This document shows, in pieces, positions 1 to 33,408 of a stretch of DNA of 33,408 nucleotides; position 1 is the stretch's first letter, and each line of letters begins with the position of its first letter. Source of the DNA: Natrialbaceae archaeon Tc-Br11_E2g14 (lineage in GTDB: Archaea; Halobacteriota; Halobacteria; Halobacteriales; Natrialbaceae). The translations under genes were made by a program, and so were the position numbers. The notes beneath the pieces are model-generated. The model saw only the letters and a list, made by a program, of their open reading frames with translations. It made no database searches and was not told the origin of the DNA. Location of the stretch: assembly GCA_001564275.1 (NCBI GenBank), contig LKND01000031.1, positions 1 through 33,408 on the forward strand, written 5' to 3'.

Positions 1-605
1 AGGACGGTGTCCTGTTCGACGTGGACCTCGAGGAACGCGTCCCACGCGCTGCAGTCCAGTCGTCCCTCGCCTCGATAGCCAATCGCCTCGAGTGCTGTCT
101 CGAGGGTCGTCCCGTCGTCGGCCGTCAGCGCCAGCGTGTCCTCGAGGCTTCGCTGGCCGGTCGCCACGCTCGAGCCGAGTAGCCCGCCACCGAAGCGGGT
201 GCCCTCTTCCTCGGTAAACGAGACGACGATGAGGGGTCGATCCGGTTCGGCCCCCGTCGATTGCAGGGCGCGGACGGCCTCGAGAGCCGCGTACACGCCG
301 AGTGGGCCGTCGAAGATGCCGCCCTCTGGGACGGAATCGAGGTGGCTCCCGGCGGCGACAGGCGGCGCGTCCGGGTCGGCGCTCTCGGATGCCCAGGTAC
401 CGGTGATGTTGCCGACGGCGTCGACCTCGATCCTGAGGCCGGCGTCCTCGAGGCGGTCACAGAGATAGTCCCGGGCGCTTCGGTTGGCCTCGCTCCCGGT
501 TAGCACGGTTCGCCCGCGGGCGTCGGGGTCGTCGGTGTCGATTGCGCCGAAGGCGGCGTTTGTCTCGAGGTCAGCCCTGAGACGGTCCACGTCGACAGGT
601 GTCAT
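1..605 (-). CDS. M20 family Zn-dependent amidohydrolase (N-carbamoyl amino acid / allantoate amidohydrolase type), 3' end outside window
   Basis: Reading leftward from the ATG at 605, the frame stays open to the window edge, so only about the first 201 residues are present. The translation carries the M20 hydantoinase/carbamoylase hallmarks: GSHLDSVPEGGIFDGPLGV (metal-binding His and bridging Asp), then EEEGTRFGGGLLGSS (catalytic base Glu and metal-ligand Glu), and further on EVHVEQ. Family members are binuclear metal cytosolic enzymes that cleave N-carbamoyl-L-amino acids, allantoate or ureido compounds. The substrate cannot be told from this fragment. The gene is divergent from cytidine deaminase with about 116 bp between starts, which would fit nucleobase or ureide salvage, but that link is inference. 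The lack of a stop is due to the window end, not to truncation. Confidence 0.88.
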   Translation of the reverse strand, partial: MTPVDVDRLRADLETNAAFGAIDTDDPDARGRTVLTGSEANRSARDYLCDRLEDAGLRIEVDAVGNITGTWASESADPDAPPVAAGSHLDSVPEGGIFDGPLGVYAALEAVRALQSTGAEPDRPLIVVSFTEEEGTRFGGGLLGSSVATGQRSLEDTLALTADDGTTLETALEAIGYRGEGRLDCSAWDAFLEVHVEQDTV

Positions 606-721
606 GCGTCGCAGTGGGTATTGGAGGGTGAAGGTCGTTTTGCCCCCGGCGAGAGACAAGTCGGGCAACGGTGATTCCTCCATCCAATAGAGCCTTCACT
701 CGAGGCCGGGAAGTGGCGAAC

Positions 722-1114
722 ATGGACGAGTTGATCGAAGCCGCTCGTGAGATCCAGTCGGCGGCGCACGTCCCCTATTCGGACTACCGCGTGGGTGCCG
801 CCCTCGAGACTGCCGACGGCTCCGTCTACGTCGGGTGTAACCTCGAGAACGCCAATTACAGCAACAGCCTACACGCCGAGGAGGTCGCGATCGCGGAAGC
901 GGTCAAGACGGGCCACCGCGAGTTCAGCCGGATCGCCGTCAGTTCAGGCAGACGGGACGGCGTCACCCCCTGTGGGATGTGCCGCCAGACGCTCGCCGAA
1001 TTCGCGGACGACGACCTGCAGGTCATCTGTGACGAGGGCGAGGACGAGCCACCAAGTGAGTACACCCTGGGAGAGTTGCTACCGAACACGATCTCCGAGG
1101 AGATGCTCGAGTAG
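722..1114 (+). CDS. cdd: cytidine deaminase
   Basis: Hydrolytic deamination of cytidine or deoxycytidine to uridine or deoxyuridine in pyrimidine salvage. The 130-residue product has the zinc site of the family: HAE at residues 51-53 (His ligand and proton-shuttling Glu) and PCGMCRQ at 83-89 (two Cys ligands). Substrate-binding NLENANYSNS precedes it. The length matches the short, tetrameric class, but that class usually has Cys in CAE; here the ligand is His as in the longer dimeric enzymes, a mild oddity. The ATG at 722 was preferred to the longer frame starting at 671 because family homology begins within a few residues of MDELIEAA. Single gene, divergent from the M20 hydrolase. Confidence 0.93.
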   Translation: MDELIEAAREIQSAAHVPYSDYRVGAALETADGSVYVGCNLENANYSNSLHAEEVAIAEAVKTGHREFSRIAVSSGRRDGVTPCGMCRQTLAEFADDDLQVICDEGEDEPPSEYTLGELLPNTISEEMLE

Positions 1115-1212
1115 GGCGTGTCTCTGACCGGTCGCTTTCGACATCCCGCCTGCCTGGCAGCCGCCCCTCGAGCCCGGTGGCGTCCAATTCGAGGATCCTC
1201 GTGGGTCACCTC

Positions 1213-1293
1213 ATACGGATTCGTGTCTTCGCTTACCGGTGAGTGCCAGTCCCGGTTCGGCACTCACCAGTAAACAGTGACACTAAACCGTAT
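1213..1293. repeat. Palindromic repeat family 1, copy A
   Basis: An 81-bp imperfect palindrome runs from ATACGG to CCGTAT. The arms are about 35 bp each with about 28 matching positions, around an 11-base centre. The inner stem is GGTGAGTGCC / GGCACTCACC. Read on the minus strand its first base is the A of the TGA stop of the universal stress gene, giving TGATACGG. The same length and end arrangement recur at 8670-8750. Confidence 0.85.
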
Positions 1294-2174
1294 CAGTCGG
1301 GGTACTGGGTCGCGCCTGTAGTCGCACCCGACCCCCTCGTCCGCACGGTCAGTACTGGGGCCGGCGCACGCCCGATGACTCGCTGTGAGACACTCCCGAC
1401 CACGAAGCGCTCGAGGGGTGACCGACTCTCGGTTCCCACGACGATGAGGTCGATATCGTGGTCTTCGGCGTACTCGAGCAGTTGCTCGTGAACGAGCCCG
1501 TGCTCGACAGACCGCTCGACCGCGAGCCCACGGGCGGTCGCTCGCTCGGCAACGGTCTCGGTCGCCTCGTGGCTGGCTGTCTCGAAGGCCTCGAGCACCA
1601 CATCCATTTGCGAGTGGACGTCGTCGACGACCGAAACGGCGTGGACGGTCGCACCGGTCGCCTCGGCCAGATCGAGCCCGTGAGCGACGGCCCCTTCGAC
1701 GCCGGGGCGTCCGTCCGTCGCGACGAGAATGTCCTCCATCGGGGTGACGGGAGTCGAAACCTGTCTGCTAACGGTGAGGACTGGGCAGGGAGCCTCGCGG
1801 ACGATGGCTCCCGCTACACTGCCCATGATCCACCGCCGAACGCCCGTTCGACCGTGGGTACCGACGACGATCACGTCAGCGTCGTGTTCGTCGGCATCCT
1901 CGAGGATGGCCGCTCTGGGGTCGCCCGCCAGTACCCTCGTCTGGACTGGCACGTTCCGTTCCTCACCGGTCGACCGTGCAGCTGCGAGCAGGCTATGGGC
2001 GCGTGATCGCTCCCCGGATTCGCTATCACCGCCCGACGCCGGTTGGTCTTCGACCACGGTGACGATGCGGAGGTCCGCTTCGAGAGTGGGTGCCAGTTCG
2101 AGTGCCTGTTCGACGGCCCTCGATGCCGTCTCGCTGCCGTCGGTCGCGACGAGCAGTTGGTCATACGGGGACAT
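1293..2174 (-). CDS. Tandem-domain universal stress protein
   Basis: Two UspA domains in one 293-residue cytosolic protein. Domain 1 (about residues 1-137) begins YDQLLVATDGS and ends GTHGRTGVRRWIMGSV..PCPVLTV, the intact G-x2-G-x9-G-S nucleotide-binding signature. Domain 2 (about 145-280) begins EDILVATDG and ends GTESRSPLERFVVGSV..APVLTV, where the second Gly of the signature is replaced, so ATP binding by this half is doubtful. Usp proteins bind ATP or act as stress-responsive chaperone-like factors; no specific partner can be inferred. An upstream ATG at 2183 (MIPMSPYD) is possible; the one at 2174 starts nearer the first beta strand and is preferred. The stop codon abuts palindromic repeat copy A. 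Divergent from nreA. Confidence 0.88.
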   Translation of the reverse strand: MSPYDQLLVATDGSETASRAVEQALELAPTLEADLRIVTVVEDQPASGGDSESGERSRAHSLLAAARSTGEERNVPVQTRVLAGDPRAAILEDADEHDADVIVVGTHGRTGVRRWIMGSVAGAIVREAPCPVLTVSRQVSTPVTPMEDILVATDGRPGVEGAVAHGLDLAEATGATVHAVSVVDDVHSQMDVVLEAFETASHEATETVAERATARGLAVERSVEHGLVHEQLLEYAEDHDIDLIVVGTESRSPLERFVVGSVSQRVIGRAPAPVLTVRTRGSGATTGATQYPD

Positions 2175-2280
2175 GGGGATCACACCACGTCGAGTGGCTT
2201 GAAACCGGCTGGCCAGTTTCGATGATTCTCACCCGAGAAACCCGGTGATTGATGACCGTGCCACTCACATTCACGGACGA

Positions 2281-3588
2281 ATGCGCCTCGACGAGTACAT
2301 CGAGGAGCTGGAACCCGACGAGGAGGCTCGTCGTCGCCAGCTCGCAAAGGAGAAATCCTACGCCATCACCGACCACCTCGAGGACTTCGAGCGAAACTTC
2401 GAGCAACGGCTCTCGGGTGACACGCTGGTCGGGTCGACGGCCCCCTCGATCTTCGTCGGTCGGTCGAACTACCCGGATATCCCCGTTGGCGTCCTCTCGC
2501 CCGTCGGTGGCGAGGACGAGGCCGAAGAGTACGTCACCGACGGCAACTGGTACCGGCAGGGCTACGGGATCGACGACGTCCTCCAGCGCCGAACCGGCCT
2601 CTTGAACTCCAACAAGCGCGCCAACGTGGATGCACCGGGGATCGCCAGTCGGCTCGCCCCCTCCGTCCACGACGTCTGGGACGGCTTCGTCGGCGTCCAA
2701 CGCGAGGTCGCCATCTCGGATCGGCCCGTGGATCTCGAGATCGGGCTCCAGGAGAAACCGGACCTGGGGCTGGACACGGGCACCGACGTCGCCACGCCAC
2801 GGGGGCCACGGGCGACGGCCAACTCGGCCGACCTGCGAGAGAACCCTCACGTGCCCCGCCCCGTGGAGAAGACCCTCGAGGACGACGACTGGCAGGCCCA
2901 GGGGGCGATGACCTACCTCTATCGACGAGGGTTCGACGTCTACGAGATCAACTCGATCCTCTCGGCGGGGGCCCTGGGTGAGGCTGCCCAGCGTCGCCTC
3001 GTCCCCACGCGGTGGTCGATCACGGCCGTCGACGACACCGTGGGACAGTACCTCCGCGGGCGGATCAGGAACGCCTCGAGCATCGACGAGGTGCAGGTCT
3101 GGGCGAACGAGTACATGGGCAACCGGTACTGGATCGTGCTCGCCCCTGGCAGCTGGGAGTACGAACTCGTCGAGATGAAGGCCCCGGGCAGCATCTGGAA
3201 CCCCGATCCAGGGGGCTCTCTCTGGATGGCCAGCGCGTCGGAGGGCTTCGAGGGTCGCTCGAGTTACGTCGAAGAGACCGCCGGGGCGTACTACGCCGCC
3301 CGGCTGGGCGTGCTCGAGCACCTCGAGTCGATCGGTCGCCAGGCGAAGTGTCTGGTCCTGCGCGAGGTGAGCGACGACTACTGGGCTCCCGTGGGCGTCT
3401 GGCAGGTTCGTGAGAGCGTCCGCAACGCGTTCGAGGGCGAGTGCGGGACGGCGGAGACGTTCCACGAGGCCGTGGGAACGATCGCCCAGCAGTTGCCGGT
3501 CTCACTCGCCCGACTCCAGCGAAAGTCCGAGCTGGCTGCGGGCTTGCAGTCGAACCTCGCGGCGTTCACTCGCCCGTCGAAACTGTAG
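2281..3588 (+). CDS. nreA: DNA repair protein NreA (PCNA-interacting)
   Basis: The 435-residue protein matches the archaeal Nre family throughout: MRLDEYIEELEP at the start, SIFVGRSNYPDIPVGVLSP near residues 55-80, and PTRWSITAVDDT and GSWEYELVEMKAPGS in the middle. In haloarchaea NreA is needed for resistance to DNA damage and binds PCNA. A C-terminal PIP-box candidate QSNLAAF (Q-x2-L-x2-F) lies within the last 13 residues and supports that role here. The catalytic activity of the family is not settled. The frame also allows a GTG start at 2245, but family members begin at MRLDEY, so the ATG at 2281 was chosen. It converges with the Asp-rich protein gene, with only 26 bp between stops. Confidence 0.93.
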   Translation: MRLDEYIEELEPDEEARRRQLAKEKSYAITDHLEDFERNFEQRLSGDTLVGSTAPSIFVGRSNYPDIPVGVLSPVGGEDEAEEYVTDGNWYRQGYGIDDVLQRRTGLLNSNKRANVDAPGIASRLAPSVHDVWDGFVGVQREVAISDRPVDLEIGLQEKPDLGLDTGTDVATPRGPRATANSADLRENPHVPRPVEKTLEDDDWQAQGAMTYLYRRGFDVYEINSILSAGALGEAAQRRLVPTRWSITAVDDTVGQYLRGRIRNASSIDEVQVWANEYMGNRYWIVLAPGSWEYELVEMKAPGSIWNPDPGGSLWMASASEGFEGRSSYVEETAGAYYAARLGVLEHLESIGRQAKCLVLREVSDDYWAPVGVWQVRESVRNAFEGECGTAETFHEAVGTIAQQLPVSLARLQRKSELAAGLQSNLAAFTRPSKL

Positions 3589-3614
3589 GCGTCGTCCTGC
3601 CTCCAGCGGTCGCC

Positions 3615-4481
3615 TTACTGTCTCGAGGTGTCGTCCTCGTCGCTCAACAATCCTTCCTCGTCATCGTCGTCATCGTCATCATCACCAGCCAGCCCGTCGT
3701 CGTCACCGAGGAGGCCGTCGTCGTCATCGTCGTGGTCCATCAGTCCGTCATCGTCGTCATCGTTTCCAATGAGGCCACTGTCATCATCACCAATCAGGCC
3801 GTCATCGTCGTCCCGATCCCTCTCCAGATCCGTCCCGCCGGTCACACTCCCATCGGCGTCCGGCGTTCGGGCTCCATCGCCTTCGTGTTCGGCAACTCGC
3901 CCACCGTGGTGTTGATCAGGGGTGTGGTCTCCGGTGCCGGTGGTTCGATCCTCGTCCACCGAACGTCCCTCGTCGCCCAGTGGGCTGTCGTCTTCATCAT
4001 CGTCACCCACCAGCCCGTCATCACCACCGATGATCCCGTCGTCGCCCATCATCCCGTCGTCGTCATCGTCACCGATGGTCCCGTCGTCGTCCGACACGCC
4101 ACCCTGTTCATCGAACCGCCCTGCATCGCGAGCTCCTTCCGCTCGAGCACCGGCATTGCTTCGGCGTCCTGGCTCACTCGTACCCATGGTACCGGTGTCT
4201 CCATCGACAGTTGCGCCTGTTTCGGTGCCCTCACCGAGCCGTTCGGCCTGGTGGAGGTGAACGGTGTCCTCGCCCTTGTCAGCGATATCGCTCTCCCTTA
4301 GCGTGATCGTCTCCTCACTCTGTGCACTCCATCCGAGGGCGGCTTTGATACTGTCAGTGAGGCCCGGATCCGGGTCGACGTAGGCGTGGTCATCGTCGAC
4401 GTCTGTCACCAATCCGATTTCCTCTCCGTTTGCATTGACGACCCGTTTCCCGACGTCTTCAGGAACGAATGTTGCGGACAT
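3615..4481 (-). CDS. Asp-rich repeat protein with N-terminal PRC-barrel-like domain
   Basis: Function unknown. Residues 1-75 form a small folded domain (VGKRVVNANGEEIGLVTDV, then DPDPGLTDSIKAALGW and DTVHLHQ) that resembles a PRC-barrel-like domain and is clearly paralogous to the 84-residue protein at 11690-11944. The rest is low complexity: a linker rich in Gly, Thr, Arg and Glu, then many copies of a degenerate unit G-[LIVM]-[LIVM]-G-D-D-D with Asp runs up to eight residues. There is no signal peptide or membrane segment, so it is probably cytosolic. The tail could bind divalent cations or be a disordered salt-adapted segment; both are inference. ATG at 4481 was chosen because the domain starts right after it; the longer frame to 4556 adds an unrelated basic stretch. 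Confidence 0.75.
   Translation of the reverse strand: MSATFVPEDVGKRVVNANGEEIGLVTDVDDDHAYVDPDPGLTDSIKAALGWSAQSEETITLRESDIADKGEDTVHLHQAERLGEGTETGATVDGDTGTMGTSEPGRRSNAGARAEGARDAGRFDEQGGVSDDDGTIGDDDDDGMMGDDGIIGGDDGLVGDDDEDDSPLGDEGRSVDEDRTTGTGDHTPDQHHGGRVAEHEGDGARTPDADGSVTGGTDLERDRDDDDGLIGDDDSGLIGNDDDDDGLMDHDDDDDGLLGDDDGLAGDDDDDDDDEEGLLSDEDDTSRQ
3640..4095. repeat. Low-complexity Asp-codon repeat tract
   Basis: On the plus strand this tract is dominated by degenerate GTC/ATC triplets (gtcgtcatcgtcgtc patterns), encoding the Asp-rich repeats of the minus-strand gene. The triplet periodicity keeps all frames open on the plus strand, which explains the Ser-rich and Val/Ile-rich spurious frames there. 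Such tracts are prone to slippage and assembly error, so the exact repeat number is uncertain. Confidence 0.7.
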
Positions 4482-4851
4482 GACGAGTAACCCTAGGTGA
4501 TCCATCGTCATGCACCTGCGCCCTGCATTCGCGCGTTCGAGGTCCGACCCAGGCATCCGGTCCCAGACAACCTGAATTGCTTCTCCTGTCCCTGTGGCCG
4601 TGGCTACCCGTTTGTCCTCGGTTGCTGGGTATCATCTACAGGCGGTCGTGATAGAGCCGATCCTTGATGACTCGAGCGGTCCCAATCGCTTGCCCTTCAA
4701 ACGGGATATTGGTGGGGATATAACGGCTGTACGTGGACAGGGGAAGAGGGATGTGTGTTGACCAAACGATCACTAAATCCTGACATTCACAAAATCTTAG
4801 TCATATTTAAGGGAAAAAGTTTATATCCGATGGGTTAGCTACCCGATTGGT
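4482..4851. other. Divergent intergenic region
   Basis: About 370 bp between two divergent genes. The last 60 bases are clearly AT-rich compared with the rest of the window and hold the promoter of the beta-helix gene. No small gene with haloarchaeal codon use and no RNA gene was recognised. Confidence 0.5.
4820..4826 (+). promoter_or_regulatory. Putative TATA box of the beta-helix gene
   Basis: TTTATAT is centred about 29 bases before the ATG at 4852, in an AT-rich stretch. In haloarchaea this spacing puts transcription start at or within a few bases of the start codon, so a leaderless mRNA is expected. No Shine-Dalgarno-like sequence precedes the ATG, which agrees. Confidence 0.6.
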
Positions 4852-6483
4852 ATGGCACGCGAACAGTCACGACAGCATATCGATAGCTCCGGCGGACGGT
4901 CAGGCTCGGCTGACGGTCGGCTCAACCGACGCTCGTATCTCAAGCTCGCAGGCGCAGCAACGGCCGCTGCGGTCGCCGCGGCGACGGCTGCAGGAGCGAG
5001 CGATGGCGACTACGACGTGATCGAGGTCGATCCCGGTGAACGGCGCGTCATCCGCGTCGACTCGGGCGAGACCTTCGAAAACGCCGTCATCGACGTCAGT
5101 GCCGACGGGGCCTCGGCGATCATCACCGCGATGGGCACGAACTGGACCATCCGAAACGTCGGCTGGCGAGGCGTCTCGGCCGACGAAACGTTCATCGGCT
5201 GTGCGGACTCCGGCGGAAACACCTCTACCATCGAGAACGTCTACATGGGTGACGGCGCGGAGCCAGGCCACCGGAACGGGCTCGGCATCTGGCTGGGCCG
5301 CGACCACTCGGGACATCTCGACATCAATCGAGTCAATATCCAGATGATGGGTGACAACTCGTTTTACCTCTCTGCGCCCCACCATTACGGGGACAACGGG
5401 ACGGTCCACCTCCGGAACTGTTACTCCCGGAACTCCTGGGTCGCCCACTACCGCCTCGGGAACGGGACGCTCGAAAACTGCGTCGCCGTCAACGAGGCAA
5501 CCGACGTCGACGAGCGTCATGGCCGCGGCGTCTGGGCGTGGGACCCAGGCCCGGTCGAGGTCCGGGGCTGTCACTTCGCCATGAACGGGTACCACTACTC
5601 GTTCCGAAACGGCGGGAACGGGGAGGGGGCCAGCGAGATTAGCGTCACCGACACGGAGTGGGATACGGGCTTCAACGGAGGCTACTTTGACCCACACGGC
5701 CCCGTGAACTTCGAGGGCGGCAACGGGAACGATCCCGAGGATTTCTACCCCGAAGGCTGCCCAACCAGCCCAGAGGAAGCCGCCGGCGGCGAGGGCGCCA
5801 CGGGCGGTTCTCGGGAATACGACCACACGCTTCGTCTCGAGGGCGAAGCCGAGTACTATCTCGAGGTCGACGAGGAACTCGCCCCACGAAGCGGGTTCGA
5901 ACAGTATCTCGAGTACGGCGAGGCCTACGGCGAAGACTGGGCCGACTGGTGGGTGAGCACTTGGACCGAGTGGCGCTTCAACGGCGACGTCACGCGGCTC
6001 GATCTCGAGGACGTCAACGATCTCACCGTCTACTTCGACGGCGAGGAGATCGACCCGGACGATCTCGGCGAGAACAGCCCCTCGAACGAGGACGAGGGGG
6101 ATGACGAATCTGAGACCCAGATCCTCCGGATGGAGGGCGTCGGCGACTACGCCTTCGAGACTGACGGCACGGTCGAGCCCACCGACGAACTCGCGCAGTT
6201 CCTCACCGAGGGCGACAGCTACGGCGAGAACTGGGCGGACTGGTATCTCACTGGATCCTGGACCGAGTGGCGGGTCACCGGTGACTTCGAGCGGTTCGAG
6301 GTCGACGCCTACGATGGGACGGCTCCCGACCTCACGTTCTTCCTCGATGGCGAGGAAGTCACTCCCGAAGAACTGGGCGTCACGGGCCTCGGGGATGATT
6401 CGACGACCACCATTCGCATGGAGGGGGTCGGCGAATACTACTTCGAGACCGATGGCACCGTCGAGCCGGCGGTGTTCAGATAA
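4852..6483 (+). pseudogene. Tat-exported right-handed beta-helix protein, 5' part (disrupted by IS)
   Basis: The product begins with a twin-arginine signal (RRSYLKLAGAATAAA, residues 26-40) followed by an Ala-rich segment, so it is expected to be exported folded. Residues about 55-320 show short beta strands with GNG and N-rich turns (TIRNVGW, GTVHLRNCYSRNSW, GTLENCVAVNE) typical of right-handed parallel beta-helix proteins such as polysaccharide-active or surface proteins. From about residue 325 there are modules of about 95 residues sharing L-R-[LM]-E-G, G-E-[ND]-W-A-D-W, WTEW and a DGEE..P.EL end: one at about 325-410, one at about 423-515 and the start of a third. The third stops at residue 540, where an IS6-type element adds VFR and a stop. 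The remaining modules continue in frame at 7160. It may still make a shortened protein. Confidence 0.8.
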
Positions 6484-6484
6484 G
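6472..6484 (+). repeat. IS left terminal inverted repeat
   Basis: GTGTTCAGATAAG, identical to the reverse complement of 7147-7159. It starts exactly at a codon boundary of the host gene and supplies the in-frame TAA that ends the 5' fragment. Confidence 0.88.
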
Positions 6485-6519
6485 AATGAAAAGTGAGGCG
6501 GTTTGTTTTTTGAGTGTCT

Positions 6520-7155
6520 ATGGCAAAAAACGACCGCCTCAATGGCTGTTTGGACGAGATCGAGTTAGGTTTTGTGGAGCGAGAAGCGACACCGCGTTTT
6601 TTGATGAAGCTCGGTATTCAACTCCATATGGCTGGGTTATCACTTTCGAATACCGTCTCGGTTCTTGAAATATTTGGTGTCAAACGTGCTCGGTCTACCG
6701 TTCACAACTGGGTTCACAAGGCTGATCTACAGCCCAAATCTGATCAGAACCCGGATCACGTTGCGGTCGATGAGACCGTGATCCAACTCAATGATGAGTA
6801 GTATTGGCTGTACGCGGCTGTCGATCCCAAGACAAACGAATTACTCCATACAAAGCTTGAGCCGACCAGAACAAACGTTCTCGCCCACGCGTTCTTTGCT
6901 GAACTCCGCGAGAAACACGACGTTGAAAACGCCGTCTTCCTCGTCGATGGAGCCACCCCGCTGAAAGACGCTTGTCGTCGTCACGGCCTCGAGTTCAGAT
7001 ACGAAAAACATGGAAATCGGAACAGTGTCGAACGTGTCTTTCGAGAGATAAAACGACGAACTAACAGTTTCTCAAACTATTTCAGCAACGCCAAAGCAGA
7101 CACCGCCGACAATTGGCTTCGATCTTTCGCCTTTGCATGGAATCAACTTATCTGA
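6520..7155 (+). pseudogene. IS6-family transposase with internal amber codon
   Basis: The full frame would be 211 residues: an N-terminal helical DNA-binding part with STVHNWVHKADL, then a DDE catalytic core with Asp in AVDETVIQL, Asp in FLVDGATPL and Glu in SVERVFREIKRR, all present. Codon 94 (6799-6801) is TAG between QLNDE and YWLYAAVDP. Related transposases have a residue such as Gln at this place, so a single CAG to TAG change is the simplest explanation. The rest of the frame is intact, which implies a recent mutation or a sequencing error. The 93-residue product would lack most of the catalytic core, so the copy should be inactive by itself. The ATG at 6520 was chosen; an in-frame GTG lies two codons upstream. 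Confidence 0.85.
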
Positions 7156-7159
7156 ACAC
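7147..7159 (-). repeat. IS right terminal inverted repeat
   Basis: Reverse complement of the left end, 13 of 13 bases. It overlaps the transposase stop codon at 7153-7155. Confidence 0.88.
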
Positions 7160-7658
7160 TACCGTCGAGCCCAACGAGGATCTCGCACGATTCCTCGAGC
7201 AGGGCGACAGCTACGGCGAGAACTGGGCGGACTGGTATCTCACCGGTTCGTGGACCGAGTGGGAGGTGACCGGCGAGTTCACCACCTTCGAGGTGTCCGC
7301 ACACGATGGGACCGAACCGGACCTCACGTTCTACCGTGACGGCGAGGCGGTCGACCCCGCGGAACTCGGCGTCAGCGGTCTCGACGATCCCGGCGAGCGC
7401 GTGTTGCGTCTCGAGGGGACGGCCGATTACGCCTTCGAGACCGACGGGACGGTCGAACCAGATCCCGAGATCGCACAGTGGGTCACCAAGGGTGAAGGGT
7501 ACGGTGACGACTGGGCTGACTGGTGGCTCAGCGACTCCTGGACCCAGTGGCACGTCAGCGGGCGCTTTACGGCGTTCGATCTCGAGGCCGTCGACGGTGA
7601 CGGACCGGATGTGACGGTTTTCCTCGATGGCGAGGAGGTCGACCCCGCCGAGCTGTAA
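7160..7658 (+). pseudogene. Beta-helix protein, 3' part (C-terminal modules stranded behind IS)
   Basis: Directly after the right IS end the frame reads TVEPNEDLARFLEQGD, in register with the module of the 5' fragment, and continues through YGENWADWYLTGSWTEW to a further complete module ending DGEEVDPAEL and a TAA at 7656-7658. Two modules remain, about 166 residues. At DNA level the stretch encoding GDSYGENWADWYLTGSWTEW is nearly identical to the copy near 6210-6270, so homologous recombination between modules is plausible. No start codon or promoter of its own is apparent after the IS, so expression is doubtful. Confidence 0.82.
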
Positions 7659-7693
7659 CCGGGCCGCTACTTGCATCCTCGCTTTCCTTTCCG

Positions 7694-7846
7694 CTCGAGC
7701 GGATGGGTGAACGCCTCGAGCGGATGGGTGAACGCCTCGAGCGGATGGGTGAACGCCTCGAGCAGATGGGTGAACGCCTCGAGCAGATGGGTGAACGCCC
7801 CGAGCAGATGGGTGAACGCCTCGAGCAGACGGGTGAACGCCTCGAG
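7694..7846. repeat. 21-bp tandem repeat, seven units plus a 6-base partial
   Basis: Unit boundaries fall at 7694, 7715, 7736, 7757, 7778, 7799, 7820 and 7841. Each unit is CTCGAGC[AG]G followed by ATGGGTGAACGC, with few changes: CGG in units 1-3, CAG in units 4-7, CCCGAG at the start of unit 6 and ACG for ATG in unit 7. Since 21 is a multiple of three, several frames on both strands stay open. It lies between the end of the beta-helix gene and a crotonase gene. Confidence 0.95.
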
Positions 7847-7876
7847 TTACGGACAACCCAGACTATTTGTCGGTGA
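7703..7876 (+). CDS. Possible 57-residue heptad-repeat peptide
   Basis: One frame of the 21-bp repeat encodes repeated M-G-E-R-L-E-[RQ] heptads, a pattern compatible with an amphipathic coiled coil, followed by LRTTQTICR and TGA at 7874-7876. The stop overlaps the crotonase ATG as TGATG, an arrangement often used for translational coupling. Against it, any 21-bp repeat gives open frames, there is no clear promoter, and the tail does not look conserved. It may only be minisatellite DNA. Reported as a possibility. Confidence 0.2.
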   Translation: MGERLERMGERLERMGERLEQMGERLEQMGERPEQMGERLEQTGERLELRTTQTICR

Positions 7877-8670
7877 TGGCCGATGAACGACCCATGCAAA
7901 CCGAATCGGACGACGGCGTCTACCGAATTACGTTCGATCGACCGGGCGTGTTGAACGCCTTCTCGACTGAGACGGCCGAAACGTTCGCCGAAACGATCGA
8001 GCACGTTTCGGCGAACAGCCGCGACTATCACGCCGTCGTGCTCACGGGGAACGGCCCGGCGTTCAGTGCTGGTGGAGACATCGAGGCGATGGCCGACCGC
8101 GAGGAGCGGCCACAGGACGCCTTCGATCGCATCACGGAAACCTTTGGGCGCGTCGTCGAGGCCATGCTCGAGTGCCCGCTCCCGATCGTCGCGAAGGTGA
8201 ACGGCGACGCGGTAGGGGCGGGACTCGCCATCGTCGGCCTCTCGGACTTCGCCTTCGCCGCCGAGGACGCCACCTTCTCGTGTGCGTTCGTCCGCGTCGG
8301 CCTCATCCCCGACACCGGCGGCACGTTCCTCTTGCCTCGACTCGTCGGGCTGCGAACGGCGAAGGACCTCGCGTTCACCGGACGCTTTTTCGGCGCCGAG
8401 GAAGCCGTCGAGATCGATCTGGTAAACGAGGCCGCTCCGGCCGACGAACTCGACGAGCGGGTCGCTGAGACCGTCGACCGCCTCGAGCGTCGACCAACCG
8501 AAACGATCGGGCTGATGAAACGCGCGATGCACGAAAACCTCGGGCGCCACTGGGGCGAGGCTCTCGAGTACGAGAATCTCCTGCAGGTGCAAGCCTACAC
8601 CTCGGATGCTCACGAGGAGGGAGTCTCCGCGTTCCTCGAGGGACGAGAACCGAGGTTCAACGAGGACTGA
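7876..8670 (+). CDS. Enoyl-CoA hydratase/isomerase superfamily protein, PaaG-like
   Basis: A crotonase-fold acyl-CoA enzyme of 264 residues. The oxyanion-hole segments are present (FSAGGDIEAM and GDAVGAGLAIVG). The two catalytic Glu residues of true hydratases are replaced by Ala and Phe by alignment from memory, while the segment LIPDTGGTFLLPRLVG closely follows that of PaaG, whose catalytic Asp corresponds to Asp146 here. PaaG isomerises ring-1,2-epoxyphenylacetyl-CoA to an oxepin and also has delta3-delta2-enoyl-CoA isomerase activity, so an isomerase role is more likely than hydration. No other phenylacetate or beta-oxidation gene lies in the window. An ATG at 7894 (MQTESDDG) fits usual family length slightly better and is a real alternative start. 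The stop is followed at once by palindromic repeat copy B. Confidence 0.88.
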   Translation: MADERPMQTESDDGVYRITFDRPGVLNAFSTETAETFAETIEHVSANSRDYHAVVLTGNGPAFSAGGDIEAMADREERPQDAFDRITETFGRVVEAMLECPLPIVAKVNGDAVGAGLAIVGLSDFAFAAEDATFSCAFVRVGLIPDTGGTFLLPRLVGLRTAKDLAFTGRFFGAEEAVEIDLVNEAAPADELDERVAETVDRLERRPTETIGLMKRAMHENLGRHWGEALEYENLLQVQAYTSDAHEEGVSAFLEGREPRFNED

Positions 8671-8750
8671 TACGGTTTACTGTAGTCTCTTACCGGTGAT
8701 TGCCGACCCGGTATGGGCAATCACCGGTAAACAGTTACAGCAATCCGTAT
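8670..8750. repeat. Palindromic repeat family 1, copy B
   Basis: 81-bp imperfect palindrome from ATACGG to CCGTAT with inner stem TTACCGGTGATTGCC / GGCAATCACCGGTAA (15 of 15 complementary) and a less perfect outer stem. Its first base is the A of the crotonase TGA (TGATACGG), the same junction as copy A has with the stress protein gene. Same length as copy A, and the best-preserved of the four copies. Confidence 0.9.
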
Positions 8751-8943
8751 GAGAGGGAGTATCGTCGAGTTCACACTTTTGTCTGAAGAACCGCGGCCCA
8801 GCCCAGAAGACCCGGTTTCGAGACCGCCGGTTGGCGACGAGAATTCCTCTCGGCGGCTCAGTCTGAGCTACGGACCGCCGTTCACGGCCACACATCGGCC
8901 GTCGGCGATGAAACCGAGTCCACCACAATCCAGCCCCGCTCGA

Positions 8944-9342
8944 TCAATCCGCCAGTGCCCCGCCACTCGAGGTGTCGTTCGTGAGAGCCAGTTCGATCCC
9001 GGCGTCGGCGTCCATCGAGATGCGGACGTCTGCCACCCGGCGACCGTAGACCGTCGTGTGCTTGCCCGACTGACAGAGGCGGAGCTGTTCGTCGAGGAGG
9101 GAGGCCGCCGAAAGCATCTCGAGCTTTCGGTAGGTGGTCGAGAGCGGGACGTCACAGTGCTCGGAGAGTTCCGAGGCCGACATGAGTTCGTCGGCATCGG
9201 TGAGGGCCTCGAGAATGATTCGACAGTCCGCGTCGTTGAGTGCATCCAGAACGGCCTCGACGTCGTCCTCCTGAGAGAGGGTGATTTCGTCAGGAGTTCC
9301 CGTTTGTCCGAATTTGTTGCCGACCTGCGATGAGTAGCTCAT
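8944..9342 (-). CDS. Winged helix-turn-helix transcriptional regulator
   Basis: A 132-residue protein with a central ArsR/TrmB-like winged HTH: DCRIILEAL, LMSASELSEHCDVPLSTTYR (HTH), KLEMLSAASLLDEQ, then a wing strand pair (GKHTTVYGRRVADVRIS). The acidic N-terminal 25 residues and the C-terminal 15 residues look disordered. No sensor domain or metal-binding cysteines are apparent, so the signal is unknown. The ATG at 9342 is preferred to far-upstream starts that would add about 60 residues of unrelated composition. It is a single gene; the nearest minus-strand gene upstream (9580-9759) has its own promoter. Confidence 0.85.
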   Translation of the reverse strand: MSYSSQVGNKFGQTGTPDEITLSQEDDVEAVLDALNDADCRIILEALTDADELMSASELSEHCDVPLSTTYRKLEMLSAASLLDEQLRLCQSGKHTTVYGRRVADVRISMDADAGIELALTNDTSSGGALAD

Positions 9343-9397
9343 ATCTGGAGGTATGCGTGAGATGCCAACCAGCGTTGACCACCGATAGCGTGGGTGG

Positions 9398-9405
9398 TTT
9401 ATAAA
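9398..9405 (-). promoter_or_regulatory. Putative TATA box, HTH regulator gene
   Basis: TTTATAAA, a perfect palindrome, lies about 56-63 bases upstream of the regulator ATG at 9342. Transcription on the minus strand would start near 9375 and give a leader of roughly 30 nt. Because the box is palindromic it could in principle also fire rightward, but no plus-strand gene follows. Confidence 0.5.
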
Positions 9406-9579
9406 CGAACACCGATCGGATGCTCGAGCGAGTGTCAACAGGTAGCCTGATTGGCCAGCCGTGGCGCTATGGACGGAAACCGGATACTGGTGTTCCAGCG
9501 AGCGAGTCACGTTGGAGGACCGTACCCCGATCACGCGCCGCTATCGGCGATCAGCGACGTGTCACGACAGCAACCCCGC

Positions 9580-9759
9580 TCAGGAATCGCTGGCGGCCTC
9601 GGCTTCGAAGTCTGTCTTGGCCTCGAAGTCGGTCTCACTCACGGGGGAGCCACAGACCGCACAGCCGTTCTCGACGAGGGCCTCGCGCATGGCCTCGTTG
9701 ACCGAGATGGACTGACCACATTCCGAACAGACGAATGTGTAGTCCTCGCTGCTACTCAT
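9580..9759 (-). CDS. Small zinc-ribbon protein (59 residues)
   Basis: The translation MSSSEDYTFVCSECGQS.. has two CxxC pairs, CSEC and CAVC, about 20 residues apart, then an acidic tail (ETDFEAKTDFEAEAASDS). This is one of the small haloarchaeal zinc-ribbon families. The spacing and the -A-[ML]-R-[ED]-A-...-G-C- pattern between the pairs resemble the second small protein at 11345-11554, so the two look related. Such proteins are often regulators or partners, but nothing fixes the function here. Start choice is supported by a TATA box 28 bases upstream. It is too short for common ORF cut-offs and easily missed. Confidence 0.85.
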   Translation of the reverse strand: MSSSEDYTFVCSECGQSISVNEAMREALVENGCAVCGSPVSETDFEAKTDFEAEAASDS

Positions 9760-9783
9760 TGGTGCAAATTGACGCGGCCGTCG

Positions 9784-9790
9784 TTATAAG
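9784..9790 (-). promoter_or_regulatory. Putative TATA box of the small zinc-ribbon gene
   Basis: CTTATAA on the minus strand, centred 28 bases before the ATG at 9759, predicting a leaderless transcript. Confidence 0.6.
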
Positions 9791-9869
9791 TACCCCACAC
9801 TCGTTCCGGAGACGTGAGAATACCTCACCAGCCCGGCCGATGACGGGGCTACAGTACCAATTGAAACGA

Positions 9870-9950
9870 GTTACACACCCTCACAGCGAGTCGGCTCAGA
9901 ACCGATTTGGCACCGGTTCTGAGCCACGGTATCGTGAGGGTGTGTGCAAT
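9870..9950. repeat. Palindromic repeat family 2, copy 1
   Basis: Long imperfect palindrome with outer arms ACACACCCTCAC / GTGAGGGTGTGT and inner arms GGCTCAGAACCG / CGGTTCTGAGCC around a short centre. Both stems are perfectly complementary over 12 bases. It lies between the divergent zinc-ribbon and HTH genes. Related copies are at 16343 and 24352. Confidence 0.88.
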
Positions 9951-10024
9951 GACGTTCAGTGGCTACTATAATCGCAACCGACCCGCTCAAGGGCCATCGG
10001 CTCAAATACCTCGAGTGGACCCAC

Positions 10025-10672
10025 ATGGCATCGGGAATCAGGGCGACGGTGCGAATCGATGACGCGGACGCCTGTCCGATCGCGACATTTGCCGCCGAAA
10101 CCGGGACACGTATCGATCAGGTATCGACTAGCGTCGCCGCGGGAACCGCCAACGCAACCACGGAGTTTCTAGCGGCCACCGACACCCCGAGTGAGGATGA
10201 AATCGAGGGCCCAATCTTCTCCTACGGCGAACTCAACCTCTATCGTCGCGAGCACGACGGGGAGGCCAGTTGTCCCTGTGCCTGTCTCGGCGAGTTCGGG
10301 TGTCCCGTCCACCGCTACGTGATCGAGGACGGGGCGATCACGCTCGTCTTTCACGCCGCCGAGTTCGAGCAGCTACAGGAGATCATGGCGACCTTTCGAG
10401 ATCGATATCCGGGCGTGGACGTCCAGCAACTCCTGCATCCGCCCCTCGAGGGTGACCACGACCAACGCGTGTTCGTCAATCGAGGAAAACTCACCGACAG
10501 GCAACACGAGGTACTCAAGGACGCCTACGAGGCGGGTTACTTCGAGCGTCCACGCGAAGCGAACGCGACCGAACTCGCGGCGGAACTGGGGATCAGCCAG
10601 TCGACGTTTACCGAACACCTGGTGGCTGCACAGCGGAAGCTGTTCGCAGACGTGTTGGCCGACGATTCCTGA
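10025..10672 (+). CDS. Bacterio-opsin-activator-type HTH-10 transcriptional regulator
   Basis: A 215-residue haloarchaeal regulator. Residues 1-150 form the family's beta-rich N-terminal region (ATVRIDDADACPIATFAAETG, later ITLVFHAAEFEQLQEIM). Residues about 155-215 are the HTH-10 domain: LTDRQHEVLKDAYEAGYFE, PREANATELAAELGISQSTFTEHL. Between them sits CPCACLGEFGCPVHRY, four Cys and a His within 15 residues, a possible metal or thiol-redox site; I recall similar Cys clusters in relatives. The frame opens with GTG at 9959, but family members start just before the first strand, so ATG at 10025 was chosen. Target genes are unknown. Confidence 0.87.
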   Translation: MASGIRATVRIDDADACPIATFAAETGTRIDQVSTSVAAGTANATTEFLAATDTPSEDEIEGPIFSYGELNLYRREHDGEASCPCACLGEFGCPVHRYVIEDGAITLVFHAAEFEQLQEIMATFRDRYPGVDVQQLLHPPLEGDHDQRVFVNRGKLTDRQHEVLKDAYEAGYFERPREANATELAAELGISQSTFTEHLVAAQRKLFADVLADDS

Positions 10673-10749
10673 TCACCGAGTGCCCCGTGTGGTGTGCTCG
10701 GAGAGCCGAAAGGGGTTAATGGTCGGGGAGCAGTATCTCTCATACGACG

Positions 10750-11211
10750 ATGCCATTAGCCGAGGAAACCGACATGTCGGCGGCAGAAATCGATTCGTTT
10801 TTGCGCCGCCACGAGACCGGCGTGCTGGCGCTGGCGGCGGCTGACGAGCCCTACGCGATCCCCATCTCCTACGGGTACGATGGCGACGATGGTACGTTCT
10901 ACATGCGAATCGTCTCGACACCGGATAGTGAAAAGCGGGACTTTCTCGCGTCCAGTCCCGCCATCCGACTGGTCGTCTACGAGGAGGCCGACGACGGCGA
11001 AACTTATTGGAGCGTCGTGGCAACCGGCGATCTCGAACAGATCGATCCTTCGGATCTCGACGTCGAGGAGATCGAACAGTACGGGGAGACCCGCCGGCCG
11101 CTGTTCGAGATCTGGGGAACGTCGAAAGCGGACCTCCGTATCCAACTCTATCGGTTCAAACCGGACGAAATCAGTGGTCGCCGGACGGACGTCGACCGGA
11201 CCGCTGAGTGA
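10750..11211 (+). CDS. Pyridoxamine 5'-phosphate oxidase-family flavin-binding protein
   Basis: A 153-residue split-beta-barrel protein of the PPOX/flavin-nucleotide-binding class. Features are the N-terminal helix (SAAEIDSFLRRHETGVLALAAADEPYAIPISYGYD), a strand FYMRIV, then KRDFLASSPAIRLVVYEE and WSVVATGDLEQI. Relatives bind FMN or F420; small haloarchaeal versions are of unknown substrate. It follows the HTH-10 gene on the same strand by 77 bp and could be co-transcribed, but a separate promoter is equally possible. The start is the first ATG of the frame. Confidence 0.85.
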   Translation: MPLAEETDMSAAEIDSFLRRHETGVLALAAADEPYAIPISYGYDGDDGTFYMRIVSTPDSEKRDFLASSPAIRLVVYEEADDGETYWSVVATGDLEQIDPSDLDVEEIEQYGETRRPLFEIWGTSKADLRIQLYRFKPDEISGRRTDVDRTAE

Positions 11212-11344
11212 GCGGAATGGGTGTCGCCTTCCCGTGATCAACGCACCGGAACGGTGATCACCGGAACGTGGTGACGAGTTCCGCGCTGAAGCCTCCGCGA
11301 TCGACACCGCAAAGATGCCTACGGATTTGCGAGCGCCACGACAT

Positions 11345-11554
11345 TCACGAGCGGCGCTCCTCGTCGAAGGACCGCACGGACCTCGAATCCGTCCCACCGG
11401 GGTCGTCACTGGTGTCGGCCCAGAGACCGCAGTACGGACAGCCGTGCGTCCGCACCGCGTCACGAAGGGGCGCAGGGAAGGTACCGTGGCAATCGGGGCA
11501 GATGAGTTGCTGGGTCGGCATTGGTGGATCGCTCCGTACGTCGGATACTGTCAT
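11345..11554 (-). CDS. Small double-CxxC zinc-ribbon protein
   Basis: A 69-residue protein with CPDC and CPYC pairs separated by about 18 residues (HGTFPAPLRDAVRTHG between), then a Ser/Asp/Arg-rich tail. It resembles the zinc ribbon at 9580-9759. Two ATG codons are possible, 11554 (MTVSDVRSD) and 11521 (MPTQQLICP). A TATA-like TTCTAAAG on the minus strand about 26 bases before 11554 favours the longer form as a leaderless message. Function unknown. Confidence 0.72.
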   Translation of the reverse strand: MTVSDVRSDPPMPTQQLICPDCHGTFPAPLRDAVRTHGCPYCGLWADTSDDPGGTDSRSVRSFDEERRS

Positions 11555-11614
11555 GGGCCCCCATGGGTGGAGACCCCCTTTAGAACGGGGTGTTTTTAGG
11601 TGTCACGGGATCTG

Positions 11615-11689
11615 CCGTATCGTTTCACTGATGATTGCCTCTACCGAGGACAATCACCGGCAACCGACGACGGTAACCCACAGCAGTCG
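11615..11689. repeat. Palindromic repeat family 1, copy D (degenerate)
   Basis: Centre GATTGCC-tctaccgagga-CAATCACCGG matches the inner stem of copies A-C, and CCGTAT at 11615-11620 resembles the family end motif, though inverted relative to copies A and B. On the minus strand the element begins directly after the TAA stop of the PRC-like gene at 11690. The outer arms are poorly conserved, so the limits are approximate. Confidence 0.6.
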
Positions 11690-11944
11690 TTATCGGTTGG
11701 ACTCGAGGTCGCCTGAAAGGTGGACTTTGTCGTCGCCGATTTGATCGATGGCCCCCTCCTGGAGCGGATAGGTATCCTCGCTCGTGTCGTCCCAGCCCAA
11801 TTTGGCTCTGATCGTGTCGGTCAATCCAGGGTCGGGTTCGACGTGAGCGGTACCGTGTTGCATTGCGGTGATCACGCCGATCGATTCGCCGTTGGCGTTG
11901 ACGACGGTCTTGCCGATGTCGTCGTCGGAGAGTTCGTGTCGCAT
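11690..11944 (-). CDS. PRC-barrel-like domain protein (84 residues)
   Basis: Stand-alone version of the domain found at the N-terminus of the Asp-rich protein (3615-4481). Shared landmarks are IGKTVVNANGESIGVIT, DPGLTDTIRAKLGW and DDKVHLSGD near the C-terminus. PRC-barrel-like domains occur in RNA-processing and electron-transport proteins as small adaptor modules; the role here is unknown. The ATG at 11944 matches the start of the domain, while the longer frame to 12067 adds unrelated sequence. Downstream of its stop lies palindromic copy D. Confidence 0.83.
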   Translation of the reverse strand: MRHELSDDDIGKTVVNANGESIGVITAMQHGTAHVEPDPGLTDTIRAKLGWDDTSEDTYPLQEGAIDQIGDDKVHLSGDLESNR

Positions 11945-12073
11945 TCCAACTAGGCGGTCTACGATCGGACCATTGAGCGTGGTGCCTGCCGTTGCAGGCA
12001 CCCGCTCATCGGGACCAGTGGGGTGATCACGTACGGGTGCAGTGATCCCCGGCAAGAGGCGGTACAACCCCGA

Positions 12074-12859
12074 TCAAACATCGGATCGGGTGAACACCAC
12101 CTGACTGACGATCACCAGCACAAGCGTCATGCCAACCAACACGACCGCCCCGACTAGATCGTAACTGCTCTCGAGTAACACCTCGTTTGGATCGTAGTAC
12201 CGCATGGGGGCTACTGCCCCCACGACCTCGTAGTCGGTGTTCTTGAGGAGCGATTCGAGGAGATAGAGCCCGAAGGTGACGCCCAGAGCGACCCGCTGGG
12301 CGATGGCGACACGGTCGAAGACGACTGAACACAGCAGCCCGATGCCGGCACAGGCGAAGAGGTATGGGACCGAGAGCAGGTGGACGGCCAGCAGGTCCAC
12401 GGCCGAGAGCGGTTCGTCGATCACCTGCGCGCCGACGTACAGGGCGACCGGCGTCACCAGATTTATCGTGACGATCGGCAGGCCAAGTGCGAGAAACCGC
12501 TCGGCGACGACGCGCGCTCGCGAGACAGGGAGGGCCAAAATCGAATCCATCCGTCCGCGGTCGACGTCGTCGGCGATCAGGCCGGCCCCGCTGTAGGCGA
12601 TGTAGAGGCCCAGGAGGATAATCCAGCCGAAGACGTAGAGTTCGAACGCGAGAAATCCCTCGAGGGAGGCCATCGTCTCGACGTCGAACAACTGCAACAG
12701 CGCCTCGGGGTAGGCCTCGAGCAACTCGTCTTCCTCGAAGGAGTCGGCAAAGGAGGGATAGATCCAGAGCACGAGGCCGGCCAGCGCCAGGAGTGCGAGC
12801 GAGAGATACGTGGTTCCCCGGAGCCGTTTGCGAGCGTCGTATCTCGCGAATTCAAGCAT
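12074..12859 (-). CDS. ABC-2 type transporter permease
   Basis: A 261-residue membrane protein with about six hydrophobic helices: a first segment YLSLALLALAGLVLWIYP, then WIILLGLYIAYSGAGLIADD, LALGLPIVTINLVTPVALYV, AVHLLSVPYLFACAGIGLL, VALGVTFGLYLLESLL and AVVLVGMTLVLVIVSQVVF. The segment LIADDVDRGRMDSILALPVSR is typical of ABC-2 permeases of the NosY/CcmB-like class, where it sits between the first transmembrane hairpins. Its ATG at 12859 overlaps the end of the ATPase gene by 8 bp, so the two are translated from one transcript and form one exporter. Substrate unknown. Confidence 0.88.
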   Translation of the reverse strand: MLEFARYDARKRLRGTTYLSLALLALAGLVLWIYPSFADSFEEDELLEAYPEALLQLFDVETMASLEGFLAFELYVFGWIILLGLYIAYSGAGLIADDVDRGRMDSILALPVSRARVVAERFLALGLPIVTINLVTPVALYVGAQVIDEPLSAVDLLAVHLLSVPYLFACAGIGLLCSVVFDRVAIAQRVALGVTFGLYLLESLLKNTDYEVVGAVAPMRYYDPNEVLLESSYDLVGAVVLVGMTLVLVIVSQVVFTRSDV

Positions 12860-14012
12860 CGAACGCACCCCCACTGTTCGCACTCTCACCATCACCGACA
12901 CCATCACTCGCGGCGGTGTCTGACTGGGTTGCCGGTGTGGGGCCCTCGTCGCCACCGGCACTCGAGTTCGCACCCTCGTCAGCGTCGTAAAAACGCATGA
13001 ACACCTCCTCGATTGGGGCCTCTTCGATCGCCAGGTCGAGCAGGTCGACGTCCCGAACGGTGGTCAACAGGTGGTTGATGTCGCCGGTGTAGGTGAACGT
13101 ACATTCGGTGACGCTGGGTTTCCGTCCCAGTGGGGGCGTCCCTGTAGTCCCAGCTGCCTGGGTGTTCGCTCCATCACCCGTAGTACCCGGTGAGCCCTCG
13201 TCCGCGGCCCCGGTCGACGCTTCGTTCACTGATTCGTCCCCGCGCTCCCGTCTGGCGTCGTCCCCGCCGCCGACCTCCAGTCCGTGAACGCCTGAGAGCT
13301 GGCGGATCGATTCGAGCGAAAACGGCTCACGACTGTTGATCCGGACTGATTTTCCGCTCCGATCGAGCAGCGACTCGATCGGATCGACGGTCACTAGTCG
13401 TCCCTCTCGGATAATCCCCACCCGGTCACAGAGCCGGCGGACCTCGCTGAGAACGTGCGAGGAGAGAAACACCGTCAGTCCCCCCGCACGCTCCGCGCGG
13501 AGGAAGTCGCTGAATCGCTGTTTCATCAGCGGATCCAGCCCGCTGGTGGGCTCGTCGAGGATAACCAGATCAGGGTCGTGCATGAATGTCGCCACGATCC
13601 CCAGTTTCTGGACGTTTCCTCGTGAGTAGTCCCTGACCTGTCGCTCGAGGGGTGGATCGAACGACTCGAGGAGTTCCTCGCGTCGCGACTCGCCTTTGAT
13701 GCTGCCGTGAAGGTCGAGAACTTCCTCGCCGGTCGCCTCCTCGTCGAAGCCCGGTTCGTCCGAGAGATAGCCGAGGCGGCGTTTGACCTCGATGAGCCCT
13801 CGGCGATCGGCAACGTCCTGACCCAGGACCCTGGCGGTTCCCGCCGTCGGCGAAATGAACCCCAGCAACATTCTGATCGTGGTCGTCTTTCCGGCCCCGT
13901 TCGGGCCCAGGTAGCCGAATATTTCGCCGTGATCGACCGATAGTGTGAGCTCGTCTGCGGCGACGACGTCCCCGTAGTCCTTGGTTAGTCCATCGAGTTC
14001 GATCGCGGCCAT
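12852..14012 (-). CDS. ABC transporter ATP-binding protein
   Basis: A 386-residue ATPase energising the permease encoded directly downstream. Walker A GPNGAGKTT at residues 36-44, signature-like SRGNVQK at 130-136 (a variant of LSGGQ seen in this subfamily), Walker B LVILDEPTSGLD at 149-160, and switch His in SSHVLSEV. After residue about 225 there is a C-terminal extension found in ABC-2 ATPases of haloarchaea. It is interrupted by a disordered Gly/Thr/Asp-rich linker (about 255-300) and followed by an acidic, Ser/Gly-rich tail. The ATG at 14012 (MAAIELDGL) is preferred to 14033 because the first strand begins at once. Divergent from the GNAT gene. Confidence 0.92.
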   Translation of the reverse strand: MAAIELDGLTKDYGDVVAADELTLSVDHGEIFGYLGPNGAGKTTTIRMLLGFISPTAGTARVLGQDVADRRGLIEVKRRLGYLSDEPGFDEEATGEEVLDLHGSIKGESRREELLESFDPPLERQVRDYSRGNVQKLGIVATFMHDPDLVILDEPTSGLDPLMKQRFSDFLRAERAGGLTVFLSSHVLSEVRRLCDRVGIIREGRLVTVDPIESLLDRSGKSVRINSREPFSLESIRQLSGVHGLEVGGGDDARRERGDESVNEASTGAADEGSPGTTGDGANTQAAGTTGTPPLGRKPSVTECTFTYTGDINHLLTTVRDVDLLDLAIEEAPIEEVFMRFYDADEGANSSAGGDEGPTPATQSDTAASDGVGDGESANSGGAFDA

Positions 14013-14158
14013 ACCCCTCCATTCGCCACCCACCTATTTGGGTGTTGACGGCTTCTCGTGCGAGTGGGCGGTCGCCCCCAGCGATCCCAGGAGCTGGACC
14101 GCAGGGGCACTACGCGAGGATCCAGCGGGTTCTTGCCACTCGAGGTGAACAGTCGCGC

Positions 14159-14728
14159 ATGAACGCGACCATCAGGCCCTACGACCCCGCGACCGATAGA
14201 GGCGCGCTCTGGGTACTGAAACGTGGCTTCGAACTGGGGCTTGGCGAGGGGACCGGCACCGACGACAAACGTGAGCGATACGCCGCGAAACTCGACGACG
14301 CGTATCGACGGGACTACCTCGAGTGGGTCGAGCGCTGTCAGGCCAAGCAGTCGGGGGTGATGGCCGTCGTGACGGTGCCACTCGAGAGTCCGGAGGCGGG
14401 AGCACTCCAATCGAACCAACACCCCAACGCCCAGAACGAACTCGTCGTTGACGATCAGGCCATCGTAGGGTACGCCTTCCTGTTGCCCGAACGGCTGGCG
14501 TACATCTGGGATGCCGCGGTCCTGAACGAAATCTTCGTACTCCCGGCGGCTCGGGGGACCGGCGTCGCGGACGCGCTCATGGACCACGTACTCGAGGTCG
14601 CCCGCGGGCAGTCGCTTCCGCTGGATCGCCTCGTGCTCGACGTGGATCGAAAAAACGAGCGTGCTCGAGCGTTCTACGATCGGTACGGGTTCGATCACTG
14701 GGGGGAGATCGTCGCGAGAGATCTCTGA
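14159..14728 (+). CDS. GNAT family N-acetyltransferase
   Basis: A 189-residue acetyltransferase. Motif A is IFVLPAARGTGVADALMDHV (about residues 123-142), containing the R-G-x-G-x-A acetyl-CoA pyrophosphate-binding loop. Motif B follows as LVLDVDRKNERARAFYDRYGF, with the usual Asn and the AxxFYxxxGF segment. The N-terminal half (TIRPYDPATDRGALWVLKRGFE) is the acceptor-binding part and holds an unusual long loop before the central sheet. The acceptor substrate cannot be inferred. ATG at 14159 chosen because the family's first strand starts directly there. Confidence 0.88.
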   Translation: MNATIRPYDPATDRGALWVLKRGFELGLGEGTGTDDKRERYAAKLDDAYRRDYLEWVERCQAKQSGVMAVVTVPLESPEAGALQSNQHPNAQNELVVDDQAIVGYAFLLPERLAYIWDAAVLNEIFVLPAARGTGVADALMDHVLEVARGQSLPLDRLVLDVDRKNERARAFYDRYGFDHWGEIVARDL

Positions 14729-15002
14729 GCGGGGTCCTGGGTGCTGTTGAAATCCTTTGGACCTGGCGGTAACTGCGTGATGAATAGCGGGCGCGAACGT
14801 GTCGCTGACTGAAGATTGATCCGGGACGGACACCGAACGATCAGTGCAGATGAGAAGGCGTAAACTGAGACGCCATTCCCCCACATAAATGTAATGTGAA
14901 CGTACTGATTGATACTCAAACGTGAATTACTCGCGGAAGTGAGTTATATTTGATGTTGAATAGTACCTATACCCCCGGGAAAAGACGATTTCAGTCAATA
15001 AA
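14729..15002. other. Intergenic region, AT-rich toward the ATP-grasp gene; possible IS remnant
   Basis: No coding region was found. The first half (about 14740-14850) begins with GGTGCTGTTGAAATC, which resembles end sequences I associate with haloarchaeal insertion sequences, but no second end or transposase remains, so this is a weak suggestion. The second half (about 14885-14995) is markedly AT-rich and holds TTATATTTG near 14945, a candidate TATA box for the ATP-grasp gene with a short leader. Confidence 0.35.
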
Positions 15003-16337
15003 ATGACCTCTCAAAAGGTGTCCGCTTCAGATGAAGGGAGCACGGTACACGGATCGGTTGTCATTCCGGCGGTTTCTGTACCGAGCACTGATATTTGTCT
15101 TCGTTCGCTTGCCCCAACCGGGGTTCACACCGTGGTTGTCTCTGAAGATTCGAAAGCGAAATCGTTTCATTCGAAATACTGCGATGAGGCCGTACTGGTC
15201 CCTGACCCGACAACAGATCTCGAGGGATATGCAAGGGCACTGCTCGCACTCGCCCGTCGCGACGACGTCCTCACTATCGTCCCAGTTCGCGAACCAGATA
15301 TTTTCGTTCTTTCAAAACATCGGGAGGCCTTCGCCGAGCACGTTGCAACCCCATGGCCGACTCTCGAAACGCTGGGACGCGTTCACGATCGAGTCCTTTT
15401 AACGGAGGCTGCAGCAGCCGCTGGCGTTCCGGCCCCCAGTACACGCCCGCTCAGCGAGGTTGAAACAGTCACTGAACCGTCCGTCGTCAAATCCCGCTAC
15501 AACCTCCTTGTCGATGAGTACGTCGACACAGTTCCGCCGGGCCACGTGGTACAGAACAACACAATCGAACACGTACAACCCTGTACAGTGCCACCGGCAG
15601 AGCGGCTGCAGGAGGCATTCAACCACGACCCCATCTTTCAGGAGTTCGTGCCGATCGACGAAGAGTACATGATTGGGGCACTCTACGACCATGGCGAACC
15701 GCTGGCGATGGTCCAACACAAACAGATACGGGGTGAATCATACACTGGTGGCGGTGGTGTCTATCGAGAGTCCATCTACGATGAGACACTCGAGAACGAT
15801 GCACTGGCGCTACTCGACGAACTCGAGTGGCACGGACTCGCCTGCATCGAGTACATGCGACACCCCAAAACGGGCGAATTTTACTTGACCGAAATCAACC
15901 CCAGAATGTGGACCTCACTCTCGGCCAACGTCCAAATGGGTGCGGACTTCCCGCGCCACTACTGGCAACTAGGGACTGATCGCTCAGCGGACATCGATGC
16001 AGAGTACGATCGAGGTGTCGGATGCCATTACCTCAAAGGTGAGTTGATGTACGTATTGAGTCTTCTCCGTGATGACTCGTCACTCATCGACCGTCCTTCA
16101 CTTCCGCAAACGATTCTCGAGATCGTTGGCTCATGCTATAGACACTCGAATTTTGATGTGTGCAGCCGTGACGACCCACAACCATTTATCCAAGATGTGT
16201 TGGTGGAACTGAGTGGGCTCGCTCCTGACACCGCCACAGTTCGTAAACTCGAGCGCTACACCAATCGAACAGACCCACCAGTGCATTGGCGCGAAGCAAC
16301 GGATGAGATCGCTACGAAGGAGCGGGTGAGGCACTGA
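15003..16337 (+). CDS. ATP-grasp family carboxylate-amine ligase
   Basis: A 444-residue protein with an N-terminal pre-ATP-grasp Rossmann-like part (VVIPAVSVPSTDICLRSLAP, VVVSEDSKAKSFHSKYCDEAV), then the ATP-grasp fold. Seen are the nucleotide-binding Lys in SVVKSRYN, the FQEFVPIDEEYMIGALYD strand, a Gly-rich loop SYTGGGGVYRES, and metal-binding Glu and Asn in YLTEINPRMWTS. The family joins a carboxylate to an amine through an acyl-phosphate; relatives are often near cell-surface polysaccharide genes, but no such genes are here. Codon use is slightly less GC-biased than its neighbours and the upstream region is AT-rich, which may indicate later acquisition. Palindromic repeat family 2 follows its stop. 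Confidence 0.85.
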   Translation: MTSQKVSASDEGSTVHGSVVIPAVSVPSTDICLRSLAPTGVHTVVVSEDSKAKSFHSKYCDEAVLVPDPTTDLEGYARALLALARRDDVLTIVPVREPDIFVLSKHREAFAEHVATPWPTLETLGRVHDRVLLTEAAAAAGVPAPSTRPLSEVETVTEPSVVKSRYNLLVDEYVDTVPPGHVVQNNTIEHVQPCTVPPAERLQEAFNHDPIFQEFVPIDEEYMIGALYDHGEPLAMVQHKQIRGESYTGGGGVYRESIYDETLENDALALLDELEWHGLACIEYMRHPKTGEFYLTEINPRMWTSLSANVQMGADFPRHYWQLGTDRSADIDAEYDRGVGCHYLKGELMYVLSLLRDDSSLIDRPSLPQTILEIVGSCYRHSNFDVCSRDDPQPFIQDVLVELSGLAPDTATVRKLERYTNRTDPPVHWREATDEIATKERVRH

Positions 16338-16342
16338 AAGTC

Positions 16343-16425
16343 GTTGCACACACCCTCACGATACCATTGCTCAAAGCTGGTGACGAATCGGGTCTGAGCC
16401 ATCTCACTGTGACGACGTGAAACTC
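16343..16425. repeat. Palindromic repeat family 2, copy 2 (right arm degenerate)
   Basis: GTTGCACACACCCTCACGAT on the left is the same outer arm as copy 1, there seen as its complement. The inner arm and right half (GGTCTGAGCC..TCTCACTGTGACGACGTGAAAC) are recognisable but diverged. It sits between the convergent ATP-grasp and membrane-protein genes, 5 bp after the first stop. Confidence 0.75.
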
Positions 16426-16452
16426 GTTTCGGTAGCTACCCTCGCTCGATCT

Positions 16453-17175
16453 TCAAGTTGTCTCGACTGGCTCGTCATCCTGACGACGGCCCACAACCGC
16501 GTAGCCAAGGCCACCGCCAATGGCCCCGAACAGGAACGGATAGATCAACCCGGCAGTGAGGATGGCATCGAACGGGACGGGCCGAATAATTCCCGCATCG
16601 ACGGCCACGGTCGTGAGCACGAGCGCGACGACGGTACAGGAGAGGTAGCCAACGAGCACCATCGCTCCCGTGGTCGCCCCGTCGACCCACTCCTCGAGTC
16701 CATGGCGGTGTCGGTAGGTGGTGAGTGCGCCGGCACCGACCAGCACCACCGGCGGCAATACGAAGAGCAGCCACTCGAGGCCGTCGCCGTCGAGGAGGAC
16801 GTTCTGACGCGCCGGCAGAAACGCGAACACGCCGCCATCGGGGATGTCCGTAGCCACGAAGTGGGCGTTGAAGTACGTCCAGGCAACGACCTCGAGGGTC
16901 ATCGGCTGGCCGGTGGTCGACTCGAGGATCTCCATACGGATGTCGTCGGCCGTGGAGGGACGAGTGACGAGATACGTGAGGAGGTACCCGATCAGCCAGG
17001 CGGCGCTGCCGAACCCGGTCGCCTCGAGGAGGGGGCGGTAGGAGTAGTCGGCGTCCGTGACCACTGTGTTGTCGGGATCCGTTTCCCTGTCGGCTCGCAC
17101 GCCGCTTGCGCTCCCCGTTCCGGATCCAGCCTCCACCGATCCATCATCGTCTGGCGCGTCCGGGGCCGCCGGCAT
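16453..17175 (-). CDS. Haloarchaeal polytopic membrane protein of unknown function
   Basis: A 240-residue protein with a disordered acidic N-terminus (about residues 1-48) and then four clear hydrophobic segments: SAAWLIGYLLTYLVT, WLLFVLPPVVLVGAGAL, AMVLVGYLSCTVVALVLTTV and AILTAGLIYPFLFGAIGGGL. A longer extracytoplasmic loop lies between segments one and two. It looks like one of the conserved haloarchaeal DUF families of inner-membrane proteins; no catalytic motif is seen. ATG at 17175 was chosen since the frame upstream enters sequence with no membrane-protein or haloarchaeal character. Divergent from rfcL, with 150 bp between starts. Confidence 0.75.
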   Translation of the reverse strand: MPAAPDAPDDDGSVEAGSGTGSASGVRADRETDPDNTVVTDADYSYRPLLEATGFGSAAWLIGYLLTYLVTRPSTADDIRMEILESTTGQPMTLEVVAWTYFNAHFVATDIPDGGVFAFLPARQNVLLDGDGLEWLLFVLPPVVLVGAGALTTYRHRHGLEEWVDGATTGAMVLVGYLSCTVVALVLTTVAVDAGIIRPVPFDAILTAGLIYPFLFGAIGGGLGYAVVGRRQDDEPVETT

Positions 17176-17295
17176 GATCGATACAAACGACCCCCCGATG
17201 ATAGCTATTCCGCCCACACGGGCGTGTCTCGAGCTTTCGGTCTCGGGTGTATGTGTGGAGCACAAGCCGGTCGCCCAAGCGTCGCGTCCGCAACC

Positions 17296-17303
17296 ACTAA
17301 ACG
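17296..17303 (+). promoter_or_regulatory. Putative TATA box of rfcL
   Basis: ACTAAACG is centred about 26 bases before the ATG at 17326, the expected spacing for a leaderless haloarchaeal transcript. The spacing also supports the chosen start over the much longer open frame upstream. Confidence 0.5.
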
Positions 17304-17325
17304 AGACTCCCACCAAGCACAGGCA

Positions 17326-18897
17326 ATGACCGACTGGACCGAGACGTACCGTCCGACCACGCTGTCGGAGGTGCGCGGAAACAATAAGGCTCGAGACGAA
17401 CTCGAGCAGTGGGCCAGAACCTGGGCGGACCACCGGAAGCCGGTCATCGTCCACGGCAGCCCGGGCATCGGCAAGACGTCGGCGGCCCACGCGCTGGCCA
17501 ACGACATGGGTTGGCCGGTGATGGAGCTCAACGCCAGCGACGATCGGCAGGCCGACGTCATCAAGCGGGTCGCGGGGGAGGCCTCGAAGAGCGGAACCCT
17601 CACCGGGGGCTCGAGCGGTCGCCGGCTCGTCATCCTCGACGAGGCCGACAACTTTCACGGCAACGCCGACTACGGTGGCTCTCGAGAGGTGACCCGCGTT
17701 GTCAAGTCTGCCCATCAGCCGATCATCCTGGTGGCAAACGAGTTCTACGACATGTCAAACGGGCTCCGAAACTACTGCAAGACGATCGAGTTTCGGGACG
17801 TCTCTGCCCGCTCGATCATGCCAGTGTTGCGGGACATCTGCCGGAAAGAAGGCATCGAATTCGAGGAGGATGCCCTGCGAAAGATCGCCGAGCAGACCAG
17901 CGGCGACCTGCGGTCTGCGGTGAACGACCTCCAGGCGGTGGCCGAGGAGACGGCGAAACTGACGATCGACGACGTGGTGACGGGTGAGCGTGACAGTACC
18001 GAGGGCATCTTCGACTTTCTCGACGCGCTCATCAAGGAAAAAGACGCCCACGGGGCCCTGCTCGCGGCCTACGACGTCGATGAGACCCCGGACGACCTGC
18101 TCAACTGGGTTGAGGACAACGTGCCCAAGGACTACTCGGGGGCAGAACTGGCCGACGCCTACGAGTTCATGAGCAACGCCGACCGCTGGCTGGGACGGGT
18201 TCGGGCCACGCAGGACTACTCCTACTGGCGTTACGCGACCGATAACATCGCCGCCGGTGTCGCGGCCGCTCGACGCGAACCAAAGGGTGGGTGGACCCGC
18301 TATGGCCCGCCGAGTTACTGGTCCAAGCTCGGGCGGACCCGCGGCAAACGCGACCGGCGAGACGCAATTGCCCAGCGTATCGCCGATCGCGAGGCGGCGA
18401 GCGTCTCGACCGTCCGCCAGGAGATCCTCCCGTTCCTCGGGGCGATGACACACCACTGCAAAAACCGTGAGCTCACAGTGGCGATGGCGGCGGCCTATGA
18501 CATGGACGCCGACGAGATCTCGTTCGTCACGGGAAGTGGTGCGGACACCAACAAAGTCCAGGGGATCGTCGACGACGCCGTCGAACGCAGGGAACGGCTG
18601 GCCGTCGAACACTCGGGGTCGGCGTTCTTTGGTTCCTCGAGGGAGACGGACGACCCCGAAAATGGTGGGGCCGACGACGTGGAATCCGCGAGTGACGACG
18701 GGACAGAAACGAGCGAGTCGGGACCGTCGACGGGCTCACTCGAGCAGTTCGCCGATGACTCGGCTGGGGACGAACCGGCGTCGGGTGCCCAAACGAAGCC
18801 CGACGCAGCGGCGGCGGATTCGGATGAGGCCGAGGCGGCCACCGAATCGCGGCCCGAGGATGACGAGGATCAGTCGGGACTCTCCGATTTCTTCTGA
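17326..18897 (+). CDS. rfcL: Replication factor C large subunit
   Basis: Clamp-loader subunit that, with RfcS, opens and loads PCNA onto primed DNA. The 523-residue protein begins MTDWTETYRPTTLSEVRGN. Walker A is GSPGIGKTS at residues 44-52, Walker B is VILDEADN near 101-108, and the SRC-equivalent region follows. Lid and collar helices occupy about 170-400. The last 110 residues are acidic and disordered, ending in a textbook PIP box, QSGLSDFF at 516-523, for PCNA binding. No intein is present. The open frame continues about 300 codons upstream, but that part runs antisense to the membrane-protein gene and is spurious. Confidence 0.96.
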   Translation: MTDWTETYRPTTLSEVRGNNKARDELEQWARTWADHRKPVIVHGSPGIGKTSAAHALANDMGWPVMELNASDDRQADVIKRVAGEASKSGTLTGGSSGRRLVILDEADNFHGNADYGGSREVTRVVKSAHQPIILVANEFYDMSNGLRNYCKTIEFRDVSARSIMPVLRDICRKEGIEFEEDALRKIAEQTSGDLRSAVNDLQAVAEETAKLTIDDVVTGERDSTEGIFDFLDALIKEKDAHGALLAAYDVDETPDDLLNWVEDNVPKDYSGAELADAYEFMSNADRWLGRVRATQDYSYWRYATDNIAAGVAAARREPKGGWTRYGPPSYWSKLGRTRGKRDRRDAIAQRIADREAASVSTVRQEILPFLGAMTHHCKNRELTVAMAAAYDMDADEISFVTGSGADTNKVQGIVDDAVERRERLAVEHSGSAFFGSSRETDDPENGGADDVESASDDGTETSESGPSTGSLEQFADDSAGDEPASGAQTKPDAAAADSDEAEAATESRPEDDEDQSGLSDFF

Positions 18898-18933
18898 TCG
18901 ACGGTGACCACCTGGACTCCGTGATTTCGACGA

Positions 18934-19365
18934 TCACCGTGGTCGACCGTATCTCGAGTGAACCTCCGGCACCCAGGCATAGGTTTTCACCGTCCCCGCC
19001 GGGCCCCCGAACGGCTCGAGACAGATGAGCACGTCGTCGATGGTGTGGGCCGCGGAGGGCGCGACCGGCACACAACTGGCGGCGGTTTCGAAGACGCCTC
19101 GACCTTCGATATCCCGGGCCCCTCGTTCTCCAGGATTGCACCGCCCGCCCACCATCGGCCCTGACCCGGGCTGTCCACTCGAGTGACCGACCGCCGGCGG
19201 GTCGATGAGGTCGTCCTCGAGCAGTTTCGTGGCGAGCGTCGGTGCCCCAGCGGCGGCCCGGCGTCGACGGGCAAGATCGGGCAACTGCCATCGATCTCGA
19301 ATCCCATCACCAGGAGCACGCCAGGCAGATGAGCCACAGGCTCCCCGGACGCTCGCGCCCGTCAC
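18934..19365 (-). CDS. Hypothetical protein, uncertain
   Basis: A 143-codon frame whose middle and end have protein-like features and haloarchaeal codon use: LLEDDLIDPPAVGHSS, VGGRCNPGERGARD, CVPVAPSAAHTIDDVLICLE and GTVKTYAWVPEVHSRYGR. I do not recognise the family. The start is unclear: GTG at 19365 is the first candidate, and the first 35 codons are Arg- and Ala-rich and less convincing, so the true start may be downstream or the 5' end may be frameshifted. Two overlapping frames of similar length exist on the same strand, with poorer composition. It converges with rfcL, with 36 bp between stops. Confidence 0.4.
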   Translation of the reverse strand: MTGASVRGACGSSAWRAPGDGIRDRWQLPDLARRRRAAAGAPTLATKLLEDDLIDPPAVGHSSGQPGSGPMVGGRCNPGERGARDIEGRGVFETAASCVPVAPSAAHTIDDVLICLEPFGGPAGTVKTYAWVPEVHSRYGRPR

Positions 19366-19664
19366 CGTGTCTCGAGATGTGCAGGGCTCCGCTCGCGGCG
19401 TCGGTTCCCACCGTTATCACCGCTTGGCTTACGGCCTTCTTCACTCGCCTGCCGACGGTCAACTAAACGTATAGTAAGGCTGACGCGATTTGTACGTCAC
19501 CACAGCGAGTCCCCTCCCGCTGTGTCGGCGTGTGGTGCCGTTCGCCGTTTCGAATCCGTTTACTCCCTGGAGGGCTAACTACCGGTCAATGATCGTGGTC
19601 TCGAGGCTTCGCCCCACCGACTGTCGCGGGGACGTGATCGTCCGTCTGGACCCGGTGATCGGTC
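19366..19664. other. Intergenic region upstream of the P-type ATPase
   Basis: About 300 bp with no convincing gene. A short inverted repeat, CACAGCG near 19501 and CGCTGTG near 19517, could form a small hairpin. No clear TATA box precedes the GTG start of the ATPase gene. Confidence 0.35.
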
Positions 19665-22337
19665 GTGACTGACGACCGCGACGCGCCGAGGGCGACACGG
19701 GATCGCATCGGACGGTCGGGTGAGGCCCCCTGCGCTGAGGAATCAACTCGAGGACGCTGTGCGGTCTGTGGCACCACCATCGAGGGGAAAGGCACGCCCC
19801 TCGAGGGCGACGCTCGCGCCTGCTCGCGGGGTTGTGCCGGCGTCTGGGACACGCTGGGTCCGATCGACCCGGCCGTCGCTGCACGAGGCGGGGCGGACGG
19901 GTCACAGACGGTCTCGAGTGACGGCGAGGAGGATCGGCCAACCGACGATGCAACGTCCACGACGGACGGCGAGGGCGAGCCCACAGCGGACGAGGAGGCG
20001 GAGACCGGGGCGGACGGAGAGGCCGACCCACTCCTCAACCCCATCGAGCGGACGTTCCTTCGGATAGACGGCATGCACTCGCCCATCGACGAGGCCTATC
20101 TCGAGCGGGTGGCCACCGCCATGGACGGCGTCGTGGCCGCCGAGGCGAGTTACATCTCGGCGTCGATTCGGGTCGACCACCGCGCCCAGACCGTCGCCCC
20201 GCTCGAGATCCGCGACGGACTCAGTCGCATGGGCTTTACCGCGTACCTGCGCGAGGAGACGGATCCAAACGATGGCGAAACGGGGCCGACGCGTCGATCC
20301 CGCGAAATGTCGGGGATTCGGAAGCGCCGAGCCGACGACATGCTCGAGGTCAGGTACATCCTCGGCGTCGTCTTCGGCTCGTTTCTCATGTTGCCGTACG
20401 TGACGATTCTGTACCCCGCGTACCTGGCGATGCTCTTCCCGGACGGCCCCCTCCAGTCCTTCGAACAGCTCTTCTCGGACAGCGGGTTGCTGTTCTTGCA
20501 GGTCTACTTCGTCCTGACCGGGATCGTCCTCTACATCACGGGCAAGCCGCTGCTCCGGGGCGCCTGGATTAGCCTCACGATGCGACGGCCGACCATCGAT
20601 CTCCTGGCAACTGGCGCGATCTTGAGCGCGTTCGCCGCGAGCACGGTCGCCGTCCTCGTCGCAGGCACCAACGTCTACTTCGACCTCGTCATCGCCATCG
20701 CCGCGCTCGTCACCGGGGCCCTGCTCTATGAATCGGTGATCAAACAGCGAGGGCTCGAGCGACTCACCGACCTCACGATCTCCCAGGTCGACACGGCGCG
20801 CCGGTTAGCGGGTGACGGCACGACCCGCGAAGTGGCCGTCGACGCCGTCGCCTCGGGGGACACGCTGCTCGTGCGCGCCGGCGAACGAGTGCCGATCGAT
20901 GGCCACCTGGCCGAGGGCGAGTGCACCGTCGACGAGGCGATCGTCACCGGTGAATCGACACCGGTGAAAAAGACCGCGGACGACGAACTGATCGGTGGCT
21001 CGATCGTCGTCTCGGGAGCGGCCGTCGTGGACGTCGGCGAGGCACCCTCGAGCAGCATCGACAGTCTCACCTCGGCCGTCTGGCAGCTGCAAACGGGCAC
21101 CCACGGGAGCCACCGCCGGATCGATGCCCTCGCTGGTCGGGTCATGCCGTGGGTCGCGGGACTGTCCGTCGTCGCTGGCTTGGCCGTTGGGATCCTGACC
21201 GGCAGTCCGATCGCGGGCTTGCTCGCGCTCTTTACGACCTGGTTCGTCGGTGCGCCGTGGATGCTCGGCCTGTCGACCCCACTTTCGATCGCCGCGACCA
21301 TCGAGTCCGCTCTCGAGCGCGGGATCGTCATCTTCGACGAGACCGTCTTTCGAAGACTCGAGGCGGTCGATACCGTCGTCTTCGACAAGACGGGGACCCT
21401 GACTGGTGGGGAGATGACGGTGCTCGAAGTGACGGGACCCGAGCGTGCCCTCTCGGCGGCGGCCGCCCTCGAACGCCGGGCGGCCCACCCCGTTGCGCGA
21501 GCGATCGTGGCGGCCTTCGGCCGGGAGCCGACGGCCGAGCGGGAGGCTTCCGACGCCACCACGCGAACTGACGGTGGGGAGGCGACGACCGCGACACCTG
21601 GCGCCGACGTCGAGAACTTCGATAGCCACGACCTTGGCGTCAGCGGTGTAGTGGACGGCAGCGAGGTCCTCGTGGGCCATCCAGCCCTCTTCGAGGAGCA
21701 CGGATGGTCGGTCGAACCGGCCATTGAGACGCGACTCGAGGATGCTCGCGGTTTCGGCCGCCTGCCGGTGCTCGTCGGCCGTGACGGTCGGGCGGAGGGC
21801 ACCGTGGTCGTCGGCGACGAGGCACGAGCCGACTGGGCGGCCACTCTCGATCGGCTCGCCGATCGGGGTCTCGAGGTATTGATCGTGACTGGTGACGACG
21901 CCCCGGCTGCAGCGACGTTCGACGCCCACCCTGCGGTATCGGCAACGATGTCGAACGTCTCGCCCGCCGGCAAGGTCGCCGCGATTCGACAACTCGAGCG
22001 GGAGGGAGCGGTTGCGATGGTCGGTGATGGAACCAACGACGCCCCTGCATTGGCGGCGGCCGACCTCGGGATCTCCCTCGGCGGGGGAACGGATCTCGCT
22101 GCCGATGCGGCAGACGTGACGATTGCCGACGACGATCTGCCCGCGATCGCGGCGACGTTCGAACTGGCAACCGCTGCATTGAAACGGATCGCTCAGACCG
22201 ACCGCCTCGCACTCGTCTACAACGCCATCGTGATTCCACTCGTCATCCTCGGATTGCTCAACCCGCTGTTCGTCATCGGTGCTGTGGTGGTGGGGGCGAC
22301 GCTCGTGACGATCAACGCGTTCCGACCCTTGCCGTGA
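19665..22337 (+). CDS. Heavy-metal-type P-type ATPase lacking canonical metal-ligand cysteines
   Basis: An 890-residue P1B-type pump. Order: a Cys4 N-terminal motif like that of CcoI/CopA2 ATPases (C32-x2-C35 and C53-x3-C57), a disordered acidic linker, an HMA-like domain starting about residue 130, and membrane helices. Then come an actuator domain with VTGES, the phosphorylation motif DKTGTLT at 574-580, an HP motif in AAHPVARAI, GDGTNDAP at 787-794 and two final helices. ATP-cycle motifs are intact. The metal site is not: the membrane CPC motif is APW at 530-532 (GAPWMLGLSTP), the HMA GMxCxxC is GMHSPID at 136-142, and the last helix lacks the usual M-x2-S-S. Copper, zinc or cadmium transport is therefore doubtful; the ion is unknown. 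The start is the GTG at 19665. Confidence 0.88.
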   Translation: MTDDRDAPRATRDRIGRSGEAPCAEESTRGRCAVCGTTIEGKGTPLEGDARACSRGCAGVWDTLGPIDPAVAARGGADGSQTVSSDGEEDRPTDDATSTTDGEGEPTADEEAETGADGEADPLLNPIERTFLRIDGMHSPIDEAYLERVATAMDGVVAAEASYISASIRVDHRAQTVAPLEIRDGLSRMGFTAYLREETDPNDGETGPTRRSREMSGIRKRRADDMLEVRYILGVVFGSFLMLPYVTILYPAYLAMLFPDGPLQSFEQLFSDSGLLFLQVYFVLTGIVLYITGKPLLRGAWISLTMRRPTIDLLATGAILSAFAASTVAVLVAGTNVYFDLVIAIAALVTGALLYESVIKQRGLERLTDLTISQVDTARRLAGDGTTREVAVDAVASGDTLLVRAGERVPIDGHLAEGECTVDEAIVTGESTPVKKTADDELIGGSIVVSGAAVVDVGEAPSSSIDSLTSAVWQLQTGTHGSHRRIDALAGRVMPWVAGLSVVAGLAVGILTGSPIAGLLALFTTWFVGAPWMLGLSTPLSIAATIESALERGIVIFDETVFRRLEAVDTVVFDKTGTLTGGEMTVLEVTGPERALSAAAALERRAAHPVARAIVAAFGREPTAEREASDATTRTDGGEATTATPGADVENFDSHDLGVSGVVDGSEVLVGHPALFEEHGWSVEPAIETRLEDARGFGRLPVLVGRDGRAEGTVVVGDEARADWAATLDRLADRGLEVLIVTGDDAPAAATFDAHPAVSATMSNVSPAGKVAAIRQLEREGAVAMVGDGTNDAPALAAADLGISLGGGTDLAADAADVTIADDDLPAIAATFELATAALKRIAQTDRLALVYNAIVIPLVILGLLNPLFVIGAVVVGATLVTINAFRPLP

Positions 22338-22676
22338 ACCGCTCCGTGCCACCGGCCACCGACCGGACCGGTGAGAGCCGGTTTGGTGGCCCATCGGTCC
22401 GCAGGATCTTCGGGTGGTGCCGGCCGCCATTGGACGCCTACTCAGACTGCCGTGGATCGACCCCGGCGAGAAACCAGTATTGCGCCGTCTCGCTATGGAG
22501 CCGTATCACTCAGTTCACAGCACTCGTTGTCGCTCGACGGTCGTCGATCCCGTGGCGGGCGCTCGGTGGTCCATCGGGCGACGGTCTTCGCAGCGACCAG
22601 ATACCTCCGCACCGACATGTCCTCACCCATTCCAAAGTTTAATGCAGGCTGAATCTGTATTTGGGGAGAAGACCAA
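22338..22676. other. Intergenic region before the acidic protein gene
   Basis: About 340 bp without a convincing gene; the open frames here are Arg- and Ser-rich shadows. GTTTAATG near 22637, about 38 bases before the ATG at 22677, is a possible TATA box giving a leader of roughly a dozen bases. No inverted repeat of either family was found. Confidence 0.4.
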
Positions 22677-23648
22677 ATGACAGATAGCAGGATCGATGAC
22701 AAATCGAGCGAGGGGGACCTCGATGCCAGCCCCAGCATGGAGGAGCTGTTCGGCGATATCGAGGAGGAGTCGCTCGAGGGGGTCGATCGGGAACCGTCGT
22801 CCGGGGGGTCGGACGACGGCGTCGAGGACGTGACGGCGGCTGACGTGTTCAGTCAGTTGCAAGCCGAGGCCAGCGCGTCCGAGGACGAGGTGCTGGCGGA
22901 TGAGAGCCCTGAAGACATCATCGCGAGTGCGGACGAAGCGGACGACGAGCCCGCGATGGAGGACGAACTGGTCGATGCGGGTGCCCTCGACGATCTGCTC
23001 TTGACGGGACGGACCAAAGAAAACGAGTTCCTCTGGGTCGATAGCGGTGACGATGGGCCAACCGACGAGTCCACCGGTGCCGGCTTCGCTGGGTCCGATG
23101 TCAGTGAGAATGCCGAATCGGACGCCACTGGTGAGGCCGACGGTGAGGACGGTACTGATACGGACGATGGGTTTGGCGAGTCCGATGATGCTACCGTCGG
23201 GCAGGACTCCGTTGTTCCGACCGGGTCTGGCCCTGCGACGGCCACCACAACGGTGCAATCCGATCGAACTGGCCTCACGAAAGCCGACTCGACCCCCGAG
23301 GAAATCGACAACACCGAGGGCAGTGGAGCGGATGCGACGGCATCGACTGGTGAGCCACCCGAGGGTGTGGACAGTGACCAGCCGGCTGCAGCCGAGTCCA
23401 ACCCACCCTCGGCTTCGGATTCCGCTCCTGTATCCACGGGCGAGGACAGCGATGATTCCGAGGCCGAGGACGGATCCTCAGGCCGAGCCGACTACTCCCT
23501 CGAGGCTCGAGCCGACCAATCCGAGGAAACGTCCCTCGTCGTCTCAGACGTCGAGGAGTCGGACACCGACCTCGTCTCGGCCGAGGACGAGGACGACACC
23601 GGCAGCGGTGGCTTCTTCTCGTGGCTGCGGTCGAAACTTCCTTTCTGA
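22677..23648 (+). CDS. Highly acidic, largely disordered protein with aromatic C-terminal motif
   Basis: A 323-residue protein of unknown function. The N-terminal 125 residues have several short conserved-looking segments that could be binding helices: SMEELFGDIEEES, VTAADVFSQLQAEAS, SPEDIIASADEAD, and ALDDLLLTGRTKENEFLWVD. The next 180 residues are Asp/Glu/Ser/Thr/Gly-rich and surely disordered. The protein ends GGFFSWLRSKLPF, a hydrophobic-basic motif that could be a membrane-touching amphipathic helix or a docking peptide. There is no signal peptide. Homologous haloarchaeal proteins probably exist but I cannot name the family. Monocistronic by spacing. Confidence 0.72.
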   Translation: MTDSRIDDKSSEGDLDASPSMEELFGDIEEESLEGVDREPSSGGSDDGVEDVTAADVFSQLQAEASASEDEVLADESPEDIIASADEADDEPAMEDELVDAGALDDLLLTGRTKENEFLWVDSGDDGPTDESTGAGFAGSDVSENAESDATGEADGEDGTDTDDGFGESDDATVGQDSVVPTGSGPATATTTVQSDRTGLTKADSTPEEIDNTEGSGADATASTGEPPEGVDSDQPAAAESNPPSASDSAPVSTGEDSDDSEAEDGSSGRADYSLEARADQSEETSLVVSDVEESDTDLVSAEDEDDTGSGGFFSWLRSKLPF

Positions 23649-23805
23649 TCAGTGTGGTGTTTCGAGCGGCGGCCGGTCCTGAATCGTTGCTATCGATAGA
23701 GCGCGGTACCGATGGTGCGTCACCGCTGCACAGCGTGGATCGGCACCGAATCTCGGGACGGCCGCCGTCGATAACGGTTTGTTGGGCAAGCCCATACATC
23801 CGCGT

Positions 23806-24225
23806 ATGGACGACGAACTCGAGCGGATTCGGGCCGAAAAGCTCGAGCAGCTCCGCGAACGAGCGACACAGCGCGAGGAGACAGGTGCCAACCAGGCTCC
23901 GGCTGGGTCGACGAGTCCCGACAGCCCGATCTCGATACGGGACGAGGCACACTTCAAACGGGTCCTCGCGGACCACGACCCCGTTCTCGTCGACTTCTAC
24001 GCCGACTGGTGTGGCCCCTGTCAGATGCTCGCCCCAGTGCTCGAGCGACTGGCGGCTGAGACTGACGGAACGATTGCCAAAGTCGACACCGAGGCCTTAC
24101 CGGGGCTTGCCCAGCAGTTCGGGGTTCGTGGGCTGCCAACGCTGGTCCGGTTCGAGAACGGGCAACCCGCGACCCGTGCAGTCGGCATGCAAGACGAGGC
24201 GACGCTCAGGGACTTGCTCGCGTAG
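23806..24225 (+). CDS. Thioredoxin with N-terminal helical extension
   Basis: The 139-residue protein has a thioredoxin fold from about residue 44 on: VDFYADWCGPCQMLAPVLERLA with redox Cys69 and Cys72, then IAKVDTEA, cis-Pro in RGLPTLVRFENG and a closing helix. It reduces protein disulfides in the cytosol. The first 40 residues are extra: a charged helix DDELERIRAEKLEQLRERATQ, similar in character to the start of PDCD5-type proteins, then a Pro/Ser/Gly linker. The ATG at 23806 was chosen; an upstream in-frame start at 23779 would add nine residues. It may serve as a general thioredoxin or a dedicated one targeted through the helix. Confidence 0.92.
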   Translation: MDDELERIRAEKLEQLRERATQREETGANQAPAGSTSPDSPISIRDEAHFKRVLADHDPVLVDFYADWCGPCQMLAPVLERLAAETDGTIAKVDTEALPGLAQQFGVRGLPTLVRFENGQPATRAVGMQDEATLRDLLA

Positions 24226-24263
24226 CGCTCATCCGGTGGCCGACCCGGTTGCCGAAACAACGG

Positions 24264-24342
24264 ATAGGGCTACTGCCGTCTTTTCCCGGTGATTGCCCGC
24301 ACGGGGCCGGCAATCACCAGTGAGTAGTCGCCCCAGACCGTT
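24264..24342. repeat. Palindromic repeat family 1, copy C
   Basis: Inner stem CCGGTGATTGCC / GGCAATCACCAG matches copy B. Outer parts (ATAGGGCTACTGCC..GTCGCCCCAGACCG) are recognisable with substitutions and one missing base. It lies in the 224-bp gap between the convergent thioredoxin and glyA genes, directly followed by a family 2 element. Confidence 0.78.
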
Positions 24343-24351
24343 CGAAAGGAG

Positions 24352-24430
24352 GTGCACATGTCACAGCGAGACGGTGCAGAACCGACGTTCTCCGGCTCTG
24401 AGTCACGGTGTCGTGAGGGTGTGTGCACTG
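24352..24430. repeat. Palindromic repeat family 2, copy 3
   Basis: Right arm GGCTCTGAGTCACGGTGTCG followed by TGAGGGTGTGTGCACTGAC is close to copy 1; the left arm TGTCACAGCGAGACGGTGCAG is more diverged, with AGCGAG in the same place as copy 1. It ends about 20 bp before the glyA stop and is placed back to back with family 1 copy C. Confidence 0.78.
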
Positions 24431-24449
24431 ACTGCCGGTGGCTCCTCTA

Positions 24450-25697
24450 CTACTCGTAGAGCGGGTTCGCCGCACACAGGGCCTCGACCTCGTCGGCGAC
24501 CTCGGCGATAACGTCCTCGTCGTCGGGGGCATCGACCACACGGGCGACACAGTCGCCGACGGTACGCATCTCGGCCTCGTCGAAGCCACGCGTGGTGAGC
24601 GCCGGGGTGCCCGCGCGGATGCCACTCGGGTTGAACGCCGACCTGGTCTCTCCGGGGACGGTGTTCCCGTTGAGGACGATACCGGCCGCCTCGAGGGCCT
24701 CCTCGGCCTCGCCCCCGGTGGTGTCCGGGTGTGACGGGCGCAGATCGACGAGCACCAGGTGGTTGTCGGTGCCCCCGGAGACGAGCGAGAGGCCGTGATC
24801 GGCCAGCGTTTCGCCGAGCGCCTTCGCGTTGGCGACTGTCTGTTCGGCGTAGCGCTGGAACTCGGGCTCGAGGGCTTCGGCGAAGCCGACGGCCTTGCCG
24901 GCGACATTGTGCATGAGCGGCCCACCCTGCCCGCCGGGGAAGACGGCAGCGTCGATGTCGTCGGCGTACTCGGCGTCACACATAACGATGCCGCCGCGAC
25001 CGGCACGGATGGTCTTGTGCGTCGACCCGGTGACGAAGTCGGCGACACCGACGGGAGAATCGTGAACACCGGCGGCGACCAGGCCGGTGATGTGAGCGAT
25101 GTCGGCGAGGTGGTAGGCTCCAACATCGTCGGCGACCTCCTGGATGCGCTCCCACTCGACCTCGCGGGGGTACGCGGAGTAGCCGGAGACGATCACGTCC
25201 GGGTCGAACTCCCGGGCGAGGTCGGTCATCCCCTCGTAATCGAGATAGCCCGTCTCGGGGTCGACCTCGTACTGCTCGATCTCGTAGAACTGGCCGACGA
25301 AGTTTGCCGGGTGACCGTGGCTGAGGTGGCCACCGTGGGTCAGATCGAGTGAGAGAATCTTATCGCCCGGCTCACACATCGCGAAGTAGACGGCCTGGTT
25401 CGCCTGGGTTCCCGAGTGGGGCTGGACGTTCACGTGCTCGGCCCCGAACAGCTCCTCCGCCCGCTCTATCGCGAGGGTCTCGACCTCGTCGGCGTACGTA
25501 CAGCCCCCGTAGTAGCGTTCACCGGGGTATCCCTCGGCGTACTTGTTCGTGAGGACGCTGCTCTGGGCGTCCAGGACCGCCTCGCTGACGTGGTTCTCGC
25601 TGGCGATCATCGCGAGCGTCGTTTCCTGTCTGTGAAGTTCCCCCTCGAGCGCGTCAGCGACGGCTGGATCGCTGGCCCGAACCTGATCGTGGTTCAT
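24450..25697 (-). CDS. glyA: Serine hydroxymethyltransferase
   Basis: PLP-dependent interconversion of serine and glycine with transfer of the one-carbon unit to the folate carrier. The 415-residue enzyme shows the family landmarks: ASENHVSEAVLDA, NKYAEGYPGERYYGG at residues 51-65, VQPHSGTQAN, HGGHLSHG, and the PLP-binding Lys228 in VTGSTHKTIRAGRGG. SGTDNHLVLVDLRP and GIRAGTPALTTRGF follow in the C-terminal domain. Length is normal. The ATG at 25697 is supported by a TATA box 27 bases upstream, so the mRNA is probably leaderless. Divergent from the CHAT gene and convergent with thioredoxin. Confidence 0.97.
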   Translation of the reverse strand: MNHDQVRASDPAVADALEGELHRQETTLAMIASENHVSEAVLDAQSSVLTNKYAEGYPGERYYGGCTYADEVETLAIERAEELFGAEHVNVQPHSGTQANQAVYFAMCEPGDKILSLDLTHGGHLSHGHPANFVGQFYEIEQYEVDPETGYLDYEGMTDLAREFDPDVIVSGYSAYPREVEWERIQEVADDVGAYHLADIAHITGLVAAGVHDSPVGVADFVTGSTHKTIRAGRGGIVMCDAEYADDIDAAVFPGGQGGPLMHNVAGKAVGFAEALEPEFQRYAEQTVANAKALGETLADHGLSLVSGGTDNHLVLVDLRPSHPDTTGGEAEEALEAAGIVLNGNTVPGETRSAFNPSGIRAGTPALTTRGFDEAEMRTVGDCVARVVDAPDDEDVIAEVADEVEALCAANPLYE

Positions 25698-25721
25698 GAA
25701 TGAACGGGCGGTTGGACCGCG

Positions 25722-25727
25722 TATAAG
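25722..25727 (-). promoter_or_regulatory. Putative TATA box of glyA
   Basis: CTTATA on the minus strand, centred 27 bases before the glyA ATG, predicting a leaderless transcript. Confidence 0.65.
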
Positions 25728-25903
25728 TGTACCTCTCCTCGGCAATTCTGGGCGCTGCCATCGCCGTCAGACACAGGACCAGTGGTGCTTCGCCGCGGGA
25801 AGACGTTCGGCGGGGCGGAGGGAACGAACCGTTCCCCAAGCGACCCCGATCGCACGTTCCAGGCGATACAACTAACTTTCCAGCCTGAGAGTCACCAAAC
25901 CGA

Positions 25904-28084
25904 ATGATCGAGTGGGAGCGCGACGGGAATATCCTTCGCGTCGTCGACGCCGACAACACGACGCTGTCCGTTCGTGGTGTCGACCTCTCGATCGACGGCC
26001 CGACCACGGAACTTGACCGACCGGTCGACGAGACGCTCGCCGTCACTGCCCGGGCCCTGCAGTTCCCACACGCGATTGTCTACGCGGACGCCCTCGGGCG
26101 GGGCGACCACCATCAGTTCGAGCCCACGGCGTCGACGCTCGAGCTACCGGCCGACGAGTACGTCCTGGACATCGACGCGGAAATCAAGACCTATCTGCGG
26201 TTTTCCGGCTCGGCCGTCGTCGAACGTGCTCCTGACTTCTCGTCGATCGTGGTCACCTTCCCCGAGCCACGACGGGTGATCATCGGATTCCGGAGTCGTC
26301 ACGAACTCCCGGTTGGCACCGTCACGGTCCCTGACTCGCCATCGGGGGTGGCCCGTGGACTCTCCGTGCTGTCGTCGTCGATCAAGACGGACTCGCCCGA
26401 CCGAACGTACCCGACGCTTCGGGGTCATCCACCGCTGCTCGAGGTCGGGTCGACACTCGAGGTGCCAGCCGACATTCGGGAGTCGATAGATCGCGATGGC
26501 GTCGAACTGCTCGTCCCGCCCACCTACGAGTCCCTGTTCGTCGTCGCCCCACTCGCGTATTACCTGCAGGCGTCGGTTCGAACCGAACCGGGAATCCAGC
26601 CGCGCATTCAGCTGCCTGCCGTCGCTCGGTACCACGATCTCGAGCCGATGCCGGCACTCGAACGCGAGGTCGAGCGCCTGCTCAAACACGTCTTCTTCCT
26701 CGACTGCCTCGTCCGGAACGCCGGACCGTACGGGACGAAGCTGGCGGAAGCGAGCGTGCTCGACGCTCTGGAAGTCGACGCCGATCGCCTCTATCGGCTG
26801 TGTCCACAGGAGCGGCTGTCGCGGTATCTGGACATCCCGTATGCGGCGATCGACCACCGAGTTCCGGAGTGGCACCTCTCGACGTACGTCGAGCCCGTGA
26901 GTGAAAACGTCGAGGCGCTCCCGTACCTGCTCGATCGGTTGAGCCTGGTCTTCAGGCCACACACGTCCACACTCGAGGGAAAAGAACTCGTCGAGCGGTC
27001 GCTGGACGATTTCTACCGGGGACCCACACCGGTCGGGGACCGTCGGGCCCGCCACCGCACCCACCGTGGTCGCGGTCCCGACCGTCCGCTCACCTCGGGG
27101 GACCCAGGGCCTGGGGTTCGTGGGGCCGGGCAGGTTGCGTCGGTTACCATGGTCAAACCCGAACTTCGGAGCGGTCGCGTCCACGGCTGGCTCGCGGAGG
27201 GCGTTCCCATCGACGTGTTCAAATCGACCCCTGCGGCCTACCGCAACCGTCTGTCCTTCCTCGAGCGAAATCCGGAGTCGACCTCGATCAGGGTGGTGCT
27301 CAACGACCCCGAGATGGACGGTGAACGCGAACGGGTCGCCAGGATATACAGTCAACGAGCGGAGGAGCTATCGCTCGACGTCCACGTCGACGAGGGCCTC
27401 ACGACCGGCGAACTCGCGCGTCTTTTCGAGTCCGACCACGCGTTCGTTCACTACATCGGCCACTGTGAGACCGACGGACTTCGGTGCCCGGACGGCCGGC
27501 TATCGACAGCGAGTATCGACCGCTGTCGCGTCGAAACGTTCTTTCTGAACGCCTGTGGCTCCTTCTACGAGGGGCTGGACCTCGTCGAACGCGGCAGTGT
27601 TGCTGGCGCGGTCACGTTCAAGAAGGTGCTCAACGAGCACGCCCTGAAGGTCGGGTCGACCTTTGCCAAGCTGCTCGTCCACGGGTTCAGTTTCGAACGT
27701 GCCATGCGACTCGCCCGACGGCGGATCATGATGGGGAAAGATTACGCCGTCGTCGGCGATGGGACCCACTCGTTGACCGGCGGCGATCTCCAGTTGCCGA
27801 CAACCGCTCGAATCGACTCACTCGGTGACGACCGCTATGTGCTCGAACTCGAGTGTTACTCGACTCGTGTGACCGGCCTCTATTACGTCCCTCACGCTTC
27901 GGACAACCAGTACAGCTACCTCTGTGGCTCGCCAGCGACGTTCACGCTCGGCCGGCGGGCTGTTGGGGCGTTTCTGGCACAATCACAGCTCGCGGTCATC
28001 TTCGATGGGGACCTCTACTGGTCGACGGCGTTGGCCGCTCGATTCCAGTCGGGTGACGGGGTGGTGGACGCCAGCAATGCGTGA
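25904..28084 (+). CDS. CHAT-domain (caspase-like peptidase fold) protein
   Basis: A 726-residue protein. Residues 1-360 form an unrecognised acidic N-terminal region, with an all-beta start (IEWERDGNILRVVDADNTTLSVRG) and then a helical part. From about 420 (MVKPELRSGRVHGWLAEGVPID) to 640 there is a CHAT domain: strand FVHYIGHC with catalytic-type His520, and FFLNACGSF with Cys551, the His-Cys dyad of the caspase clan. The remaining 90 residues form a beta-rich tail. Similar proteins recur in haloarchaea; substrates are unknown. CHAT proteases can act in cell-death or signalling modules, but no effector or sensor gene adjoins this one. Residues about 372-416 are strikingly Arg/His/Gly-rich, unlike the rest, and could mark two compensating frameshifts or a flexible linker. 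Confidence 0.8.
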   Translation: MIEWERDGNILRVVDADNTTLSVRGVDLSIDGPTTELDRPVDETLAVTARALQFPHAIVYADALGRGDHHQFEPTASTLELPADEYVLDIDAEIKTYLRFSGSAVVERAPDFSSIVVTFPEPRRVIIGFRSRHELPVGTVTVPDSPSGVARGLSVLSSSIKTDSPDRTYPTLRGHPPLLEVGSTLEVPADIRESIDRDGVELLVPPTYESLFVVAPLAYYLQASVRTEPGIQPRIQLPAVARYHDLEPMPALEREVERLLKHVFFLDCLVRNAGPYGTKLAEASVLDALEVDADRLYRLCPQERLSRYLDIPYAAIDHRVPEWHLSTYVEPVSENVEALPYLLDRLSLVFRPHTSTLEGKELVERSLDDFYRGPTPVGDRRARHRTHRGRGPDRPLTSGDPGPGVRGAGQVASVTMVKPELRSGRVHGWLAEGVPIDVFKSTPAAYRNRLSFLERNPESTSIRVVLNDPEMDGERERVARIYSQRAEELSLDVHVDEGLTTGELARLFESDHAFVHYIGHCETDGLRCPDGRLSTASIDRCRVETFFLNACGSFYEGLDLVERGSVAGAVTFKKVLNEHALKVGSTFAKLLVHGFSFERAMRLARRRIMMGKDYAVVGDGTHSLTGGDLQLPTTARIDSLGDDRYVLELECYSTRVTGLYYVPHASDNQYSYLCGSPATFTLGRRAVGAFLAQSQLAVIFDGDLYWSTALAARFQSGDGVVDASNA

Positions 28085-28574
28085 GCGACAGGGCGGGCCA
28101 ACGGCGTCCAACGTTGGGGGCGTGTCGCCAATCGACGCTGCGCGACGATGCAATTTCACGCGGGTAGAGGCCTACGGAACCGATCGCCACTCAGGGACCG
28201 CCATAGGTACTCACCCGCCGTGAGTCCTCGTTCGGTCGACTGGACGGCGTCTCAACGGCGCTCACCTCACCTTGATTCACTGCTTCTCCCCAGATCCAGT
28301 CGTCGAGCGCACCCATACGAGCGGTGGAAGTGACTAAGAGGGTATAATTCTTGCCATTGTGTTACTCTATCACATTGATCTCTACTCTCGCGGACCGAGC
28401 ATTTCATTCCGTTGATTGATACACCTCATCGAATGCTGGCATGGGACAGGGGTGAGCGGTCCCCAATCACCATTCATCGACAAAAATCACCGCTACATGC
28501 CGATGAGGACAACTTCTGGCCTTCAACTGGCCAACAAAATTAAGTACGAAGCATCCGTTTACTTGTGTGTGAAC
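28085..28574. other. Intergenic region before tbsP
   Basis: About 490 bp without a convincing gene. GC content falls after about 28330, and AAAATTAAG at 28536-28544 is a plausible TATA element for tbsP with a short leader. An in-frame extension of tbsP back to 28416 exists but lacks haloarchaeal codon use and acidity. Confidence 0.45.
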
Positions 28575-29393
28575 ATGACCTCGAATTTACTAAACCACCA
28601 AATTGACGATATCCTTCACTCGGTGCTAGAGGACGCATCGGGTGATCTGTACATGGTCAACCCATCGTGGGATGCCATCGAGGCGTTCGTCAGTGTCGCA
28701 ACGGCAACCGATGATGACCTCCCCACCGTCCACATGCTGGCCGACGAGCGGACATTGAAGGACGTCATGGGAGATTTCATCGTCGCCTCGAACGCCGCCG
28801 ATCTGATCGATGCGGGTGCACTCGAGTTGCGCACCCTCGAGCAGGCACCGGAGAACTCCCTGCTGATCACCGAGGACACCGTCGTGGCCGTCGTCCACGC
28901 GGGTGACCGCGTCGGGGGGCTGGTCACCGACGACGACGAGTTCATCGGAGCCGCCTTCGAGACCTACGCCGGTCGGTGGGACGGTGCCGATGCGTTCAAT
29001 CTCCGGACGCCACCGATCACGCGCGTCCGTGACACCCTCAGCGATGAGATCAGCCCCGACGCCGAGGCGGACTTCACGGCGATTCTCGACTCCCTCGAGA
29101 CCGCCCGCGGCGACGGTGAGGGCCTCGACGAGGTCACCATTTCGCTGCTCGTGGCCGCAAGGAACGAGGCCCTGCTGTACGACATCAGCAAGTGGGGTGA
29201 GGACGTGGGCATCGCCAGCAAGGCGACCTTCAGCCGGACGAAGACGAAACTCGAGGATATGGGCTTGATCGACACCGAGAAGGTTCCCATCGACGTCGGC
29301 CGACCACGCCTCCGACTGAAGATTGGCGACGAGCGCCTCGACGACGCCGACAACGGCCAGCTGGCGACGGTTGCCCAGAGCATCCTCAACTGA
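28575..29393 (+). CDS. tbsP: Transcriptional regulator TbsP
   Basis: A 272-residue haloarchaeal transcription factor recognisable along its length: NHQIDDILHSVLEDASGDLY at the start, TVHMLADERTLKDVM, FNLRTPPITRVRDTLSDEI, and a C-terminal winged-helix region (DEVTISLLVAARNEALLYDI, KWGEDVGIASKATFSRTKTK, LIDTEKVPIDVGRPRLRLKI). In Haloferax, TbsP works with TrmB in control of glycolytic/gluconeogenic genes such as gapII; that role is carried over by homology. The ATG at 28575 (MTSNLL) matches the family start. It is a single gene followed by a 480-bp gap. Confidence 0.9.
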   Translation: MTSNLLNHQIDDILHSVLEDASGDLYMVNPSWDAIEAFVSVATATDDDLPTVHMLADERTLKDVMGDFIVASNAADLIDAGALELRTLEQAPENSLLITEDTVVAVVHAGDRVGGLVTDDDEFIGAAFETYAGRWDGADAFNLRTPPITRVRDTLSDEISPDAEADFTAILDSLETARGDGEGLDEVTISLLVAARNEALLYDISKWGEDVGIASKATFSRTKTKLEDMGLIDTEKVPIDVGRPRLRLKIGDERLDDADNGQLATVAQSILN

Positions 29394-29873
29394 TCCGGTT
29401 CATTGTACAGTGGTTCCGCCGATCGCGGGGCCGATCGGCCACCACTCACCGTGGGTCCCGACGCACACGCCGAGCCCGTCCTAATGGGCTGCGTTCTCCG
29501 GAATTTCATCTCGAGGAGCGGTATCACGACCGCTGAGGGGTCTGCAGGAGGCCGGTAATTTGGACGTGGGTCACCGCTGTCTGGATCGGCTGGTGTGTGA
29601 AATGATTGATCACGCAGCTCTCCCGTTACTACAGTACGTGAAGTGGGATGTGGTAGATCCCCCGCATCAACGGCCGACGCCAACCGGTTCAAAACTGCGG
29701 CATCATTCGAGTCCCGACCCGCGTGCGAGTATCCAACCCAATCTTCGCCCAGGCAATCGAGTTTCACGGGGTCGACCAGGTCGGACAGCTCTGGGTTCAC
29801 GGGAGTGCAGGGTCGAACCGCCGGGCGATCCGAGGACGCAAACCCCAAGTCCCCACCCGCCCTCGAGTCGGCC
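29394..29873. other. Intergenic region between tbsP and the RNase P cluster
   Basis: About 480 bp with no supported gene. An imperfect hairpin at 29410-29446 (GTGG..CCGATCG / CGATCGG..CCACCAC) lies 17 bases after the tbsP stop and might affect 3'-end formation, but there is no T tract after it. No tRNA-like or C/D-box structure was recognised. Confidence 0.4.
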
Positions 29874-30584
29874 ATGTACGAGGCCGTCCACGTCGATCCA
29901 GCCGACCCCCAGGACCTCGAGCGGGTACTGGAGACGGCCGAGCGCTACGGCTTCGAGGGGATCGTGATCCGGAATCACAGCGATTCCAGGCTCGAATACG
30001 ATCTCGAGTCGACGATCGAGGCGACCGAAACGACGCTCGACGTCGTCGACGGGCTGGAGGTCAGGGCCGACGATCCTCATCAGGCCAGTGGCTCAATCGG
30101 TAACTTCCGTCCGACCTACACGATCCTCGGCGTCGACGGCGGCTCGAGCGCGCTCAACCGCTTTGCCGCCGACAATGACAAAATCGACGTGCTCGCTCAC
30201 CCGATGGATGGCTCCGGCGACGTCAACCACGTCATCGTCAAAGCTGCCGCCGAAAACGGCGTTCGCCTCGAGTGTTCGTTCGCACCCGTCCTTCGCTCGA
30301 CCGGCGGCCGACGGGTGCGAGCCATCCAGTCACTGCGGAAACTTCGCGAGCTCGTCACCTACTACGACGCCCCCTACGTCGTCAGCGCCGATCCGACGAG
30401 CGCCCTCGAGTTGCGGGCCCCGCGTGAACTTCGGGCCCTGGGCGTTGAACTCGGGTTCGAGGCGGCGTGGATCGAGGGGGGACTCGAGGAGTGGGGTCGA
30501 CTGGCAACGCGCAATCGGAGGATCCAGTCCGATTCGTTCATTGAGCCGGGGGTCAAACGGGGACAGTATGAAACGAAGCGTTGA
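29874..30584 (+). CDS. rnp3: RNase P protein component 3 (Rpp30)
   Basis: Protein subunit of RNase P, which trims the 5' leader of pre-tRNA; archaeal Rpp30 pairs with Pop5. The 236-residue protein has the TIM-barrel PHP-like pattern of the family: MYEAVHVDP, GFEGIVIRNHSD, DVVDGLEVRADDP, KIDVLAHPMDG, NGVRLECSFAPVLRSTGG and YVVSADPTSALELRAPREL. Start at 29874 follows family length; the frame continues upstream about 77 codons without similarity. Its last 17 bases overlap the methyltransferase gene, so the two are co-transcribed, and Pop5 follows. Confidence 0.94.
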   Translation: MYEAVHVDPADPQDLERVLETAERYGFEGIVIRNHSDSRLEYDLESTIEATETTLDVVDGLEVRADDPHQASGSIGNFRPTYTILGVDGGSSALNRFAADNDKIDVLAHPMDGSGDVNHVIVKAAAENGVRLECSFAPVLRSTGGRRVRAIQSLRKLRELVTYYDAPYVVSADPTSALELRAPRELRALGVELGFEAAWIEGGLEEWGRLATRNRRIQSDSFIEPGVKRGQYETKR

Positions 30585-31200
30585 GGATCACGCCGCTCGC
30601 TTCGACGCGAAGGCGAGTGAGTACGACGACGCGAAGTCCGAGGAGTACCGAGCCTGTGCGAACCTGGTGATCGAACGTGCCGACCCGGGCCCCGAAGACG
30701 TGGTGCTTGACCTCGGTACGGGAACGGGAGCCATCGCGCTCGCGCTCGCCCCCGACGCAGCGCGCGTCGTCGGTCGGGATATCAGCGAGGGCATGATGGA
30801 GGAGGCGCGAGCCAAGGCCGGGGAACGCGGCCTCGAGAACGTCGGCTTCGATTACGGCACCTTCCGCGACCCGGCCTACGACGGCCCCGTGGATGTCGTG
30901 ACCTCGAACTTCGCCATGCACCATCTTGCGGACGACGAAAAGCGCGAGGCCATCGAGGTCATCGGAGCCCTCGAGCCGGGGCGGTTCGTTCTCGGCGACG
31001 TCATGTTCTTCGGCGAGCCGGACCCGAGCGCGCCGTTTTTCGACCCGAGCGTGGACGATCCGGCGACCGTTGGGCTCCTGGCTGACGCGTTCACCGACGC
31101 TGGCTTCTCCCTGACGGCCGTCGAACGCGTCCACGATCAGGTGGGGGTGCTGGTCGCCGAACGCGGCCCAACCGGCACGGCTGATGCGAACGACCCCTGA
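30568..31200 (+). CDS. Class I SAM-dependent methyltransferase
   Basis: The 210-residue protein begins KRSVEDHAARFDAKASEYDD and has motif I VLDLGTGTGAIALALA, the acidic loop VVGRDISEGMMEEARAKA, and motif IV PVDVVTSNFAMHHLADDEK. The MHHL segment is typical of small-molecule methyltransferases. It lies between the RNase P genes rnp3 and rnp2, overlaps the first by 17 bp and is 12 bp before the second, a gene order kept in haloarchaea. An RNA-modification role is attractive from context but not shown by motifs. Confidence 0.9.
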   Translation: MKRSVEDHAARFDAKASEYDDAKSEEYRACANLVIERADPGPEDVVLDLGTGTGAIALALAPDAARVVGRDISEGMMEEARAKAGERGLENVGFDYGTFRDPAYDGPVDVVTSNFAMHHLADDEKREAIEVIGALEPGRFVLGDVMFFGEPDPSAPFFDPSVDDPATVGLLADAFTDAGFSLTAVERVHDQVGVLVAERGPTGTADANDP

Positions 31201-31212
31201 TTGGCGCACACG

Positions 31213-31554
31213 ATGAGACACCTCCCCAAACACCTCCGTCCCAAGTGGCGGTACCTGGCCGTCGAACTCGAGACGCGAGCGGGTGCCTCGATCGATCGAC
31301 GGGGTTTCCAGCGCGAGGCCTGGTACGCCGGACAGAATCTGCTGGGCGATCCGGGGAGTGCCAACGCGGACCTCTCGGTCGTGCGGTTCCGGTTCGACGG
31401 CAGGCGCGGGGAGGCGATCGTTCGGGTTCGCCACGGGGAGGTCGATCGGGCACGGGCCGCACTCGCGTGCGTCTCACGGATCGACGACGTCCGGGTGGGG
31501 CTTCGGGTGGCGAAAGTGAGCGGGACGATTCGGGCCGCTGAAGACGCGTTCTAG
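31213..31554 (+). CDS. rnp2: RNase P protein component 2 (Pop5)
   Basis: The Pop5/Rpp14 subunit, which with Rpp30 stimulates the catalytic RNA. The 113-residue protein starts MRHLPKHLRPKWRYLAVELE, the family signature, followed by FQREAWYAGQNLLGDPGSA, LSVVRFRFDGRRGEAIVRVRHG and a closing IDDVRVGLRVAKVSGTIRAAE. ATG at 31213 was chosen over the TTG at 31201. It is the third gene of the RNase P operon. Confidence 0.94.
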   Translation: MRHLPKHLRPKWRYLAVELETRAGASIDRRGFQREAWYAGQNLLGDPGSANADLSVVRFRFDGRRGEAIVRVRHGEVDRARAALACVSRIDDVRVGLRVAKVSGTIRAAEDAF

Positions 31555-31765
31555 GGAGTCGGTTGGTCGGAAAATCGCCACGCGGTATGGTGTACCGAGG
31601 AAGTAAACTATTTAGGACGCCGCCGGTTAGGTCGGGTAGAGATTCGTCGTGATCGATATCGCCCCTCGAGACTGTGCCGGCGTGCGTTCCGTGCCGGCGA
31701 CCGGTTCGAGCGAGCGATCGTCACCACGACCTCCCTCGACTGCGATTTAACGTCAACGTGATACT
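31555..31765 (+). promoter_or_regulatory. psmA upstream region with two candidate TATA boxes
   Basis: TAAACTATTTAGG at 31604-31616 and GATTTAACG at 31744-31752 are the two AT-rich, TATA-like spots in this 211-bp gap. The first would give a leader of about 130 nt; the second is rather close to the ATG at 31766. psmA can therefore be transcribed separately from the RNase P genes. Confidence 0.4.
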
Positions 31766-32527
31766 ATGCAGGGACAAGCCCAACAGCAGGCGTACGACCG
31801 CGGGATCACGATCTTCTCGCCAGATGGCCGACTCTACCAGGTGGAGTACGCTCGCGAGGCGGTCAAACGTGGCACCGCGAGCATCGGCATTCGAACGGCA
31901 GGCGGCGTCGTCCTCGCGGTGGACAAGCGGATCCCCTCCCCGCTGCTCGAGGACTCGAGCGTCGAGAAGATCCACAAGGCCGACGACCACATCGGCATCG
32001 CCAGCGCGGGCCACGTCGCCGACGCCCGCCAGTTGATCGACTTCGCTCGCCGCCAGAGCCAGGTCAATCAGCTTCGCTACGGCGAACCGATCGGTGTCGA
32101 GAACCTGACGAAGACCGTCACCGATCACATCCAACAGTACACGCAGGTCGGCGGGGCCCGTCCGTTCGGTGTCGCGCTCATCGTCGGCGGCATCGAAAAC
32201 GGCGAGCCGCGACTGTTCGAGACGGATCCATCGGGGACGCCCTACGAGTGGAAGGCCCTCGCCGTCGGCGCAGACCGCGGGGAGCTCCAGACGTTCCTCG
32301 AGGACAACTACGACGAGGAGGGTGACCTCGACGGTGGCGTCGGTCTGGCGCTCGAGGCGCTGGCGTCGGTCAACGACGGCTCGCTTCTGCCGAGTGAGGT
32401 CGGCCTCGCTACCGTCGACGTCGAATCCGAGTCCTTCGACCAGCTCGATGACGACGAGATCGAGGGCTACCTCGAGGAGAACGAGCTGCTCGATACTGGC
32501 GAGGACGAGGACGAGACCGGCGAGTAA
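31766..32527 (+). CDS. psmA: Proteasome alpha subunit
   Basis: Forms the outer rings of the 20S proteasome and its gate. The 253-residue protein begins MQGQAQQQAYDRGITIFSPDGRLYQVEYAREAV, the alpha-type signature (YDR and RLYQVEYA gate region), then KRGTASIGIRTAGGVVLAVD, ASAGHVADARQLIDFAR and VGGARPFGVALIVGG. As expected for an alpha subunit there is no catalytic N-terminal Thr. The C-terminal 30 residues are acidic. The location after RNase P genes and before SBDS is the archaeal exosome-proteasome superoperon order. Confidence 0.97.
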   Translation: MQGQAQQQAYDRGITIFSPDGRLYQVEYAREAVKRGTASIGIRTAGGVVLAVDKRIPSPLLEDSSVEKIHKADDHIGIASAGHVADARQLIDFARRQSQVNQLRYGEPIGVENLTKTVTDHIQQYTQVGGARPFGVALIVGGIENGEPRLFETDPSGTPYEWKALAVGADRGELQTFLEDNYDEEGDLDGGVGLALEALASVNDGSLLPSEVGLATVDVESESFDQLDDDEIEGYLEENELLDTGEDEDETGE

Positions 32528-32580
32528 GTCGCCGCGGCCCGGCCACCACGTCCAACCCCGAGAATCCACAGGAAAAGCTC

Positions 32581-32587
32581 TTTTACC
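32581..32587 (+). promoter_or_regulatory. Putative TATA box of the SBDS gene
   Basis: TTTTACC preceded by AAAAGCTC is centred about 25 bases before the ATG at 32609, consistent with a leaderless transcript from a promoter in the psmA-SBDS gap. Confidence 0.45.
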
Positions 32588-32608
32588 CACCCCCGGCTAT
32601 CATCGGGT

Positions 32609-33334
32609 ATGATATCGCTTGACGAGGCCGTCACCGCGCGACTCGAGTCACACGGCGCGCGGTTCGAAGTGCTGGTGGATCCAGACGCGGCGCTGGCGAT
32701 CAAACGCGGCGAGTTCGAGGGCGACCTCGAGGACGTGATCGCCGCCGAGGACGTCTTCGACAACGCCTCGACGGGCGATCGCCCGGCCGAAAACGATCTC
32801 GAGACGGTCTTCGACACGACCGACCCCCTCGAGATTATCCCCGAGGTCATCAGGCAGGGTGAGATCCAGATCACAGCCGAGCAGCGTCGTGAGATGCAAG
32901 AACAAAAGCGCCGGGAACTGATCACGACCATCTCGCGAAACGCGATTAATCCGCAGATGGACGACGCCCCCCACCCACCCGAGCGGATCGAGAACGCCCT
33001 CGAGGAGGCGGGCTTTACCGTGGACCCGATGGAGCCGGCGAGCGAGCAGGTCGACGACGCCCTCGACGAGCTCCGGCCGATTATCCCGATTCGGTTCGAG
33101 GAGGTCACCGTGGCGGTCCAACTGCCCGCCGAGTACGCGGGGAGTGCCCAGGCGAAGGTCCGTCAGTACGGGGACTTAGAGCGTGAGGAGTGGCAACCCG
33201 ACGGCTCCTGGATCGGGGTGGTCACCTTCCCCGCGGGCCTGCAAAACGACTTTTACGACGTCGTCAACGAGCACACGAGCGGGGAGGCCGAGACACAGAT
33301 CGTCAGCGACAAAGACGAGTTGAGTACGCGTTAG
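32609..33334 (+). CDS. sdo1: Ribosome assembly factor SBDS
   Basis: Archaeal homologue of the Shwachman-Bodian-Diamond protein, acting in late maturation of the large ribosomal subunit. The 241-residue product has three parts: the N-terminal FYSH domain (ARFEVLVDPDAALAIKRGE, LEDVIAAEDVFDNASTGD), a central helical domain (QIQITAEQRREMQEQKRREL-like segment, TTISRNAINPQMDDAPHPP), and a C-terminal ferredoxin-like domain (LRPIIPIRFEEVTVAVQLPA, GSAQAKVRQYG, WIGVVTFPAG). Length is close to normal for archaea. The exosome genes that usually follow would lie outside the window. Confidence 0.95.
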   Translation: MISLDEAVTARLESHGARFEVLVDPDAALAIKRGEFEGDLEDVIAAEDVFDNASTGDRPAENDLETVFDTTDPLEIIPEVIRQGEIQITAEQRREMQEQKRRELITTISRNAINPQMDDAPHPPERIENALEEAGFTVDPMEPASEQVDDALDELRPIIPIRFEEVTVAVQLPAEYAGSAQAKVRQYGDLEREEWQPDGSWIGVVTFPAGLQNDFYDVVNEHTSGEAETQIVSDKDELSTR

Positions 33335-33408
33335 GTGGCCGCGGTGGCAGTGCCGATCAGCACTCGTTCATTCGGTTGGAATCGACCGCAGACTCGTTAC
33401 CCGCGGTG

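Follow-up and report, generated by a model that had tools for sequence, protein, structure and literature searches.

Haloarchaeal MITEs, e.g. HqIRS of Haloquadratum walsbyi, lack a transposase gene, harbor terminal inverted repeats, duplicate their target, occur in many copies, and are presumed to be helped in trans (PMC3119063). From the same species, the short mobile repeats SMR-A and SMR-B have been described, which are 80-110 bp long, show prominent inverted repeats, and are nested in other mobile repeats; they have no known transposase, their ends match no known transposon, and no mode of mobilisation is known for them (PMC3119063). The palindrome family considered here resembles the two groups in these traits, its ends having found no counterpart within the transposase families searched; the short mobile repeats are the closest described class. 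A literature search found no paper on this palindrome family or on stop-codon landing in haloarchaea. The palindromes very probably constitute a new MITE-like family of short, gene-less palindromic DNA transposons with an unusual pattern of landing on stop codons. They are denoted as MITE-like and not as MITEs, since no parent sharing their ends was found among the transposase families searched (PF01609, PF13340, PF13586).

Copies within the window

The window is a stretch of 33,408 nucleotides from Natrialbaceae archaeon Tc-Br11_E2g14 (contig LKND01000031.1). It harbors the following copies and associated genes:

1211..1295, minus strand: G-type copy, consisting of a TCA repeat (1211-1213), a 79-bp palindrome (1214-1292), and a TCA repeat (1293-1295); strong match, 96 bits
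1293..2183, minus strand: universal stress protein gene (PF00582), ending on the repeat of the 1211 copy
7876..8670, plus strand: enoyl-CoA hydratase gene (PF00378), ending on the repeat of the 8668 copy
8668..8752, plus strand: T-type copy, consisting of a TGA repeat (8668-8670), a palindrome (8671-8749), and a TGA repeat (8750-8752); strong match, 104 bits
11603..11685, minus strand: degenerate relic of the palindrome family; 37 bits, E 1.8e-6 within the window
24261..24345, plus strand: older diverged copy; 72 bits

A first-pass annotation of the sequence had described an 81-bp palindrome family, with four copies, placed at gene stop codons. The family is real, with two strong copies, one older copy, and one relic in the window and 81 places genome-wide; the unit itself measures 79 bp, the additional A and T belonging to the flanking TNA repeats. 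The annotation had also placed the TGA of a gene at the junction of both young copies, and both do touch a stop codon. The stop of the plus-strand enoyl-CoA hydratase gene is the left-hand TGA repeat (8668-8670), while the gene at the 1211 copy lies on the minus strand and its stop (TGA) is the right-hand TCA repeat (1293-1295). The relic had been thought to begin directly after a TAA; it ends approximately 4 bp from a TAA, the stop of an ORF on the minus strand, and lacks a target repeat, hence the junction is not shared with the young copies. The older copy is indeed located downstream of the thioredoxin stop, starting 38 bp instead of 39 bp past it, and its target repeat is unrecognisable now. 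An Rfam search of the window gave no match.

Unit, copy number, and distribution

The unit is a near-complete palindrome of 79-80 bp with terminal inverted repeats (TACGG...CCGTA) and arms pairing over most of its length, located between 3-bp direct repeats of the form TNA (TGA or TCA). At 79 bp it is gene-less and too short to code. A search for the core pattern, GGTGANTGCC-loop-GGCANTCACC, gave 35 matches in the own genome and none in a reversed control. A covariance model built from 26 copies yielded 148 strand matches that merged into 81 places, so that the own genome harbors at least 81 copies, many of them near-identical. Two main young subfamilies, with the stem GGTGATTGCC or the stem GGTGAGTGCC, each comprise near-identical copies, and at least one minor subfamily, with a stem starting GGCGATTGC, is represented by three near-identical copies. 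The 3.6-Mb genome G196 shows 321 end matches. More subfamilies, with the ends TACGGAAAGTTGTAG and TACGGACGGTTGTAG, are seen on G196:C1 (L278, L364, and many others), where TCA or TGA precedes all listed ends. One candidate for a long element, L380 (2.1 kb between its ends), was rejected, as it looks like a different IS inserted within a copy. The solitary ends L033, L051-L054, L076, L081, L246, L264, L269, and L314 were set aside as truncated or decayed copies or chance matches.

With a strict pattern for the family's end, the family was found in 28 of 293 sampled Halobacteriales genomes, distributed over 13 of 87 genera and three families of the order. Among the named genomes searched, Natronosalvus hydrolyticus shows repeated matches to the core pattern, on the basis of which the window genome is assigned to, or near to, Natronosalvus. 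Relatives are found on plasmid records of Halomicrobium, Natrinema, Natrialba, Halomontanus, Haloarcula, Halococcus, and Salinirubellus. The phage records searched gave no match; in viral contigs there are three pattern matches.

Insertion with target duplication

Of the 81 own copies, 57 lie between exactly identical 3-bp repeats, which almost always read TGA or TCA; in five genomes belonging to other genera, exact 3-bp repeats border 62 of the 69 copies. Where both sides read TSA, the middle base is the same in approximately 118 copies and different in two. The copies C12:9321 and C33:7903 are identical in their interior and orientation, yet one is located between TGA repeats and the other between TCA repeats; the repeat therefore stems from the target sequence and not from the element. 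Empty sites are found in another halobacterial genus: the flanks of copies in the Halomicrobium-type genome G196 match the related genome G132, which carries a single TGA or TCA at these positions, in two cases with 0 mismatches over 63 bases. This shows that the element inserts and duplicates its target. Insertion takes place at an extended palindrome with the consensus CGWC-TSA-GWCG, of which the central 3 bp are duplicated. Three own copies are nested in a second family of palindromic repeats, all at the same position of it. The palindromes are mobile DNA and very probably not a 3'-end RNA element. Of the explanations offered by the first-pass annotation, a MITE with a TGA-type target preference is borne out by the target duplications, the empty sites, the nested insertions, and the many near-identical copies.

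At G000:C124:4978-5143 (L153), a tandem pair shares one TGA repeat, from which it follows that the element's own ends are acceptable as targets.

A short palindromic hairpin of intergenic location and high copy number could also be of REP/REPIN type or derive from IS200/IS605, with a Y1 transposase mobilising it in single-stranded form in a PATE-like manner. This origin is contradicted by the exact 3-bp target duplications and the empty sites and is regarded as extremely improbable. Y1/HUH elements are not known to make any target duplication. PATEs likewise show none (PMC3119063).

The search for an autonomous element with TACGG ends gave no result among 60 PF01609 loci, 30 from the genus and 30 from four carrier genomes, the ends of which were checked by pattern with mismatches allowed. 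The IS5-type families PF13340 and PF13586 had no match in five carrier genomes.

Hairpin, covariation, and loop inversion

The two young window copies form very stable folds (z -6.9 to -8.3), and, as for any palindrome, the hairpins of young copies are strong on either strand. Across 26 representatives drawn from different subfamilies, each pair in the variable stretch of the inner stem takes two to four Watson-Crick types, meaning that the palindrome was kept while its sequence changed. Both features would be expected from a selected 3'-end element, i.e. an RNA hairpin that terminates transcription or shields the 3' ends of mRNAs and is kept for following stop codons. This reading does not account for the fate of the diverged copies: 28 of them in the own genome show 124 broken pairs, 28 G-U pairs, 17 compensated pairs, and 12 double changes without compensation. 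Old copies decay without compensation, which gives no indication of a host RNA function. Neither was a T-run or terminator-like site found around the 8668 copy, the one copy scanned.

With respect to the arms, loops are found in either orientation, 14 against 8 for the T-type and 11 against 8 for the G-type. At three loci common to G196 and G132, with flanks approximately 98-99% identical, the loop is inverted in place at two, while the arms are unchanged; one inversion is exact and the other is accompanied by an extra base change. Homogenised arms and inverted spacers are recognised signatures of template switching in DNA (PMC8604942, PMC8794818). Alternatively, the loop inversions could result from gene conversion, with a copy of opposite loop orientation as the donor. 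Given either process, covariation is a poor argument for RNA function here. The compensatory changes that the first-pass annotation had proposed to look for do exist, as the inner stem covaries between subfamilies, and a DNA-level explanation is available for them.

Landing on stop codons

According to a codon-usage gene caller, the repeat TGA is the exact predicted stop codon in 34 of 81 own copies and in 37 of 69 copies from five genomes of other genera; as this caller relied on a home-made codon model, the figures that depend on it are approximate. Annotated CDSs that end exactly on the repeat are present in Halomicrobium mukohataei, Natronosalvus amylolyticus, Natrialba magadii, and Natrinema thermotolerans, and one Halomontanus CDS end coincides with a repeat placed by sequence. 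After insertion into a TGA stop, the duplicated TGA on the gene side still serves as a stop and the reading frame is unharmed. Gene bodies are almost free of copies. With the flanks joined, a single insertion within a gene was seen among the intact-repeat copies of the own genome, and it lies near the gene's 3' end.

Relative to non-coding sites with the same 5-mer, 25 of 56 intact-repeat copies of the own genome are located at stop codons, where 9.6 are expected. No enrichment is seen 1-60 bp downstream of stops (6 seen vs 9.5 expected), and copies are depleted shortly before starts (4 seen vs 14.5 expected). The background for the own-genome statistics consisted of 385 kb of other contig stretches. 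The outcome that the first-pass annotation had named as its refutation, copies spread without regard to gene ends and lacking covariation, did not arise, as copies are enriched exactly at stop codons. This excess would also suit the selected 3'-end element introduced above. Such an element would, however, not predict the lack of enrichment directly past the stops, and 47 of the 81 own copies lie off stop codons. Insertions at stops favor a particular flanking sequence on both sides, which fits insertion and is not required by function. Taken with the uncompensated loss of pairing and the missing terminator-like site at the 8668 copy, these observations make the 3'-end or termination RNA element, the other alternative of the first-pass annotation, very unlikely.

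Within the preferred reading as a MITE-like transposon, the target consensus CGWC-TSA-GWCG resembles the ends of haloarchaeal genes (often GAC TGA G). For the own genome the expected share of stop insertions is 11%, rising to 27-33% once sites are weighted by an extended target matrix that was trained on intergenic insertions only. The observed share is 45%, and target preference, taken first as the 5-mer and then as the extended matrix, was therefore rejected as the whole cause of the excess. In the other genomes the matrix-weighted expectation is 11-18%, and 67% (Halomicrobium type) and 49% are observed. A logistic model including seven flanking bases on each side gives an adjusted odds ratio at stops of 2.7 (95% bootstrap 1.6-4.7) for the own genome and of 4.8 (2.9-11.8) for the other genomes, the backgrounds of the latter being small (75 stop sites) and drawn from insertion flanks. 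The association with stops is in part due to the target sequence and the avoidance of genes and promoters, and in part unexplained.

A stronger form of the MITE-like explanation holds that the transposase or a partner is guided to translation stops or gene ends, as a safe-site strategy. The odds ratios that remain after adjustment speak for such true targeting, as do the confinement of the enrichment to the exact stop, sparing the 1-60 bp downstream, and the recurrence of the pattern in several genera. Selection against insertions into regulatory DNA would, however, produce a deviation of the same sign, and the background of available sites is imperfect (small sample, gene caller, intergenic constraints); true targeting is thus considered possible but rather doubtful.

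Other repeats in the window

The second palindromic repeat family, TTGAAACGAGTTACACACC...GTGTGTGCA...GGCTACTATA, is present in the window at 9839-9964, 16329-16454, and 24389-24444, with one of these copies adjoining the 24261 copy. Closely related repeats of this type number in the dozens in G132, a Halomicrobium-type genome, and the family is a landing site for the TACGG...CCGTA element. An IS6-like transposase gene with an in-frame TAG (6484-7155) is located between the repeats of a gene (4852-7658) for a predicted secreted protein. Inspection by eye revealed no target duplication common to the two flanks of the transposase gene, which points to insertion combined with deletion or recombination between the internal repeats of the secreted-protein gene. 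Directly upstream of the enoyl-CoA hydratase gene, approximately seven copies of a 21-bp tandem repeat (CTCGAGCGGATGGGTGAACGC) occupy 7694-7846. A minus-strand ORF at 3615-4511 harbors long aspartate-rich repeat runs, and its adjoining part resembles the ORF at 11690-12067.

Proposed mechanism and implications

The element inserts at CGWC-TSA-GWCG and duplicates the central 3 bp, yielding TGA...TGA or TCA...TCA flanks. A transposase, probably of the DDE type and supplied in trans, would move it by cutting TNA with a stagger of 3 bp. The enrichment at stops would stem from the target sequence, from the elimination of insertions that hit genes or promoters, and from an additional component, perhaps true targeting. 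The long hairpin would be kept, and its loop inverted, by DNA template switching or recombination and not by selection on a host RNA. Two results count against this explanation, i.e. that no end-sharing autonomous element was found and that the stop excess goes beyond the target sequence (odds ratios 2.7 and 4.8). As a whole, the interpretation of the first-pass annotation is supported in part.

The family explains a class of palindromes behind haloarchaeal stop codons that can be mistaken for terminators or RNA motifs. It further illustrates that covariation alone misleads for mobile palindromes, where DNA-level processes can produce both changes on the two arms of a stem and inverted loops. 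Moreover, it provides a testable example of a transposon landing on stop codons without breaking them; if true targeting holds, the rebuilding of the stop by the 3-bp TGA duplication would represent a built-in safe-site strategy that rests on the stop codon itself.

Comparison with known systems

The IS5 family, IS1031-type insertion sequences, and PIF/Harbinger elements make 3-bp TNA-like duplications. T and A are outermost in these duplications, as in the present family. The family differs from IS5-type elements in that PF13340 and PF13586 were not matched in the five carriers and that no ends are in common with the PF01609 transposases examined. HqIRS MITEs share their ends and target length with a known transposon (PMC3119063), whereas the transposase families searched yielded none for the present family, the unit of which moreover measures just 79-80 bp and is palindromic almost throughout. 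SMRs are reported to be without target duplication, in contrast to the 3-bp TNA duplication found here, and SMR-A favors IS605-type elements and PATEs, whereas the present family is enriched at gene ends (PMC3119063). REP/REPIN sequences are likewise short intergenic palindromes of high copy number, from which the present family is distinguished by its target duplication.
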